Part shown: one piece after another, positions 1-64,000 of the stretch
Layout of the letters: each line of letters opens with the position of its first letter
How positions within the stretch are numbered: the first letter of the stretch is position 1
Assembly (NCBI RefSeq): GCF_016735595.1
Contig: NZ_JAERRB010000008.1
Location: forward strand, 186,001 to 250,000
DNA length: 64,000 nt
Direction of reading: 5' to 3'
DNA from: Chryseolinea lacunae
GTDB taxonomy: Bacteria; Bacteroidota; Bacteroidia; Cytophagales; Cyclobacteriaceae
Program-made: the position numbers and the translations under genes
Notes under the pieces: generated by a model
Seen by the model: the letters and a program-made list of their open reading frames with translations, nothing else
Databases searched by the model: none
Told to the model about the DNA's origin: nothing

Positions 1-1347
1 CTTGCCCAGCCCAAGGCGATTATAGTGACGATCCAGCGACTGCACATAAATCTCCGCGATGCGCTTCGAGCAGCCCATGATGTTGGTGGGGTTCACGGCC
101 TTGTCGGTCGAGATCATCACAAACTTTTTCACCTTGTGCTGCATGGCCAGATCGGCCAGCGTGCGTGTTCCGAAAATATTGACGGTGACAGCCTCCGATG
201 GATTGCTCTCCATCAACGGCACATGCTTGTAGGCTGCCGCGTGAAAGAGGATCTCCGGGCGGAAGTCGCGGAAGATGCTGTTGATGCGTTGCTTGTTGCA
301 GACGTTGGCCACAAACACCAGCAATCGCGTGTGTTGGGCGCGGCTCCGCAGCTCGCGTTCAATTTCATAGAGGGGAGACTCGGCCTGGTCGATGAGGATC
401 AACGTCTGGGGCCGGTAGTTCAATATCTGTCGCGCCAGCTCCGAACCAATGGAGCCCGCTGCACCCGTGATGCAGATAACACGGTTAAAAATCTCTTTCT
501 CAATTTCGGGGTTATCCAGCTTGATCACCTCGCGCCCCAACAGGTCGTCGATGTTGATGTCGCGAATCTGTTTCATATCCCACTCGTTGCGCAGCCACTT
601 TTCGAACGAAGGCACATAGCTCACCTTGAGGTGATGTTGGAGGGCCTGGTCCACAATTTCATTTTTGCGTTCGATGGAAAGGTTCTTGGTGGCTATCACC
701 AACTTCTTCACTTTATAGCGCGTCACAAGCTCCGCCAGGCGATCCTGATAATAGATGCGTGTGCCGCTGATCTCTTTATTATTCTTTTTGATATCGTCGT
801 CCAGAAACCCCACAAGCTTGTAGAGACTGGACACGTCGGCTTCAATGGCCTGCTTCGTGAGGAACCCGGCGGCACCCGCCCCGAAGATGACCACGGGAAT
901 GAGCTGAGATGTATCGGACTTATAGTAGGCAAACACATTCTTCACCAACAGGCGATATTGATACAGCAGCAGCGAAGAGATAAAGAACGAAATGAAGACA
1001 ACCGAATAGGGAATAACGTTTTTACCAAAGTTGTAGTAGTACCACAGGTTGAACACCACCACAATGGTGAGGCTCAGCAACTCTGTGCCCACAATGCGCA
1101 AACCATCCTGGATGCCCGTGTAGCGCACGATGCCGGCATAGCTCTTGGTGATGAGCGTGGACGTCATGGCCGCCGCAAGGCAAAGCAAGGCGCCCAACGC
1201 GGGGTTGAAGTGACGGATCTCTTCGACGTTGAAATTGAATCGCAGCAGAAACGCCAGGCTCACAGAAAGAACAACCAACACCTGATCGATGAGAATGACC
1301 ACACCGCGAGGAAGGACTGTGAGTCGGCTAAATACTTTCTGTATCAA
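1..1347 (-). CDS. Nucleoside-diphosphate sugar epimerase/dehydratase, CapD/WbpM/FlaA1 type (partial, C-terminus outside window)
   Basis: Membrane-bound sugar-nucleotide 4,6-dehydratase/epimerase of capsule, O-antigen or exopolysaccharide synthesis. The reverse strand reads open from about 1347 to the window edge (449 codons). About four hydrophobic N-terminal segments (residues 10-110) are followed by a first nucleotide-binding region (VVIFGAGAAG) and then the catalytic Rossmann domain with ITGAAGSIGSELARQ near residue 290, HAAAYKHVPLMESNP, and STDKAVNPTNIMGCSKR with the S-x-K region. These are hallmarks of the WbpM/CapD family, usually about 640 residues, so roughly 190 are missing. The start is chosen as TTG at 1347 because it overlaps the TGA of the upstream small gene (TTGA) and gives MIQKVFSRLTVLPRG; no ATG lies nearby. 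It is the last visible gene of a leftward operon with the small protein and the giant adhesin. Confidence 0.85.
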   Translation of the reverse strand, partial: MIQKVFSRLTVLPRGVVILIDQVLVVLSVSLAFLLRFNFNVEEIRHFNPALGALLCLAAAMTSTLITKSYAGIVRYTGIQDGLRIVGTELLSLTIVVVFNLWYYYNFGKNVIPYSVVFISFFISSLLLYQYRLLVKNVFAYYKSDTSQLIPVVIFGAGAAGFLTKQAIEADVSSLYKLVGFLDDDIKKNNKEISGTRIYYQDRLAELVTRYKVKKLVIATKNLSIERKNEIVDQALQHHLKVSYVPSFEKWLRNEWDMKQIRDINIDDLLGREVIKLDNPEIEKEIFNRVICITGAAGSIGSELARQILNYRPQTLILIDQAESPLYEIERELRSRAQHTRLLVFVANVCNKQRINSIFRDFRPEILFHAAAYKHVPLMESNPSEAVTVNIFGTRTLADLAMQHKVKKFVMISTDKAVNPTNIMGCSKRIAEIYVQSLDRHYNRLGLGK

Positions 1348-1529
1348 TCTTTATCAGCTTTGTTACGATTCTTCAAAAGTCTGGAAACGCCGTAGGCGCC
1401 GCCACCGATGAGCAAGTATTCCAATCCAGTGATGGGAACGGGGGGAGTGCTGGCCGGATTACCAGGTTGCGCTGCAACCCACAAAACATTCCCAAGAATT
1501 AAGCAAACACAAACGAGAAGGGCTTTCAT
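1344..1529 (-). CDS. Small secreted protein with PID-CTERM-like sorting tail
   Basis: A 61-residue protein: a hydrophobic signal peptide (residues 1-21, ending VAAQ), a short Pro/Ser/Thr linker (PGNPASTPPVP), a second hydrophobic segment (ITGLEYLLIGGGAYGVS) and a basic tail (RLLKNRNK). This tripartite end (Pro-rich motif, membrane helix, basic cluster) matches the plan of PEP-CTERM and the Bacteroidota PID-CTERM sorting signals, in which almost nothing but the signal and tail is present. The assignment is by layout and recalled family pattern. The ATG directly follows the TAG of the giant adhesin gene (0 nt gap) and its TGA overlaps the TTG of the polysaccharide gene, so the three are very likely co-translated. 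Function unknown. Confidence 0.7.
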   Translation of the reverse strand: MKALLVCVCLILGNVLWVAAQPGNPASTPPVPITGLEYLLIGGGAYGVSRLLKNRNKADKD

Positions 1530-4500
1530 CTATTTTATCTTAACGATTTTTTCTGTAAATCTTTTTTGTCCGTCCACGATCAGGAGATAGTATACCCCGA
1601 TAGCACGGTTTCCTAAATCAAATTCCGCCTCCTTCACACCCGACTCACCTTTTAGCGAGTGAGCATCAACCTCCACGCCTGCTGCATCAATCAAAGTAGC
1701 TTTCACGTCCTTATTTGTAGAGCTCACTCGAACCAACACCTTTCGCACTGTGGGGTTGGGGTAAATGCTTACCGCGTCATTTCCATTCACTCCGGTTTCG
1801 TTGGCTGTGATGGTCACTTCACGCGCGGTCGACGTCGTCTTGCAATCGCCTACAGTCACCTCAACCGTGTATACACCGGTCTCGGTTACCTCAAATTTGT
1901 TTGTAGTAGCTCCCGTGATTACTGCACCGTTGCGCAGCCACTGGTTGCCTGTGGCATAGCTGGAAGTCAAGGTAGTGCCTGCTCCCGTTACAGTCACAGG
2001 TTCAACTTGGGCCACATTTGCTTTAACCGCAATGCGGTCGCCTTCACAGCCCATCGCGTTCACTGCCGACACATAGTAGGTCTTCGTTTTGTTGATCACC
2101 GGCGTCTCGAACGAGGCACCTTGTTGACCGGCAATGGGAGCCGTGTCCGTAATGTCCTCATACCAATTATACCAGCCGTCGGCAGAAGCGCCTTCGGCGG
2201 TCAATGTTGCTGCACCTGACTGACAAACATTCCCTTCTTCCACGCGGCTCACCACACCCTTGCTAACAATTTTAATAACAGGCTTGGTCTGCAACGGCAT
2301 CGTTACGCACGACGAGGCTTTTGCCAAAACTATCACTTCATTTTCGCCTGCAGCCAGCAACGCGGTGCTCACCGGAATGGAGAGAACATTGCCTGTACCT
2401 TTGAAGTAGTCTGTCACCTGATCCTTATATTGAATCGCATACAAAACATCGGCCTGAGATTGCTCCAGTGTTACGTTGGCAAACGAGTTGGTCGCGCAAG
2501 TGCTTTCGCCACTCACCGTGAGGTCGGTCTTCACAGAAGCTTTGCCTACCGTAAGGTAAAAACGCTTCGACAAATTGGGAAGATCCGTAGCCGACACCGT
2601 GAAACTGTAGGTGCTGGCATCGCGAAGATTGACGGTAGTGTTTTGCAACTGATCCACCAGGTAAAGATTCATGTTGGCGCTGAAAGATGGCAACCCGGTG
2701 AATGACATCTGATACGTTCCTTTCACCGCTCCTACCATGGCCAGCGGAATTTTTTTATCGCAATCCAAAGCGCCCATGGAGTTGATGGAGAGGCTCAGAT
2801 TGTCAGTCGTGATCGTAGATAAGCTGAGCTTGCTATTCAAGAGCTTGTAAGCATCATACTGTGGATCGAACGAGTCTGTAGCGGGTGCGTGCAGACGCAG
2901 CACGGTTTCGTCTTCGAGGCTCTGTCCTTTCATGGCAATCCGCAGCAGGTTCGGAATATCTTCCTCGCGGAAAAACTGGGCTGCGCCATTGTCTTTGTCA
3001 TCTTCCTGGAACGTTACGGTCGCATTCGCGGTAGCACGTACCCAGAAGGCCTGACCTTGAGCGATCAACCCGGCATAGCCCTGAACACTAGGCACTCCAT
3101 TCACATAGGAGACATACTTCAAGCCGGTGCCTTGACCGCTGTTGTTAAAGTTATCGGAGATGTAGATAGCGTTGTTCAGCCCGGTAGGAATGGTCACGTT
3201 GTTCCAGTTGATGGCCGACGGGTAAGGGTTACCGATAAGGTTCCAACCATCGTTGCCCCCTGCCGAATGAGCGGTCACCGGCACGGGGACAGCGCCCTGT
3301 CCGAGTGTACCACGCGAGTCGAACGTCGCGACTCCTGCGGTGTTCACGTTCGCGGCATAGCCTCTGCCTTGCGTGAGGGCACCGGTAAGTGCATAAGAGC
3401 GATAGCGTGCCTCAAGCGAAGGTCCTGCCGTGTAGTTCGTTTCATCATACCAATAGATGGCCGTGATGGGTATCTCGGTGCGCCAGTCGGTTACGGTCGA
3501 GCCCGTTACTGGAGCAGACAAATAGCGATAGCTGACAGAGCCTGATGTGTTGGGCATGTAACGTTGCACAATTACCGATCCGGTTATGGACGCGCCTGTC
3601 GCTAACTGTGTGACACGAGCCGTGAAAGCAGCGTTTGACAATAACCGAAGTTGGTTTGTGCCTGCATTGATCGTATGCGCCGTGCTCACCGTTACAAAGT
3701 GTTGCACGTCTACAGGTGTTAATATATTCAACGGGTTTGGAGTGCCCGATTTGCTTACTTCCAGATTGTAGAGGCCCACAGGTCCAGAGCCCGTGGTGCG
3801 GGTAATTGATTGAATTGTTCCGATGCCGTTAAACAACACCTTGCCCTGACGCGCCACAAACGTTCCGTCCGTAACGAAGTCTTCGGCAATAGAGATCTGG
3901 TAGTTGTTGGTACTGGCGTCGAGGGTTGATGTTGATCCAATCTTGAGATCGTTTACCACGGTCATGGCCTGACCGAGCGTAGTTGTTCCTGTGCCCAAAA
4001 CATACACCGAATAAAAAGGTTGCCCCCCCGAAGTGATGGTCTGATTTGTGCCTACAAAATCAACACGGCTAATGCCGGGTGTGAAGGTTCCTCCAGACAC
4101 GTTCCATGTGCCCGCTACTTGAATGCGATAAAGGGCTGAGTCAGGGACGGGTTCAAGAAAATCAGCAAGATCAAGTGTTAAGGCGCCGGTAACCTGCACG
4201 TTGTTGAAGTTTCCAAGAAGAAGAACATCGGTTGTGTTGGTTAGCGTAGTGTTGCCATTAAAGACAGCCGTGCTTGTGCCACCATAGATTTTTCCATTGT
4301 TGGTCACATTACCTGCGATGTTAACGGTCGTGCCTGTTCCCAGATTCAGGGTGTGGTTGAGGTTAACTTCGAACGCACCCAAATTTAAGGGAATAGAACC
4401 GCTAACAACAGATGTTCCATCAAACTTTACCGGGCTGGACGTAAACGTGCCACCTGCATTGCTCACAATGTTGCCGCGAAAAATCACTGCGTTTGATCCG

Positions 4501-6698
4501 GCGTTGAATGTTCCGTTGCTCAGGGTCAGCGTTCCGTTAATGGTTGTTGGCTGCGAAAGACTGATGATGCCTGTGCCCAGGTTTGTTACATCAGTCAAGC
4601 GAGTATCATTGGGGTTGTAAGGCAACTCAGGACCTGTGCTGATATTTGATGACGTGTTATAAATGACATTGTAGGCAGAAACGGCTCCCGGGGCCGTGGT
4701 GATTGTGCCCGCTGCCCGGGTTATTGTTCCGGCAGTAGCCATTCTAAAAGTCGGCGAGGGACTGAATGCTCCCGCGGTAAGATTAAGCTGCGTCAAGTCT
4801 AGGGCAGAACCAACGCTCAGCGTCTCAGCAGGGCGATTCATATTGATTGCCAGCATAGGACTCCCGCCTTCATTCACAAAGTTCACGTTGCCGGTCATCG
4901 TTCCTGTGCCATCCACCTGCAGACGGGCATACTCATTCACGATCAACGTTCCTCCCGTAATCGACACGGGTCCCGACAAGGTTAAAAGAAACCCGCGAAT
5001 ATCGAGGTCCCCCTGGGATTGTGTAAACACCCCATTTATTTTGAAATCATCAAAGACCCAAACGCGTCCGTTGGTACGATTCAATGTGAAATTGTTTATT
5101 GTCAGGGGAGCAGTGCCGGTTAGATTCAAAATGCCATTGGGATTTCCTGCACCAAAGGATCCGTTGCCGGTTATGGCAATATTGGATGTGGGCAAGACGG
5201 CAATGGAGTTGCTATTCATTGTCAAATCGCCTCCAATGGTAAGCGTGCGATTCAACACGGATAAATTTCCGTTCGTCAAAGTCAGCGGACCACCGAACGT
5301 TACGTCCGAAGCGAGCGACACGCCGTTTGTGTTATTGATCTGCGTAGTTACGCCGGTTGTTCCGGGATGGCCCAGGCCGATAAATTGTGCAGCCGCACCG
5401 TTGTAGATGATGGTAGAGCCCGACGCAAAAGTGCGCGTTCCCGTTACCCGGATGTTTCCGTTGAAAGGTCCTGTTTGAATTGCGCCGGCTACGGCGGTCG
5501 AGCCGACCTGCAATGTTGCACCATCCGAAAGCGTGAACGATCCTGCACCGCCAAAGAAATTGTCGGTAGCAAGGGACACGGATGCACCGTTCGCGATATT
5601 ATAATTGATCGTTCCACCAATGGGCGTCAACGTAGACGTATAGATCTGCGGTGTTGTTCCGTTAAAAACAAAATTAGAAACACCACCGCTGGTGAAGAGT
5701 GAACCTCCTGTTTGAGTATAGTTGCCTTTCAGGTTAAAGGTGGTTACTGCTGTGGTCGCAGCGAAATCTACCTGACCGTCTGTGTTGAGGATAAAATTTC
5801 CATTGCACGTCATTGTCAGGTCCTGATCATCGGCAAACTGAATGTAGCCCGTGCCTGAGATGTCAATATCGCCCGATATGGCAAGTGTTCCTGACGTGCC
5901 GGATACAAAGGCAAATGTCCCTCCCGTAACTTCAAGATCGTCGCCAATATTAAGCGTCCCACCTGCACCTAATGAATGATAGAGCGCATCGCCCCCTGTG
6001 TCAACTATGCGAAAATCGCCCGTAACACTAACAGGGAAACCCCCAAGGCTCAAAAACCCATCGTCGCTTGCCTGGCCTGGGCAGTTCCACACGAAGATGC
6101 CAAAGGACTGATTCAAGTTTGTGGGAGCAACCAACACGCCCGTGGTGAACCCTGTAACGCTCATCGTGGAATTAGCATCCCATGTGGCGAGGGGTATCGT
6201 GCCTCCGGTGGTGAAAAGGTGATTGTAGCTCGCCCCGGATAAGAAACTAAGCTTTAGGACGGTCGCGCCAGATAATGTGCCTTGATTGTTCAGTGTGCCG
6301 GCAACCACCATCGTGCGATTGGGAATACCGCCAAAGGTTATGGTACCCGAAAGATTCATCGTGCCATTGAGGGCTATTTCGGTGCCTGTGCCGTTTGCAA
6401 GTGTGACGTTAACCCCGGCATCTACAGTCATCGTACCACCAGCATCTACCACAGTCTGATCAATGGTGACGTTCGCCGTAACGGTCACAACGTGCGGGCT
6501 TCTAATGGTAATCACACCGTTCGCACTCGTTGGCGCTGCACCGGCTGCCACCCATGTCGCTCCGTTATACGTTTGCCATGTTCCCGCTGTGCTCCAGGGA
6601 CCTGATCCATTGCTACGGTAGTCGCCAGTAGCCTGTCCCCACGAGTTAGTCACTATAAATCCTATAACAGCAAAAAGTAGTAAAGCCTTTTTTATCAT
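1530..6698 (-). CDS. Giant T9SS type A-sorted surface protein (repetitive beta-rich adhesin-like)
   Basis: A 1722-residue exported protein. Residues 1-21 are a signal peptide (MIKKALLLFAVIGFIVTNSWGQ). Residues about 25-1080 are Gly/Thr/Asn-rich short beta-strand repeats (patterns such as LTLSNGTFNAGSNAVIFRGN) that look like a right-handed beta-helix. Residues about 1100-1260 carry the segment GWNLIGNPYPSAINW often seen in large Bacteroidota surface proteins. A beta-sandwich region follows, with Cys-containing Ig/PKD-like modules near 1480-1630. The C-terminus (VSIYPNPTVRKVLV ... GVYYLLIVDGQKRFTEKIVKIK) is a canonical T9SS type A sorting domain. It should cross the outer membrane through T9SS and become surface attached. 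No catalytic motif seen. First gene of a run with the PID-CTERM-like and polysaccharide genes. Confidence 0.9.
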   Translation of the reverse strand: MIKKALLLFAVIGFIVTNSWGQATGDYRSNGSGPWSTAGTWQTYNGATWVAAGAAPTSANGVITIRSPHVVTVTANVTIDQTVVDAGGTMTVDAGVNVTLANGTGTEIALNGTMNLSGTITFGGIPNRTMVVAGTLNNQGTLSGATVLKLSFLSGASYNHLFTTGGTIPLATWDANSTMSVTGFTTGVLVAPTNLNQSFGIFVWNCPGQASDDGFLSLGGFPVSVTGDFRIVDTGGDALYHSLGAGGTLNIGDDLEVTGGTFAFVSGTSGTLAISGDIDISGTGYIQFADDQDLTMTCNGNFILNTDGQVDFAATTAVTTFNLKGNYTQTGGSLFTSGGVSNFVFNGTTPQIYTSTLTPIGGTINYNIANGASVSLATDNFFGGAGSFTLSDGATLQVGSTAVAGAIQTGPFNGNIRVTGTRTFASGSTIIYNGAAAQFIGLGHPGTTGVTTQINNTNGVSLASDVTFGGPLTLTNGNLSVLNRTLTIGGDLTMNSNSIAVLPTSNIAITGNGSFGAGNPNGILNLTGTAPLTINNFTLNRTNGRVWVFDDFKINGVFTQSQGDLDIRGFLLTLSGPVSITGGTLIVNEYARLQVDGTGTMTGNVNFVNEGGSPMLAINMNRPAETLSVGSALDLTQLNLTAGAFSPSPTFRMATAGTITRAAGTITTAPGAVSAYNVIYNTSSNISTGPELPYNPNDTRLTDVTNLGTGIISLSQPTTINGTLTLSNGTFNAGSNAVIFRGNIVSNAGGTFTSSPVKFDGTSVVSGSIPLNLGAFEVNLNHTLNLGTGTTVNIAGNVTNNGKIYGGTSTAVFNGNTTLTNTTDVLLLGNFNNVQVTGALTLDLADFLEPVPDSALYRIQVAGTWNVSGGTFTPGISRVDFVGTNQTITSGGQPFYSVYVLGTGTTTLGQAMTVVNDLKIGSTSTLDASTNNYQISIAEDFVTDGTFVARQGKVLFNGIGTIQSITRTTGSGPVGLYNLEVSKSGTPNPLNILTPVDVQHFVTVSTAHTINAGTNQLRLLSNAAFTARVTQLATGASITGSVIVQRYMPNTSGSVSYRYLSAPVTGSTVTDWRTEIPITAIYWYDETNYTAGPSLEARYRSYALTGALTQGRGYAANVNTAGVATFDSRGTLGQGAVPVPVTAHSAGGNDGWNLIGNPYPSAINWNNVTIPTGLNNAIYISDNFNNSGQGTGLKYVSYVNGVPSVQGYAGLIAQGQAFWVRATANATVTFQEDDKDNGAAQFFREEDIPNLLRIAMKGQSLEDETVLRLHAPATDSFDPQYDAYKLLNSKLSLSTITTDNLSLSINSMGALDCDKKIPLAMVGAVKGTYQMSFTGLPSFSANMNLYLVDQLQNTTVNLRDASTYSFTVSATDLPNLSKRFYLTVGKASVKTDLTVSGESTCATNSFANVTLEQSQADVLYAIQYKDQVTDYFKGTGNVLSIPVSTALLAAGENEVIVLAKASSCVTMPLQTKPVIKIVSKGVVSRVEEGNVCQSGAATLTAEGASADGWYNWYEDITDTAPIAGQQGASFETPVINKTKTYYVSAVNAMGCEGDRIAVKANVAQVEPVTVTGAGTTLTSSYATGNQWLRNGAVITGATTNKFEVTETGVYTVEVTVGDCKTTSTAREVTITANETGVNGNDAVSIYPNPTVRKVLVRVSSTNKDVKATLIDAAGVEVDAHSLKGESGVKEAEFDLGNRAIGVYYLLIVDGQKRFTEKIVKIK

Positions 6699-7305
6699 AA
6701 ACTATGTCTAGACGTCAATTGCCAATTTTATTCATAATCCTCAAAAAGAATCCATATTCACACCTCAACCTTAGCCAACGGAACCCATTGGCCAGAACTG
6801 AAGTACTTTATATTTCTCTCCTGATCAACCTAAACCACCCTGGATTTCTGTAATCTGGCAAACGAGCCACAAAAATTACATGTCGCCAGGGTGTTCCGTG
6901 TATCACATTGCAGCAAAAGTAATGAATTTAATGCGAAGTCTTCAACTGTCGACTGCACAGCAAATTCATTCAACAAAAAGACCAATTGTAACCCTGGTCG
7001 GGGAAAACTTTCCCGGGGTTGTGCCTCATCCCAAACCTACAGCTTGTTCGCAAAACACATATAACCGTCAAATACCTTACAAGTTTGCACAATTGGCGAT
7101 GATCTCGTCCGCAAAACGCAGGAAACGCCGGTGATGCTAACTGTCCTTGAAGACTTCCTTGAGTAAAGATATGAAGTTATACAGGATCCCTCGTGATTCA
7201 ACGACCTTCCCAATTTACTACGGACGGTTGTATGGCTCGATATGCGGGTTACTCCGTGCCTGCATGTTTAAGGGTTAACATCCAGCGTAAACCCCCGGCG
7301 GGTCT
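6699..7305. other. Intergenic region, about 600 bp, without a credible gene
   Basis: Lies between the start of the giant adhesin and the stop of the caspase-like gene. The only open frame (6880-7134, plus strand) has no family resemblance, no signal peptide and atypical composition, so it is not called. The single regulatory candidate I see is the leftward promoter-like pair at 6914-6945, which would give the adhesin a 5' leader of about 200 nt. Confidence 0.5.
6914..6945 (-). promoter_or_regulatory. Candidate Bacteroidota promoter for the giant adhesin operon
   Basis: On the minus strand a -7 box TACTTTTG (6921-6914) fits TAnnTTTG, with TTG at 6945-6943 about 21 nt upstream, close to the TTTG-N19-TAnnTTTG pattern known for the Bacteroidota primary sigma factor. 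It sits 215 nt ahead of the ATG, so another promoter could be nearer. Confidence 0.35.
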
Positions 7306-8124
7306 TCAATTCCGCGTAAAGTAAAAGTCTCCCATCAGCGAATTGCTTTCCCAGGGCACCTGCTTGTTGCCGGAGGCCTGGCTCACCTCGATGCGCACTT
7401 GTTTGAAGATGTCTTCGATCTTGAGGCCGGGCACGTTCATGTATTTCATGAGTTTGGCGGTGTAGAGTCCGTTTCGGGCGGTGCCGTCGGAGGCAGTTTT
7501 GCCGGGGGCGGTTGAATAGGCTACGATTGATCCCGTGGGTGCTTCCACCCGCAGCATGCCTTTTTCGCCCGAGCGCGAAAACGATTTGAAAGGGCTGTTG
7601 CGGCAGGCGTCCAGGATCATGATGTTGAGGCGGTTGTTGGACGACTCCATGAACCGGAGAATGGACGCCACGCTCACGCACACATCGGGCACTTCCTCTT
7701 TGTATTCGTAGGACGCGTCTACCGGTACCAAATAGTTGTCGCCGTCCACCTGCACACCGTGCCCGGAGTAATAGAACAGCCCAACTCCGCCCTGGGCGAT
7801 CTTTTCAGTGAACTGGCGCACGGCATTGCGCATCTCCAGGCGTGTGCCGTCAATTACTTTGTGTACCTCGAAGTTCTTTTGCCTGAGCAATTCGGCCAGA
7901 TCGTTGGCGTCGTTCACGGAGTTCTGCAGGGGTGACACGGGGTAGTTCTTGTTGCCGATCACCAGGGCGATCTTCCGTTCTTCGGCGGAGCGGGTGGCAC
8001 TGTCGGTGGCAGTAGCCACAATGTTGTAGACCTGTTCGCCGCTTCGTGCTTTTATCATTTGCTGCGCCGTACCGGTGGAGATGGCAAACGCGAGTAGCAT
8101 GCCGGCAACAAAAAGCTTTTTCAT
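7306..8124 (-). CDS. Secreted caspase-family (peptidase C14-like) protein
   Basis: A 272-residue protein, exported by a signal peptide (MKKLFVAGMLLAFAISTGTAQQ). The caspase-like fold starts at RKIALVIGNKNYPVSPLQN (first strand plus the N-x-x-x-D-A region), then the catalytic His in GLFYYSGHGVQVDGDNYLVP and the catalytic Cys in NIMILDACRNSPF. Both dyad residues are intact and the domain is full length, so peptidase activity is plausible; a basic or acidic P1 preference cannot be read. The frame extends to 8259, but ATG at 8124 gives a clean signal peptide; ATG at 8148 is also possible. Divergent from the secreted gene at 8174 with under 50 nt between, which suggests a shared control region and perhaps a shared function. 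Confidence 0.85.
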   Translation of the reverse strand: MKKLFVAGMLLAFAISTGTAQQMIKARSGEQVYNIVATATDSATRSAEERKIALVIGNKNYPVSPLQNSVNDANDLAELLRQKNFEVHKVIDGTRLEMRNAVRQFTEKIAQGGVGLFYYSGHGVQVDGDNYLVPVDASYEYKEEVPDVCVSVASILRFMESSNNRLNIMILDACRNSPFKSFSRSGEKGMLRVEAPTGSIVAYSTAPGKTASDGTARNGLYTAKLMKYMNVPGLKIEDIFKQVRIEVSQASGNKQVPWESNSLMGDFYFTRN

Positions 8125-8173
8125 TTGGGAAGGGTCTGGTCGTTTCATTAAATTACGATAATATCTTCCGCTC

Positions 8174-9058
8174 ATGAAAGTGCCCTCTCTCTTTTTCCAG
8201 GTCTTCCTGGCGCTTACTGGTTTGTGTCTCCCCGCCCACGGGCAAATTATCGGCGACATTCATCATGAGCCGTTTCGCCAGAAAGTGCTCCTCACCTATT
8301 CCGTGAACGGCCTCAGCCCAAACCAGCGCATGGAAGTGAATCTCTACTGCTCCGACGACGGTTTCAAGAACGGGCTGACGAGCCTTAGCGGCAACGGTTC
8401 TGGCGACCGTGTGCAGGGCAACGGGCAGAAAACCATCATCTGGGATGTCTTAAAAGACCGACCCAAACTATCCGGCACCGTATCGTTCGAAGTGCGGGCA
8501 ATCGTTTTTAATGAATCGTCGCCTACAGCCTCGGCCGGACCTGCCACGGTGGTGACGGTGTCGCCGGAAGAACATAAGTCGGCCGTGTATGCCGAGATGT
8601 CGTCGGCGTTGGGCAGCTTCATCATCGAAGCCAAAGACCTGGTCATCGCCTTCCGCAAGAGCAACGAAAACATGTTTGAAGACAACCTCACGCTGCGCCA
8701 GCTCACCGACGCGGTCATCAACTACAACACAGCATTCAACAAGCTGAACAATGACCGCATGTCGTATGAAAAGCAAGTGCTGGTCTACTGGAACAACGAA
8801 GCGCTCTATAACGATGTGCGCTACCTGTTCGACTATGCCTTGGGCGAACTCCACTCGGCCAATGTACTGGAGCTGAACAGCGCCCTCTCCACCATCAACG
8901 ACATCAACACCGGCAAGATCTCGGGCCGCAAAAACGAACGCGACGCGAAAGAGAAAGTGCTCATGAGCATCTACCAGAACACCACTCAACTCGACAAGCG
9001 CATCCAGGAGCTGGAGCGCCGCGCCAACCGCATTCTCTATACCCTCTCTAATCGATAA
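8174..9058 (+). CDS. Secreted protein of unknown function with coiled-coil C-terminus
   Basis: A 294-residue protein with a signal peptide (residues 1-24, ending LPAHGQ). Residues 25-115 form a beta-rich module ending KTIIWDVLKDRPKLSGTVSFEVRA; this WDVL...FEVRA pattern recurs, from memory, in Bacteroidota secreted proteins linked to caspase or sulfatase-modifying-factor-like proteins. Residues 135-294 are charged and helical, with likely coiled coil (LDKRIQELERRANRILYTL). No membrane helix after the signal, so probably periplasmic. Its TAA overlaps the ATG of the next gene (TAATG), implying translational coupling with the outer-membrane barrel. Divergent to the caspase-like gene. Confidence 0.75.
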   Translation: MKVPSLFFQVFLALTGLCLPAHGQIIGDIHHEPFRQKVLLTYSVNGLSPNQRMEVNLYCSDDGFKNGLTSLSGNGSGDRVQGNGQKTIIWDVLKDRPKLSGTVSFEVRAIVFNESSPTASAGPATVVTVSPEEHKSAVYAEMSSALGSFIIEAKDLVIAFRKSNENMFEDNLTLRQLTDAVINYNTAFNKLNNDRMSYEKQVLVYWNNEALYNDVRYLFDYALGELHSANVLELNSALSTINDINTGKISGRKNERDAKEKVLMSIYQNTTQLDKRIQELERRANRILYTLSNR

Positions 9059-9984
9059 TGCCCATGAAAGCCACCGGAAGTATTGTAGTGCTGCTGCTGA
9101 TCGCCTGCGCGAACCTGCACGCACAGAACATTGACCAGGACAAACTTCTGCGCATGCGCGACTCGCTCGACAACCTGCTGGTCATCAATCCCAGCGCATC
9201 GGCCATCCTGGTGAAGCGGCGCGAACTGGAACTCTACTCCTACAATTCCTTTCTCAGCAGCAAACAATTCAACGACAAAACGGGCAGCAATGCCAACCTC
9301 GCGGGCAAACAACTGCTCTTCAACTCGCTCTTCCAGATCAACTATGGCGCCTCGCGCAACCGGCGCTTCAACATTGGGGTGGATGTTAACTTCAGGGCCT
9401 ATCGCTACGACATCGACAAGAACAGCCAGGTGATTTCGCTGTTCAAAGACAACCCGGGCAACGAGCGCTCCGTCACCTACGTTGGGCCACGCGTACGCCT
9501 GCAACCGTTTCGGCGCGCGAACAATTTCACCTTTCAAAGCTATGTGTGGATTCCGGTGGCACAGAAAGAACTTCAAACGTCCCTTGGCAGCAACAAAGTC
9601 AACTGGGGCAATACGCTTTTTTTCTATAAATATTTCAGCCCCAAGCTGGGCATCTTCACCCAACTGAACTTCGCCTTTGCCTTTCCTTCGGGTAACAGCG
9701 AGACCGGTTCGAAAACGGAATTTTATTTACCCGCCAGCGTTTCCCTCAGTTATGTGGCCACCCGAAAAGACCTGCTGTTTGCCACGCTCTCCTACAGCTG
9801 GACCAACACGGATGTGAGTCACGTGACCGAAGGTGCCGACAGCGATTTTGTGCAGTATGGTGCGGGATATCAACACCTCTTCAGCAAACATTTTTTTGTT
9901 AACGCCAGCTACACCGGCACCCTCATGGCACGCAACTATGGCATGTGGAGTGGCGTGAATGTATGTGTGCGCTACGTCTTTTAG
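9058..9984 (+). CDS. Outer-membrane beta-barrel protein
   Basis: A 308-residue protein with a signal peptide (ATGSIVVLLLIACANLHAQ). The rest alternates polar and aromatic/hydrophobic residues in short strands typical of a 10-12 stranded outer-membrane barrel (for example FNIGVDVNFRAYRYDID, KLGIFTQLNFAFAFPSG, HFFVNASYTGTLMARNYGM), and it ends in an aromatic residue (VCVRYVF), the usual signal for barrel insertion. No specific family recognised. It overlaps the preceding secreted gene by one base, so the pair probably acts together at the outer membrane. Its TAG (9982-9984) directly abuts the stop of the convergent gene. Confidence 0.8.
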   Translation: MPMKATGSIVVLLLIACANLHAQNIDQDKLLRMRDSLDNLLVINPSASAILVKRRELELYSYNSFLSSKQFNDKTGSNANLAGKQLLFNSLFQINYGASRNRRFNIGVDVNFRAYRYDIDKNSQVISLFKDNPGNERSVTYVGPRVRLQPFRRANNFTFQSYVWIPVAQKELQTSLGSNKVNWGNTLFFYKYFSPKLGIFTQLNFAFAFPSGNSETGSKTEFYLPASVSLSYVATRKDLLFATLSYSWTNTDVSHVTEGADSDFVQYGAGYQHLFSKHFFVNASYTGTLMARNYGMWSGVNVCVRYVF

Positions 9985-12894
9985 TTAGTTGCACGTTGGA
10001 TTGGTGGTGGGATTGTTGCAACCGCCGCCCAACATGAGCTGCCGCCCGGTAGTGCGACTGGTGAGCAATATGCCCCCGTTGCAAAACTGCCCGTCGTAGG
10101 TCACGCCTTCGATGATGAGGCCCGTCACATATCCCCCTTTAAATCCTGCCGAGTTGTTGATATATCCCGAGGTCTGACCATCTTCGTCGGTATCGAGACG
10201 CACGGTGCCGGTCCAGAACGAGTCGTCGTTCAGGTCGTTGTAGGCGATGGACCAGTTGGCGTCGATGTTTGGCGCAAGGTTCACAGGCGGTGCCGGCGGC
10301 AGGAAGATGATGGGTGGAGGAATGGGGCCAGGAGGTGGCGCGGCGAGAATATTAAACGCGAAGTCAACTTTGTAGGAAGTTGAATAGTCGGACGTGTAGA
10401 ACAACCGTAGGGTCACCGAGCCGGTGGTGCCGATGTTGCTGGGTACTACAAATGTGATGGCGTTGGAAGTTTTGTAGTTGGGAACAATGTCTTTTCCGTT
10501 CAAAGTCACTTTGGTGACGGTGCCCAGGTTAGGTCCTTCGATCAGCACGGGCCAATCTACCGGGTTGTTGTTGGGTTTTAGTTTCAGTTGTGCTGTGGCA
10601 GGTTCGGCCAACAGCAGGAAGCCCGCGTTATTTGAGTTGTCGGCGGCCGTTTTCACGCTCACGTTCACGCTCTTGCTCACGGTGGTGTTTACCGGCACGG
10701 TCACCTTCACGATCTTGTCGCTCACAAAGGTTCCTGTTACGGACGTGCCGTTGAAGACAACCGTGACCGGGTTCGTGAAATTCGATCCGTTGATCGTGAC
10801 CTGTTGCCCCACGGTGCCCGACGATGGCACCAGGCTGGTGATGGCGGGTTTGCCTGCCACAACAAAATCTGTTGACGTCGTGATGGGACTTAGCACGGCG
10901 TCGGTCTTCACACTGATCCTGCCCGTGGCCGTACCCGCAGGCACTTGCACCACCAGTTGTGTTGGTGACACAGACTTCACAAGGGCGTTCACACCGTTGA
11001 AAAACTGAACCGTGGGATTGTGTTGCAGATTGGTTCCCGTGAGCGTCACCAACGCACCGGCTACGCCTGCCAACGGCGCGAACGACGTGACCGATGGTGG
11101 CGACAAAATTTCAAAGCTGCTCTGGCTCACCGTGGTGCCCGGTGTAGTGGAAACACTGATGGTTCCCGTCACAGCGCCCGAAGGCACCTTCACCATCACC
11201 TGATTGTCGGTGCCCGCCCCCACTTTGGTGGCCGTGACATTGTTGGCAAATTTGATGGTGGCCCCTGAAAGATAAGCGCCGCTGATCGTAACTTCCGTAT
11301 CAACTCCACCTTTCATCGGCGCGATGGCGGTCACAACCGGTTTCACATTCAAAACAAAATCCACAAGGCTAAGCGCTCCGTTCACATTGATCTTTCCGGT
11401 CGATGCTCCTGCAGGTGCCTGGCACACAATTTCCGTTGACGACGACTTCACCACAACGGTAGCCTGCACGTTGCCGCCGAAGCGGATGTAGGGCGAGGAT
11501 GGAAGATTTATGCCGGTGATGGTGACAACCGTGCCCGGTACACCGGAGGTTGGATTGATGGCGGTGATCTGCGGCGCACCCAGCACAGTGAAGAGATCAG
11601 AAGTTTCAAACGTGCCTCCGGGACTGATCACAGAGATCTTGCCGGTAACTGTACCTGTTAATACCTCCACTACTATTTCCGTATTGGTTTTGCTCACGAT
11701 TTTCAAATCTTTCAAAGCCACTTTCGCCCCGGTCACATTCGAAAGGTTTAGGCCGGTCAGTGTGATTTGTGTTCCTGTGACACCCGACGCCGGTGCAAAC
11801 TTCGTGATGAGGGGCGCACCCTGCACAACAAAGTCGTCGGCAGACAAGGCGGTGCCTGCAGGCGTGGTGATCGAAATTTTCCCGCTGCTTCCCCCTACCG
11901 GCACTTTGGTTTTTACGACAACTCCGGTGTTGGAAATGATCTGCGCGGGCGTGTCGCCAAATTTCAATTCGAAAGCTCCGGTAAAGTTCACGCCTGTGAT
12001 CTGCACGTCGGTTCCCGGCGCCCCCGTTGACTTGTCTGTTGACTGAATGGCGGGGCCAGGCACGACGGTAAATTTCTTGTCCGTTTTGCCTTTGCCTCCT
12101 CCGGTGTAAACAAAAATTGTGTCGGTGGCTGCCCCGACGGGTACCCGCACCGTGATGGATTCGGCTGCAGACGTAACCAACTCACCTGGCACGGTACCAA
12201 AGGTGACCTTGGTGGCCTCCTGGAGATTTTCGCCGGTGAGGGTAATTACTTTCCCTACAGCGCCTTTGTCCGGGGCGAACGATACTACTTTCGGGGCCAG
12301 CAGCACCGTGAAGGTTGCCGGATCAGAATCGCCGCTGGGTGAGGTGATGCGTATGTCGGCAGCATCGGGCGACAAACCTGTGGGCACGGTCACTACGGCG
12401 GTGTCGCCAATCACTTTGAACACGGCGTCGCGGGCTGTGCTTTGGTCAGGCGACCGGAAACGTATGGCGGATACATTGCTGAAATAACTTCCTGCTATTT
12501 TGATGACAGCGCCTATGCCCGCACGGGGTGGCACAATGCTTCGAATGATGGGCACTGGCGGAAGCACCGTGAAAGCCTTTGGTTCTGACGCGCCATACTT
12601 TGTTTTTACGTTGAGGCCCACTTCTTTCGCCTGGGTGGTGAAAGGCACAAAAAATTGCACTTCGGTTGGCGTGGGGGTTCCGGCCGTGCTCACGGCCACA
12701 TTGTTGATGAGCACCTGGAGCGAGCCGTCGAAGTTGACTCCCGATATGGTGACCAGTTTTCCAGAGGGTGCCGCTGTTTCACTCAGCGATGTGATCTGCG
12801 GTGGCAGCAGCACTTCATCCCGAATGCAGCCGTCCACGCCCACCATCAACAGGCAAAGGGCAGACTGGCACAACACGCGTAGTATCCGTTTCAT
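9985..12894 (-). CDS. Lipoprotein with ten IPT/TIG domains
   Basis: A 969-residue protein with a lipoprotein-type N-terminus (LLMVGVDGC, Cys about residue 23). Ten IPT/TIG immunoglobulin-like repeats of about 80-90 residues follow, each opening with a form of P-x-I-T-x-x-x-P-x-x-G-x-x-G-x-x-V-T-I-x-G-x-N-L (PPQITSLSETAAPSGK, APKVVSFAPDKGAVGK, APQITAINPTSGVPGT and others). A proline-rich linker (PPPGPIPPPIIFLPPAPP) leads to a unique C-terminal domain of about 85 residues with two Cys pairs near the end. TIG strings act as rigid spacers or glycan-binding modules in surface proteins; a surface-exposed stalk is likely. Convergent with the barrel gene, stop codons touching. Confidence 0.88.
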   Translation of the reverse strand: MKRILRVLCQSALCLLMVGVDGCIRDEVLLPPQITSLSETAAPSGKLVTISGVNFDGSLQVLINNVAVSTAGTPTPTEVQFFVPFTTQAKEVGLNVKTKYGASEPKAFTVLPPVPIIRSIVPPRAGIGAVIKIAGSYFSNVSAIRFRSPDQSTARDAVFKVIGDTAVVTVPTGLSPDAADIRITSPSGDSDPATFTVLLAPKVVSFAPDKGAVGKVITLTGENLQEATKVTFGTVPGELVTSAAESITVRVPVGAATDTIFVYTGGGKGKTDKKFTVVPGPAIQSTDKSTGAPGTDVQITGVNFTGAFELKFGDTPAQIISNTGVVVKTKVPVGGSSGKISITTPAGTALSADDFVVQGAPLITKFAPASGVTGTQITLTGLNLSNVTGAKVALKDLKIVSKTNTEIVVEVLTGTVTGKISVISPGGTFETSDLFTVLGAPQITAINPTSGVPGTVVTITGINLPSSPYIRFGGNVQATVVVKSSSTEIVCQAPAGASTGKINVNGALSLVDFVLNVKPVVTAIAPMKGGVDTEVTISGAYLSGATIKFANNVTATKVGAGTDNQVMVKVPSGAVTGTISVSTTPGTTVSQSSFEILSPPSVTSFAPLAGVAGALVTLTGTNLQHNPTVQFFNGVNALVKSVSPTQLVVQVPAGTATGRISVKTDAVLSPITTSTDFVVAGKPAITSLVPSSGTVGQQVTINGSNFTNPVTVVFNGTSVTGTFVSDKIVKVTVPVNTTVSKSVNVSVKTAADNSNNAGFLLLAEPATAQLKLKPNNNPVDWPVLIEGPNLGTVTKVTLNGKDIVPNYKTSNAITFVVPSNIGTTGSVTLRLFYTSDYSTSYKVDFAFNILAAPPPGPIPPPIIFLPPAPPVNLAPNIDANWSIAYNDLNDDSFWTGTVRLDTDEDGQTSGYINNSAGFKGGYVTGLIIEGVTYDGQFCNGGILLTSRTTGRQLMLGGGCNNPTTNPTCN

Positions 12895-13016
12895 TCCTAT
12901 AGAATTTTAACAAGCTTCTCTATCGAAATTCACAACGAGGTTCCGCGCGCCTCTTTTTCTCCACCAAACAAAAAACGCCTAACATCTTATTCTAAGCATC
13001 CATTCTACACAACTCC

Positions 13017-13040
13017 GCCGCGCTTCATTTTTAGCGCGGC
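13017..13040 (-). terminator. GC-rich hairpin downstream of the Ig-domain gene
   Basis: Perfect 8-bp stem GCCGCGCT (13017-13024) and AGCGCGGC (13033-13040) with an 8-nt loop, 7 nt past the stop of the gene ending at 13047. No T-tract follows on the minus strand, so it is a terminator candidate only. Confidence 0.45.
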
Positions 13041-13046
13041 ATTATG

Positions 13047-16000
13047 CTAATGTTTTATAACCACACGCTTTCCGCCCGCTCCCTTTGCTTCGGGGAATAC
13101 CAGCCAATACAAACCATCGCTCAGGTGCGAGGCTTCCACCAAACCGTCGGCGCCGGTGCCTTCGGATGTGTGCACTAATTTGCCTTGAACGTTATACAGC
13201 TCAAGCCGCGTTGCCGGGGCTCCCGTCAGTTGAAAACTGCCGTTGCTGGGGTTGGGATAGACATTGAAAGAATGCGATTGTGTTTCGGCAATGCCGGTAA
13301 TCACACAGGTATTGTTCCACACCACGGTGTCGGCACATGCGCTGGTGGTCTTCACGATCTTGTATTCACCCGTGGCTGAAATATCCATCAACGTGAGGGG
13401 TTGTGTAGAGCCAGCTTTGTACAGTGCATATTGACCCACGGTGTTTTTGGTATCCGTCACGATCTTGCTCCACTCGGGCTGAAAGTGAATGCAGTCCACC
13501 ACGCCCACCAGCACCAGGTTGGGCTTTGGATTGAGGGTGACGTCGATACCATCGGAGATGGCCGTGCCACCACAGCTTCCCGACACCTCGCAGGTGTAGC
13601 GGCCTTCATTGAGCGACGATGCATGCGCAATGGTGAGCGTGGTCGTTTTGGCGCCACTCACCGTGCCTCCGTCAGAAAGGGTTGCTCCGTTTTTCTTCCA
13701 GGTATAGGTAAGTGCGTTGCCGGTTGCTGTAATGCTTAACACGATCTTTTCGTCTTCACAGGCTTTGTGTGTGGTGGGTTGTGCGGTAATGGCCGTGCCT
13801 TTGTTCACGGTCACAGCAATAGCGCCGGACGTGAGCGGGTTTCCGCAACCCGACTTTAGTTCGCAGGTGTAGCTGCCGGCATCCGCTGCCGTTGCCGAGA
13901 TGATGAGCAGTTCGTTGGTGGTGGTGCCGGTCACGGCCGCACCGTCAGTGAGATTCACGCCGCCCTTCTTCCATTGATAGGTGAAGGTGCCTTCGCCGGG
14001 CGTGATGGAAAGTTTGCCTACCGTGCCTTCACACAACACGGCGTCGCCCGATTTGGCCAGTATGGAGGGAGCTGTGTCGATGGTGAGCTGCGCGGCGTTG
14101 GAAACTAGTTCGGGTCCGCATGGGTTGTTTATGGAGCATGTGTATGCCCCCGCTTCTGCCGCCGTGGCAGCCGTGATGGTGAGGGTGGCCGTGCCTGCTC
14201 CGCTATATTTTCCTCCATTGGAAATCACGTTGTTGCCCTTCTTCCAGGTGTATGTCAAACCCGTTCCGGTGGCGGTGATGGAGAAAACGACATTGGTGTT
14301 GGCGCAGACTGATTTGCCAACGGGGTGTGCCGTGATCTGCGAAGGTGTGGTGAGCGTGACCGTGGTAGCCGATGACGTAACGGGGGCGCCACACATTCCT
14401 GTGACCACACATGAATATTGTCCGGCATCGCCGGCAGCAAGTTGTTTCAGTGTGAGGGTGTTGGTTTTAGAGCCCGTCACCGTCGCGCTTTCCACGAGGT
14501 TGGTTGTTCCTTTCTTCCATTGATACGTCTCATTTGCTCCCGATGCCTCCAATGACAACACGAGGTTGCTTCCCGAGCAGGCCGACGCCGTTGCAGCGGG
14601 TTGCTTGGTTATGGATGCCGGCAACAACACCGTGAGCGATGCATTCTGACTCGACACCGGCACGGCCGAACAATCGGTGGTGACATCGCACGAGTAGAGT
14701 GCCGCGTCGCCGGCGGCTATGGTTTTTAATGTAAGCTTGTTTGTTTTGGCGCCGACCACCAACGTGCCGTCTACCAGCGCAACGCCGGCTTTCTTCCATT
14801 GGTATTTCAGGTTTGAGCCGGTTGCTGCAATGGTGAAATTGATCTCCGTTCCCGCACAAGCTTCCACGGCCGTTGGCTGGGTGGTGATGTTTGCTCCTGC
14901 CAAAAAGCCAAGTGTCACCGCAGTGGTACTGGTGGAGTGGTCGCAGCCGTCGAAGATGTCGCAGGTGTAGCTGCCAGCATCGTCAACCGCGCTCGCGCCG
15001 GTGATGGTGAGTGTGGCCGTGGTCACACCCGACCAGTGTCCTTCGTTCTTGAGGATCACGCCGTCTTTTTTCCACTGATACAAAAGGTTCAGTCCGGTGG
15101 CTGCCACGGTGAATGTGGTGTTGGCTCCGGGGCAAACATTCTGACTTTGGGGTGCCGTGTTCACGGTGATGGAATATTTGCTGCACGGCACCAGGTGTCG
15201 CACGCAGGTCTGCGACGTAGGCACGAGATAGTCGCCTTTATAATCCAGTATGCCACCCGTGATGGGACCGTTAAAAATGGACTCGTTCAGTTTTGTTCCC
15301 GTGGCACTGTAGCGCACCAACGTGCCGGCCGATCCCAGACCCTGGTCTTCTATGGTGTAGGCAATAGCCGCCGTGCCGTCGGCTTCAATGTTGAGCGACA
15401 CATAAGAATAGGTGTTGTCGTAGGCATTGTAGGTGTCGATGTAGTCGAGGAACGTGACGGGTGGGAATGTGCTGCTGTAATTCACGAGCGTGTAGTCGCC
15501 GTTAAAATTTCTTCCCACCAGCACCGGGTCGTTGCCACGAAACGCCATAATGGTTTTTCCAATGTCAAAGAGCTGGTCCTCCAATATGGCTCCATCCGAA
15601 GCCTGCACCTTCAGCAACCGGGTGGAGCTGAAATCCCATATCAAGGTGTAGACGTTGCCGTCGGGGCCAATGGTGACTTTACCCGTGGTGAACGTGTAGT
15701 TGATGTCTTTCTGCCAGCCGAATGTGCCGGACGATGAATACTTAAATAAGGTGTAGCCGGACGTGGTGTTGTTTATGGTCAGCACAAAAACATCGCCCGC
15801 GGCATTGGTCACCACCGACAGGCCCGTGAAATCGCCCGGAGTTTTTGACCAAGATGAAACGCCGGCCGACGTGAATTTCTCGAAGTAGAGACTGGTGGCG
15901 GGTCCGTCATAGCCGGTCACGTACACATCGGTGTTGTCATCGAAGGTGGCATCGGCCACGGTGGGGGCTATGAAGTTTTTGGACCACGCGGACGTGCCGT

Positions 16001-16325
16001 TGGCCGCGGCATATTTAGTGAGGATGTTGTCGGTGCCGTGAATGACCAGCACGTTTCCGTTCTTGTCGATGTCGAAGTCCTGCACGCTGGTGGTGAGATT
16101 CTGTTCCCAGCTTTTGGCGCCGTCTTTGGTGAGTCTGAAAACTTTCAGGTTCCCGATCATGGCAATGTCGCCGGTGGCGTTGCGAATGATGTTGGATGAA
16201 AGCGAAAATTTATTGGAGGCGTCGTCTTCATAGTTCGCGACATCAAGACACGACTGATAGAAGAATTGACTGTGGGCGGGCAGGCACACGACTAACGCCA
16301 AAGCAACAAGAAGGAGGGTTCTCAT
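13047..16325 (-). CDS. T9SS type A-sorted protein with beta-propeller-like N-terminus and six Ig-like domains
   Basis: A 1092-residue secreted protein. Signal peptide residues 1-19 (ending LPAHSQ). Residues 20-390 have repeated G-D-V-x-V / G-N-V-Y-T blades (DKNGNVLVIHG, GPDGNVYTLIW), as in beta-propeller or SBBP-type repeats. Six Ig-like domains of about 90 residues follow (about 392-960), each with Cys, Y-x-W-K-K and D-A-G-x-Y-x-C, as in LTYTWKKGNNVISNGG ... AGAYTCSINNPCG. The C-terminus (FNVYPNPSNGSFQLTG ... DGLYWLVFPEAKGAGGKRVVIKH) is a T9SS type A sorting domain. Likely surface attached; role in adhesion or binding is inferred from the Ig domains only. Confidence 0.88.
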   Translation of the reverse strand: MRTLLLVALALVVCLPAHSQFFYQSCLDVANYEDDASNKFSLSSNIIRNATGDIAMIGNLKVFRLTKDGAKSWEQNLTTSVQDFDIDKNGNVLVIHGTDNILTKYAAANGTSAWSKNFIAPTVADATFDDNTDVYVTGYDGPATSLYFEKFTSAGVSSWSKTPGDFTGLSVVTNAAGDVFVLTINNTTSGYTLFKYSSSGTFGWQKDINYTFTTGKVTIGPDGNVYTLIWDFSSTRLLKVQASDGAILEDQLFDIGKTIMAFRGNDPVLVGRNFNGDYTLVNYSSTFPPVTFLDYIDTYNAYDNTYSYVSLNIEADGTAAIAYTIEDQGLGSAGTLVRYSATGTKLNESIFNGPITGGILDYKGDYLVPTSQTCVRHLVPCSKYSITVNTAPQSQNVCPGANTTFTVAATGLNLLYQWKKDGVILKNEGHWSGVTTATLTITGASAVDDAGSYTCDIFDGCDHSTSTTAVTLGFLAGANITTQPTAVEACAGTEINFTIAATGSNLKYQWKKAGVALVDGTLVVGAKTNKLTLKTIAAGDAALYSCDVTTDCSAVPVSSQNASLTVLLPASITKQPAATASACSGSNLVLSLEASGANETYQWKKGTTNLVESATVTGSKTNTLTLKQLAAGDAGQYSCVVTGMCGAPVTSSATTVTLTTPSQITAHPVGKSVCANTNVVFSITATGTGLTYTWKKGNNVISNGGKYSGAGTATLTITAATAAEAGAYTCSINNPCGPELVSNAAQLTIDTAPSILAKSGDAVLCEGTVGKLSITPGEGTFTYQWKKGGVNLTDGAAVTGTTTNELLIISATAADAGSYTCELKSGCGNPLTSGAIAVTVNKGTAITAQPTTHKACEDEKIVLSITATGNALTYTWKKNGATLSDGGTVSGAKTTTLTIAHASSLNEGRYTCEVSGSCGGTAISDGIDVTLNPKPNLVLVGVVDCIHFQPEWSKIVTDTKNTVGQYALYKAGSTQPLTLMDISATGEYKIVKTTSACADTVVWNNTCVITGIAETQSHSFNVYPNPSNGSFQLTGAPATRLELYNVQGKLVHTSEGTGADGLVEASHLSDGLYWLVFPEAKGAGGKRVVIKH

Positions 16326-16838
16326 GAAGATTTAAGCAATAGACAATATCCTAAGGTACGGAATTCTCATGGCCAAACAATGTGCGCGCGACAATAATCT
16401 TGTGATTTGCAACATCCGAATCAAACATCTTCAACGGTGAGGCAAGAGTTCTACACATCCTTCCCTGAAAGCTTGGAGAGACGTTGCCTGATCATCCGCG
16501 CATAAAAAATGTAATCAACTTCAATCTGATTTTTAATCCTTTACAATTCAACCTTTTTCTATGGGATGTCTCATGGCAAAAACACCTCCGACAGTTCTTC
16601 CTCCAAGCGCCAATAAATCATCAACTGTTTGAAAAGCTACAACGCAAGTATCTCAGATACATCATCATCTACCATGTGCCTTCATTTTCTAAACTTTCGT
16701 CAGGCCACTAGGGCACGCCTGATCCGTACAACACATAATCATCTTTACGCGGCCAAAAAAGCTTGTCGGGGCCGCCTGCGGATCAAAAAAAATCGTGCAA
16801 AGCAAGGGCTTGGAATTGGCCCGGTATTAACTTGCGCC
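16326..16838. other. Intergenic region of about 510 bp without a recognised feature
   Basis: Between the divergent Ig-domain gene and gldC. Short open frames (such as 16484-16711) show no signal peptide, domain or coding-like composition. A weak inverted repeat GCGGCC (16749-16754) / GGCCGC (16770-16775) is present. The gldC frame is open upstream to 16629, but that extension is basic, low in coding character and absent from GldC proteins. Confidence 0.5.
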
Positions 16839-17177
16839 ATGAAAAAATCTACCATCAACTTCACGGTTGAACTCGATCAAAATAACGTACCCGATAAAAT
16901 CCTGTGGGATGCCACCGATAAGCCCGACCCGGGCCAGAGCGAAACAAAATCCATCAGTGTGGCCCTGTGGGATCACGCCCAGCGCAACACCCTGCGCATC
17001 GATTTGTGGTCAAAAGATATGCCGGTAGAGGACATGAAACGCTTTTATATAGACTGCATTGGCGGCCTGGCCCAAAGCGCTTTGTCGGCAACGGGCGACG
17101 AATACATGGCTTCGGAGCTCAATGCCGTGTGCGAACGCCTCATCAAACACGTCCAAAAAGAGAACCAGGCCTCCTAA
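16839..17177 (+). CDS. gldC: Gliding motility protein GldC
   Basis: A 112-residue soluble protein closely matching the GldC pattern: KKSTINFTVELDQNNVPDKI, then LWDHAQRNTLRIDLWSKDMP, VEDMKRFYIDCIGG and SATGDEYMASELN. GldC is one of the original Flavobacterium gliding genes, assists efficient gliding and has no signal peptide; its biochemical role is unclear. ATG at 16839 was chosen because the family starts MKKS/MRKS; the frame upstream to 16629 has no similarity. It stands alone here, 156 nt before a TonB receptor with its own promoter-like element. Presence of gldC agrees with the T9SS cargo proteins in this window. Confidence 0.92.
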   Translation: MKKSTINFTVELDQNNVPDKILWDATDKPDPGQSETKSISVALWDHAQRNTLRIDLWSKDMPVEDMKRFYIDCIGGLAQSALSATGDEYMASELNAVCERLIKHVQKENQAS

Positions 17178-17228
17178 CCAGCTTCCGGTCTATATTGTCT
17201 TTGGACGGCCAAAAGCCTTCCACAAACG

Positions 17229-17258
17229 TTTGTATTTTCATAAATTTTTGTACTTTGC
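17229..17258 (+). promoter_or_regulatory. Promoter-like element of the TonB receptor/SGNH lipoprotein operon
   Basis: TTTG (17229-17232), 18 nt, then TACTTTGC (17251-17258), close to TTTG-N19-TAnnTTTG of Bacteroidota. It would give a leader of about 70 nt before the ATG at 17334. Confidence 0.45.
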
Positions 17259-17333
17259 TGGAAAAATACTCGGTATGCATACTATTTTTCATGCCTGAGG
17301 ATTTCCAGTTACCATACTTAATACAAAGCGTTT

Positions 17334-20252
17334 ATGAAGAAATTCTACAAACATTTGCTGGCCTCGGCTGCTTTGCTGCTTCTTGGGGTCACCGCCACAT
17401 TTGCTCAGACTACGGTCTCCGGTAAAGTCACTGATGGGGTGAGTGGAGAAGGCCTGGCCGGCGTAAACATTGTGGTGAAGGGCCGTGTGATCGGCACCAT
17501 CACCGACACCAATGGCGCCTACAGTCTGAAGGTGAACGATGCTCCACCTTTCACGCTCACGTTCTCCTTTGTTGGTTATCGCACCCAGGAGATTGACATC
17601 AGCAATGCGGCCACCAGCGGCCTCGATGTGAAACTGGAAGAGCAAACGGTGCTCGGCCAGGAAATTGTGGTCTCGGCCAGTCGTGTGGAAGAATCCATTC
17701 TTCAATCGCCGGTCTCCATCGAAAAGATGGACATCCTCGGGGTGCAAAGCACAGCCTCCGAAAACTATTACAAAGGCCTCATCAACATGAAAGGCCTCGA
17801 CATGACGCAAAGCAGCGTCAACTTCCAAATCATTAACGCACGCGGCTTCAACTCCACCGGCAACACACGTTTTGTGCAGTTGACCGACGGCATGGACACG
17901 CAAGCCCCCGCGCTGAACTTCCCGATTGGTAACCTCAACGGCCCTTCGGAACTGGATGTGGAAAGCGTGGAGTTTATTCCGGGATCGGCTTCGGCTTTGT
18001 ATGGTCCCAACGCCTTCAACGGCATTTTGCTGGTGAACAGCAAGAACCCCTTTGAATACCAGGGACTGAGCGCCTTTGCAAAATATGGAATGAACCACAT
18101 TGGCGATGCCGATTTGAATACGGAAGGCCAGGGAAAGATCGGACCCGGTTCGGCCCAACCGATGTGGGAAGGCGCCATCCGTTATGCGAAAGCATTCAAC
18201 AACCGCTTTGCGTTTAAAGTCGCCCTCTCCTATAGCAAGGCCACCGACTGGTATGGCACAAACCTGAAAGACAAAAATACTGCGCTCAACGCCGGCTATG
18301 CTACCAATCCAGGTTCAGATCAGGTGCATGCTTTTGGTGATGAAGTGGCCACCAACATTGGTCTGCTTGGCCTCAATCCTGCCTTCCAAACGCAGGTGAA
18401 CAGCATGGGCCTTGGTGCCTATCTGGGCGACATTCCCAATGATGTGGTGTCGCGCACGCCTTATCGCGAACAATACCTGGTTGACTACAATGCCCACAAC
18501 TTCAAAGCAAACCTGGGCCTTAACTATCGCATCACCGACAAGATCGAATTGCTGTATGCTCTTAATTATGGATCGGGTACTTCGGTATATACAGGTGCGC
18601 AACGCTATTCGCTGAAAGACTTCAGCATCCAACAACACAAGCTGGAGTTGAGAGGCAGCAACTTCTTTCTCCGCGGCTATACCACCATCGAAAATTCGGG
18701 CGACTCGTATATCGCCGACCTCACGGGCGTGCTCATTAACCGCGCCTGGAAAGCCGACACACAGTGGTTTGGCGAATACACCGCCAACTATCTTGGCTAT
18801 CTCGCGCAAAACGGCATCGCTCCCGGAGCAGCCACGCTGGATAATCGCAACGCTGCACACCTCGCAGCACGGGCTGCAGCAGACGTAGGTCGTTATCTGC
18901 CCGGGACACAACAGTTTGAAGACGCGAAAAACGCCGCGCGTTCGAAGACCATTCCCAACGGCTCCCTCTTCGACGACAAGACATCGCTCTATCACTTGGA
19001 AGGTCAATACAACTTCAAGAATCAAATCGACTTCATGGATCTTATGATCGGCGCAAGCTACAGATTGTATGACCTCAATTCGAACGGAACCATCTTCGCC
19101 GACACCGCTGGCAACAACATCACCATTCAGGAAGTGGGCGCCTATGTTCAGGCCGCAAAGAAATTTTTTGCCGACAAGGTGAAGCTGACCGGATCGTTGC
19201 GCTATGACAAAAACGAAAACTTCGACGGCCTCATCAATCCACGCATCTCGGGTGTGTATTCGCCCACGCCCAACCACAACTTCCGTGCATCGTTTCAAAG
19301 CGGTTTCCGCAACCCGACCACCCAAGGCCAGCACATCAACCTCGATGTGTTAACCTACAGGTTGCTGGGCGGGCTTCCGGAATATGCGAAGGCGTATAAT
19401 ATCTTTCAGAATGCCTACACGGTTGAGTCGGTGAACCGCTATGCGGCCATCGTTGCCCAAAAGGCAGGCAAAGGTCCGTATGCCGGAGGAAACGCCGGCC
19501 TTGCCATTGGCGATCCCGAAGCGTTGAAGCAACTCACGCCCATCACCGATGCCAAACCTGTGACGCCTGAGAAAGTGAAAGCCATTGAAGTGGGCTATAA
19601 AGGTTTACTTGGTGACAAGCTGATGATTGACCTCACCTACTATCACAACTCTTACAACAACTTCATCACCCAGGTGATCCTCCGTCAATCGGCGGGTCCG
19701 TTGGATCTGAACGCTACGGCACCTACCGAACAAAACGTGCGCAACGCACAAACGCTGCTCACGCCGGGAACAGACGCCAGCGGACGTCAGAATTCCTATT
19801 CGGCCTATACCAACCTCAGCAAAAAAGTGACGGCACAAGGCGCCGCCATCGGGATGGAATACAGTTTGCCCAAAGGATACAAAGTGGGCGCGAACTACAA
19901 CTGGAACAAACTGAACGACCAATTGGGCGACGGTTACCTGTCGGAGTTCAACACACCCGAACACAAATTCAATGTGACGTTTGGCAACCGGAAGGTCACC
20001 GAACGGTTAGGCTTCAACCTTGCCTATCGCTGGCAACAGTCCTTCCTGTGGGAAGCCACGTTCGCACAAGGCACCGTGCCTTCTGTAGGGCTAATGGACG
20101 CGCAGGTGAGCTATAAAGTGAAGCCCATGAAGTGTATGTTCAAACTGGGTGGGTCCGACATCTTCAACACACGCTATGTGCTGAACTACGGCGGCCCCAC
20201 ACTGGGCGCGATCTATTATGTGTCTGTCACCTTTGATCAATTGATGAATTAA
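17334..20252 (+). CDS. TonB-dependent receptor with carboxypeptidase-like regulatory domain
   Basis: A 972-residue outer-membrane transporter. Signal peptide residues 1-25 (ending ATFAQ). A carboxypeptidase-D regulatory-like domain (about 26-110: TVSGKVTDGVSGEGLAGVNI ... LTFSFVGYRTQEI). Plug domain about 118-240, beginning QEIVVSASRVEESILQSPVS and including VEFIPGSASALYGPNAFNGI. A long barrel follows, with about 22 aromatic-rich strands expected. The next gene starts 20 nt downstream and encodes an SGNH-like lipoprotein, in the position a SusD lipoprotein would take, so the pair may import a compound released or held by that lipoprotein. Substrate unknown. The lack of an N-terminal signaling domain argues against FecIR-type regulation. 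Confidence 0.92.
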   Translation: MKKFYKHLLASAALLLLGVTATFAQTTVSGKVTDGVSGEGLAGVNIVVKGRVIGTITDTNGAYSLKVNDAPPFTLTFSFVGYRTQEIDISNAATSGLDVKLEEQTVLGQEIVVSASRVEESILQSPVSIEKMDILGVQSTASENYYKGLINMKGLDMTQSSVNFQIINARGFNSTGNTRFVQLTDGMDTQAPALNFPIGNLNGPSELDVESVEFIPGSASALYGPNAFNGILLVNSKNPFEYQGLSAFAKYGMNHIGDADLNTEGQGKIGPGSAQPMWEGAIRYAKAFNNRFAFKVALSYSKATDWYGTNLKDKNTALNAGYATNPGSDQVHAFGDEVATNIGLLGLNPAFQTQVNSMGLGAYLGDIPNDVVSRTPYREQYLVDYNAHNFKANLGLNYRITDKIELLYALNYGSGTSVYTGAQRYSLKDFSIQQHKLELRGSNFFLRGYTTIENSGDSYIADLTGVLINRAWKADTQWFGEYTANYLGYLAQNGIAPGAATLDNRNAAHLAARAAADVGRYLPGTQQFEDAKNAARSKTIPNGSLFDDKTSLYHLEGQYNFKNQIDFMDLMIGASYRLYDLNSNGTIFADTAGNNITIQEVGAYVQAAKKFFADKVKLTGSLRYDKNENFDGLINPRISGVYSPTPNHNFRASFQSGFRNPTTQGQHINLDVLTYRLLGGLPEYAKAYNIFQNAYTVESVNRYAAIVAQKAGKGPYAGGNAGLAIGDPEALKQLTPITDAKPVTPEKVKAIEVGYKGLLGDKLMIDLTYYHNSYNNFITQVILRQSAGPLDLNATAPTEQNVRNAQTLLTPGTDASGRQNSYSAYTNLSKKVTAQGAAIGMEYSLPKGYKVGANYNWNKLNDQLGDGYLSEFNTPEHKFNVTFGNRKVTERLGFNLAYRWQQSFLWEATFAQGTVPSVGLMDAQVSYKVKPMKCMFKLGGSDIFNTRYVLNYGGPTLGAIYYVSVTFDQLMN

Positions 20253-20272
20253 TCCTTAACCGGTTTAAGACT

Positions 20273-21796
20273 ATGAGAAACCTGACCAAATATTTTGCCC
20301 TGGCTGCGGGCATGACCCTGGCCGGAGCATGTACATACGATTTCCCCGAAGCCGAAGAACCCACACAAGGCGAAGCCAATTTCACCAAGACTGTTGTGGT
20401 GGGCAGTTCACTTTCAGCGGGATTCATGAATGGAGCCCTGTATGATGCGGGCCAGAAAAATTCGTTCGTGACCATTCTCGCCACGCAGATGAAAGCGGTG
20501 GGCGGTGGCAACTTTAACCAACCCGACATCAACGCCACAGATGGCTATTACGGTGTGGCTACCGGCATTCCGGGCGTGCCCGACGGAACCATTCTGGGGC
20601 GTCTTTACCTGAAGGGAACTACAAGCCCCTCGCCTACTCCAAAAATTCCGGGCCAGGCCATTGGGCCTTTTGCTGGCGACAAAGCTGCTCTTAACAACTT
20701 CAGCGCCTATGGCGTCTCCATTCAGACATCGCTGGCGCCACAGTTGGGAGGACCTGCCTCGGCCAACCCCTACTTCAATCCTTACTATGCACGTTTTGCC
20801 TCGAACCCCGGCACATCGACATTGATTGGCGATGCGGCAGCGGCGCTTGCAAACGGTTCGTTTCTGGTGTTCTGGCTTGGCAATGACGATGTGCTGGGCT
20901 ATGCCACAAACGGCGCAGATCAAAACGATCCCACCAAACCCATCACTTCGGTACCGGCATTCACGGGCGCGTACAACGCGGCCTTTAACGCTTTGCTGGC
21001 GGCCAACGCCAATGCAAAAGGCGTTGTGGCCAACATCCCCGATGTGACGGCCCTTCCCTACTTTTCCACGGTTAACCCGCTGGCCATCTCGGTGCCGGCG
21101 GCCAGTCGTCCTGCCCTGCAGGCAGGCCTTGGACAATTGAACGCGGCCATCAACGGATGGAACGCCGGTGTGGATGCCAACGGTGGTCTCACACCCGACC
21201 AGAAGGCTGCACTGAAACGTCCTGTGCTTAGCACAGCGTTCGACAAATATCCTATTGTGATTCTGGATGTTACGCTTTCGGATGCACAAGTGCCCGATGG
21301 CAACGGCGGAACATTTACAATCCCCAAGATTCGTAACGCAAAAGCAGACGACAAACTGTTGCTTACCCTGACGGCCGCGTCACAACTTCTTCCGACCGGC
21401 GCGGGCATTGACCCTACCAAGCCGGTGAACGAAGCGCAGCACGACAAATATTACCTGACCGCCGCCGAGCAAACCGAAATCCAGGCGCGGATAACGGACT
21501 TCAACGCCGTGATTAGTGCTGCTGTGACATCGCATGCCGATCGTTTTGTGCTGGTGGATGTGAACAAGCTTTTGCTTTCGCTGAAGACCAACGGCGCCAG
21601 CATTGGCGGCTCTGCCCTCTCGGCCACAATCTCGCCTCCCTTTGGCGGGTTCTCACTTGACGGCATACATCCCAACGCCCGTGGCAACGGCTACATCGCC
21701 AACGCATTTATCGAGACCATCAATTCGAAATTCAAATCGGATATACCGCTTTGCAATCCCAACAACTTTGCCGGGAACGAGCTTCCTGTGCCTTAG
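20273..21796 (+). CDS. SGNH/GDSL hydrolase-like outer-membrane lipoprotein
   Basis: A 507-residue lipoprotein: lipobox AAGMTLAGAC with Cys at residue 20. SGNH blocks are visible: block I VVVGSSLSAGFMNG (GxSxS with the nucleophile Ser), block III FLVFWLGNDDVLGY (G-x-N-D) and block V GGFSLDGIHPNARGNGYIAN (D-x-x-H). The core is thus complete but carries a long insertion between blocks I and III and between III and V, making it about twice a minimal SGNH domain. Probably an esterase or lipase at the cell surface or periplasmic face of the outer membrane. It follows the TonB receptor by 20 nt, so the two are an operon, plausibly a paired uptake module. A terminator hairpin lies 38 nt downstream. 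Confidence 0.85.
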   Translation: MRNLTKYFALAAGMTLAGACTYDFPEAEEPTQGEANFTKTVVVGSSLSAGFMNGALYDAGQKNSFVTILATQMKAVGGGNFNQPDINATDGYYGVATGIPGVPDGTILGRLYLKGTTSPSPTPKIPGQAIGPFAGDKAALNNFSAYGVSIQTSLAPQLGGPASANPYFNPYYARFASNPGTSTLIGDAAAALANGSFLVFWLGNDDVLGYATNGADQNDPTKPITSVPAFTGAYNAAFNALLAANANAKGVVANIPDVTALPYFSTVNPLAISVPAASRPALQAGLGQLNAAINGWNAGVDANGGLTPDQKAALKRPVLSTAFDKYPIVILDVTLSDAQVPDGNGGTFTIPKIRNAKADDKLLLTLTAASQLLPTGAGIDPTKPVNEAQHDKYYLTAAEQTEIQARITDFNAVISAAVTSHADRFVLVDVNKLLLSLKTNGASIGGSALSATISPPFGGFSLDGIHPNARGNGYIANAFIETINSKFKSDIPLCNPNNFAGNELPVP

Positions 21797-21833
21797 TGAA
21801 AAACATCACGCATAACCTAAACCTAAACTGAAA

Positions 21834-21866
21834 AAGCCAGGACTGTGAAAAGTCCTGGCTTCTTTG
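21834..21866 (+). terminator. Intrinsic terminator between convergent genes
   Basis: Perfect 11-bp stem AAGCCAGGACT (21834-21844) and AGTCCTGGCTT (21851-21861), 6-nt loop, followed by CTTTGTTT on the plus strand and preceded by AAAA, so it can serve both the SGNH gene and the opposing rhodanese gene. Confidence 0.85.
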
Positions 21867-21908
21867 TTTATGGATACTGATCTCGTTAAGACTCTCCGTT
21901 GTAATAGA

Positions 21909-22334
21909 TCACTTCCACGCGTCGTAGCCGCCCTTCAGGTTGTGCAGTTCCTTGAACCCGTTTTCTTTCATGTAAGAAATGGCTTTGCTGCTGCGTCCAC
22001 CGGCTTTGCAGTAGACATAGTAGGGTTTCGATTTGTCGAGCGTGGCGATCTTGTCCTGAAAGTCGGGCGCATTGAAGTTGATGTTTACGGCGTTGGGGAG
22101 TGCGCCCTGGGCCACTTCTTCGGGTGTACGCACGTCGAGCACGATGGCGTTGGGATCGGTGGCCAGTTTCTCGCGGAAGGCTTCAGGCTCCAGCACGTCG
22201 TCGATGGTGGCATTGGCGGCCACGGGTTCAGGGGCGGTTGCCGTGTCGGCCACGACGGCTTCAGTAGGGGCTTCCTTTTTTTGCGGCGTGCAGCACGCCA
22301 GGGCGAGCAGGATGAGGATGGGGGTTGATTTCAT
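21909..22334 (-). CDS. Rhodanese-like lipoprotein
   Basis: A 141-residue protein with a lipobox (ILILLALACC, Cys about residue 14), an Ala/Pro/Thr-rich linker and one rhodanese domain (about residues 45-141): AIVLDVRTPEEVAQGALPNA, the active-site loop YVYCKAGGRSSKA with the sulfur-carrying Cys, and GFKELHNLKGGYDAW. The CxxGxR loop is intact, so sulfurtransferase or a thiol-based role in the periplasm is plausible. The frame runs upstream to 22583, but that part overlaps the YdcF gene; ATG at 22334 gives the lipobox. It is 88 nt downstream of the YdcF-type gene in the same direction. Confidence 0.88.
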   Translation of the reverse strand: MKSTPILILLALACCTPQKKEAPTEAVVADTATAPEPVAANATIDDVLEPEAFREKLATDPNAIVLDVRTPEEVAQGALPNAVNINFNAPDFQDKIATLDKSKPYYVYCKAGGRSSKAISYMKENGFKELHNLKGGYDAWK

Positions 22335-22422
22335 GAGCGTTGCTTTTTTGTTCGGTATGCGTTCTGATGTTTTCCTAATAAGGATTTTGTATTGCGTTCG
22401 GTTCACGATCGTCGTTTCTGTT

Positions 22423-23190
22423 TCAAATGTAACCCGCGGCTTTGTAGGCTGCCAGACCAATCCATTCTTTAAAAAGCTTTTGCCAAATGGCGATGGCGTC
22501 GAGCTTGGGCAACAGCAACGTTTCGATGGACCACACACGCGGATGTGAATAGAAGTCGGTGGTGAAAGGTTGCAGGTCCACACCCGCCTTATGATAGCAC
22601 GCCAGTGAGCGGCGCATGTGAAAGGCCGAGGTGATGAGCAGACAGTTTGCCGCTTCGTAGTGCAGCGAGTCGAGCATGGGCTTCACGGCCACGGCCGACT
22701 CGTAGGTGTTGCGCGTTTCGTTTTCGATGTAGATGTCTTCTGGTGCCACGCCCATCATGATCATGGCCTTTCTGAATTTGTTGGCTTCGGGTTCGTCTTC
22801 ACTCAGCAACATGCCCGAGCCGCCGCTGATGAGAATTTTTTTGATGAGGCCGAGCGAATACAGTTGCACCGTGTGCGTTACGCGGTCGGCGCCGCGATGA
22901 AAATACACGCGGTCGTCAGGCTTCAGGAAGGGCACGGTGGAGCCGGTGAGCACGATGCCCAGCGCATGGGGTTGCATGTCTTTGTAGGCTACCGTGGGCA
23001 ATTCCCAGGCGTGCATGGCTTCGTTGGCGATAAAGTCGTTGGAGAAGAACACCAGCAAGCCAATGCCGGTCCAAAAGCAACGCCGGCGCCATACCATATT
23101 TTTCAGGAACGCGGAAAGGATCAGCACCACGAAGATGATCGTGAAGGGCATCACCAGGTAGCTTACGGTTTTCGAAAGAAAAAAGAACAT
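22423..23190 (-). CDS. YdcF/SanA/ElyC family membrane protein (DUF218)
   Basis: A 255-residue protein. Two N-terminal membrane segments (about residues 10-28 and 35-52) precede a DUF218 domain with LGIVLTGS, KKILISGGSGML, the acidic motif YIENETRNTYESA and LLITSAFHMRRS near residues 75-205. Members such as E. coli ElyC and SanA affect envelope integrity and peptidoglycan or lipid-carrier metabolism; the precise reaction is unknown. It is the first gene of a likely leftward pair with the rhodanese lipoprotein; a strong hairpin separates it from the ABC gene upstream. Confidence 0.88.
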   Translation of the reverse strand: MFFFLSKTVSYLVMPFTIIFVVLILSAFLKNMVWRRRCFWTGIGLLVFFSNDFIANEAMHAWELPTVAYKDMQPHALGIVLTGSTVPFLKPDDRVYFHRGADRVTHTVQLYSLGLIKKILISGGSGMLLSEDEPEANKFRKAMIMMGVAPEDIYIENETRNTYESAVAVKPMLDSLHYEAANCLLITSAFHMRRSLACYHKAGVDLQPFTTDFYSHPRVWSIETLLLPKLDAIAIWQKLFKEWIGLAAYKAAGYI

Positions 23191-23215
23191 AGTGCAATCG
23201 GGCTTGTAGATATTT

Positions 23216-23244
23216 GGGTCGCAGCGCTTTCGGCGCTGCGACCC
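23216..23244 (-). terminator. Strong GC-rich hairpin downstream of the ABCG-like gene
   Basis: Perfect 12-bp stem GGGTCGCAGCGC (23216-23227) and GCGCTGCGACCC (23233-23244), 5-nt loop, 16 nt past the stop of the gene ending at 23260. No T-tract, but the stem is strong. Confidence 0.55.
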
Positions 23245-23259
23245 ACGAAGGTAGCGTGA

Positions 23260-26200
23260 TTATTTTTTTCTATACAAAGGGTTCGACAGGTTGCTAATGC
23301 CATCGATGATTCTGCGCAGCACGTCGAAATACAACGCGAGTGCCAGCACCAGCGACATGGACCAGATCACCCCGGTGTTGAAATAGAACGTGTCGATGTT
23401 CCGGTTCAGGAAGTGTTTGGCCGGCATGTAGAACTGCGCATCGAAGTCGATGGCATGTTCCGGGTCGGGATCCTTGTATACGGGATAAATCTTTTGAATG
23501 AGCTTGCCGTCCATCTCCACAATGCGATGCGTTTCCTGCAGGTTTTTTACCAGGTCGGTGATGGCGTCGTTGTGATAGGCTTCGCGGAATTTATTGAAGG
23601 CCTCCTGCTTCTCGGGCGTGTTGGTGAGCTCGAAGATTTTTTTCTCTTTCGACTGGTCGGCCGTGTTGTAGCGGTTCACATAATATTTCTTCAGGTGTTC
23701 AAGATAGGTGGTGACTGCCGTGTAGGTGGCAGAGTCGAACGTGGCCGGGTCAAGCTTGTCGATGGCCGGGAGTGTCTGGCCGGTGTGTTCCAACGTGCCT
23801 TCCACTTCGCGACGGATTAGCTTCAGGTCAGTGGCCACTTTTTTCTGCACGTCGGGCTCGGTCGACTTGAAATTATTCAGGCTGTATTGCAGCTTGGTTT
23901 CAAGCTCCGGAATGAAGTATACTTTTTTGTAGTCGGCGTCGGCCATGGTTTTATCATACACAAAAAATTCGCGCTCGTAGGTATTGTCTTTGAACTGCGA
24001 CACCATGGCGGCTTCGAAGGCCCATCGCGAGGCCATGAGGTCGCCCACCATGGGCACCGTGGCTGTGTTGCCAATGGCGGGATTGAGTTTATCAAACCGC
24101 ACCACCACCCCACTCAGAATCAACTGCGGAATGAGCAACAGCGGAATGAGGATGTAGATCGTGACTGCCGAATTGAACGCCGACGAAATGTTCAATCCCA
24201 GCAGGTTGGCAAAGCAAGCCGTGGAAAACAGGATGAACCAGTGATGAAAGAACATGCCCTTTATCTCCAGGATATAATTCCCCACTGCCACAAACGCCAG
24301 GGTCTGCACAGCCGACAGGATGAAGAGTATGGAAATTTTTGAGAAGATGTAGCTGCTGCGGCTCAGGTGCAAAAAGGCTTCACGCTTCAATATTTTTCGA
24401 TCGCGGATAATTTCTTCGGCGCTCACTGTAAGCCCCATGAAGAGCGCCACGATCACACTCATGAACAGGTAGGCCGGCAGGTTCAGGTTTTTGCTGAACG
24501 AATAGCCGGTCAGAAATTTGTCGTCCACATTGTAGTAGCGCACAATAAACGCCAGGATGAACGCCAGCACCGGAGCTTCCAGCAAGTTGATGATCATGTA
24601 CTGGCGGTTGTGAATTTTTGCCTGGATATCGCGCATCGAAAACAGGTGGGCCTGTTTGAACCGCGTGGGTATGTTGAGCGTGGAGTGCGGCACTTCCTTG
24701 GACGGCTCTACCGAAAACGGGCGATAGTTGTTTTTGAAAATGGCGTTCCACTGCTCCGCCGATATTTTGCGCTCGTTGGTGAAGTGACCGTATTCGTTAA
24801 TGACTTTTGTTTCGATGATGTTAAAGATCTGCTCGGGATTCACATTGCCGCATTCGTGGCACTCCCCTTCCTCGCTGTTCACCAGGTTGATGCTCTTCTT
24901 GAAATAGACGATAGAGTCCACCGGGTTGCCATAGTAGATCTGATATCCCCCCGAATCCAGAATGAGCAACTTGTCGAACATCTTAAAAATGTCGGACGAC
25001 GGCTGGTGAATGACGGCGAACACAAGCTTGCCTTTCAGCGAAAGCTCTTTGAGCAGGTCGATGATGTTTTCGGAGTCGCGCGACGACAAGCCGCTGGTGG
25101 GCTCATCGCAAAACAGCACGGCCGGTTCGCGCAGCAATTCCAGGCCGATGTTGAGGCGTTTGCGTTGACCACCACTAATGGTTTTGCGCAAGGGCGAACC
25201 CACTTTCAGATCTTTTGTTTCGGCGAGGCCAAGATCTTCCAGCACTTTCATCACCAGCGTGTCGATCTCCGCTTCGGGCTTGTCGCTAAAACAAAGTTTG
25301 GCGGCGTAATAGAGATTTTGATAAACGGTGAGGTCTTCGATGAGCAGGTCGTCTTGCGGCACGAAGCCAATCACGCCCTCAATGCTTTTGGGGTTTTTAT
25401 GAATGTCGATGCCGTTGATGAGCACCTGGCCCTGCGACGGACCGTCGGAGCCGTTGAGCACATGCAGCAAGGTCGATTTGCCCGCGCCACTGCCGCCCAT
25501 CAGCGCGATGAGGTTGCCCGATTCTTCGGCGAGGTTTACTTCGCGCAGGCCCAGCTTGCCGTTCTTGAACTTGAAGCTAAGGTTGCGCCCTTCGAACGAG
25601 AGGCGCGGATAGCTTCCGAATTTTTTAAAGCGGTTCAGGATGTCGCCATAATACACCGGCTCGTCCTTTTCCCAGCGCAGCATGCTGCCCACGGCCAGAA
25701 CGGCGATGCGTCCCGACTTCACGGGCACGCCGTTGAGGTAGACGTCGGAGCCGCCCAGGTATTTTATGAAATAGATTTCGGCGGTCTCCACATGCAGCAC
25801 GGCCACGAAACCATTGAGGTGCGGACGCACGATGTGATGCGACTTCTGAAAATGTCCCGACGCCGACGCGTCCACGATGAGGATGTGGTCGTTGTCGAGC
25901 GCGGCCACCTGCTGGCCCAGGATGAATGTTTTGATGGCGTTAACATCGGCCGGGGCAATCTTGAAGTTTTCGCCGATGGCGTTGAGCAGCGCTTCTTCGC
26001 GGGCCGAGATGCTGCCGTCGGCCTGAATGATGTTGATGAGCTCCAGCACAATGACCACCTTCTGCTTTTGGGTGAGCAGCGGGTTCACTTCCTTGCAAAG
26101 GGCTTCCACGTTCACCAACTCGGCAGAGAGTTCGGCAGAGCGCGGGGGCAGGGCTTGCACATAGTCATCGAAAATCCTGAGATACGACTCCACTGCGGCG

Positions 26201-26319
26201 CGGCTTAGGTGCTCGTCGAGGAAGCGGCGAATCTGGTCGCGTTCCTGTTGCGTCACATCGTCTTCGTGGGCCACTACGGCAAACAATCGGAGGATGGCTT
26301 TGAGTAGCTGTTCGCTCAT
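23260..26319 (-). CDS. TerB-like/FHA-like/ABCG-type ATP-binding and permease fusion protein
   Basis: A 1019-residue single-chain half-transporter. Residues 1-135 are helical and TerB-like (DDVTQQERDQIRRFLDE, ADGSISAREEALLNAIGE). Residues about 145-235 form an FHA-like beta domain (HHIVRPHLNGFVAVLHVET, LGGSDVYLNGVPV). The ATPase domain has Walker A GGSGAGKST near 275, signature ISGGQRKRL near 380, Walker B AVLFCDEPTSGLSS near 400 and an H-loop AVIHQPSSD, all in the ABCG (White) order. A CHEC motif near 487 could bind metal. About six membrane helices follow (about 610-760 and near 995), separated by a soluble region of about 190 residues. Intact and probably a transporter; substrate unknown. 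Ahead of it lies a terminator of the next gene, so it is likely its own unit. Confidence 0.87.
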   Translation of the reverse strand: MSEQLLKAILRLFAVVAHEDDVTQQERDQIRRFLDEHLSRAAVESYLRIFDDYVQALPPRSAELSAELVNVEALCKEVNPLLTQKQKVVIVLELINIIQADGSISAREEALLNAIGENFKIAPADVNAIKTFILGQQVAALDNDHILIVDASASGHFQKSHHIVRPHLNGFVAVLHVETAEIYFIKYLGGSDVYLNGVPVKSGRIAVLAVGSMLRWEKDEPVYYGDILNRFKKFGSYPRLSFEGRNLSFKFKNGKLGLREVNLAEESGNLIALMGGSGAGKSTLLHVLNGSDGPSQGQVLINGIDIHKNPKSIEGVIGFVPQDDLLIEDLTVYQNLYYAAKLCFSDKPEAEIDTLVMKVLEDLGLAETKDLKVGSPLRKTISGGQRKRLNIGLELLREPAVLFCDEPTSGLSSRDSENIIDLLKELSLKGKLVFAVIHQPSSDIFKMFDKLLILDSGGYQIYYGNPVDSIVYFKKSINLVNSEEGECHECGNVNPEQIFNIIETKVINEYGHFTNERKISAEQWNAIFKNNYRPFSVEPSKEVPHSTLNIPTRFKQAHLFSMRDIQAKIHNRQYMIINLLEAPVLAFILAFIVRYYNVDDKFLTGYSFSKNLNLPAYLFMSVIVALFMGLTVSAEEIIRDRKILKREAFLHLSRSSYIFSKISILFILSAVQTLAFVAVGNYILEIKGMFFHHWFILFSTACFANLLGLNISSAFNSAVTIYILIPLLLIPQLILSGVVVRFDKLNPAIGNTATVPMVGDLMASRWAFEAAMVSQFKDNTYEREFFVYDKTMADADYKKVYFIPELETKLQYSLNNFKSTEPDVQKKVATDLKLIRREVEGTLEHTGQTLPAIDKLDPATFDSATYTAVTTYLEHLKKYYVNRYNTADQSKEKKIFELTNTPEKQEAFNKFREAYHNDAITDLVKNLQETHRIVEMDGKLIQKIYPVYKDPDPEHAIDFDAQFYMPAKHFLNRNIDTFYFNTGVIWSMSLVLALALYFDVLRRIIDGISNLSNPLYRKK

Positions 26320-26380
26320 CGGATTAAGGTCAGGTCGTTAAAGATAGTCAAAGTGGTCTATACAACTGAAGCGAAAAAAC

Positions 26381-26408
26381 AAGGGACTGGTGTTGCTACC
26401 AGTCCCTT
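26381..26408 (-). terminator. Intrinsic terminator of the lipoprotein gene at 26433
   Basis: Perfect 11-bp stem AAGGGACTGGT (26381-26391) and ACCAGTCCCTT (26398-26408), 6-nt loop. On the minus strand the stem is followed by TTGTTTTTT, on the plus strand by TTTTATTTG, so it can work in both directions. Confidence 0.85.
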
Positions 26409-26432
26409 TTTATTTGATCTGCAAAACGGCGG

Positions 26433-27323
26433 TTATTCCGTGATGCTCTTGCGCAATTTGTCAACAATCGTTGTGATCTCGATCAGGTTCTTGTCGGTGA
26501 GCACCAGATTGGCTTTGTTGTTCTTGATTTGTTCGTCGATGTTCAGGGCTGTGTAGGCTGCTTCGAGCGACTTCAGGTCGGCCACGATAGTCGTCACAGA
26601 TTCTGTTTGTTCGCTGGCCGAAAGCATCTTGATGAGTTCCGAAACCGAGTTCTTCTGTTTCACCACCACACGCATCAGGGGTGTGAGCACCACGGCGCGC
26701 TGGTCGTTGGGCAGCAGATCTTTAGGATAAGATTTCACCAGACCTGTCGAAATGTAGAGACCTTCCACGAAGCTGCCGGTCACCACCAAAGCCGAAAGCT
26801 TTGTGCGGTTGTCGTCTTTCAGGAACAGTTCTGTTTTTTTGATCGTTTGGTTCAGGATGCTGGTCAGGGAATCCTTGTTGGAGATGTTTTCCTCGAATTT
26901 CTTCAACACGTCAGCATCAAACGAGCCGATAACGTTCATGTTATCCGCCAGGGTCTTTGCCGAGTTGAGGTAATCGATAGCCTCCTGAGTCTTGTCGTAA
27001 GAGCTAAGGTAGCCGATGTCGGCAGCGTAAACACCCAGGTTCAAAGCAGCCTTGTCGGCGCGTGACGCGTACTGATCAACTTTTGTACGGGGATTAACGA
27101 GGCTTTCGTTGAATTCGGCACCCGTGGCCTGCAACAGGTAAGGGATTTCGGTGGGGGAAGGAATATTATATACGACTTCTTCGATCTGTTTCTGCAAGCT
27201 CTCTTCAGCTTCCTTAAAGTCTGACGAGTTCTGGTCTTTTTCGCTGGAAGACTTTCCACATGAAGCCAAACCCGTGGCTATCAGGGCGCTAAAAGAGAAA
27301 TAAAGGAGGTGTTTGAATTTCAT
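26433..27323 (-). CDS. Conserved hypothetical lipoprotein, helical
   Basis: A 296-residue protein with a lipobox (ALIATGLASC, Cys about residue 22), a Ser/Lys/Asp-rich linker, and a mostly helical, charged body with no membrane segment. NIPSPTEIPYLLQATGAEFN (about 53-72) and NLGVYAADIGYLSSYDKTQEA (about 95-115) look like conserved cores; I recall similar lipoproteins in Bacteroidota but no known function. Single-gene unit: a terminator follows and it is divergent from the receiver gene at 27464 across 140 nt of AT-rich DNA. Likely anchored to the outer or inner membrane facing the periplasm. Confidence 0.8.
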   Translation of the reverse strand: MKFKHLLYFSFSALIATGLASCGKSSSEKDQNSSDFKEAEESLQKQIEEVVYNIPSPTEIPYLLQATGAEFNESLVNPRTKVDQYASRADKAALNLGVYAADIGYLSSYDKTQEAIDYLNSAKTLADNMNVIGSFDADVLKKFEENISNKDSLTSILNQTIKKTELFLKDDNRTKLSALVVTGSFVEGLYISTGLVKSYPKDLLPNDQRAVVLTPLMRVVVKQKNSVSELIKMLSASEQTESVTTIVADLKSLEAAYTALNIDEQIKNNKANLVLTDKNLIEITTIVDKLRKSITE

Positions 27324-27463
27324 GGTTAATGCTTAGGTGTTTAGAGTTTCAATTTTAATACATTTTTCAAAGCTTTAAAACCCGCCTTTTATAATTTTAG
27401 GTGATTTTTTCCCGTTTTGGTTACTTTTTACTAAGTTTAATAATGCACCTTTGAAAAAGTGTT

Positions 27464-27874
27464 ATGCCCAAACCAAGCCTAGTAGATAAGACGGTGTTAA
27501 TAGACGACAGTGACATAGACTTGTTCATTCAACGTCGGTTTCTGGAAGTTTACAATTTCTCTAACGAGCTGTTCTTATATAAATCTGCCGAAGAAGCACT
27601 CTCCTGGCTCAAGAACATCAATGGCGATCCCGCCCCCGACATCATCTTTCTGGATTTGAACATGCCCGAAATCGATGGCTTTTCGTTTTTGAAAAATTTC
27701 AAGGACCTCCCCGAGAAAATACAGACACACTCCAAGATCGTTGTGCTCACCAGCTCCAACAGCACAAAAGACCGCGATCAGGCCTTCACGTTCAACAATG
27801 TCATTCAGTTCATCACCAAGCCGCTGAAACAAACAGACATTGAAGAGCTGAAGAAACTCATCAACAAAAATTAA
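27464..27874 (+). CDS. Stand-alone response regulator receiver protein
   Basis: A 136-residue single REC domain. The acidic pocket is DDSD (residues about 14-17), the phosphoacceptor Asp is in IIFLDLNMPEIDGFSFL, the switch residue in IVVLTSSN and the conserved Lys in QFITKPLKQ. There is no output domain, as in CheY-like proteins that act by protein contact or pass phosphate onward. No kinase gene is adjacent in the same direction, so the partner is unknown; hybrid kinases elsewhere are the usual partners in Bacteroidota. Divergent from the lipoprotein at 26433. Confidence 0.93.
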   Translation: MPKPSLVDKTVLIDDSDIDLFIQRRFLEVYNFSNELFLYKSAEEALSWLKNINGDPAPDIIFLDLNMPEIDGFSFLKNFKDLPEKIQTHSKIVVLTSSNSTKDRDQAFTFNNVIQFITKPLKQTDIEELKKLINKN

Positions 27875-27997
27875 TTCCGGCCAGGCGCATTACCGCTCAA
27901 CCGGAAATTCAACCGATAACATTTCCAACAATACCCACAGAGGTGATGCGCTGATTTTCAGCGACAGCATTGGTACGTCCGCCTTAACACGTCACGT

Positions 27998-28765
27998 CTA
28001 GCGGTCGAGCCAGTCTTTAAATTCCTGCACACGTTCGCGGGCTACAATGATGTCGTTGTCGTCCGAATTTTTCAACACCAGCTTGAGGCGGCTGTTGGTG
28101 TGGCTGATCATGTCCACCAACGCCTCGGCCGACACAATGTATTTCCGGTTGATCCTGAAAAAGCGCTGCGGGTCCAACATACCTTCCAGCTGATCGAGGG
28201 TGAAGTCGAGAATGTTCTTGCGTCCATCGCGCATGTGGCCAAACGTGGTTTTTTCGAGGCTGAGAAAAAAGAGAATGTCCCCCACCTCCACCGACCGCAG
28301 GTGTTCGCCCACTTTGATGACGAAGCGGGTCTTGTATTTTTTGGTGAGCATGGCAATGGCCTGCTCAATATTCTCCAACGCGTTTTTGCTCTGTGGCGCA
28401 GGTTCCGTCTTCGCTAGCTTTTTGAATTTGGTGAGCGCGGCCGTCAGCTCATCTTTGTCGACCGGCTTCAGAATGTAGTCGATGCTGTTCACCTTGAAGG
28501 CCTTCAGCGCATATTCGTCGTAGGCCGTGGTGAAGATCACGGGCGAGTGCACTTCGCACTGTTCAAAAATCTGGAAGCTGATGCCATCGGCCAGCTGGAT
28601 GTCCATGAAGATGAGGTCGGGTGTGGCGTTGCCCTTGATCCACGCCACGGCGTTTTTCACAGTGTCGATTTTGCGGAGCACCACGGCCTCGGGCACGATG
28701 GTTTTCACCAGCGTTTCCAGGCGTTGTGCTGCCAGGGGTTCGTCTTCGATAATCAGGATGTTCAT
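27998..28765 (-). CDS. LytTR-family response regulator
   Basis: A 255-residue DNA-binding regulator. REC domain residues 1-120: acidic IIEDE, phosphoacceptor in LIFMDIQLADG, FTTAYDEYALKAF and YILKPVDKDE. LytTR DNA-binding domain about 145-255: FVIKVGEHLRSVEVGDILFF, FFRINRKYIVSAEALVDM and the basic recognition strand. It forms a transcription factor of the AgrA/LytR type, phosphorylated by the adjacent LytS-type kinase; its ATG overlaps the end of that kinase gene by 4 nt (ATGA), which is strong evidence for one operon. Confidence 0.94.
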   Translation of the reverse strand: MNILIIEDEPLAAQRLETLVKTIVPEAVVLRKIDTVKNAVAWIKGNATPDLIFMDIQLADGISFQIFEQCEVHSPVIFTTAYDEYALKAFKVNSIDYILKPVDKDELTAALTKFKKLAKTEPAPQSKNALENIEQAIAMLTKKYKTRFVIKVGEHLRSVEVGDILFFLSLEKTTFGHMRDGRKNILDFTLDQLEGMLDPQRFFRINRKYIVSAEALVDMISHTNSRLKLVLKNSDDNDIIVARERVQEFKDWLDR

Positions 28766-29799
28766 GCAGGAAGGATCGGAAGCTTCACGGTGAATTTTTC
28801 ATTTTGGACAACCTCCACGGCTTTGTCGCTGAGGAACTCGTAGCGTTTCACAATGTTCTCCAGCCCCAGCCCCGAAGACTCTTCGAGTGTCACGGATTTT
28901 TTCTGCAGATTGTTCTCCACGACAATGAAGCCGCCTTCCGCAAATAGCCGGATCGTTAAGGGATTGTCTTCCGAAATCACATTGTGTTTGATGGCGTTCT
29001 CTACCAGCATCTGCAACACCAGGGGCGCCACCATGCTTTCCACGTCGGCGAGCCGCACATCCATTTTTAGTTTCTCGCCAAAGCGGATCTGTTGCAGGAA
29101 CAAATAGGCGTCGAGAAATTTCCGTTCGTCTGCCAGGTTCACCACTTCCTTGTCGCGCGTGTCGAGCACGTAGCGGTAGACTTCCGAAAGCTGTTTGATA
29201 AATTTTACGGCCTTGTCCTGGTCGTCGTAGACGAGGTTTGTCAACGCGTTAAATGAGTTGAACAGGAAGTGCGGGTTCACCTGATTCTTCAGGCTTTCGT
29301 ATTTGGCGATGGAACTCTCTTTCTTAAATTTTTCCGACTCAATGGCCATGTCGCGCCAGTTGAACAGGAACGAGCGGCTGGTCATGAACAACGTAATCAC
29401 AAAGGTGATGGCAATGGTGGTGTAGCCGGTTTGCTCAAGCGAGGAGAACCGCATGCTGAAAACAAGTTCAAAAAATTTTGTCAACAACACGATGGCAATA
29501 AGCGTGTAGACCACCATCACCAGAATGCCCACGGCAAAGCGCTGAAGTGGCTTTTTTGTCCACTCAATTTTGTGATCGAGGTAGTCGGCCAGGTATTCAT
29601 TTCCAAACCACATAAACATCCAGGACGTGACCATGAATGTTGCCACTTTCAGAAACACGTGCAGCACGGTGTGGCAGGTGGTGCATTCGAGGTAAGTCAT
29701 GATGATGGCCCCCGCCAGCAGCCACGGTATCAGTTTTAGCCGACACCGGAGGTAGGACAGAAAAGGTTGCGGGGATTTTTGAGTTTTATCGTGTGGCAT
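28762..29799 (-). CDS. LytS/YehU-type sensor histidine kinase
   Basis: A 345-residue kinase with about four membrane helices (residues 20-150), no extra sensor domain, then the His_kinase motif with the phosphorylated His in LKNQVNPHFLFNSFNALTNL and the ATPase N-box QMLVENAIKHNVI and G-box SSGLGLENIVKRY. Partner of the LytTR regulator just downstream. The frame is open to 30018, but ATG at 29799 (MPHDKTQKSPQ) is preferred because it overlaps the TGA of the upstream gene (TGATG). The transmembrane helices probably sense the signal, perhaps together with the membrane protein encoded upstream. Confidence 0.92.
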   Translation of the reverse strand: MPHDKTQKSPQPFLSYLRCRLKLIPWLLAGAIIMTYLECTTCHTVLHVFLKVATFMVTSWMFMWFGNEYLADYLDHKIEWTKKPLQRFAVGILVMVVYTLIAIVLLTKFFELVFSMRFSSLEQTGYTTIAITFVITLFMTSRSFLFNWRDMAIESEKFKKESSIAKYESLKNQVNPHFLFNSFNALTNLVYDDQDKAVKFIKQLSEVYRYVLDTRDKEVVNLADERKFLDAYLFLQQIRFGEKLKMDVRLADVESMVAPLVLQMLVENAIKHNVISEDNPLTIRLFAEGGFIVVENNLQKKSVTLEESSGLGLENIVKRYEFLSDKAVEVVQNEKFTVKLPILPA

Positions 29800-30206
29800 C
29801 AGCGTAACAATCCGATGCCAAGAATAATAAGGGAAAGCGCCAAAACAAAAATCCCCACATAAATAAGTTTGATAAGGCCATTGGGTTTGGTCGCACCCTT
29901 GTTGAGGGCACACGCAAAGAACCCGCCGCTGATGAGCAGTGCCGCCGTGGGAACGCCTGCGCGCACCAACCAATTCAAGCCCACGGGCAACGTGGCGTCG
30001 TCGGCCATGAGCTGGCAAATAAGCGACAGGATCACGATCACCCCGGCGTGGGCATGGCCCGCCCGGAACATCGACTTCTGGAACCCGGTGAATTCCATCT
30101 TCTGAAATTTTCCGGTCAACACCGTCAGCAAAAAATAGCCACCATATTCAATGGTGGGAATGGTGAGCAAAGTGATGCCCGACATGAGTTTGGCTTCGTA
30201 GGTCAT
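29799..30206 (-). CDS. Small four-helix membrane protein co-operonic with LytS/LytTR system
   Basis: A 135-residue protein with about four hydrophobic segments (about 8-28, 50-68, 80-100 and 112-133). A polar motif FRAGHAHAGVIVILSL near residue 50 puts two His residues at a membrane boundary, which could bind metal, haem or a ligand. No family name recognised. Its TGA overlaps the ATG of the histidine kinase, so expression is coupled to the two-component pair; a sensing accessory or the regulated target are both possible. First gene of the three-gene operon. Confidence 0.75.
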   Translation of the reverse strand: MTYEAKLMSGITLLTIPTIEYGGYFLLTVLTGKFQKMEFTGFQKSMFRAGHAHAGVIVILSLICQLMADDATLPVGLNWLVRAGVPTAALLISGGFFACALNKGATKPNGLIKLIYVGIFVLALSLIILGIGLLR

Positions 30207-30261
30207 ACGTTCGTTTTGTTTTTTTATTTAGTTCTTCCCTGCACGAAACAGCGATCAGCGA

Positions 30262-30291
30262 AGAAGGTGAAGCGCAGTTGCTTCACCTTCT
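30262..30291 (-). terminator. Hairpin downstream of the TPR-like gene
   Basis: Perfect 12-bp stem AGAAGGTGAAGC (30262-30273) and GCTTCACCTTCT (30280-30291), 6-nt loop, lying between the stop of the gene at 30357 and the next operon. No T-tract on the minus strand. It could instead be a regulatory hairpin ahead of the operon starting at 30206. Confidence 0.5.
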
Positions 30292-30356
30292 CTAAGATAA
30301 ACCATTTTGGATCGCACGTCGCATCGGTTTCCCGTCGACATGTTTGTGTTTCGCTG

Positions 30357-31049
30357 CTATTTACATTTCTCTTTCAGACCCATGGCCATGCCCTTGCCCC
30401 ACTGCGGCGCGAGTTCGCTTGTGGCCTTGAAGGTTTCGAATTTCTCAAGTGATTTGTTCAACGTTCCACACGCTTCTTCGGTCGACGATCCAAAAAACTG
30501 CGCCGTGCCATATTGCATCTGGGCCAGCAACGCCAGGGCGCGGGGATTTTCCGGATTGAGTGCTACGGCCTTGTGAAAGCTTTGTGTTGCCAGGCCGGAA
30601 TACTGCTGCCCGCGCGTGGCCGGGTCGACGGTGACGCGGATCATGTGGATGAACCCTTCGAGTGCCGTGATTTCGGAGTCGCCCTGCTGAAGCGCCTTTG
30701 CTTTGTCGAGGGCGGTGGTGGCCTGGTCGAGGTAGCCATCTTTTTTGGCGCCATCCTTTTCGCGGTTGGCCATCATCACATAGCCAAACGAGGCATAATA
30801 GAACGGCTCCCACTTCGATTTTTCGGCGGTGCCGATGCGCTCCAGCGTGTTCACTGTGTTTTGCAATTCAGCAACAGTCTGCTGTGTGTAAACGGCCTGT
30901 ATGTTTTTCTGCATCGCCTCTGTGTACTTATCTGTGGCACGCGACGACAACGGCAAGGCCACCAGAAGAAACAGCACGATGTGCAGGAAACGCGAGACGC
31001 TAATGTTTTGCTTAGATACTGTGGAGTGAAGGTTCATAGAAGTTTTCAT
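30357..31049 (-). CDS. Periplasmic TPR-like protein
   Basis: A 230-residue protein with an N-terminal hydrophobic export segment (about residues 20-38, ending SSRAT) after a 19-residue polar leader. The body is helical with TPR-like pairs: DQATTALDKAKALQQGDSEI and ATQSFHKAVALNPENPRALALLAQM (the ALNPENPRA turn is typical of TPR). Ends with a Cys-containing helix. It lies 31 nt downstream of a TonB receptor in the same direction, so they are probably co-transcribed; a periplasmic scaffold for the receptor is a reasonable guess. Confidence 0.8.
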   Translation of the reverse strand: MKTSMNLHSTVSKQNISVSRFLHIVLFLLVALPLSSRATDKYTEAMQKNIQAVYTQQTVAELQNTVNTLERIGTAEKSKWEPFYYASFGYVMMANREKDGAKKDGYLDQATTALDKAKALQQGDSEITALEGFIHMIRVTVDPATRGQQYSGLATQSFHKAVALNPENPRALALLAQMQYGTAQFFGSSTEEACGTLNKSLEKFETFKATSELAPQWGKGMAMGLKEKCK

Positions 31050-31080
31050 AACTTATTTTTTTTAGGGTGAAGGATTATTT

Positions 31081-33234
31081 TTAAAGTGTTGGCAATTGGT
31101 TTGTTGATTTGTCTTTGGAGAGGGTGATGAAAATGCCGACGAACAAAAATCGCGGTGCAGGCTGGCGTATGGCCCGGCTGCCATACACACCCGAAGCATC
31201 GGGCGTGGTAGCATATTCATAGCCAAAAATATTGTCGCGGCCCAGCACGTTGGTACACGACACGTGCACAATGATGTAGGGCTTGGGCAGATACGAAAGG
31301 TTCACGCTGAGGTCGGCATAGTAGGGTGTTTTCCCGCCGTTGAAGACCGCCGTGTTCGGATTGTTGTAAGGACGGCCGGTGGTGTAGGAATAGGTCACAC
31401 CAACCTGTGTCTTGAGGGGCGTCACAAAATATTTGGTAACCAGCGACACGTTGTGCGCCGACGCAAAGGTGGGCACGGCACGTTGTGGAAAGTCGAGGTA
31501 GTTGCGTTTGGTGTCGAGGAACGAATACGAAAGCCAGTAGTCAACATTTTTGATCGACTTGTAGTCGCGCCAGAAAAATTCCACGCCTTGTGCATAGCCG
31601 TCGCCGCCGTTGTAGAGCTGGAGCGGATCGGCATTCCGGTATTTCACCAGGTCGTTGTAGCGTTTGTAGTAGGCTTGCAGGCGCAGAGTTCGGTTGTTCT
31701 CCATCACCTGATAGTTCAGGATGAAGTGCTCGGCCTTTTCGGAGCTCAGGGTGCTGTTGACACGAAGCATTTCGTTTTTGGCCGCCTGGCGAAACGTGCC
31801 ATACGCAAAGTAGACCTGGCTGATCTTGCCTGTTTTGTAGGCCAGCGACACACGCGGATCTACGCTGAACTTTTGGTTGAGGCTGTTGTATTCCGCCCGC
31901 GCGCCGCCCTGCATCACAAACTTGTTGCTGGTGTAGACGTCGGCTTCCACAAAGGCTGAAGAAAGTGTTTCGTTGAACGACAGCGTATAGTCCTGCCCCA
32001 CCTTCAGATCGAAAGCCTGATCGTAGTTTCGTTGAATCACTTCGGCACCGGCCTTCACTTCCACTTTGTCGGACAGCGAACCTTCGAAAACCGTTTTGGC
32101 ATGAACACCCTTTTGTGTTTCCACAATGTTGTCGTCGTTTAGCCAGGTGTTGTTTTTGATGCCGGTATACGAAAGACCGCCGCGCACATTCCACTTCTCG
32201 TTGAGCATGGTTTTGTAGAAGCCGTTCAGGTAGCGATAGTCGTTGGTGAGGTCGTAGAGTGATGTGTTGCTGTGGTCTTCGATGGCGTGGTTATAGAGCG
32301 CGAAGTCCGAATGGTTGTAGTTGCCATACACCTTCACCATGCCTTGTTTGCCGACGCGTTGCCGAAAAGCGCCGATGCCTTCGATGGACGCGGGCGGTGT
32401 TTTCCAGTCGATCTCCTGGTTGATGAGGCCGTAGTAGGGACGGATGTTTGTGTATTGCACCTTGCCCGCCACCGAGCCCCCATCCCAAGCCTGCGTGTGA
32501 GCCACGTCGGCACCAACCGACAGGATGCCGATGTCGGTGCGTGTCATCTCCGCTTCGTCTTTCGAATCGAGCGCCAGCACCGACGACAACGCTTGTCCAT
32601 ACTCGGCAGAATATCCACCCGTGCTAAAACTTGTGCCTTTGAACATGAAGGGCAGGAACCTTCCGCGCGACGGTGTGTTGGGTGCCGAGGTGCCATAGGC
32701 ATCGAGCACCAGCATGCCGTCGATGAATGTGCGTGTTTCGCTGCCATCGCCGCCGCGCACAAAGAGCCTTCCGGTCTCCCCCACTTTTTGCGTCCCCGGC
32801 AGTGTGTTCAACGCGCCTGCAATGTCGGCCGTGGCGCCAGCGGTTGTCGCGATGTCGATGGCCTTGAACACAGTGCGGCGCGAGGCGTCGCCAGCGGTGA
32901 ACGAACCGGCGGTGATCGTCACGGCTTCCAGCTCGTTGATGGTTTCTTCGAGCGCAATCGCCACCACCAACGGGGTGGTTCCCAGCGTGACAGCGCGGCG
33001 ATTTTCCTTGAAGCCAATGAACGACACTACCAGCGTTTGCTGACCCTGTTCGGATGTGGTGAAGCTGAAGTTGCCATTCGCGTCAGACGTGGTGCCGTCG
33101 TAGGTGTTGGCCAGCGTGATGTTGGCGCCGGGAATGCCCTCACCTTTGGTGTCGGTGACTTTGCCCGAAAGGGTAGTCTGCGCCACAACGGCGTGAAGCA
33201 TGAGCAGAAAAAAAACGGTAAAGAGTAGTTTCAT
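31081..33234 (-). CDS. TonB-dependent receptor with carboxypeptidase-like regulatory domain
   Basis: A 717-residue outer-membrane receptor. Signal peptide residues 1-18 (ending AVVAQ). Carboxypeptidase regulatory-like domain about 19-105 (TTLSGKVTDTKGEGIPGANI, VVSFIGFKENRRAV). Plug about 110-230: AVTITAGSFTAGDASRRTVF, LNTLPGTQKVGETGRLFVRG, TSFSTGGYSAEYGQALSSVL. The barrel follows to the end, with TonB-receptor-type strands. At 717 residues it is in the size range of siderophore or vitamin receptors rather than SusC (about 1000), and no SusD neighbour exists. Downstream TPR-like gene is probably co-transcribed. Substrate unknown. Confidence 0.92.
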   Translation of the reverse strand: MKLLFTVFFLLMLHAVVAQTTLSGKVTDTKGEGIPGANITLANTYDGTTSDANGNFSFTTSEQGQQTLVVSFIGFKENRRAVTLGTTPLVVAIALEETINELEAVTITAGSFTAGDASRRTVFKAIDIATTAGATADIAGALNTLPGTQKVGETGRLFVRGGDGSETRTFIDGMLVLDAYGTSAPNTPSRGRFLPFMFKGTSFSTGGYSAEYGQALSSVLALDSKDEAEMTRTDIGILSVGADVAHTQAWDGGSVAGKVQYTNIRPYYGLINQEIDWKTPPASIEGIGAFRQRVGKQGMVKVYGNYNHSDFALYNHAIEDHSNTSLYDLTNDYRYLNGFYKTMLNEKWNVRGGLSYTGIKNNTWLNDDNIVETQKGVHAKTVFEGSLSDKVEVKAGAEVIQRNYDQAFDLKVGQDYTLSFNETLSSAFVEADVYTSNKFVMQGGARAEYNSLNQKFSVDPRVSLAYKTGKISQVYFAYGTFRQAAKNEMLRVNSTLSSEKAEHFILNYQVMENNRTLRLQAYYKRYNDLVKYRNADPLQLYNGGDGYAQGVEFFWRDYKSIKNVDYWLSYSFLDTKRNYLDFPQRAVPTFASAHNVSLVTKYFVTPLKTQVGVTYSYTTGRPYNNPNTAVFNGGKTPYYADLSVNLSYLPKPYIIVHVSCTNVLGRDNIFGYEYATTPDASGVYGSRAIRQPAPRFLFVGIFITLSKDKSTNQLPTL

Positions 33235-33344
33235 AGGGAATCTTTTGTCGTATTACCGTGTAAAGATTCCCGCAGAATGTGGGGTTTGCCAATGGGAGTT
33301 ACTGAACTGTTGGCGGAGGTGGATGAACTGTGGCTTTCGGGCGA

Positions 33345-33776
33345 CTAGGCCTGACTTTCCAACAAGCCTTTTTTGATATCTTCATACATTCTGAACCCTT
33401 CGATCAGAATTTCCTCCAGTTCTTCATAGTTGGCAAATCGCGGAGGTTTGAAGTTATCATCCGTACTCACAAACGTACACATATACCTGAACGGCCCTCC
33501 ATCGCCCTCGCCATCCACTGTGGTACTGAATATGAAGTCAACAATACCAATGTCAGTACTTAAATTCAGACTCAGGTTAGGCTGAACATTATCGATTTCG
33601 AAGAATTTACCATTCTTATGATAGCGGCACACATACCCCAACTTTTCAATGATTGCCTGTACTTTTTCAGGATCCGCCTTTCTGAAAAAATTTCTGTGCG
33701 AATGCTTGTCAAACAACGCAACGTATCTGCTCTTAAAATCTATTCTCAACAAAACGCTTTTTAGTCTTTCCGTCAT
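33345..33776 (-). CDS. Hypothetical soluble protein (143 aa)
   Basis: No family recognised. A 143-residue acidic protein without signal peptide or membrane segment; start KSVLLRIDFKSRYVALF, a mixed alpha/beta body with YVCRYHKNGKFFEIDNVQ and IGIVDFIFSTTVDGEGDGGP, and a helical end (NYEELEEILIEGFRMYEDIKKG). The size, acidity and single-gene setting resemble stand-alone immunity-type proteins, but no toxin gene is adjacent, so that is only a thought. Codon use is more AT-rich than that of leuS next door. Divergent to leuS. Confidence 0.65.
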   Translation of the reverse strand: MTERLKSVLLRIDFKSRYVALFDKHSHRNFFRKADPEKVQAIIEKLGYVCRYHKNGKFFEIDNVQPNLSLNLSTDIGIVDFIFSTTVDGEGDGGPFRYMCTFVSTDDNFKPPRFANYEELEEILIEGFRMYEDIKKGLLESQA

Positions 33777-33889
33777 TCCATTCGGGTTTGCTGCTGGTCA
33801 AATTTAGATAATCCGCCTTCCGAAAAGGAAGAACTTATTCTGCCAGCCACCTTTTCGACGGGCAACCACGTTCTTTTTCCCTAAATCCT

Positions 33890-33897
33890 TATTTTTG
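33890..33897 (+). promoter_or_regulatory. -7 promoter box of leuS
   Basis: TATTTTTG matches TAnnTTTG and lies 18 nt before ATG 33916. It shows that the in-frame TTG at 33895 cannot be the leuS start. A TTC-type -33 sequence (around 33870) is weak. Confidence 0.5.
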
Positions 33898-33915
33898 CAC
33901 CCTTATCACTACAAC

Positions 33916-36696
33916 ATGGCCGATTACAGCAAAGAAGAAATTAAGCGTATTGAAGAAAAATGGCGGGCGGCGTGGCAACAGAAGGGCGTCTATAAAACTG
34001 ACAATCATTCAGATAAGCCAAAATACTATGTGCTGGACATGTTCCCCTACCCTTCCGGTGCGGGCCTCCACGTAGGGCATCCCCTGGGCTACATCGCGTC
34101 CGACATTGTGTCGCGCTACAAGCGCCTCAAGGGCTTCAACGTGCTTCACCCCATGGGCTTCGATGCATTCGGCCTGCCCGCAGAACAATATGCCATCCAA
34201 ACCGGCCAACACCCGCGCCTGACCACCGAGAAAAACATTGCCACCTACATCGAGCAGCTGCGCAAGATCGGTTTCTCCTACGACTGGGACCGCAAGGTGG
34301 AAACCAGCGATCCATCGTATTACAAGTGGACGCAGTGGATCTTCATGCAGCTGTTCAACGCCTGGTATGACCGCAACACCAATCAGGCCCAACCCATAGC
34401 ACAACTGATTGCCACTCTCGACAAACAAGGCAACGCGGGCATCAACGCCGTGTGCGACGACGAAACACCCGCCATCAGCGCGCAGCAGTGGTCGGCGTTC
34501 AACACCAAAGAGAAAGAAGATTTCCTCCAAAAATACCGCATTGCCTACCTGGCCGAAACCATGGTGAACTGGTGCGCCGCACTGGGCACCGTGCTCTCGA
34601 ACGACGAAGTGAAAGACGGCGTGAGCGAACGCGGAGGCTACCCGGTGGAACGCATCAAGATGCTGCAATGGAACATGCGCATCGCCGCCTATGCCGAACG
34701 CCTCCTCAACGGACTGGACACCATCGACTGGCCCGAGCCCGTGAAAGAAATGCAACGCAACTGGATCGGCAAATCGGTGGGCTGCGAGCTGGACTTTAAA
34801 CTGGCCGACGGCACCGACACCATCCGCGTGTTCACCACCCGCATCGACACCATATATGGCGTGACCTTTATGGTGATTGCACCCGAACACGAACTGGTAG
34901 ATAAAATCACCACGGCCGACCAACGCAAGGTCGTGACCGACTACGTGGAAATAGCAAAGAACCGCAGCGAACGCGAACGCATGAGCGAAGTGAAACGCAT
35001 CAGCGGCGCCTTCACCGGTGCGTATGTCATCAACCCGTTCAACAACGAGAAGGTGCCCGTGTGGATTGCCGACTATGTGCTGGCTGGCTATGGCACCGGC
35101 GCCGTGATGGCCGTGCCCTCAAGCGACACCCGCGACTACGCCTTTGCCAAACACTTCAACCTGCCCATCGTGGACGTGTTGGAAGGCCCCACGAGCGACA
35201 TCACCAAAGACAACTTCGAACCCAAGTCGGGCAGCATGATAAACTCCGGCGACCTGAATGGGTTGCCGTGGCAACAAGCCATCGAGAAAGCTTTGCAACG
35301 CGTGGAGACACTCGGCATCGGCGTGCGCAAAGTGAACTACCGCATGCGCGACGCCATCTTCGGACGGCAGCGTTATTGGGGCGAACCCTTCCCCGTGTAT
35401 TTCGACAACGGCATTCCGAAACTTGTAGACGAAAAAGATCTCCCCGTGACTTTGCCCGAGATCGATGCCTACAAACCCACCGAAACCGGCGAGCCTCCAC
35501 TGGGTCGTGCCAAAGACTGGACCTATAAAGGTCACCCCTACGAGCTCACCACCATGCCCGGCTGGGCTGGGTCGAGCTGGTATTGGTTCCGGTATATGGA
35601 TCCGAAAAACGAGAAGGAGTTCGCGTCCAAAGAAGCATTGGCCTATTGGAAAGACGTGGATCTCTACATCGGTGGCTCGGAGCATGCCACAGGCCACTTG
35701 TTGTATTCGCGCTTCTGGAACAAGGTGATGAAAGATCTGGGCTATGTGGCCTCCGAAGAGCCTTTCAAGAAATTGATTAACCAGGGTCACATACAAGGCA
35801 TTTCCAAACTTGCCTACCGCGTGAACGGCACCAGCAAGTTTGTGTCTCACAACCTGCGCAAAGACTATGAAGTGACGCCGTTGCACGTAGACGTTACGTT
35901 TGTGGATGGCGATGTGTTGGATGTTGAGAAATTCAAAAACTGGCGCGACGATCTGAAGAACATCGAGCTGATTCTGGAAGATGGCAAATACATCTGCGGA
36001 TCGGAAGTGGACAAGATGTCGAAGCGCTACTATAACGTGGTGAACCCCGACGACATGGTGAACAACTATGGCGCCGACACCCTGCGCATGTACGAAATGT
36101 TTCTCGGCCCGCTGGAGTTGTCGAAGCCCTGGAACACCAACGGCATCGACGGCGTGTTCAAATTCCTGCGTCGCTTCTGGAACCTGTTTCACGACAATCA
36201 GGGCGCCTTCCGCGTGAGTAACGACGAACCTACGCGCGACGAACTGAAGGTGCTGCACAAAACGCTGAAGAAAATCGAATATGATATCGAACATTTCTCA
36301 TTCAACACCTCGGTGAGCGAGTTCATGATCTGCAGCAACGAGCTCAGCGCCATGAAATGCAACAAACGCGCCGTGCTGGAACCGCTGCTGATCACCCTCG
36401 CCCCCTTCGCCCCACACATCGCCGACGAGCTGTGGGAAAAGCTGGGCCATGCAGACACCATCCTGAACGCCACCTTTCCGAAACACAACGAAGAATACCT
36501 CACAGAAAGCTCGTTCGAATATCCCATCTCCATCAACGGCAAAGTGCGCGTAAAAATGAACTTCGCCCTCGACATGCCCAAAGATGACATTGAGAAACTG
36601 GTGATCGCTTCGGAGATCGTTCAGAAATGGACCGAAGGCAAAGCACCGAAGAAGGTGATTATCGTTCCGGGAAAAATTGTGAATGTGGTGATCTGA
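33916..36696 (+). CDS. leuS: Leucyl-tRNA synthetase
   Basis: A 926-residue cytoplasmic class I synthetase that charges tRNA-Leu with leucine using ATP. HIGH-type motif in MFPYPSGAGLHVGHPLGY (about residues 38-55), the CP1 editing domain in the middle (TTRIDTIYGVTFMVIAPEH, GTGAVMAVPSSDTRDYAFA), the tRNA-synthetase signature YWGEPFPVYF, and the KMSKS loop as VDKMSKRYYNVVNPDDMV, where the usual second Ser is Arg. Anticodon-binding C-terminal domain ends with IVPGKIVNVVI. The length suits the long form common in Bacteroidota. ATG at 33916 chosen over TTG at 33895, which falls inside the -7 box. Followed by a terminator. Confidence 0.97.
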   Translation: MADYSKEEIKRIEEKWRAAWQQKGVYKTDNHSDKPKYYVLDMFPYPSGAGLHVGHPLGYIASDIVSRYKRLKGFNVLHPMGFDAFGLPAEQYAIQTGQHPRLTTEKNIATYIEQLRKIGFSYDWDRKVETSDPSYYKWTQWIFMQLFNAWYDRNTNQAQPIAQLIATLDKQGNAGINAVCDDETPAISAQQWSAFNTKEKEDFLQKYRIAYLAETMVNWCAALGTVLSNDEVKDGVSERGGYPVERIKMLQWNMRIAAYAERLLNGLDTIDWPEPVKEMQRNWIGKSVGCELDFKLADGTDTIRVFTTRIDTIYGVTFMVIAPEHELVDKITTADQRKVVTDYVEIAKNRSERERMSEVKRISGAFTGAYVINPFNNEKVPVWIADYVLAGYGTGAVMAVPSSDTRDYAFAKHFNLPIVDVLEGPTSDITKDNFEPKSGSMINSGDLNGLPWQQAIEKALQRVETLGIGVRKVNYRMRDAIFGRQRYWGEPFPVYFDNGIPKLVDEKDLPVTLPEIDAYKPTETGEPPLGRAKDWTYKGHPYELTTMPGWAGSSWYWFRYMDPKNEKEFASKEALAYWKDVDLYIGGSEHATGHLLYSRFWNKVMKDLGYVASEEPFKKLINQGHIQGISKLAYRVNGTSKFVSHNLRKDYEVTPLHVDVTFVDGDVLDVEKFKNWRDDLKNIELILEDGKYICGSEVDKMSKRYYNVVNPDDMVNNYGADTLRMYEMFLGPLELSKPWNTNGIDGVFKFLRRFWNLFHDNQGAFRVSNDEPTRDELKVLHKTLKKIEYDIEHFSFNTSVSEFMICSNELSAMKCNKRAVLEPLLITLAPFAPHIADELWEKLGHADTILNATFPKHNEEYLTESSFEYPISINGKVRVKMNFALDMPKDDIEKLVIASEIVQKWTEGKAPKKVIIVPGKIVNVVI

Positions 36697-36713
36697 CAGA
36701 TCTAATATCGATG

Positions 36714-36757
36714 AAATAAAACAGTACAGCTTCATTGAGGCTGTGCTGTTTTTATTT
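36714..36757 (+). terminator. Intrinsic terminator after leuS
   Basis: Imperfect long stem AAATAAAACAGTACAGC (36714-36730) against GCTGTGCTGTTTTTATTT (36740-36757) with one internal mismatch and a 9-nt loop; U-rich on both strands, so it can also serve the convergent gene ending at 36820. Confidence 0.85.
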
Positions 36758-36819
36758 CTATTCTATGCCAAGCGACACCTTATACTGTTGCTCTGAATAG
36801 GAAGCAATATCATTTGCCC

Positions 36820-37677
36820 TCATTCATAACTGTGCTGATCATAATAATCAATACCCGTTTCCTCAAACCACGTTTCCAAAGTTCTCGACAGCAGTTCTTC
36901 AGACGTAGACGCGATGCCAATGAGAAACTCATCAACGTCTTTTTTCAAATCCTCATCATGTTTCTCATGAGGAGTGCCTTCACTACATTTCCGGCAAAGC
37001 AGGCGCACCGTTGTGGTCCAATTCTGAATCTCGATATCAACGGCTTTACAACGCCCCTCTAAATCTTTATACTGCGATTCACTCAAGACCCTGCACTTGA
37101 GGCTGAACGTTTGATATCGCGACTGCTCAAGATGTTGAAGTTCGTCGAACACCGGATATTTCACCCCGTCCGACATTCTGTATCCGTTGGGAGCACCGTC
37201 GTTAAGTATCATGTCGCGAAACCTATGCTTTGGCGCAAAGCAGGGTATGTTCAGAATGACCGCTCTAGCCGGGCAGATACGTCTGGCCCACACTACTTCG
37301 GCCTTGTTGGATGGATCTATGCGCACAGGGGAATCGCCAACATTACCCGCAGTGTCCTCATCGATCAACTCGTATTTCATACCAAAAAAATTCCAGCACT
37401 GGCGCGCCAGCTTCCAATCTTTCAACATGGTGGCGGCGATGCCTAAATTCCAGTGCGCTCCTGCATTGTCTGACTCGAGAGCAACGGCGCGTTTGTTGTG
37501 ATAATACGACTTATCCCAGGTGTTCTGGTATTTATAGATCAAGCCCAAATTGTAGTGAACGATAGCCCAGTCTTCTTTTTCTGCAAGAATCTTTTCATAC
37601 AACACAATGGCTTCTTCCTGATTGCCCCGATCGCTGGTGGCAAGGGCCTTATCAAAGAGTTTCTGTAGGCTCGGCAT
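36820..37677 (-). CDS. TPR-repeat protein with unknown C-terminal domain
   Basis: A 285-residue soluble protein. Residues about 1-105 contain three TPR units (KALATSDRGNQEEAIVLYEK, WAIVHYNLGLIYKYQNTWDK, AGAHWNLGIAATMLKDWKLA). The rest (about 110-285) is an unrecognised domain with VRIDPSNKAEVVWARRICPA, RFRDMILNDGAPNGYRM and a CRKC pair near residue 230. No signal peptide or membrane helix, so cytoplasmic. TPR indicates a protein-binding role. Composition is more AT-rich than neighbouring housekeeping genes. It stands alone between leuS and a repeat-bearing 1 kb gap. Confidence 0.78.
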   Translation of the reverse strand: MPSLQKLFDKALATSDRGNQEEAIVLYEKILAEKEDWAIVHYNLGLIYKYQNTWDKSYYHNKRAVALESDNAGAHWNLGIAATMLKDWKLARQCWNFFGMKYELIDEDTAGNVGDSPVRIDPSNKAEVVWARRICPARAVILNIPCFAPKHRFRDMILNDGAPNGYRMSDGVKYPVFDELQHLEQSRYQTFSLKCRVLSESQYKDLEGRCKAVDIEIQNWTTTVRLLCRKCSEGTPHEKHDEDLKKDVDEFLIGIASTSEELLSRTLETWFEETGIDYYDQHSYE

Positions 37678-38000
37678 GTGAACCGCAATATATTATCTGT
37701 TCGCCAATCCTGTCAATTACCAAATTATTAATATGAGAAAAACCATTGCTAACGACGTCACCGGTCGTGCCATAGTCTCCGTTTCGGGACTATGGCGTCA
37801 CTTACTGCGCATTCCCTTCAGTTGAACATTACGTTTCAAAGTCACACAGTTCCCTGCGCGGCGACCGATAACGTTGGTAAAAAAGACCTGTTTTTCTAAC
37901 ACAGAAGACTGCCGTATTCACCGATGTCAGCTTGTCAGGCAACACAAAAAAAATGACGCAACACATAAAAAAATAACGGCAAAATGTCCAAGGAAGCAAT

Positions 38001-38399
38001 TGAATGCACGACGTTGCCCATTGAAGCGAGGGCCGTGTTGATTGTAATAATTTCCATTACAATGAAAATAAAATTCGTTTCAATGAATGCTAGGCTGATT
38101 TCAAGGAAAAAAAACCACACTTCAATTGAATGGCATTTTTTTACATGTGGCACAGTAAAAATTACAATTGAAACGGCGGGCGTGTTCACTGAAATATTTT
38201 CCGTTACGGCTGGAATACTTTCCGTTACCATTGCATAATTTCCTTTTACAATGAAAAGAATTTCCGAAACACCAGGTAGATTTTTCCTTTTCATGGTCTG
38301 CCCGAATACTACAACTGATTGCCGCGCCGAGTCAATTGAAAAAAATTCGGCTGCACATGACACGGTGGGATTGTTGCATGCAAATAAATTAATTTTCAA
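38001..38399. repeat. Degenerate 21-bp tandem array, 19 units (possibly a heptad-repeat coding relic)
   Basis: Nineteen consecutive 21-nt units start at 38001, 38022, 38043 and so on to 38379. Most boundaries read (A/T)CAAT|TGAA or a one- to two-base variant. The CAATTG hexamers at 37997, 38123, 38165, 38333 and 38397 are spaced 126, 42, 168 and 64 nt, that is exact multiples of 21 except the last (+1). TTTCCGTTAC-like cores recur at 38198, 38219, 38240 and 38261. Because 21 is a multiple of three, each strand reads as heptads: plus strand EIFSVTA, GILSVTI, VIISITM; minus strand MVTESIP, AVTENIS. The minus frame 37935-38399 has no stop (from TTG); the plus frame from ATG 37984 has one TAA at 38236. 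A coding role is undecided. Confidence 0.75.
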
Positions 38400-38454
38400 T
38401 TGAGACGTAATTCACTATCCCTGCACAGAAACTTTTGTCATGTGTATCCCGAAT

Positions 38455-38487
38455 TATCCCTCTTGTATCCCTCTTGTATCCCTTTTT
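38455..38487. repeat. 11-bp tandem repeat, about three copies
   Basis: TATCCCTCTTG occurs at 38455-38465 and 38466-38476, followed by a diverged third copy TATCCCTTTTT (38477-38487). It lies between the 21-bp array and the 3' end of the NUMOD1 gene. Confidence 0.8.
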
Positions 38488-38695
38488 GTGTTAATTGCGC
38501 GGCGAATTTTCCCAACTGCTTCCCCAAATATCTTCTGTGTTTCGGAAATCAAAATCGTGGAATGGACTTTGAAAATGATGTTTCGATAAGAAACACCGGC
38601 AGGCCCTTCGTTTTTCCACAAGTGAAACGCAGATATTCATTACATCCTTTTTCGCTGACGTTTTGTCATTCGTACGCGTGTGGATTTCCGCAAAA

Positions 38696-40651
38696 TCACT
38701 CCACCAACCTCCACAAAAAACCACCTGCCGATTTCGACTTCCCATTCACCACCGACGATATGCGCCCCAAGCCAATGCCCTCTTCTATAGCCGCTGCGCG
38801 AAGGCTGGGATATTCGCGAACAAACTCGCCTTCAATAGTGTACTTCGCCACCTTCTTGCTCATGCGCTCCACAGCTTCGCGGGTCGAGGCAAAGTGTGCT
38901 TCCACGTCGATTCGTTTGGAGGTGTCGTCATATTTCCAGATGTAGCCGCCGGTTGATTTCAATTTTCCACGGGCCACTTGCGAGATGCTGGTGGCGCTCA
39001 CACCGGTGGCGGCTTCGGCTTTTTTTGTGCTTTCGTAGACGCCTACTTTGCGACCCTTCAGGTCGTATTGTGTAACTTTTTTTGCCTGGTTGGCCGCGGG
39101 TGTTTTGGCCAGCGCGCCGCGATACAGGTTTCCTTTCGTGCGCCACACAAATCCTCCTGCCGAACGCGTAGCCTTGTTCAACACAGTGGATATGCCCCCG
39201 GCGCTCACGCCCACCGCACGGGCCGCGTCGGTCATGCTGGAGTACACGGCAAGTTTTTTTCCTTCGATGGAATACTGAATCACTTCCGTGCCCCCCACGT
39301 CGCTGAGCGTGTAAGCCGAGGGCTTAAATTCCGACAACTTCTTCACTTCTTCGGGCCGGGCTTTTCGCCATATAAATCCGCCTGCCGTTTTGTTTGCACC
39401 AATCACATTTTTTTGAATGTTGGCACTGGTGAGGCCCGAGGCCTTGGCCGCTTCTTCGATGGTGTGATAGGTGTTCAGTCGTTTTCCCTCGGGCGAACAT
39501 TGTGTGACAGGTTTGCCTACGCTATAGTGCTTGAATTCGCCACGGTATGAATCGTTTTCAAATCGCCACACAAATCCGTGCGAAACACGGGTTCGTTTGT
39601 GGGCACAGTCAAGCAGTGTGGCGGCGGTGAATCCTGTTTGCGCCGAGGCTTCGTTTGCACTGTCAAAGCGCGCCACCACCTTTCCCTCAAGGCTATATTG
39701 CACGATCTTTTTCGCCTTGTTCTTGATCTTGTTTTTAAATTCTCCCCGGTAAGGATTGTCGTCATAGCGCCACACATATCCACCCGCGATCCGCGACTTT
39801 CCCAAAGCACACTTGCTGATGGTGCCGGAGTCCAGTCCATTTTTTCTTCCCGCCTCCTTCAAACTTGGATATCGCTTCAGCATCTTGCCGCTCAGCTCAT
39901 ATTGTGTGACGGGCTTTTCGTAGGAGAAGTCGGCGTGTTCGCCTTTGTAGGGATCGCCTTTGAAACGGTATATAAACCCATTCAACTGAACGAGCTTCTT
40001 TGAAGCCACGTCGCGAATGCTGACACGATAGGATTTGTTTGCTTTCGCCGCTTCGGCCACGCTGGCATAGGTCTTCACGATTTTTCCGTCGAGGGCATAC
40101 TTAATAATCGGCCGGGGTGCGTTGGACTCTGACCACGTGAGTTTATCCTTGTCCTTCTTGATGATTCGGCCGGTGCGGGGAATTCTGTTGAGGCGAAGGT
40201 TGTGCGAATACAGCTGTGTGCCGTTCATCAGCACCAGGTTGTCGGCGCGGTTGTTGCAATTGTCGCCATCCTTGTGCACCACCGCCAGTCGTTCGTCTTC
40301 CAGGTTGATTGGTGTCACGAAATAGTGGTATACGAGCCGGTTAACTTTAAACGAATGGCTTGTGCGCTCGTAGCGCAGTTTCACCGACAACTGTTTCGTA
40401 TAGGTTTTGATGTGCTTGTTGTAGTAGAGCGTCACGTTCTGTTTCCGAATGCGTTCTTTCGTAAAATAAAGTTGCCCGCGGGTTGAAAGGATGGGGCGGG
40501 GTGCGGCCCAGATACGTCCGTAGTTCGAGATGCAATAACATCCGTCGAAGCCAGCAATGTCATGCCAGGTTTCGTTCTCCATGCTTTCCAGGGAAAAGTT
40601 CATGAAGGGATATTTAGTATACTCTTCCGGCTTGGGTTTCTTACGATCCAT
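38696..40651 (-). CDS. NUMOD4-HNH endonuclease-like protein with seven NUMOD1 repeats
   Basis: A 651-residue protein (from ATG 40651). NUMOD4 about residues 25-60 (ETWHDIAGFDGCYCISNYGRI). HNH domain about 105-150: VNRLVYHYFVTPINLEDERL then AVVHKDGDNCNNRADNLVLM, with H-x-D-G-D-N-x-x-N-N and N-L as in homing HNH nucleases. Seven NUMOD1 units start near 182, 248, 316, 382, 457, 526 and 600, each of about 48 residues with Q-Y-x-x-x-G-K, a helix-turn-helix-like SxxEAAxxxGxxxxxIxxV and a closing GGFxWR. NUMOD1 units bind DNA in free-standing intron-type endonucleases, usually one to three copies. Frame is open to 40786, but a -7 box at 40752-40745 excludes that start; ATG 40732 and 40582 are alternatives. 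No phage or intron is visible beside it. Confidence 0.85.
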   Translation of the reverse strand: MDRKKPKPEEYTKYPFMNFSLESMENETWHDIAGFDGCYCISNYGRIWAAPRPILSTRGQLYFTKERIRKQNVTLYYNKHIKTYTKQLSVKLRYERTSHSFKVNRLVYHYFVTPINLEDERLAVVHKDGDNCNNRADNLVLMNGTQLYSHNLRLNRIPRTGRIIKKDKDKLTWSESNAPRPIIKYALDGKIVKTYASVAEAAKANKSYRVSIRDVASKKLVQLNGFIYRFKGDPYKGEHADFSYEKPVTQYELSGKMLKRYPSLKEAGRKNGLDSGTISKCALGKSRIAGGYVWRYDDNPYRGEFKNKIKNKAKKIVQYSLEGKVVARFDSANEASAQTGFTAATLLDCAHKRTRVSHGFVWRFENDSYRGEFKHYSVGKPVTQCSPEGKRLNTYHTIEEAAKASGLTSANIQKNVIGANKTAGGFIWRKARPEEVKKLSEFKPSAYTLSDVGGTEVIQYSIEGKKLAVYSSMTDAARAVGVSAGGISTVLNKATRSAGGFVWRTKGNLYRGALAKTPAANQAKKVTQYDLKGRKVGVYESTKKAEAATGVSATSISQVARGKLKSTGGYIWKYDDTSKRIDVEAHFASTREAVERMSKKVAKYTIEGEFVREYPSLRAAAIEEGIGLGRISSVVNGKSKSAGGFLWRLVE

Positions 40652-40744
40652 GATTAAACGTTGACTCGTTTCTGAATACACATCTGTTGAAATGAAGTAA
40701 CCCCGTCGACCTTCAACAGGCGATTCCTTCATTGTCAAAAACTT

Positions 40745-40752
40745 CAAAGATA
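40745..40752 (-). promoter_or_regulatory. -7 promoter box of the NUMOD1/HNH gene
   Basis: TATCTTTG on the minus strand fits TAnnTTTG exactly; no clear TTTG about 19 nt upstream. It rules out the upstream frame start at 40786 and fits starts at 40732 or 40651. Confidence 0.4.
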
Positions 40753-40802
40753 CAAGTATTACTAAACTCCAGAGGGATCGGTGCACGGGTTAATCGCGCA
40801 CC

Positions 40803-42782
40803 CTATCGAATCGAAATGGCTTCCAACACATCTTTTGTTTTATAAATCTTCTGACCTTTAATGACGGTCTCCACCTTGCGGATGTCGCTCATCGTGGTGA
40901 GGGGATTGCCGTCGATGATGATGATGTCGGACGTTTTGCCGGCTTCGAGCGAGCCAAACAGTTTGTCTTTGCCGGCCACCGTGGCCGATTGCAACGTGGC
41001 AATCTTGAGTACGGCAGCGTTCGAGATGCCGGCGCGTGCATAGTTCTCAAGTTCTGTGTGCAACACAAACCCCGGGATGTCGTCGGTGCCGGGCACAATA
41101 GTGACGCCGTTGTCGTGTAGCACCTTCACCATCCTGAGCATGTTCTGAAATGATTTGGCATAGGTTGCTTCCTGGCCTGCCGGAATGTCGAGCGCGCCGC
41201 TGCTGCTGAGTTGACGTTGCATGTCGAGCGGCAACCGGTCGATGACGGCCGCGATGGTGGGCTGTGGTTTGCCGGGGCCAAGCACAAACATGGTTTCAAA
41301 AAAGCTGATGGTGGGGTCGAGCACAATTTTTTTGTCTGCCATTTTTTTGATGAAGGCCTTCACCTCGGCACTGTTGAAGTTGAGGGTGGCGGCATTCTGG
41401 GCCACGGCGTGGAAGCGCACGGGTGTGCGGGTGTCGAGGTCTTTGCCCAGGAAGTTGAGAAAGAACATGTTCATGTGCTGAATCTCGTCATAGCCCGCGT
41501 CAATGGCTTCGGAGGCGAGCATGTGGGCGGGAATGTGGCCACTCACGCGCATGCCGTTTTTGTGTGCCTCGGCGGCGATGGGCTTCACCCACTCGGGCTT
41601 CAGGGAGCTGTAGAGTTTCACTTGCGTGTAGCCCAGACTCTTGTATTTCTTCACGGCGGCAACACCCTCTTCGGCCGAATTGATTTTGGCGCCCGTTGGT
41701 CCGGCATAGGGACCGGCGCCGTCAATGAAACCACACATGGCCTGGATGCGCGGACCCGGCACCAGATCTTCGTCAATTTGTTTTTTCTTTTCCAGCAGCG
41801 ATTCGCCGTTGCCCATGTCGCGCACGTTGGTCACGCCCGTGCCAATTTCCAGCAGGCCGTCTGTGCCTTCGCCATAGTGCACGTGCATGTCCCACAAGCC
41901 GGGCATCACAAATTTGTTTTGCGCGTCCACCACATGGAAGCCCGTGGGCACTGAAATGCTTTTGCCGGCACCCACGCGGGTGATCATGCCGTTCTCGATC
42001 AGCAAGGTGCTGTTGGGTTGGGTTGAGCCGGTCTTCGGATCGAACAGCGTGGCGTGCACCACCGCGATGCCCGTGGTGATTCTGTTCGCCAGCTTTCCTT
42101 CGAGCTCCTTGTAGAAATTCTCCCGGTAAGTATCCTGGATGGCGCGCAGTTCGTCGCTCGTGTTTTCATAGCCCTTGGGCATCACACTAAACCAATCGCT
42201 GGGTATGGCGAAGAACTGATGACGTTCGTCAAGCCACACGTACTGCGGCGTCAGTCCCGTGCCCGACAGCGACACCAGCGTCACTTTCTTGCCATCGCCC
42301 AGTACATGGTCTTTCAACACCGTGAGCTTCTGCCGACCCGACGGCAACAGGGTGAGTGTGTGGTCGGTCGCCGTAAAGAATGCTGCATACGATGTGCCGC
42401 TGTTTATCTTGAGCGGAACATAACTCACGTTCCCGGTCACTTTGCGTTGTTCTTTCTCGGCCGAGTTCTCCCACGAGGCCACACCGTTTTCAAGACGAAA
42501 AGTTTCGAAGACGGGCTTCTTATAGTAGTCTTTTCCCCTGGCATCGATCCAGGTGATGTAGCCCTGGTCGTTGAGGCGATAGCGACTTACCGTGCTGTCG
42601 CCACGGCCGCGGTCGTTGTATTGAAACCATTCGGTGAAAGTGCCGTCGGCGTTTTTCAATTGCTTCTGAAACCCCACCTTGTTGCCTCCCATCATCACGT
42701 TCCATTGCACGGTGTCGGCTTGCGCGGCGGCATGATGATAGAAACACCAGGCCACAACAACGAATAGGGAAAATTTTTTCAT
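40803..42782 (-). CDS. Secreted metal-dependent amidohydrolase
   Basis: A 659-residue exported protein. Signal peptide (MKKFSLFVVVAWCFYHHAAAQ). Residues about 25-230 form a beta-rich N-terminal domain. The amidohydrolase (imidazolonepropionase/prolidase-like) TIM barrel follows: metal site MPGLWDMHVHYGEGTDG, carboxylated-Lys region YTQVKLYSSL, His ligands in GMRVSGHIPAHM and DEIQHMNMFF, and the Asp in VTIVPGTDDIPGF; the composite sandwich closes with GSLEAGKTSDIIIIDGNPL. All metal-binding motifs are present, so hydrolysis of a cyclic amide, peptide or similar bond in the periplasm is likely. The frame extends to 42920, but only ATG 42782 gives a signal peptide. Single-gene unit. Confidence 0.9.
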   Translation of the reverse strand: MKKFSLFVVVAWCFYHHAAAQADTVQWNVMMGGNKVGFQKQLKNADGTFTEWFQYNDRGRGDSTVSRYRLNDQGYITWIDARGKDYYKKPVFETFRLENGVASWENSAEKEQRKVTGNVSYVPLKINSGTSYAAFFTATDHTLTLLPSGRQKLTVLKDHVLGDGKKVTLVSLSGTGLTPQYVWLDERHQFFAIPSDWFSVMPKGYENTSDELRAIQDTYRENFYKELEGKLANRITTGIAVVHATLFDPKTGSTQPNSTLLIENGMITRVGAGKSISVPTGFHVVDAQNKFVMPGLWDMHVHYGEGTDGLLEIGTGVTNVRDMGNGESLLEKKKQIDEDLVPGPRIQAMCGFIDGAGPYAGPTGAKINSAEEGVAAVKKYKSLGYTQVKLYSSLKPEWVKPIAAEAHKNGMRVSGHIPAHMLASEAIDAGYDEIQHMNMFFLNFLGKDLDTRTPVRFHAVAQNAATLNFNSAEVKAFIKKMADKKIVLDPTISFFETMFVLGPGKPQPTIAAVIDRLPLDMQRQLSSSGALDIPAGQEATYAKSFQNMLRMVKVLHDNGVTIVPGTDDIPGFVLHTELENYARAGISNAAVLKIATLQSATVAGKDKLFGSLEAGKTSDIIIIDGNPLTTMSDIRKVETVIKGQKIYKTKDVLEAISIR

Positions 42783-43171
42783 GGGATTTTTCTTTGAAGG
42801 GATAAGATAAGTCCTTCGGTTGAAAAATCCATCGGATGGGTGGACTAGTGTATCAAGTTTCGACACAAACTTTGCCATATGCTGTAAAGTTGGAATTCCT
42901 GCCTGAACTAGGAGCAACAAATGCCAATATTAAAATCATAAAACTTTCCAGATGATGTCTTTGATCCAAGCGAATACGGGTTCACCAGCATGTCGAGCAA
43001 ACCGATAAAACTCATGCGTTTGGATCGTTGAGAAAGGCTACAAAACCTTAACCATCAAACCAGGTGCAACCCTCCTTTTTTTAAGAAAACACAACGTTTA
43101 ATCTTCTTCATGAATCCTTAAATTTGTTCCAAACAAAAACCAAACAATCACCCTCTTCCTGTTTTCCAATC
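42783..43171. other. Divergent intergenic region
   Basis: About 390 bp between the divergent amidohydrolase and Crp/Fnr genes. It holds the -7 box at 43119-43126; no other repeat or gene recognised. Confidence 0.5.
43119..43126 (+). promoter_or_regulatory. -7 promoter box of the Crp/Fnr regulator gene
   Basis: TAAATTTG matches TAnnTTTG, with a GTTTA about 23 nt upstream as a poor -33. It lies 46 nt before ATG 43172 and overlaps the in-frame upstream start at 43124, which is therefore rejected. Confidence 0.45.
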
Positions 43172-43759
43172 ATGACCACGCCCGAACCAGCCGATGCTCT
43201 TCTGAACCACATCCGAAAGTTCATTGCTCTTAGCGACGACGAAGCAACCTTTCTGCTGGACCACGTGCAATTCAAAACCCTGCGCAACAAAGATTTTCTG
43301 CTGAAGGCCGGCGATGTGTGTCACGAAAACTTTTTTATCGTGCAGGGATGTGTGCGCATGTATATGCACATCGACAATGGCACGGAGCAGATCATTCAGT
43401 TTGCCATCGACAACTGGTGGATGACCGACTACATGAGCTTCGACCACCAGAAGCCCGCGCAGTTCAACATCCAGGCCGTGGAGCCCACGCAGGTGGTGGT
43501 GTTTTCGCGAAGCGCTCAGGATGTGGTGTTCGAAAAAATCCCAAGGCTTGAGCGCTACTTTCGTATCATTTTGCAACGGGCCTATTCGGCATCGCTCATG
43601 CGCATTCACTTCATCTATAACCAAACGGGCGAAGCGCGCTATCAACAATTCACCAGGTTGTTTCCTGACTTTGTGCAGCGGGTGCCGCAATATATGCTGG
43701 CGTCCTATTTGGGTTTCACGCCCGAATTTCTCAGCAAGATCAGGGCAAAGAAAGGGTGA
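43172..43759 (+). CDS. Crp/Fnr family transcriptional regulator
   Basis: A 195-residue regulator: cyclic-nucleotide-binding-like beta-roll (about residues 20-115: LLKAGDVCHENFFIVQGCVR, MTDYMSFDHQKPAQFNIQA) and a C-terminal winged-helix segment (ARYQQFTRLFPDFVQRVPQY, MLASYLGFTPEFLSKIRAKK). The cAMP-binding PFGE-x-x-L-x-x-x-x-x-R-x-A signature is absent, as in most Bacteroidota members of this group, so the ligand is unknown. It precedes an AhpD-like gene by 81 nt in the same direction, a common arrangement in this phylum in which the regulator controls a small peroxidase-like enzyme. Confidence 0.92.
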   Translation: MTTPEPADALLNHIRKFIALSDDEATFLLDHVQFKTLRNKDFLLKAGDVCHENFFIVQGCVRMYMHIDNGTEQIIQFAIDNWWMTDYMSFDHQKPAQFNIQAVEPTQVVVFSRSAQDVVFEKIPRLERYFRIILQRAYSASLMRIHFIYNQTGEARYQQFTRLFPDFVQRVPQYMLASYLGFTPEFLSKIRAKKG

Positions 43760-43840
43760 GCTTTCGTTCTTGAACTAGATTAAGTTTTTTCCGGCCCACG
43801 CGGTGTTGCTTTGCTTCACAAAACAAAAACAACACATCTT

Positions 43841-44275
43841 ATGCAAACCAGAATGAAACTCGGTGAAATCGATCCCGAAGCCTACAAAGCTATGTCTGCA
43901 CTTGAAAAATACCTGGGCAGCACGGGCCTCAACGCCAAACACCGCGAGCTGATCAAGATCCGCGCATCCCAACTTAACGGTTGCGCCTATTGCGTGGACC
44001 TGCACACCAAAGATGCCCGCAAGGCCGGCGAAACCGAACAACGCCTCTATGCCCTCACCGTGTGGCGCGAAACTCCCTTCTTCACCGATGAGGAACGCGC
44101 CATCCTGGCCCTCACCGAAGAAGCAACGTTTATTGCCGACCGTGTGTCGGACGCCACCTATAGTCAAGCCGTGACCGTGCTCGGCGAGAAATATACAGCC
44201 CAGGTGCTCATGGCCATCATCACCATCAACGCCTGGAACCGCATTGGCGTGGCCACCAACATGATGCCCCAATAA
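43841..44275 (+). CDS. Carboxymuconolactone decarboxylase/AhpD-like protein
   Basis: A 144-residue all-helical protein of the CMD/AhpD family. The redox motif is SQLNGCAYCVDLHTKDARKAG (CxxC followed by H), the site that gives AhpD its alkylhydroperoxidase activity; the flanking helices HRELIKIRAS and FFTDEERAILALTEEAT fit. Thus a peroxidase-like role is more likely than muconolactone decarboxylation. Cytoplasmic. ATG 43841 chosen because MQTRMKLGEIDPEAY is the usual family beginning; the frame upstream to 43811 is short and untypical. Probably controlled by the Crp/Fnr regulator directly upstream. A terminator follows. Confidence 0.92.
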   Translation: MQTRMKLGEIDPEAYKAMSALEKYLGSTGLNAKHRELIKIRASQLNGCAYCVDLHTKDARKAGETEQRLYALTVWRETPFFTDEERAILALTEEATFIADRVSDATYSQAVTVLGEKYTAQVLMAIITINAWNRIGVATNMMPQ

Positions 44276-44329
44276 CATCGCCCTTCAGCGCACCTTCAAT
44301 GAAGAAGCGTGCGGACGATCATTTAAAAT

Positions 44330-44360
44330 AACCCCCGTTCCTTTTCGGGGGTTTCTTTTT
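44330..44360 (+). terminator. Intrinsic terminator after the AhpD-like gene
   Basis: Stem AACCCCCG (44330-44337) and CGGGGGTT (44346-44353), 8-nt loop, followed by TCTTTTTG. Confidence 0.9.
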
Positions 44361-44432
44361 GAGAACGATCTTGGGGAAGGCAAGCAACCTTTCGGTTTGG
44401 GAAGGCATCTCTACAACTGATTCCACAAGACT

Positions 44433-45590
44433 ATGACCCCACTACCCGCAGGCTCACCGCTCTACACCCGCCAACACTACATCGACTGGATTCGTGTGCT
44501 GGCTTTCATGCTCCTCATTTTCTTTCATTGCTCCATGCCGTTTGTGCGGTTTGGATGGGAAGTTAAGAACGAAGAACATTCCCTTTTTCTGGACCGCCTC
44601 ATCATCTGGATGCATCAATGGCGTTTGCCGTTGTTGTTTTTCATTTCAGGTGTGGGCGTGAATTTCTCGCTTCGCAGGCGATCGGTCCTTGCTTTTTTTG
44701 GCGAACGCGTGGTGCGCCTTTTCATACCGCTCTTGTTTGCCATGTTCTTCACCATTCCCCTGCAGGTCTATTTCGAGAAGCTGCAGGAAGGCCTCATCCA
44801 CGAAAGCTACTGGACCTTCTATCCTTCGGTGTGGACGTTCATTCCCTATCCCGAGGGCACGCTGTCGTGGAGCCACATGTGGTTTGTGGTCTACCTGTTT
44901 GTGTTCACCATTCTGTTGCTGCCTGCGTTTGGATTGTTCAAGATCAAGGCCATCCAAAACCTGAAGCTGAAAGCCGATCCGTTCTTCCGGCATCCATTGG
45001 CCAACCTGGCCCTGGCCATTCCCTTCATCTGGTTCTACTTCAGCCTCTACATCCGCTGGCCCATTCAAGGCAGCTTGCTCGACGACTGGTTTCTGTTCAA
45101 CTCGTCTATGGCGTTCTACTTTGTAGGATTCTTTCTGGGCGATCTTCCCTCCTTCTGGGAAACGTGCGAGAAATACAGGAAGCTGTTTCTTGGCGTGTCG
45201 CTGGCGACCCTGGTGGTGCTGTTCTGGAAATTCTATTGGAACGTGGAGCTGCCCAAACAACAGGACGCGTCGTTGTATATCTACGGTGTCTTCGATGGTC
45301 TCCACATCTGGGCCAATATTCTCACAGCGATTGGCTTTGCGCGACGTTATCTCAACTTCACCAACCCGTGGCTCACGTATCTGACGGCGGCGGTGTATCC
45401 GTTCTACATTTTACATCAAACCATCATCGTGTCAACCGGCTATTATGTGGTGCAATGGCATGCTCCCATTGCCGTGAAGTTAGTAGTGCTGATTGTGATC
45501 TGCTTCGGTGCAATTCTGGCCATCTATCATTTCCTGATCAGACCGTTTATTGTGACGCGGATTTTGTATGGTGTGCGATGGAGGAAGTGA
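44433..45590 (+). CDS. Acyltransferase 3 family integral membrane protein
   Basis: A 385-residue protein with about ten membrane helices. It starts with the family hallmark RQHYIDWIRVLAFMLLIFFHCSMPF, where the conserved Arg and His (R-x-x-x-x-D ... H) are present, then RLPLLFFISGVGVNFSLRRRS and WSHMWFVVYLFVF. Members transfer acetyl or succinyl groups to sugars, lipids or glucans (OpgC, OafA, MdoC types); the closest look is OpgC/MdoC-like. No neighbouring sugar gene tells the substrate. Single gene, convergent with the barrel gene at 45651. Confidence 0.9.
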   Translation: MTPLPAGSPLYTRQHYIDWIRVLAFMLLIFFHCSMPFVRFGWEVKNEEHSLFLDRLIIWMHQWRLPLLFFISGVGVNFSLRRRSVLAFFGERVVRLFIPLLFAMFFTIPLQVYFEKLQEGLIHESYWTFYPSVWTFIPYPEGTLSWSHMWFVVYLFVFTILLLPAFGLFKIKAIQNLKLKADPFFRHPLANLALAIPFIWFYFSLYIRWPIQGSLLDDWFLFNSSMAFYFVGFFLGDLPSFWETCEKYRKLFLGVSLATLVVLFWKFYWNVELPKQQDASLYIYGVFDGLHIWANILTAIGFARRYLNFTNPWLTYLTAAVYPFYILHQTIIVSTGYYVVQWHAPIAVKLVVLIVICFGAILAIYHFLIRPFIVTRILYGVRWRK

Positions 45591-45650
45591 ATGCTGTGGC
45601 CTCGCAACACTCATTGGAATTACGGGACAAAGCACGACGTCAATCACACT

Positions 45651-46361
45651 TTAGTCAGTGCTGCGATTCAGAAAAACAACACATCCCAACGAAGCCCGCA
45701 GGCCCGACCAATTGGCGTGCAACGGATTGTTTTTGTCGTCTATGAGATAGCCGTCCTGATGTTCTTTCGACATCAGCTTGCCGGGAGCGATGGTGGCGTA
45801 GTAGCCCACTTCTGCCTGCACGCCCAGGCGACCAAAACGTTTGATGGCCGTGACCGAGGGTTGCACCGAAAAGCTGGTTGCCGTGAAGTTTGCCTGATCG
45901 GTGCTGGACTGTGTTCCAATGGTTTCATCGGCCGTGATTTTCAACGTGGTGAATGCAATGCCCGGTTTAAAATCGCCACGGATGAACCACGATTCCTTTT
46001 CGTCGAGTGTGAAGCTGAGGCCCGCCGAGGCCGTCACGAAGTAATAGCGCAATAGCTGATCGGATTTGATTTTTCCGGAATAATCCGAATACGACACACG
46101 ACCACCCGTGGAGCCGTAGCCAACATTCAAACCAAAAAATTCTTCGCGATGTGGTTTTATGTTGAAGCCGGCTTCGTAATAGATAAATGCCGGAAACGCT
46201 TCTGTGATTTTTGCTTCCACTGGAAAAGTTACCAGGAGTTGTCGTTGCAGGGCCTTCATGTCGCCCATGTTGTAGGAGCCAACACCCGTGTTGAAATACA
46301 AGATGGTTTGTGCTTGCGCAGCGGTGCCCAAAAACACAAAGAATACAATAAGGTAACGCAT
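45651..46361 (-). CDS. Outer-membrane beta-barrel protein (PorT-like size)
   Basis: A 236-residue protein with a signal peptide (residues 1-18, ending AAQAQ) and about eight amphipathic strands (TILYFNTGVGSYNMGD, EEFFGLNVGYGSTGGRVSYS, YYFVTASAGLSFTLDE, WFIRGDFKPGIAFTTLKI, GVQAEVGYYATIAPG). It fits an eight-stranded outer-membrane barrel. No named family. Its ATG overlaps the TGA of the upstream lipoprotein gene (TGATG), so the two are translated together and may form a lipoprotein-barrel complex. Confidence 0.82.
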   Translation of the reverse strand: MRYLIVFFVFLGTAAQAQTILYFNTGVGSYNMGDMKALQRQLLVTFPVEAKITEAFPAFIYYEAGFNIKPHREEFFGLNVGYGSTGGRVSYSDYSGKIKSDQLLRYYFVTASAGLSFTLDEKESWFIRGDFKPGIAFTTLKITADETIGTQSSTDQANFTATSFSVQPSVTAIKRFGRLGVQAEVGYYATIAPGKLMSKEHQDGYLIDDKNNPLHANWSGLRASLGCVVFLNRSTD

Positions 46362-48148
46362 CAGAATATTTTTAGGTATTGGCCATTTTCAGAAAACAGA
46401 ATTCCATTTTGCAGACTCCACTGGTTGGGATTGGGCGCGTAGGCATTAAACGACTTTGTCTTTCCATCGTCTACGTTCAGGGTATAGACTTTTCGAGATT
46501 GTGAGCTAAACAAAAGTATGTTGTGTGTCACGGGATCGTAGGCTTCGGCCGAATAGTAATTTACTTCGGGAAAGGGCAACACACGCAGCAGCGAAAGATC
46601 ATTGGCGCTGTAGACCATTATCGTGCCCGCATTCTGCAACATCATCTCATCGGGTTTGTCTTCGCGAAAGCCCAGAAAAGTTCCGCTGAAGTTTGGATTG
46701 CCGATAAGCTGTGTGGTGCCGCTCGCTACCGAACGCACTTCGCCCTGCGACGTATAGATAAATTTTCCATCACTCGAGAGGTGTATCGTGGGATACCACG
46801 TGTTGATGTTCGTGATGCTGAAGATGGACGTTTGCGTCGCCACGTCATAGAGGGTTGCGTTGAAATAGGTTTTGTCTACAATCCATTTGCGGGAGCTTGT
46901 CTTCACCAGCCCGCCTCCAAACCCTGAAAGATACGTGTCGCCCGATTTGGGTATTGTGTGTATTGCTCCCGTCTTCAAATCCACCGTGCCTATCTGGCTG
47001 GTCGCTTCGTAATAGCCAAGGCCGCCCTGAAAAGGTATGTTAATAAACGAGGCAAATTGCAGACTGTCCACAGGCTTCAAGGTGTTGTCGAACGTGTAGA
47101 GATACGCTCCATCGGAATAGGCCAGCCGGCCCAGCACGGAGTTGTAGCGCACTTGCGAAAAGCCTTTATACGTTTTGTTGCCAAGCTCTACCACGGCAGA
47201 CGCGACCGGTCGGAACCATTGCTGGGAAATATCTTCATACTTGCTATCGACCGAAAAGGCAATGTTCGCCGGAGCTCCAAACACGAGCGTCTTGACTTTC
47301 ACCGTCAATGTTGTGTCTTTCACATTCAACGTCGAACCCAGCACGTCACTGCCTTCTGCGCGGATGTCGTATTTCTTAAACGCGCCATAGAACGCTGTTG
47401 AATTCCATTTTAGAGCCACAGTGCTGTCTAGGTTGTTCAACTTGGCTTGAAGCGTGAACGCCGGACCAGTGTATATTTTTTCGACGTGGGAAGACGTCAC
47501 CGTATTCTCGACATACAGTTCATATTGAACATCACCTTGCGTTCCGGTGTAGACACTGTCGACCCAGAAATTTTCACCGGGAGCAATCCGTGCGACGTAG
47601 CGATCTTGTCCCCATGCCCTTCTGTGCAGCACATAACGCACAAAGTTTTGTTTTGTATAAGCATCCCAATCCACACGCAAGAATCCATTCACAACCGAAA
47701 AACGCAGCGAAGGGGCGGGTGGCGGCTCGACATCAATTTTTAGAATCCATTTCTTCCACACCAGATAATTCTCCGCATTTTCCTTGTCGGCCAGACTGCC
47801 TGTGCCCGACGACACCAGAATTTGAATCTTCAACTCAAAAATACCCGTGCGCAACAAATAATGGTCAATGTCAAACGCGCCATTCACCATCTCGCCACTG
47901 TAAATAACATCATCATCTATCAGAATCTGAACGTTTCTCAAGATGCCCTTGTCACGGTCTATACTATAGCCCAGTCGCGACCTACCATACACAAAAATCG
48001 TATCGGCACCCAGATAGTCATTTAGCTCTATAGACACCACGGGATCCGGACGATCAACAGGCTTGAAATACTCCTCTTCCGGAGCAAACGTACAAGCGGC
48101 TAGCACCAGCAGTGGCAACACGACCCAAAGGCGAGGAATATGGTTCAT
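46361..48148 (-). CDS. Large lipoprotein with Ig/fibronectin-like and beta-propeller-like regions
   Basis: A 595-residue lipoprotein: lipobox LPLLVLAAC with Cys at residue 19. Residues about 40-140 are a beta-sandwich (VVSIELNDYLGADTIFVYG), about 140-230 and 230-330 resemble fibronectin type III modules (RFSVVNGFLRVDWDAYTKQN, VALKWNSTAFYGAFKKYDIR). About 335-595 shows repeated blades (LGRLAYSDGAYLYTFDNTL, HLSSDGKFIYTSQGEVRSVA, PVTHNILLFSSQSRKVYTLN), as in a six- or seven-bladed propeller. Probably an outer-membrane binding protein, coupled to the barrel gene by TGATG. No enzyme motif seen. Confidence 0.82.
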   Translation of the reverse strand: MNHIPRLWVVLPLLVLAACTFAPEEEYFKPVDRPDPVVSIELNDYLGADTIFVYGRSRLGYSIDRDKGILRNVQILIDDDVIYSGEMVNGAFDIDHYLLRTGIFELKIQILVSSGTGSLADKENAENYLVWKKWILKIDVEPPPAPSLRFSVVNGFLRVDWDAYTKQNFVRYVLHRRAWGQDRYVARIAPGENFWVDSVYTGTQGDVQYELYVENTVTSSHVEKIYTGPAFTLQAKLNNLDSTVALKWNSTAFYGAFKKYDIRAEGSDVLGSTLNVKDTTLTVKVKTLVFGAPANIAFSVDSKYEDISQQWFRPVASAVVELGNKTYKGFSQVRYNSVLGRLAYSDGAYLYTFDNTLKPVDSLQFASFINIPFQGGLGYYEATSQIGTVDLKTGAIHTIPKSGDTYLSGFGGGLVKTSSRKWIVDKTYFNATLYDVATQTSIFSITNINTWYPTIHLSSDGKFIYTSQGEVRSVASGTTQLIGNPNFSGTFLGFREDKPDEMMLQNAGTIMVYSANDLSLLRVLPFPEVNYYSAEAYDPVTHNILLFSSQSRKVYTLNVDDGKTKSFNAYAPNPNQWSLQNGILFSENGQYLKIF

Positions 48149-48211
48149 AACAAAATCAGCTAAACGTTCGAGTTATACAATCACACACTATTCTCTTATA
48201 CAAACAGGCCA

Positions 48212-48673
48212 TCACAGTCTCAACTTCCTGCCCAGCTTTGCCTCCATGGCCGACTCAAAAATTTCAAGCCTGTCATGCTTCACCAACTCGCCGAGGGGAA
48301 GTTTGTGTTTCTTTCCCGCCGTTGTGCCAATGGTCAGCAACAGTCCCTGGCGCATCGATGAATAAACACAATATGCCCCAAGCATAGCGGGGATGACCGG
48401 TACCACAATGGCTTCTATATAAATTCTGTCAACCTCGTCGTTGCCCACAACAATCACCATGCGCAACACATAATACACCGCGAAGGCCAGCAAGGCCAAA
48501 CCAATCGCGAGCACGATGCCCCAATTGTGCAGTTCCTTTCCCCGCGCTATTCGGGCACTGGTCACTTTGGCAAACGGGATGGTTTCGTAGTTGTAGCCGC
48601 TCCGGAGCAAGTGAATGCCATTATCGGACACCGCAAACAGGTCGGTTTCAAAAGCATAGACGGGTGTTGCCAT
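48212..48673 (-). CDS. Small membrane protein of unknown function with PH-like fold features
   Basis: A 153-residue protein (from ATG 48673). Two hydrophobic segments (about 55-75 and 90-108) split a soluble domain: FETDLFAVSDNGIHLLRSGYNYETIPFAKV before and LLTIGTTAGKKHKLPLGELVKHDRLEIF after. This pattern (a strand pair, membrane hairpin, and KHKLPLGEL-type strand) resembles bacterial PH-domain membrane proteins, but I cannot name the family. Single gene with its own upstream region; 63 nt from the lipoprotein gene. Confidence 0.6.
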   Translation of the reverse strand: MATPVYAFETDLFAVSDNGIHLLRSGYNYETIPFAKVTSARIARGKELHNWGIVLAIGLALLAFAVYYVLRMVIVVGNDEVDRIYIEAIVVPVIPAMLGAYCVYSSMRQGLLLTIGTTAGKKHKLPLGELVKHDRLEIFESAMEAKLGRKLRL

Positions 48674-48816
48674 AATCAAAAACGGTTCTGTAAAACATCG
48701 GGCGTGGGACGCTCACGCCTTCAAAACTAAAAAAAGAATTGCATTTTTTGCCACCTCCCTCGCCATCCCCTCCAAAAATCACTACCCCTACCGTACTTTC
48801 CATTCGCAACATTTAT

Positions 48817-48824
48817 TATCTTCG
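48817..48824 (+). promoter_or_regulatory. Candidate -7 box for the ABC transporter operon
   Basis: TATCTTCG is a one-mismatch form of TAnnTTTG, 126 nt ahead of ATG 48950. The same spelling appears ahead of the phytase gene (60937-60944). The -33 part is poor. Confidence 0.3.
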
Positions 48825-48949
48825 TTCACCTTGAGAAAACCTGACCTGCCCCTTCAAGATCGTTTGCCTGCGCGGAAGCCCATGCCCGCGGGTGTCGGCC
48901 GTCGTCGGTAGCAACGCCATCCCTAACCTCCTAAAAACCCTTTCCGCAC

Positions 48950-49843
48950 ATGCAACTTGTCATTGAAAACCTCAGCAAGACCTACTCCAACGGGGTGCAG
49001 GCACTGAAAAACGTTTCGCTCACCATCAGCCAGGGCATGTTTGGCCTGCTGGGGCCCAACGGCGCCGGTAAGTCGTCGCTCATGCGCACCATCGCCACCC
49101 TGCAGGAGGCCGACAGCGGCACCATCCGCCTGGGCAACCTCGATGTGCTGCGACAGAAACAGGAGGTCCGGAAATTACTGGGCTACCTGCCCCAGGAATT
49201 TGGCGTCTACCCCCGCGTCACGGCCGAGTCTATGCTCGACCACATTGCCGACCTCAAGGGCATCGTCGACAAAAAACAACGCAAGGAAATTGTGCGCATC
49301 CTGCTCGAGAAAGTGAACCTCGCCCACGTGCGCAACAAAAACCTCGGCACCTTTTCGGGCGGCATGAAACAACGTTTTGGCGTAGCCCAGGCGTTGATCG
49401 GCAACCCCAAACTCATCATCGTAGACGAACCCACCGCGGGCCTCGACCCTGCGGAGCGAAACCGTTTCTATAATCTGCTGAGCGAAATCGGCGAAAACAC
49501 CATCGTCATTCTTTCCACACACATTGTGGAAGACGTGACCAACCTGTGCAGCAACATGGCCATCATTTGCCTGGGCGAAGTGATCGCGCAAGGCAATCCC
49601 AACACCCTGGTGGAAGAAGTGCAGGGAAAAATCTGGAGCAAGAGCATCGAGAAATCAGAGCTCACGGTCTACCGCAATTCGTTCCGCGTCATCTCCACGC
49701 AACTCAAGATGGGCAAGACACAAATTCACGTGTTGAGCGAGATACGCCCCGACGAAAGCTTCAAACCGGTGGAAGCCGGCCTGGAAGATGTATACTTTTC
49801 GCGCATCGCCGACAAGGACAAGTCGAACATCGTTACCGCCTAA
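48950..49843 (+). CDS. ABC transporter ATP-binding protein
   Basis: A 297-residue cytoplasmic ATPase. Walker A GLLGPNGAGKSSLMR (about residues 32-46), Q-loop LGYLPQEFGVYPRVTA, signature LGTFSGGMKQRFGVAQALIG, Walker B LIIVDEPTAGLDPAERNRF, and H-loop STHIVEDV; all intact. Residues about 215-297 are an extra C-terminal domain (EKSELTVYRNSFRVISTQL). It pairs with the permease/peptidase gene whose ATG follows 23 nt later, so both form one operon and one transporter (the exporter type used by ABC-2 permeases). Confidence 0.93.
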   Translation: MQLVIENLSKTYSNGVQALKNVSLTISQGMFGLLGPNGAGKSSLMRTIATLQEADSGTIRLGNLDVLRQKQEVRKLLGYLPQEFGVYPRVTAESMLDHIADLKGIVDKKQRKEIVRILLEKVNLAHVRNKNLGTFSGGMKQRFGVAQALIGNPKLIIVDEPTAGLDPAERNRFYNLLSEIGENTIVILSTHIVEDVTNLCSNMAIICLGEVIAQGNPNTLVEEVQGKIWSKSIEKSELTVYRNSFRVISTQLKMGKTQIHVLSEIRPDESFKPVEAGLEDVYFSRIADKDKSNIVTA

Positions 49844-49865
49844 TCCCACCCTTCAACGCACCGCT

Positions 49866-52800
49866 ATGTTCTGGAAAATATTTCTCTTCGAAATCCGCTA
49901 CCGCATGAAGCGGCCGGCCACGTGGGCTTACTTTGGGATCATTTTTGTTCTTGCCTGCTTGCTCGGTTATTTTGGAAGCAGCCCCGCCTCCGAGAAGGCC
50001 TATGTAAACTCATCGACCGCCCTTGGTGAAATGACCCTTGTGCTCAGTCTCTTTGAGGTCTTTCTTGCTTCCGCTGTCATGGGCGTGCCTGTTTATCGCG
50101 ACATTGAATACCGCACAAAGGATTATTTCTTCACCTACCCCATCGGCGAGAAGTCCTATCTGATGGGGCGCTTCTGGGGATCTTTTTTGATTCTGCTGCT
50201 CATCACCTTTGCCTTTCCTCTCGGACTACTCATCGGCGGACCCGTTGGTCTGGTTGCCGGCGAGATTGAACCCGAACGCTACGGACCCTTTGTTTTTTAT
50301 CATTACTTCTACAACACGGTGGTGTTGAGCATACCCAATCTCTTTTTTGCCGCCGCTGTGTTCTTCTCTCTCGTGGCCCTCACACGAAAGATCGCCGTCA
50401 CCTACATGACCAGCGTTCTTTTATTTGTGGGGTATTTGCTTGCCAACGCGCTCACACGCGACCTCGACAACAAGACATTGGTCGACATCCTCGATCCCTT
50501 CGCGCTCACCACCTATAACAACGCAACCAAATACTGGACTCCTGCTGAACAGAATGTGAATCTTATCCCGCTCTCCGGCAACTTCCTTTGGAATCGCGTG
50601 CTCTGGATCGGCATCAGCCTTGCATTATTTGTGTTCACGTATTTTCGGTTCTCATTCCGCAGCATGCTGGCAACGTCAAGCGGAGCATTACGTAAAGAAG
50701 AAAGCACCGAAAGAATAGGCCGGGCGTTAGTCGATCTGCCGGTGGTCCAAAAAGTATATTCATCTTCCATCTTCCTCCGCAAGATGCTGCGATTGGCCAT
50801 ACTGGAATTTAAGTTCATTGCAAAAGATTTCTATTTCATCGCCATCCTGCTGGCCGGCGTCCTGTTTCTGTTTCTCGATGGTTGGTTCGGATCACCCATC
50901 TACGGCACGCCGTCGCTTCCCCTCACCTACTACATGCTGGAAGTGAAGGACTATGACTACGTTATCTTCGTCTTCATCATCTTCATTTTCTATACCGGCG
51001 AGGTGGTGCACCGCGACAAAAGTGTGAACTATGCCAACATTGCCGATGCCCTTCCCGTGCCCAACTGGGTCATCTATGGGGCTAAGTTTATCGCACTGTT
51101 GCTCATCAGCTTTTTGCTGGTCAACCTCGTCCTGGTGTGTGGCGTGATGAATCAAGTGGCAAAGGGATATTTTAATTTTGAGTTCGGCATGTACTTCACC
51201 GACCTCTATCTCATTGAATTTCCGGAATACGTGGAGCTTGTCATGCTCAGCTTCATTGTCCACATTCTGGTCAACAATAAATTTATGGGCCACGTGGTCT
51301 CCATTGGCATCTGGGTGTTGTTGCTGGGCCTCCGCAATTTTGCAGACATGGACTACAACCTGTTGTTCTACAGCTACGCACCTAACTATATGGTGTCGGA
51401 CATGAACGGCTTCGGGCACTTCCTGCGCACGCTCACCATCTTTCACATCTACTGGCTCAGCCTCGGCGCCGTCTTCATCGTCATTGGCAACCTCTTCTGG
51501 AACCGCGGCTCCGAGTCTTCGTTCAAAGCCCGCTGGATGTTGGCGCGCAGCCGCTTCAACATCGCTCCCGCCGTGGCCCTCACGTTCTTCACTCTGCTGT
51601 GGCTCGGCACCGGTGCGTTCATCTACTACAACGTGAGCGTGCTCAACACCTACCGCACCAGCAAGGAAAGCAAACAGATCAGCGCCGACTTCGAGAAAAA
51701 ATACAAGAAGTATGAATTCATGGCCCAACCCAAAGTAACGGACGTGAACGCCACCATCGACATCTTTCCCAAAGAACGCCGCACCGTGGCCGCCGCCCGC
51801 TTCACCGTGGTGAACAAATCCACCAAAGCCATCGACTCGCTCCTGCTCAACATCGGCAGCCCCATACGCCAAACACGCATCGAAACGCTGACCCTCAACG
51901 AAAAACCGTTAACGCTTTTGATGGAAGACAAAGTGAACCGCTTCTACATCTACAAACTGCCGGCCACCCTAAACCCGGGCGACACCGCCGTGCTCAGCGT
52001 GCAGATGGACGCCCGCTCCGAAGGCTTTGCCAACAGCGGCCTCGATCGCGAAGTGGTCTACAACGGCACCTTCTTCGACCTCAACGTGTTCCCTTCGTTC
52101 GGCTATCCCGGCGACCCCATGACCAGCGACAAAGACCGCAAGAAATATGGCCTGCCCAAAAAAGACTACGTGGCTCCACCCCAAACCGACCCACTGGGCC
52201 TGAGCACACTGCTCTTCAACGACGACGCCGACTATGTGACCTTCCAGGCCACCATCAGCACCGATGCCGATCAACTGGCCATCGCCCCCGGCTACATCCA
52301 GAAAGAATGGACAGAAAACGGACGCAAGTTCTATCACTACACCATGGACGCCCCCATGGACCTCTTCTTCAACCTCTCGTCTGCACGCTATGCCGTGAAG
52401 CGCGACCACTGGAAAGGCGCGCATGGCGACACCGTGAACATCGAGATCTTCTATCACCCCACACACGCCTACAACCTCGACCGCTTTGTGAAATCGGCAA
52501 AAGCCTCGCTCGACTATTTCACGTCAAACTTCGGGCCCTATCAATATCGCCAGATTCGCATTCTTGAATTTCCGCGCTACGCCGGCTTCGCCCAGTCGTT
52601 CCCCAACACCGTGCCCTACACCGAAAGCTTTGGCTGGGTGGCCGACTACAGCGACCCCGACGACACCGACTACACCTTCTATGTGACGGCCCACGAAATT
52701 GCTCACCAATGGTGGGGCCACCAGGTAACACCCAGCTTCACACGCGGCGCCAACCAACTGTCGGAGTCCATGGCCGAATACTCATCGCTCATGGTGCTGC

Positions 52801-53492
52801 AAAAAGAGTATGGGAAAGATGCCATGCAAAAACGCCTCAAGTATGCACTCGACCGCTACCTGCGCGGCCGCGCCGGCGAAGATAAATTCGAAGCCACCCT
52901 GCTCGACAACGACAGCCGTGCCTATGTGTGGTACGACAAAGGCTCACTCATTCTCTACGGCCTTCAAGACCTGATTGGCGAAGACACGTTGAACCACGCG
53001 TTCCAGAAATTTCTCGACACCGCCGCCTTCCGCCAGAAGCCACCGTTCCCCACATCCAACGAATGGTATAGCTACATCAAGGCCGCCACACCCGACTCGC
53101 TCCACTACTACATCGAAGACGGCTTCGAGAAAATTGCCCTCTACGAAAACCGTATCACCAAAGCCGACTATAAAAAACTGGAAGGCGACAAATACAAAGT
53201 GACGCTGACGGTGCAAACCAAAAAACTATACTACGACGGCCTCGGCAAAGAGACCGGCGCAGGCACCGGCAAAGACCTCGTAGACATCGGCATCTTTGCC
53301 GAAGAAGGCAAAGCCGAAAACGGCATGAAAAAGAAAACACCACTCTACCTGAAAAAACACTGGCTCACACCGGGCGAACACACACTCGAGTTTGAAGTGA
53401 CCGGCAAACCCATCAAAGCCGGCATCGATCCCTACAACAAATTGATCGACCGCATCCCCGACGACAACATCAAAACGGTGGATGAACTCTAG
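49866..53492 (+). CDS. ABC-2 type permease fused to M1-like aminopeptidase domain
   Basis: A 1208-residue protein. Residues about 1-600 hold two blocks of about six membrane helices each (MFWKIFLFEIRYRMKRPATW; LAILEFKFIAKDFYFIAILL), typical of ABC-2 permeases. From about 640 to 1208 is a periplasmic M1-type peptidase: beta domain, then the zinc motif HEIAHQWWGHQ (His943) and a following Glu in NQLSESMAEYSS about 20 residues later. The GxMEN exopeptidase motif is not found; the corresponding place reads RYAGFAQSFPNT. Such permease-M1 fusions occur in Bacteroidota next to an ABC ATPase. Frame opens upstream at 49788 inside the ATPase gene; ATG 49866 is right. Function unknown; either a transporter with a peptide-processing arm, or an altered binding domain. 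Confidence 0.9.
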   Translation: MFWKIFLFEIRYRMKRPATWAYFGIIFVLACLLGYFGSSPASEKAYVNSSTALGEMTLVLSLFEVFLASAVMGVPVYRDIEYRTKDYFFTYPIGEKSYLMGRFWGSFLILLLITFAFPLGLLIGGPVGLVAGEIEPERYGPFVFYHYFYNTVVLSIPNLFFAAAVFFSLVALTRKIAVTYMTSVLLFVGYLLANALTRDLDNKTLVDILDPFALTTYNNATKYWTPAEQNVNLIPLSGNFLWNRVLWIGISLALFVFTYFRFSFRSMLATSSGALRKEESTERIGRALVDLPVVQKVYSSSIFLRKMLRLAILEFKFIAKDFYFIAILLAGVLFLFLDGWFGSPIYGTPSLPLTYYMLEVKDYDYVIFVFIIFIFYTGEVVHRDKSVNYANIADALPVPNWVIYGAKFIALLLISFLLVNLVLVCGVMNQVAKGYFNFEFGMYFTDLYLIEFPEYVELVMLSFIVHILVNNKFMGHVVSIGIWVLLLGLRNFADMDYNLLFYSYAPNYMVSDMNGFGHFLRTLTIFHIYWLSLGAVFIVIGNLFWNRGSESSFKARWMLARSRFNIAPAVALTFFTLLWLGTGAFIYYNVSVLNTYRTSKESKQISADFEKKYKKYEFMAQPKVTDVNATIDIFPKERRTVAAARFTVVNKSTKAIDSLLLNIGSPIRQTRIETLTLNEKPLTLLMEDKVNRFYIYKLPATLNPGDTAVLSVQMDARSEGFANSGLDREVVYNGTFFDLNVFPSFGYPGDPMTSDKDRKKYGLPKKDYVAPPQTDPLGLSTLLFNDDADYVTFQATISTDADQLAIAPGYIQKEWTENGRKFYHYTMDAPMDLFFNLSSARYAVKRDHWKGAHGDTVNIEIFYHPTHAYNLDRFVKSAKASLDYFTSNFGPYQYRQIRILEFPRYAGFAQSFPNTVPYTESFGWVADYSDPDDTDYTFYVTAHEIAHQWWGHQVTPSFTRGANQLSESMAEYSSLMVLQKEYGKDAMQKRLKYALDRYLRGRAGEDKFEATLLDNDSRAYVWYDKGSLILYGLQDLIGEDTLNHAFQKFLDTAAFRQKPPFPTSNEWYSYIKAATPDSLHYYIEDGFEKIALYENRITKADYKKLEGDKYKVTLTVQTKKLYYDGLGKETGAGTGKDLVDIGIFAEEGKAENGMKKKTPLYLKKHWLTPGEHTLEFEVTGKPIKAGIDPYNKLIDRIPDDNIKTVDEL

Positions 53493-53518
53493 AAAAGCGC
53501 CACACTGCTAACAAAACA

Positions 53519-53567
53519 AAACGCTTCGGCAACTGGGATATAAATCCCAAACCGAAGCGTTTTTCTT
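53519..53567 (+). terminator. Intrinsic terminator after the permease/peptidase gene
   Basis: 11-bp stem AAACGCTTCGG (53519-53529) with CCGAAGCGTTT (53552-53562), an inner hairpin TGGGAT/ATCCCA (53534-53549), and a TTTTTCTTT tail. Confidence 0.92.
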
Positions 53568-53770
53568 TGATAACAACATGGGCGCATCCCTTCCCTGCAC
53601 ACAACCCCACACACGGGTCGGGCTCTACGCTGCAAGTCCTCGCCTTCCCCCGCACACCCCAAACGCACGCTGTGGGCTTTCCGCTGCGATCCCTTGCGCA
53701 AAACAACGTTTAGGTCGACAAACGGCATTTCGTTTCAGATCACAGCTTCAGAATCCAGCATGCTATTTGC

Positions 53771-53778
53771 TATCTTTG
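53771..53778 (+). promoter_or_regulatory. -7 promoter box ahead of the MORN/TonB-C gene
   Basis: TATCTTTG matches TAnnTTTG; the leader would be about 75 nt to ATG 53861. -33 not clear. Confidence 0.4.
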
Positions 53779-53860
53779 CATCACCACCAAGTCCCCGTTG
53801 ACCGCAAGGCCAACCGTCCTGCAATGTCAGGAGACGAAAGCCGGGCTGACGTGCGCCATC

Positions 53861-54592
53861 ATGAACGCAACATGCACCATCTCTAAGGTCACTAAAAATG
53901 TGACCATCACGTTAATCCTAGCGCTATCCACCTTTTTTGTACACGCCCAACACCACCACCAGATCGTAACCACCTACCCCAACGCCACCATCCACGAAAT
54001 CTATTACGTGTTGAAAGGAAAAGACACGGTGAAGCATGGTGCCTACTATTCATTCTACGACGGCGAACTGACCGCGCGCGAACTCAAACTGGCAAATCCC
54101 AAAACCGACATGCTCGGCTTTATCGAGAAAGGCCACTATGACAAAGGCTTGAAAGACGGCCACTGGATACGCTACAAAAAACCCAAACAAAACAGCTCAA
54201 CCGCCGTCTACAACGCCATCATCGAAGAAGGCTCCTACAAACACGACCACAAAACCGGCATCTGGAAAACCTACACCGAAGAAGGCCGCGTCATCAAACA
54301 ATTCAACTTCGACACAAACGATTCTCTTCCCCCCATCGTCAAAGTCAAGATTGAATATCCACCCAAAGCCAGGCAAAACAAAGCCGAGGGCACCGTCACC
54401 ATCAAAGTGATCTACGAAAACTGCGAGCCCGTTGCCTACGAGATCATGAAAGACATCGGCTACGGCTGCGGCGAAGCCGTTGTGAAAGCCCTGAAAACCC
54501 AACGCGAACTGGAACGCAAATACGGCATCCCCAGCAAAAAGTGCGGCATGATGGAGGAGAGGACGGATTTTCCGTTTAGGTTGGAGCGGTGA
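53861..54592 (+). CDS. Secreted MORN-like repeat protein with TonB C-terminal-like domain
   Basis: A 243-residue exported protein. Signal segment about residues 11-31 (VTITLILALSTFFVHAQ). Residues about 55-150 contain MORN-variant/YwqK-like repeats (VKHGAYYSFYDGELTARELK, EKGHYDKGLKDGHWIRYKK, EGSYKHDHKTGIWKTYTEEG). Residues about 165-225 resemble the TonB C-terminal energy-transducer fold (IEYPPKARQNKAEGTVTIKV ... GYGCGEAVVKALK). Such MORN-plus-TonB-C proteins are common in Bacteroidota, with unclear roles. The frame begins at TTG 53798, but ATG 53861 gives the signal peptide. Ends 90 nt before a convergent lipoprotein. Confidence 0.82.
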   Translation: MNATCTISKVTKNVTITLILALSTFFVHAQHHHQIVTTYPNATIHEIYYVLKGKDTVKHGAYYSFYDGELTARELKLANPKTDMLGFIEKGHYDKGLKDGHWIRYKKPKQNSSTAVYNAIIEEGSYKHDHKTGIWKTYTEEGRVIKQFNFDTNDSLPPIVKVKIEYPPKARQNKAEGTVTIKVIYENCEPVAYEIMKDIGYGCGEAVVKALKTQRELERKYGIPSKKCGMMEERTDFPFRLER

Positions 54593-54681
54593 GTCAGCTA
54601 CCTCACGTGTATGGCTGTGACTAGGTTGTCATCCGTAATGACGACCTAATCGAAATAGTCAAAGTCTGCTACGACCACACG

Positions 54682-55236
54682 CTACTTCCTTTTGTAGACT
54701 CCCTTCAATGGCAGTGTACGCCAGTCGTTGTTTGAAAAGTAGCTGGCCGAGAACCGAATTTCCAATACACCATCTGACAACATATTCACCTCATGAATCT
54801 CGCCGCTGCCCAGGTTTCTGAAGGCCGTTATCCTATTTGTCGATTCGTCGTAAGCATAGCGACACAACAAATTTGTGAAGCCATATAGAACATCGATGAC
54901 ATTTCCTTGGTCATCTCGAAACACATTCGCAAAAGGGCGCACAAGTGAAATCTCCTGATCATAAAAGTCCGGTTCCCAATGATAGATTGTAGTACGAAAC
55001 TCAGCATAATACCGCGATGCGTTGCCCGTTTCATGGGCCTCGGCAAGCAGGTCTGTGCTAAACACTCCGTCGCGATCAAGGTCGATTGCATACTCGCACA
55101 CAATACTCTGAACGTCGTATGTGCCGTCTAGCCGGGTAGAGGGTGGAATGGCAGGAAGTGGTTCACTTTTGTCGTGGCAACCTAGACACAAGTTGACGAC
55201 CACTATTAGCGCCAGTGAGTTTGAGATATGGTGCAT
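54682..55236 (-). CDS. Hypothetical lipoprotein (184 aa)
   Basis: A 184-residue lipoprotein with lipobox IVVVNLCLGC (Cys about residue 20). The body is beta-rich: LDGTYDVQSIVCEYAIDLDR, a D-x-D-x-D loop (DLDRDGV), and LEIRFSASYFSNNDWRTLPL near the end. It resembles small lipocalin-like or DUF-type lipoproteins frequent in Bacteroidota, but I cannot name the family. AT-richer than the flanking 43-54 kb block. Upstream and in the same direction lies the amber-interrupted lipoprotein gene, 23 nt away, so they were probably one operon. Confidence 0.75.
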   Translation of the reverse strand: MHHISNSLALIVVVNLCLGCHDKSEPLPAIPPSTRLDGTYDVQSIVCEYAIDLDRDGVFSTDLLAEAHETGNASRYYAEFRTTIYHWEPDFYDQEISLVRPFANVFRDDQGNVIDVLYGFTNLLCRYAYDESTNRITAFRNLGSGEIHEVNMLSDGVLEIRFSASYFSNNDWRTLPLKGVYKRK

Positions 55237-55259
55237 TGTTTAATAAAGGTCAGTGTCTG

Positions 55260-56342
55260 CTATTGAATATGTCGAGGCTCAATACTTATGGAAAAAATAT
55301 CGTTATAGTATTCGCGCGACATGTATAGGCCAAAAACACTTTTCTCAGTAATAACCTTGTCTGCGAAATTCACTGTAGCCTGCCCCAGGTAATCACTTTC
55401 TAAAGTCGTAGTGACCTCAATCGTATTTGTAACATTTCTTTTGCGACTAGCTCCGAATTTCAATCCCACTTTAAGTATGGTGGCCTGGACGTCAAAGTTC
55501 GTGGCAAACTCAACGTTCTCCGTCCTCGACGTTTTTATAACCTCCACGTTGTCAGCCTCCTCAACATCTATTCGAAAAGTGCTTGCATAAGACTCAAGGT
55601 CCCAATTAACCAGCGGCATACTCGTTAGAACCTGCTTTGCCGTCACTGATTCAATCTCATAAAAATCATATCGAAAAGGCCAGATACCTTTTTTCTTAAC
55701 ATGATACACCACGTCAAACAAGTTCGAGCCCTTAGATAAAAAAGCGCTTTTAATCTCTGTCCCCACGCCATTTTGCCCATGCACAGCAGCAGTACATCTA
55801 ATCTCAAAAAAGCCATCGGTCCAGCCTGACGACTTCTTTCCCGATTTAATAAAAGGATCACCCGACTGCTCGGCCATTCGCTGGTGGACCAAAAAAGCAT
55901 CGCCCGTCACATAAAATGAGCTTATATATTCCTTATAGTCATATGAAAACTCTCCATCGGGAGCGCTCGGTGTTATCCCGTAGTATATGTAGTCCCGTTG
56001 CCAACCGTCAGCTTTCTTATATATATCATACGCCGCTTTGAGTTTGGCATCCGGTTTAATGAGTCGTTTTTGCTTTTCTTCGCGATATGCGAGTCCAGTT
56101 AGGGACCGATCAAATAGATCGTCGGTGAACTTATAGGAAAGGCCATTCGCTCCTTTGATCGTCCGTGTAGATTCCGTCTCTCGAAAGCCGGGCTGTTTCT
56201 CCGTTATCATTCGCTCATTCGTCTTCACCACAATCACAGGATAGCCTGGAACGAGCGATGGTTCCAGAAGAATTTGATGACCATCGGCTTTGACGATCGG
56301 AATCCCATTTGTGCCGCGCACACGTATGGCCACGTCGGGCAC
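55260..56342 (-). CDS. C-terminal part of the amber-interrupted lipoprotein (unknown function)
   Basis: A 360-codon frame beginning at GTG 56342 just 15 nt after the TAG. It has no signal peptide, although its upstream half does, which supports a split gene. Features: VRGTNGIPIVKADGHQILLE (strand-rich), PGYPVIVVKTNERM, then a globular region with DYIYYGITPSAPDGEFSYDY and a C-terminal beta domain (ILKVGLKFGASRKRNVTNTI). No known family; similar lipoproteins with LPLLTI..P at the junction are recalled from Bacteroidota. An independent start at GTG with no ribosome site is unlikely. Confidence 0.6.
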   Translation of the reverse strand: MPDVAIRVRGTNGIPIVKADGHQILLEPSLVPGYPVIVVKTNERMITEKQPGFRETESTRTIKGANGLSYKFTDDLFDRSLTGLAYREEKQKRLIKPDAKLKAAYDIYKKADGWQRDYIYYGITPSAPDGEFSYDYKEYISSFYVTGDAFLVHQRMAEQSGDPFIKSGKKSSGWTDGFFEIRCTAAVHGQNGVGTEIKSAFLSKGSNLFDVVYHVKKKGIWPFRYDFYEIESVTAKQVLTSMPLVNWDLESYASTFRIDVEEADNVEVIKTSRTENVEFATNFDVQATILKVGLKFGASRKRNVTNTIEVTTTLESDYLGQATVNFADKVITEKSVFGLYMSREYYNDIFSISIEPRHIQ

Positions 56343-56357
56343 CTGATTTTCTACGTC

Positions 56358-56762
56358 CTAATCTCTTGCGGAAAACGTTCTATCGGGTAAAGTCGGCACA
56401 AAGATCGTCAGCAACGGAAGTCGTTCTTCTATAGCCGTGAGCTCGGCGGGTGTGGAAAAATAAGGAAGCAGGGTCTCTCGCAAGGTCCGTCCGTTTGATA
56501 ATTCAACATCGCGAACCAACGCATAGACCACATCAAAGTCTTCGTCAATCATCTTTTGCGACTCTTGCTTCAAAAAACTTCGCACAGCAGGCTCCGCCGC
56601 AACGGCGCGCGCCAGCGCTTTAGCAAATACCACTTTCTGTTCTTTATCCGGATCTTCAACAGTTGAAACCGAAGTTGCAACAACGGCTTCGTTTCGGTCG
56701 CACGAACCCAGGGCAATAACCATAACCAACGCGCAAACAATAATTCCAGGAACGCTCTTCAT
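56358..56762 (-). CDS. N-terminal lipoprotein fragment of the amber-interrupted gene
   Basis: A 134-residue fragment with a lipobox (ALVMVIALGSC, Cys about residue 21), a helical body (EQKVVFAKALARAVAAEPAV, DEDFDVVYALVRDVELSNGR) and an ending LPLLTIFVPTLPDRTFSARD that stops abruptly where a beta-strand-rich domain would begin. The gene starts 71 nt below a perfect palindrome and 55 nt below a TATACTTG -7 candidate, so it is probably controlled by the small HTH protein encoded upstream. If translated alone it would be a short lipid-anchored peptide. Confidence 0.75.
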   Translation of the reverse strand: MKSVPGIIVCALVMVIALGSCDRNEAVVATSVSTVEDPDKEQKVVFAKALARAVAAEPAVRSFLKQESQKMIDEDFDVVYALVRDVELSNGRTLRETLLPYFSTPAELTAIEERLPLLTIFVPTLPDRTFSARD

Positions 56763-56816
56763 AACAAGTCGTTTAGGTAAGAAATAGCTTTACGTTGCTG
56801 GAAGGTCTCAGCATTG

Positions 56817-56824
56817 CAAGTATA
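56817..56824 (-). promoter_or_regulatory. -7 candidate of the interrupted lipoprotein gene
   Basis: TATACTTG on the minus strand is a one-mismatch TAnnTTTG, 55 nt ahead of ATG 56762 and 8 nt downstream of the palindrome at 56833-56853. TTTG at 56842-56839 inside the palindrome could be the -33 part, though the 14-nt spacing is short. Confidence 0.35.
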
Positions 56825-56832
56825 GTGGCGAC

Positions 56833-56853
56833 GACGGACAAATCTTGTCCGTC
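56833..56853. promoter_or_regulatory. Perfect 21-bp palindrome, operator-like
   Basis: GACGGACAA (56833-56841), spacer ATC, TTGTCCGTC (56845-56853): a perfect 9-bp inverted repeat. It overlaps the stop codon of the HTH gene (TGA, 56854-56852) and lies just upstream of the -7 candidate of the lipoprotein gene. No T-tract follows on either strand, so an operator is favoured over a terminator. The binding protein is unknown; the HTH protein next to it is the obvious candidate. Confidence 0.55.
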
Positions 56854-57055
56854 ATTGGGGGCCGCATGTATACTTTTTTAATTTCACGTCATACCGTATA
56901 TCAAGGCCCTGATCGCGTAGCATATTGATCATTCGGCGCACAGTTCTTTCTGAGCACTCAAATTTATTCGCCAGTGTTTGTGGGGATGGAAGCCTGTTTT
57001 TAAGGACAAGTTCCTTTAAGTAATCAAGCCTTTCAGCGTATGTTCTAAAATCCAT
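56852..57055 (-). CDS. Small helix-turn-helix DNA-binding protein (DeoR/YafY N-terminal-like)
   Basis: A 67-residue protein: YAERLDYLKELVLKNRLPSP, then a winged HTH QTLANKFECSERTVRRMINM followed by LRDQGLDIRYDVKLKKYTC (the wing). This is the HTH_11-type domain that begins DeoR- and YafY/WYL-type repressors, but the ligand-sensing domain is missing; the protein stops after the wing. ATG 57055 preferred over GTG 57106 because of the family start. It is immediately upstream of the palindrome and the lipoprotein operon, so local regulation is likely. Truncated relic or functional mini-regulator cannot be told apart. Confidence 0.75.
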   Translation of the reverse strand: MDFRTYAERLDYLKELVLKNRLPSPQTLANKFECSERTVRRMINMLRDQGLDIRYDVKLKKYTCGPQ

Positions 57056-57282
57056 AGCGTATTGAGCGTTAAATTCTACTGATACTATGACTCGTAGAAT
57101 CGACACAGGCTCTTGTCAATTCTCTCCGCTAAAAATGCTAGAAATATTATCAACGAACAATACTGATTTACACCAATCAATACATGAAGACGGCTTCCTG
57201 TCATTCTCTACAAACGACTTGGCTATTTGAAAAACATTTGAGATTTTTAAGTGAACAACGCTTTTAGCTAAAACGAACACGC

Positions 57283-58440
57283 ATGTCACTCCCTCCCTGT
57301 CAACTACGGACATTTAAAAACACGTACCCTGACTACAATTTTCAGTCTATCTACGATACCATTAAAGCGCACTTTCCAATCGACGATCCTGAAAAATACA
57401 CGGAAGAGAACATTCAGTCGTTTCCCGGCTTGGAGAAAATCGCCAAAGCCATGAACGACAACTTTGTCGACGCAAAACAATACAGGCAATGGTCAGCCTT
57501 AAACAAGCTTCTAAAGAAGGAGATGAAAAAGAAGGTTGAGTCCACCTTCTCGTTGTTCAATTTTTGCTATAGCGGGGCCGTGGTGCTGGAAGAAATAAAG
57601 AACGCAAACTTCATCAAGTCGAAAAAGCTTCATTTCTACATCAGCGTTCTTGGCCCCTATTTCTCAATCTGCGGCATTGACAGTTCAACGGTTATGATGC
57701 CTTGGGATTCTAGTATAGAGAATTTCCCTTTCGAAGCAACGCATGCCGTAACCATTTCGCCGGCCTTCGAATATGAAACAGCGTTCAGATCACTCGAGGA
57801 TAAAATCAGGCAACGATTTCCAGGCTACTCTTTCGTTCCCTACGACATTGGCATGTGCACCCTGAAAGGCATCTCGTTTGAAAATGACCACTCGCGCGAC
57901 CCCAGAATGACCAACACGATCTACGAAGGACTCTATGGTCAACTGGCCGTGCACACCGCCATGCCCAGAGGCGACGGCCGGTATGGCTTTGCCGATTGGA
58001 CACGCCCCTGGACCAAAACAGAACAAGTACTGGCAAACGAATTGTCCAACCACCTGACACAATCCGTCGAAGAAACCACCGCGCATCGCGTCTGGAAATT
58101 GACAGGGCACAAACGGCTGGATAATTCCGGAAAATTAAGACATGTGATGTTTGGATCAGACATGCTGCCTGACCTGCTCGATCTCTGCCATCCGTCCAAA
58201 GCCATTGTTTGGTCTGCTGGAGGCCGAGCGCCGCATGAAGTTTCCTATCGATTGACGGACGACTTAATACAACTATCCTCAACCTTCCGGCTAAGGATAA
58301 TAAACATCACTAAAAGCACACTGATTGCAAATTTGGCGCTCGACATTCGGCATGAGTCCCTGTCGGTTAACGGAGAGTTTCTGGAGTTGAAGTTTGTCGA
58401 CGCTAGCGGGGTAGTCGATCCGAAGAATCTCAAGAGATAA
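57283..58440 (+). CDS. Hypothetical soluble protein (385 aa)
   Basis: I recognise no family. A 385-residue protein without signal peptide or membrane helices. N-terminus FKNTYPDYNFQSIYDTIKAH; a Lys-rich helix (LNKLLKKEMKKKVESTFSLF); a central domain with KLHFYISVLGPYFSICGID and FPGYSFVPYDIGMCTLKGIS; C-terminal DMLPDLLDLCHPSKAIVWSA and a beta-rich end. It could be a cytosolic enzyme or effector; nothing decides. Codon use is more AT-rich in its first half. Divergent from the HTH gene (227 nt), so it may be part of the same accessory patch. Confidence 0.7.
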   Translation: MSLPPCQLRTFKNTYPDYNFQSIYDTIKAHFPIDDPEKYTEENIQSFPGLEKIAKAMNDNFVDAKQYRQWSALNKLLKKEMKKKVESTFSLFNFCYSGAVVLEEIKNANFIKSKKLHFYISVLGPYFSICGIDSSTVMMPWDSSIENFPFEATHAVTISPAFEYETAFRSLEDKIRQRFPGYSFVPYDIGMCTLKGISFENDHSRDPRMTNTIYEGLYGQLAVHTAMPRGDGRYGFADWTRPWTKTEQVLANELSNHLTQSVEETTAHRVWKLTGHKRLDNSGKLRHVMFGSDMLPDLLDLCHPSKAIVWSAGGRAPHEVSYRLTDDLIQLSSTFRLRIINITKSTLIANLALDIRHESLSVNGEFLELKFVDASGVVDPKNLKR

Positions 58441-58479
58441 TTACGGCATGATGCCAGAACAGTTTAAAAGGAAAACACC

Positions 58480-59661
58480 TCACCCCTCCGCCTCCACCAC
58501 CGCATACGCAGGCGCCACATCATTCCGCTGATAGCGCGCCGCAAACAACGCTATCGCCAGGCCAACCAAAGCCAGACCGGCCCCAACCCATTCCGGCGAT
58601 GTGTAGCCGTAGCCCAATGCAATGGGCACGCCTCCAAGATAGGCGCCCAACGCATTGCCTACATTAAATGCTCCCTGTGTCACAGACGAGGCCAGCATCT
58701 CGGCTCCTTTCGCGGCCCGGATCATCAGCATTTGCAACGGTGCCCCCAGGGCAAACGCCGAGGCACCGGTGATGAACGTTACCAGCAACGCCGTAGGCTT
58801 ATAGTGCACCGCTACCACCAGCACAATTAGCACAACCGCCATGTTCAGCAACAGAATTTGTGCGGCTTTCAGGGGCGAGCGATCTGCCAGTCGGCCTCCA
58901 ATGAAATTGCCGATGGCCATGCCAACGCCTGCAATCATAAGAATGTAGGTCAACGCTTCGCTGCTAAAGCCTGCCACCTCCGTCATCAGCGGGGCGATGT
59001 AGCTGAACCAGGCGAAGAGGCCGCCGGTGCCAATCATGGTGATGCCGATGATGAGCCACGGCTCAACACGCGTAAAAACTTTAAGATCTCTGCGAAGACT
59101 TGCGCCGGGTGTGGGCTCCAGCTTGGGCATCCATTGGCGAATGCTCACAATGGCCAGCACGCCTACAATGGCGACGGCCAGAAATGTGAACCGCCATCCA
59201 AACGTGTGCCCCAGATAGGTGCCCAGCGGCACACCGATGATGTTGGCAATGGTGAGGCCGGCAAACATCACGGAGATGGATCTTGCTTCGCGTCCCGGTT
59301 CGGCCAGGCGCGTGGCTACTACAGCACCCACGCCAAAGAAGGCGCCGTGTGGCAGGCCTGAAATGAAACGCATCAACAACAGCGTGATGTAGTTTGGCGA
59401 CAAGGCCGAGATGCCGTTGCCCAGGGTGAACATGATCATGAAAAAGATCAGCAGTCGTTTGGGCGGCTGGCTTCCCAGCATGCCCACCAGCAACGGTGCA
59501 CCTACTACAACGCCAACGGCATACGCTGCAATGAGGTAGCCTGCCACGGGTATAGACACCGAGAACGCTTCGGAGAGGTCTGGCAAAATTCCCATCATCA
59601 CAAACTCGGTCATGCCAATGCCGAACGCGCCAACGGTGAGGGTTACTAAACTTAAACGCAT
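58480..59661 (-). CDS. MFS transporter, DHA1/AraJ-like drug or sugar efflux family
   Basis: A 393-residue inner-membrane protein with 12 predicted helices. It starts MRLSLVTLTVGAFGIGMTEF (motif D1-like G-x-x-E-F of the AraJ/YdhP group), followed by SQPPKRLLIFFMIMFTLGN and GLPHGAFFGVGAVVATRLAE (motif A/C-like), and a repeat half VEPWLIIGITMIGTGGLFAW. These are features of proton-driven export of arabinose-like sugars or drugs. ATG 59661 chosen: the longer frame to 59712 would overlap the aldo/keto reductase end. Follows that gene by 44 nt in the same direction; likely one operon. Confidence 0.92.
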   Translation of the reverse strand: MRLSLVTLTVGAFGIGMTEFVMMGILPDLSEAFSVSIPVAGYLIAAYAVGVVVGAPLLVGMLGSQPPKRLLIFFMIMFTLGNGISALSPNYITLLLMRFISGLPHGAFFGVGAVVATRLAEPGREARSISVMFAGLTIANIIGVPLGTYLGHTFGWRFTFLAVAIVGVLAIVSIRQWMPKLEPTPGASLRRDLKVFTRVEPWLIIGITMIGTGGLFAWFSYIAPLMTEVAGFSSEALTYILMIAGVGMAIGNFIGGRLADRSPLKAAQILLLNMAVVLIVLVVAVHYKPTALLVTFITGASAFALGAPLQMLMIRAAKGAEMLASSVTQGAFNVGNALGAYLGGVPIALGYGYTSPEWVGAGLALVGLAIALFAARYQRNDVAPAYAVVEAEG

Positions 59662-59705
59662 GGTTTGAAAAAGGTCAGCTAAAAAATGTTCGTATACTAA
59701 TCTGC

Positions 59706-60656
59706 CTACCACGCGCTCGCCGTATCCAGCGTGGCGATGGCGTCGGGTGACAGGCGCAGCGCCGTGGCCTTCACGAGCGACTGCAACTGCTCAACGCTGG
59801 TGGCGCTGGCAATGGGAGCCGTGACCGACGGACGTGCAATGAGCCACGCCAGGGCTACGCTGGCCGGTGTGGTGTCGTATTGCTTTGCCACCTGGTCGAG
59901 GGCTTGCAGAATTTTGAAGCCGCGCTCGTTCAGATATTTTTGCATGCCGCCACCGCGGGTACTTTTCGCGAAGTCGGCTTCGGAGCGGTACTTGCCTGTG
60001 AGGAAGCCTGCCGCCAATGAATAATAGTTTATTACGCCCAGCGCGTTCTCTTTGCAGATTGCTTCGAGTTCCTGTTCAAAACCTTCGCGTGCATAGAGGT
60101 TATATTCGGGCTGCAGAGTTTCATAGCGGGGGTAGCCGTGTTTTGCACTGGCCGCCAGTGCTTCGCGAAGACGGGCCGGCGAGAAGTTGGATGCACCGAT
60201 GGCGCGCACCTTGCCGGCTTTCACCACTTGCGCATAGGCTTCCAGTGTTTCTTCAACGGGTGTGTCGGTAATGTCCCAATGGGTTTGATAGAGATCGATG
60301 TAGTCGGTTTGCAGGCGGAGCAGCGACGCGTCCACCGCTTTGAGGATGTAGGCTTTCGAAATGTCTTTCTTTCCCTGACCCATGTCGCCACCGCCTTTGC
60401 TGGCGATGACTACACTACTGCGGTTGTTGCGTGCACGCACCCAACGCCCGATGATGTTTTCGGATTCGCCACCGCTGTTGCCGGGTTTCCAGCGCGAATA
60501 CACGTCGGCGGTGTCTATGAAGTTGAAGCCCGAGCCGACAAAGGCGTCGAGCAGTTCGAATGATTTATTTTCGTCGAGTGTCCAGCCGAACACGTTGCCT
60601 CCGAAGGTTAGGGGTGCTACGTGAATGCCGGATTTTCCAAGCGGTCGCTTTTCCAT
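59706..60656 (-). CDS. Aldo/keto reductase
   Basis: A 316-residue cytoplasmic NAD(P)H-dependent TIM-barrel oxidoreductase. The catalytic tetrad is visible: Asp and Tyr in FIDTADVYSRWKPG, Lys in VVIASKGGGDMG, and His in DYIDLYQTHWDITD. The cofactor-binding C-terminal segment VALAWLIARPSVTAPIASAT and the start MEKRPLGKSGIHVAPLTFGG fit the family (YajO/Gsp69-like). It reduces aldehydes and ketones; the physiological substrate cannot be read. ATG 60656 is preferred over the upstream frame from 60740. In the same direction as the MFS gene below it, which may export or import a related compound. Confidence 0.94.
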   Translation of the reverse strand: MEKRPLGKSGIHVAPLTFGGNVFGWTLDENKSFELLDAFVGSGFNFIDTADVYSRWKPGNSGGESENIIGRWVRARNNRSSVVIASKGGGDMGQGKKDISKAYILKAVDASLLRLQTDYIDLYQTHWDITDTPVEETLEAYAQVVKAGKVRAIGASNFSPARLREALAASAKHGYPRYETLQPEYNLYAREGFEQELEAICKENALGVINYYSLAAGFLTGKYRSEADFAKSTRGGGMQKYLNERGFKILQALDQVAKQYDTTPASVALAWLIARPSVTAPIASATSVEQLQSLVKATALRLSPDAIATLDTASAW

Positions 60657-61011
60657 GAGTGATGACGGATTAAAAGTTGTTGTCTGTGACCATGAGTTAA
60701 CTGGAATGCAACACACATCTGCATGTTGGTGGTTAAACACGGGCGAAGGTAAACAAGGTTCTTAAGGCAACGCGCGTTAGGCGCTTTCGTTCGAAACTTT
60801 TATTTCAACGGAACAAACGAACGATTGCACCGGAGCACATGCGCGACAGTGATTCGCGAAATGAATTTGAAAGGGTTGTCTTTTCCGGTCCGGGAGGGTT
60901 GGTGAACGCGGGGTTTTGCGGGCCTGATTTTTAAAGTATCTTCGCCTTTGTCCGTTGCCAACGCTTGCACTGGGATAGGTCTTGGTTGCGGGCATTACGT
61001 TGAAAATCACA
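60657..61011. other. Divergent control region between aldo/keto reductase and phytase
   Basis: 355 bp with one promoter-like element (60915-60944) for the phytase gene. Open frames on the minus strand here overlap the phytase start and look like shadows. Nothing else seen. Confidence 0.5.
60915..60944 (+). promoter_or_regulatory. Promoter of the phytase gene
   Basis: TTTG (60915-60918), 18 nt, then TATCTTCG (60937-60944), one mismatch from TAnnTTTG; leader of about 60 nt to ATG 61012. Confidence 0.5.
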
Positions 61012-62121
61012 ATGAAAAAAAGTCTACTGCTCGCGCTTGTGTTCGCGCTTCCGTTTTCCTGTCGCCAAAGCACCTCGACCGATGCGTCGGTCGATCCCCC
61101 CTCGCCCAACGCCGTGCGCCCCCCGGTAATTACCGACACTGTGCCCTTCGACTCAGACGATGTGGCCCTTTGGCTGAACCCCGACAACCCGGAGCAAAGC
61201 CTCGTGCTGGGCACCGACCGAAATGCCAACGGTGGCCTCTATGCATTCGGCCTGCAAGGCAAGATGCTGAAAGATCTCACCCTGCCCCTCAAAGAACCCG
61301 GCAGTGTCGATGTGGCCTATGGCTTCCCGCTGGGCAACACAAAAGTTGACATCGCCGCCGTCACCGAAACACTCACTTCCAAACTGCGCATCGTAAGCTT
61401 ACCCGACCTCAAGCCCATCGACGGCGCGGGCATCGACATGTTTGTGGGCGAGCAAGGTGAACACTTTCGCGAACCCCTGGGCGTGGCTCTCTACAAACAT
61501 TCCACATCCGGAAAGTTCTATGCCTTTGTTACCCGCAAAAGCGGTCCAACCGATAGCACCTATGTGTGGCAATATTTACTGGAAGCAAAAGACGGCACCA
61601 TAACGGCCACCGTTGCACGCAAGTTTGGAACGTTTAGCGCCAAGAAAAAAATTGATGCCATCGCGGTCGATGCCGAACTGGGCTATGTCTATTATGCAGA
61701 CGAAGGCACCGGCGTGCGCAAGTACCATGCAGACCCGGATAAGGGCAACGCCGAACTCGCCTTGTTTGCCGGCGAAGGATTTGCCGGCGATCAGAAAGGT
61801 ATTTCCATCTATAAAGTGAACGACGGCACAGGCTACATTCTCGTGTCGGACCAGCAGGCCCATCGCTTTCAAATCTTTCCCCGCGAAGGTGCACCCTCAA
61901 ATCCGCATCAGCATACGCTCATCAAAACCGAAGAGCTCATCGCCCGTCACAGCGATGGTTCTGACGTGAGCAACGCCACACTCAACCCCACCTTTCAAGC
62001 GGGAATGTTTCTGGCTATGTCGGCCGATCGCACGTTTCAATTATATCGTTGGGAAGACATCGCTGTCAACCTGAAGATTGCGCCCAATGGTGTGCCCAGA
62101 GATACTGTTAAAAACATGTGA
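61012..62121 (+). CDS. Beta-propeller phytase (3-phytase), lipoprotein
   Basis: A 369-residue secreted enzyme that removes phosphate from phytate with bound calcium. The lipobox is ALVFALPFSC (Cys about residue 17). Family motifs: DTVPFDSDDVALWLNPDNPE (calcium/phosphate site), SLVLGTDRNANGGLYAFGLQG, KKIDAIAVDAELGYVYYADE followed by GTGVRKYH, and YILVSDQQAHRFQIFPREG. The six-bladed propeller is full length. As a lipoprotein it probably works at the outer membrane, freeing phosphate. ATG 61012 chosen for the lipobox; the frame is open to 60982. Confidence 0.93.
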   Translation: MKKSLLLALVFALPFSCRQSTSTDASVDPPSPNAVRPPVITDTVPFDSDDVALWLNPDNPEQSLVLGTDRNANGGLYAFGLQGKMLKDLTLPLKEPGSVDVAYGFPLGNTKVDIAAVTETLTSKLRIVSLPDLKPIDGAGIDMFVGEQGEHFREPLGVALYKHSTSGKFYAFVTRKSGPTDSTYVWQYLLEAKDGTITATVARKFGTFSAKKKIDAIAVDAELGYVYYADEGTGVRKYHADPDKGNAELALFAGEGFAGDQKGISIYKVNDGTGYILVSDQQAHRFQIFPREGAPSNPHQHTLIKTEELIARHSDGSDVSNATLNPTFQAGMFLAMSADRTFQLYRWEDIAVNLKIAPNGVPRDTVKNM

Positions 62122-62158
62122 CGCCTTCACGTCAGACATGCAAGGTGATTGACTCCAT

Positions 62159-62374
62159 TCAATTCCTGCACATCAACACGCGATAGAACATCTGCACGCG
62201 CAGCAGATATTGATATCCTTTCAGGCGGCTGATACGACCCTGGCTGGCGGGATCCGAAATCGGAAACGTAAAGATGTTCTCGTCTCTCACGAAAGGTTCT
62301 GCATTGCCCGTCCAGAGTTTCGGTGTGGTGTCAACATATTGTTTGACCGCCAGCACCAGGCTGATCCGTTCCAT
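62159..62374 (-). CDS. Small hypothetical protein (71 aa)
   Basis: A 71-residue frame with codon choice like that of real genes here (CTG, GTG, ATC, CGC frequent). MERISLVLAVKQYVDTTPKL starts it, followed by a Pro/Asp region and a basic end (RLKGYQYLLRVQMFYRVLMC). No signal peptide, domain or family recognised. AGGAGG occurs about 20 nt before ATG, too far for a good ribosome site. Convergent to the phytase gene with a 37-nt gap. It may equally be noncoding. Confidence 0.45.
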   Translation of the reverse strand: MERISLVLAVKQYVDTTPKLWTGNAEPFVRDENIFTFPISDPASQGRISRLKGYQYLLRVQMFYRVLMCRN

Positions 62375-62643
62375 ACTTGTTGTTATTAAACCTCCTCATC
62401 ACACATCAAAAATCATACACCTCATCCTCCCGCGTGTTAATGCGCTGAGAACTACCCATTATCAAGAAACAAACCGGCCCGGTGGGGAGATTGTTTCCGG
62501 GTTGAGAAGATTTATCTACTCACAACCACACACGCGCTCATCACCGCATAACTCCGGTGCCTGAAATTCGCTGCCCGGTCGGCATTTTTTTGTAGCTTGC
62601 TTCTGTGCCCAATGCACCCAACCGAAACCACAACCTTTACGCT

Positions 62644-63576
62644 ATGACTACTCGCAGAGATGCCCTGAGAACCCTGGGATTGCTCACCGGCGCTGCGGCC
62701 CTTGCGCCACAGCTCGCCTTTTCGAAACCGGAAAAGAAAACCACTGGCACCTTCAAGTTCTGCCTGAACACCAGCACCATCAGCGGCCAGAAACCCGGCC
62801 TGCAAAAGTATATCGACATTGCCGCCCGCGCCGGCTACGACAGCCTGGAACTGTGGGTGCAGGATGTGAAAGCTTTCAAAGACTCAGGCAATTCACTGAA
62901 GACCCTTAAGAAAGTTCTCGACGATAGTCACCTTACCGTTGAAGACGCCATCGGCTTTGCCCCCTGGATGGTAGACGACGATGCACAACGCAAGCAGGGC
63001 TTTGCGCAAATGAAAGAAGAAATGTTGATGATGGCCGAGCTGGGATGCAAACGCATTGCCGCGCCGTCGTCGGGCGTGAAGAGCGACACTACACTCGATC
63101 TTTACAAAGTAGGCGAACGCTACAAGGCACTGCTTGACCTGGGGCGTGAAACCGGTGTGATGCCGCTGCTTGAATTCTGGGGATCGTCGCCCGTGTTCTA
63201 TCATTTTGGACAGGCCCTCATGGCGGCGGCCGCAGCCAATGACCCCGATGCACGCATCCTTCCCGATGTGTATCACCTCTTCCGCGGTGGTTCGGGCTTC
63301 GACTGCCTCAAGATGGTGAGCGGTCACCTCATCGACGTGATTCACCTGAACGACTATCCCGGCAACATTGCGCGCACCGAGCAAAAAGATTCGCACCGCG
63401 TTTATCCTGGTGATGGCGTGGCGCCCCTGAAACAAATTCTCACCGACCTCGCCAACATGGGCGGCACCAAAGTGCTTTCGCTCGAACTGTTCAACGGCGA
63501 CTATTGGAAGCAAGATGCCCTTGTGGTGGCTAAAACTGGTTTAGAAAAAATGAGGAAAGCTGTGGCATTGATCTAA
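62644..63576 (+). CDS. Tat-exported sugar phosphate isomerase/epimerase-like TIM-barrel protein
   Basis: A 310-residue protein with a twin-arginine signal (MTTRRDALRTLGLLTGAAAL). The rest is a xylose isomerase-like TIM barrel: FCLNTSTISGQKPGLQKYID, AARAGYDSLELWVQD, AELGCKRIAAPSSGV, PLLEFWGSSPVFYHFGQAL, DARILPDVYHLFRGG, IDVIHLNDYPGN and VLSLELFNGDYW. Metal-binding Glu, Asp and His are present at the expected strand ends (E in LLEFWG, D in LPDVYH, H in VIHLND, E in LSLELF). Likely a sugar isomerase or epimerase in the periplasm. ATG 62644 chosen for the Tat signal; the frame runs up to 62605. Terminator downstream. Confidence 0.9.
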   Translation: MTTRRDALRTLGLLTGAAALAPQLAFSKPEKKTTGTFKFCLNTSTISGQKPGLQKYIDIAARAGYDSLELWVQDVKAFKDSGNSLKTLKKVLDDSHLTVEDAIGFAPWMVDDDAQRKQGFAQMKEEMLMMAELGCKRIAAPSSGVKSDTTLDLYKVGERYKALLDLGRETGVMPLLEFWGSSPVFYHFGQALMAAAAANDPDARILPDVYHLFRGGSGFDCLKMVSGHLIDVIHLNDYPGNIARTEQKDSHRVYPGDGVAPLKQILTDLANMGGTKVLSLELFNGDYWKQDALVVAKTGLEKMRKAVALI

Positions 63577-63600
63577 CCACACACATCCATCAGAAATACA

Positions 63601-63634
63601 AAAGCCAGGTTCTCAAAAAGAATCTGGCTTTCTT
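63601..63634 (+). terminator. Intrinsic terminator between convergent genes
   Basis: Stem AAAGCCAGGTTCT (63601-63613) with AGAATCTGGCTTT (63619-63631), one G-T wobble, 5-nt loop, then CTTATTTTA. Confidence 0.85.
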
Positions 63635-63683
63635 ATTTTATCCTTACCTGTCTTCTGTCCAGGCATACATTCTTCTGCACGTT

Positions 63684-64000
63684 TCACAGTGAAGACTCCA
63701 ATGCATCTATTTCCTCCTGCAAACCCCGGAGAAGCATGGCACTTTGTTTTTCGAAACGGAGGTAGAGGCTATCGTGGTTCTTGCCGGGCTCGGCATGAAG
63801 ACGACGCGCAATTTCCTCAAGCGTGTGTTCAAATTCCTGATCGCCCAGGAGCCGCACCGACGTTCTTATTTTATGAAGCGTGTGATGATATTGTTCGGCG
63901 TCGCCCGTGGTTTTTAACAGCGTCACCGAGTGACGGGCTTCGTTCACGTTCTTCAGAATCATCACGGCCAGCTCGCGCTTAAATTCCGGGTTGCCTTCGG
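63684..64000 (-). CDS. C-terminal Hpt (histidine phosphotransfer) domain, partial at window edge
   Basis: The frame stays open past the internal ATG 63965 to the window edge (EGNPEFKRELAVMILKNVNE), so this is the end of a longer protein. The Hpt domain has its phosphoacceptor His in YHHTLHKIRTSVRLLGDQEF (H-K-x-R-x-S pattern), and helices EFEHTLEEIARRL and FEKQSAMLLRGLQEEIDALE. In Bacteroidota such C-terminal Hpt domains usually end large hybrid histidine kinases, so a multistep phosphorelay is likely. At 93 residues from the internal ATG it could be a stand-alone Hpt, but the open upstream frame argues against it. Confidence 0.8.
   Translation of the reverse strand, partial: EGNPEFKRELAVMILKNVNEARHSVTLLKTTGDAEQYHHTLHKIRTSVRLLGDQEFEHTLEEIARRLHAEPGKNHDSLYLRFEKQSAMLLRGLQEEIDALESSL

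Follow-up and report, generated by a model that had tools for sequence, protein, structure and literature searches.

Analyzing the window (the whole 64,000-nucleotide stretch, G000:C28:186001-250000, of a 7.9-Mb genome), we found by autocorrelation and unit alignment a degenerate 21-bp array of 19 units at 38001-38399, assigned to neither strand, with consensus TGAAAGAATTTCCGTTTCAAT and junction palindrome TTTCAATTGAAA. We tentatively put forward that this array could well be an orphaned and decayed member of a class of modules, each combining the gene of a small helical-bundle protein with a phased, dyad-symmetric DNA array on which a dimeric protein would dock. It is conceivable, and we propose it with reserve, that such two-part modules extend over several bacterial phyla and comprise at least three unrelated-looking helical families, each with its own private, fast-evolving phased dyad array, a chromosomal satellite whose partner would keep pace with it.

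The original prediction of a 21-bp tandem periodicity at 38001-38399, in nineteen units with a one-base offset, is borne out. Over 37980-38421, identity at lag 21 was 0.416 versus 0.262 in 500 dinucleotide shuffles (z 6.8), and none of the 500 shuffles attained the observed autocorrelation maximum. The signal recurs at lags 42, 63, 84, 105, and 126 (z 5.7, 4.8, 4.6, 3.7, and 3.4), and these harmonics, together with the shuffles, indicate that the 21-bp phase is kept across about 19 window units, interrupted by a lone 1-base slip. A weaker in-phase signal reaches beyond the array to about 37951-38475. The units have a mean identity of 0.57 to the consensus, and TTTCAATTGAAA forms a 12-bp palindrome at their junctions. 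Tandem Repeats Finder, which had been proposed as a further check, detected the repeat but returned two units only, since the window copies are too diverged.

The reading frames described in the prediction are there as well: one minus frame is without stops across the array, and a single stop interrupts the best plus frame. Both follow from the unit length being divisible by three, so that the stop-free frame is no evidence of coding. The idea of a decaying coding repeat of 7-residue heptads draws on this minus frame and on the 21-nt periodicity typical of coiled-coil genes, as seen in L175 and L170, but it is contradicted by related arrays with stops in all six frames (C9 and C25), by the existence of 22-bp arrays, and by the lack of any Pfam match. 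No open frame runs across the array and is kept between copies, the registers of the open frames differing from copy to copy, and heptads would leave the dyad symmetry unexplained. We therefore reject this explanation as highly improbable. Coding heptads can nevertheless mimic such arrays: in L175 (7716-8584), a pair of coiled-coil paralogues shows strong 21-nt periodicity.

Two further places in the same genome, C9 and C12, match the window array and its flanks. Both are 21-bp arrays directly upstream of a gene for a protein of ~205 amino acids (aa) with a fibronectin type III (fnIII) domain, and both have one unit sequence in common with the window array. In sequence comparison, the left flank (37917-37975, plus strand; GATGTCAGC..TGTCAG..AAAAAAAATGACG) is conserved and common to the C9 and C12 arrays, a stretch within the array (38249-38300, plus strand) aligns over 52 bp with C9 array positions G000:C9:45459-45510 (minus strand) at 83% identity, and the right flank (38392-38686, plus strand) holds blocks at 38392-38455, 38485-38584, and 38635-38686 that are collinear with the C9 stretch from array to fnIII gene. 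On this homology, we take the window array and the C9 array to be of common descent. The homology ends at 38686, about 80 bp short of the expected start of the fnIII gene, and at the expected place of that gene lies a homing-endonuclease-like NUMOD4/HNH_3/multiple NUMOD1 gene (38696-40786, minus strand), whose stop codon lies about 10 bp beyond 38686. A tblastn search found no fnIII family gene in the window, which has the array half of the 205-aa module and lacks the gene half. The window array is thus best read, from its sequence relationships, as an orphan relic, in which array and flanks would derive from a C9-like module, the gene having been lost and the sites decaying.

Further features surround the array. 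The NUMOD gene product begins with NUMOD4/HNH_3 and continues in a long row of NUMOD1-type repeats, unusually many NUMOD repeats for a homing endonuclease. On the other side, a TPR-repeat protein gene (36820-37677, minus strand), which lies outside the three array-linked families, has its start some 320 bp to the left of the array, and a role for this gene is conceivable. Between this gene and the array, an inverted repeat (GCCATAGTC..GACTATGGC) forms a hairpin at 37764-37810. The array is missing at the syntenic places of G001 and G002, where the next block has the opposite order: compared with these genomes, the block from an amidohydrolase gene (40803-42920) to 44250 is inverted beside leuS (window about 36700-44300), and the inversion breakpoint holds the TPR gene, the window array, and the NUMOD gene. 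A first DNA search with the array in 59 relatives gave chance-level matches only, as arrays do not have a common sequence, and the match L003 (C3:222257) was set aside as an A-rich chance match.

The pairing of gene and array was traced through the 205-aa family. Its gene is present in five copies in the window's genome and six in G001, and an automatic scan found period-21 arrays at 10 of these 11 copies, the eleventh having a 42-bp alternation. A scan of 84,980 genomes added 62 family loci. Among the 69 loci with enough upstream DNA, which span Bacteroidota, Verrucomicrobia, Planctomycetes, and Methylococcales, 57 have an upstream 21- or 22-bp array (z≥4.8), counted as such within about 1.3 kb of the gene, and most of the other 12 show weaker 21-bp signals. 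An independent profile search of 296 genomes across the phylum gave the same picture, with an upstream 21-bp array (z 4.5-8.0) at all eight newly found family genes, which are complete or almost so. Genes of the same sample that match the fnIII domain alone have no array (0/14), ruling out this domain as the determinant. All comparisons used one genome per species.

In an AlphaFold2 model of the L076 homologue (pLDDT 92), the ~205-aa protein has a helical bundle at its N-terminus and an fnIII domain at its C-terminus; the helical domain was also modeled alone (pLDDT 93). In Pfam, the protein has weak fnIII matches only, below the cut-off. The N-terminal domain is not basic, with a net charge near zero, and a fold search with it matched no DNA-binding fold; matches to talin, the vinculin tail, and DGR Avd are helical bundles at noise level for folds of this type and were not used. 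Besides the fnIII gene, no gene is conserved across the loci. The idea that an HTH regulator is conserved next to arrays in general was discarded, as an HTH neighbor is kept in Sphingobacterium only. Nine loci have a phrog_1501-like gene 3' of the fnIII gene (e.g., L096 6621-7067 and other Sphingobacterium; L054 8521-8949), whose HIGNN..DTxGC motif is reminiscent of L,D-transpeptidases. At L125 (3226-4050), the array lies 3' of the fnIII gene, ahead of a HigBA-like gene pair, and at L136 (351-850), a 21-bp array is flanked by an HTH-like gene and by a restriction-modification-like gene of 965 aa, a long way from where the family gene matches.

Arrays also occur beside other genes. Many arrays in the window's genus carry at their outer edge a tandem 18-bp palindrome, CCRACGATATTTCGTCGG twice, for instance at L054 6887-6920, L055 7874-7906, L056 6942-6982, L062 8642-8677, L063 4827-4867, and L073 5882. 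The pair is absent from a random sample; at three other pairs (G000:C1:1453034, C5:180840, and C27:69728), no 21/22-bp array was detected. Searching with CCRACGATATTTCGTCGG led to arrays beside genes of a ~240-aa helical family and, via L254, of a 160-aa helical family, "helical" being an AlphaFold2 prediction for the 205-aa family only and a judgment from sequence for these two. The array lies downstream of the gene at 22 of 28 loci of the 160-aa family, beginning a median of 106 bp past the stop codon, and among seven phylum-sample loci of the ~240-aa family it is upstream at three and downstream at two. The 160-aa family has no consistent match in Pfam or NCBIfam, and two 240-aa proteins scanned against Pfam gave none above the cut-off. 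As background, 4 of 320 random 1500-bp windows showed an array-like signal. In a random sample of 800 kb, drawn from two genomes and the basis for genome-wide array counts, the 21-bp signals were coding coiled coils, TPR repeats, and one short low-complexity stretch.

Across loci, spacing and symmetry are constant and sequence is free. The 71 periodic segments have periods of 21 (61 segments), 22 (four), or 33-39 (six), with none at 20 or 23, in agreement with a spacing of two B-DNA turns. Phased A-tract bending was rejected, since there is no 10-11-bp signal and G+C-rich arrays exist. Nearly every locus has a unit sequence of its own. Sphingobacterium orthologues have helical domains that are 78-98% identical, also in pairs with unrelated array sequences; L096/L098 and L101/L103, the most similar pairs, have a unit in common, and otherwise the arrays hold spacing and symmetry with wholly changed sequence. 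The consensus is dyad symmetric in 46 of 62 fnIII-family arrays (p<0.05 versus column permutation; mean z 3.0) and in 15 of 22 arrays of the 160-aa family; about a quarter of arrays, including the 240-aa-family arrays examined, are without significant symmetry. In L254 (7239-7700), units (GGATATAAAAGATGCG) occur in both orientations within one 21-bp lattice, and dyad symmetry could in part reflect asymmetric units placed both ways round instead of truly symmetric sites. Mean autocorrelation is higher at 42 than at 21, suggesting that arrays often grow by unit pairs, and higher-order multi-unit repeats of 42 and 63 bp are found within them.

Higher-order repeats and locus-private sequence are also what slippage yields, and the window copy is decayed; the arrays might then be functionless, slippage-grown repeats tolerated beside these genes. 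We consider this improbable, because neutral repeats would not be expected to keep 21/22 bp and dyad symmetry across phyla, beside the same families and on the same side, and because the arrays are absent from the 800-kb random sample. "Minisatellite," one of three ideas in the original prediction, is apt only as a description of form. A different view would take the arrays as tracks of mobile or repeat-making machinery (recombination sites or template-switching hot spots) with the genes as passengers. The scattered, sparse distribution across phyla would suit it, as would the 42- and 63-bp repeats, the two unit orientations in L254, the edge tandem palindrome in one genus, and the position of the window copy at the edge of a block inverted versus relatives. 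This is unlikely, however, given that no recombinase or transposase is conserved beside the arrays, that no such arrays were found in phages, plasmids, or viral contigs, and that the gene side is mostly fixed in the two best-sampled families. An origin of the arrays from phages or plasmids was rejected for want of matches in phage, plasmid, and viral collections.

Whether the arrays act as DNA or as RNA bears directly on the preferred reading as docking arrays. Transcription of an array into a hairpin chain or repeat-length RNAs that bind the paired protein, in the manner of type III toxin-antitoxin systems, would agree with the gene-array pairing and with the inverted-repeat units, and in array C3 adjacent units can be matched visually as long stems containing G-T wobbles. 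However, the two arms of a unit covary no more than arms taken from units far apart (pooled z 0.65 and -1.1), so compensatory changes within units are absent, and there is no G-U over A-C bias between strands (1225 versus 1304), in line with sites that are recognized in double-stranded DNA. In addition, Sphingobacterium loci have a conserved Bacteroidota-type promoter-like block (TTTCATTTTG..TATGTTTG) between array and gene, and in the 160-aa family a terminator-like hairpin occurs at most 130 nt past the stop codon at 13 of 21 loci, versus 3% in shuffles, in most cases preceding the array. Where this can be judged, array DNA therefore lies outside the transcript, 5' of the promoter or 3' of the terminator, on either gene side. 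With no Rfam match either, an RNA partner appears quite unlikely, and the covariation and G-U tests reject an RNA hairpin array as the best explanation.

Among the three original ideas, a tandem protein-binding array is therefore the best supported, by its two-turn units, dyad symmetry, lack of RNA-type covariation, and position outside the transcription unit where judgeable. For the putative binder, only their association with the arrays marks the paired helical proteins as candidates. We envisage a module made of a helical-bundle-protein gene and 10-25 tandem, two-fold symmetric 21-bp (sometimes 22-bp) sites outside the transcription unit. A dimeric DNA-binding protein, putatively the helical protein itself, would sit on each unit on the same helix face, since sites two helical turns apart allow a dimer to occupy the same face at every unit. 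Occupancy of all units would build a cooperative nucleoprotein filament beside the gene, presumably for the control or maintenance of that gene. Tandem duplication of one, two, or three units would spread and renew the private unit sequence, so that a protein reading this sequence must change along with its array; comparable co-change is known from rapidly evolving operator or centromere arrays. For the window itself, the strong decay of the array and the missing family gene speak against docking. Other points against it are the near-zero net charge of the N-terminal domain of the fnIII protein, its lack of a DNA-binding fold match, its high identity between Sphingobacterium species whose arrays differ, and the arrays that lack significant symmetry.

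Constant spacing and symmetry over phyla with free sequence point to a structural rule, one two-fold symmetric site per two helical turns, instead of a conserved motif, which means that motif-based searches miss these arrays. Consistent with the prediction that no named feature has this form, the array class has no match in Pfam, NCBIfam, PHROGs, PADLOC, Rfam, or the open-access literature, and we provisionally regard it as undescribed, our literature coverage being mostly open-access. Broad literature searches on arrays of this type brought up nothing of relevance, nor did one on the neighboring gene. The rule can serve as a simple finder of many more loci and gives context to families unnamed in Pfam and NCBIfam. 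If each array indeed has a private reader, these modules would offer a model in bacteria for fast-evolving satellite DNA and the proteins that bind it, and the array-gene pairing is directly testable in culturable Sphingobacterium and Lacibacter.

Several known systems resemble these arrays in part. Bacterial minisatellites and VNTRs are likewise tandem repeats with higher-order structure, whereas here the unit is fixed at 21/22 bp, dyad symmetric across phyla, free in sequence, and coupled to three gene families. Iterons of plasmid replication origins are tandem repeats about two helical turns apart and so are alike in spacing; the arrays described here have no conserved initiator gene nearby, occur in several copies per chromosome, and consist of far more degenerate units. 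CRISPR arrays are also regular arrays beside genes, but the present units run head to tail without spacers, with no conserved cas neighbors and no Rfam CRISPR match. In type III toxin-antitoxin systems such as toxIN, a repeat array directly precedes a small gene, an upstream promoter transcribes the repeats, and a terminator precedes the toxin gene (PMC8860590). In contrast, our promoter-like block lies 3' of the array (Sphingobacterium) or the array lies 3' of the gene (160-aa family), the units are 21/22-bp dyads, and neither the 205-aa nor the 160-aa proteins matched a ToxN/CptN/TenpN-like endoribonuclease in Pfam. Plasmid partition centromere arrays (parC/ParR, tubC/TubR, and parS of pSM19035 with omega) share short tandem repeats beside a small-protein gene. 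They differ in that the present arrays are chromosomal, with none in the plasmid collection, lie on either gene side, and have no conserved NTPase or motor gene alongside, and in Pfam none of the known centromere-binding families matches the paired helical proteins. By analogy, these centromeres nonetheless appear closest in working principle, being arrays that are bound cooperatively, as in parS of pSM19035, where a helix of omega protein wraps the DNA (PMC5016525).
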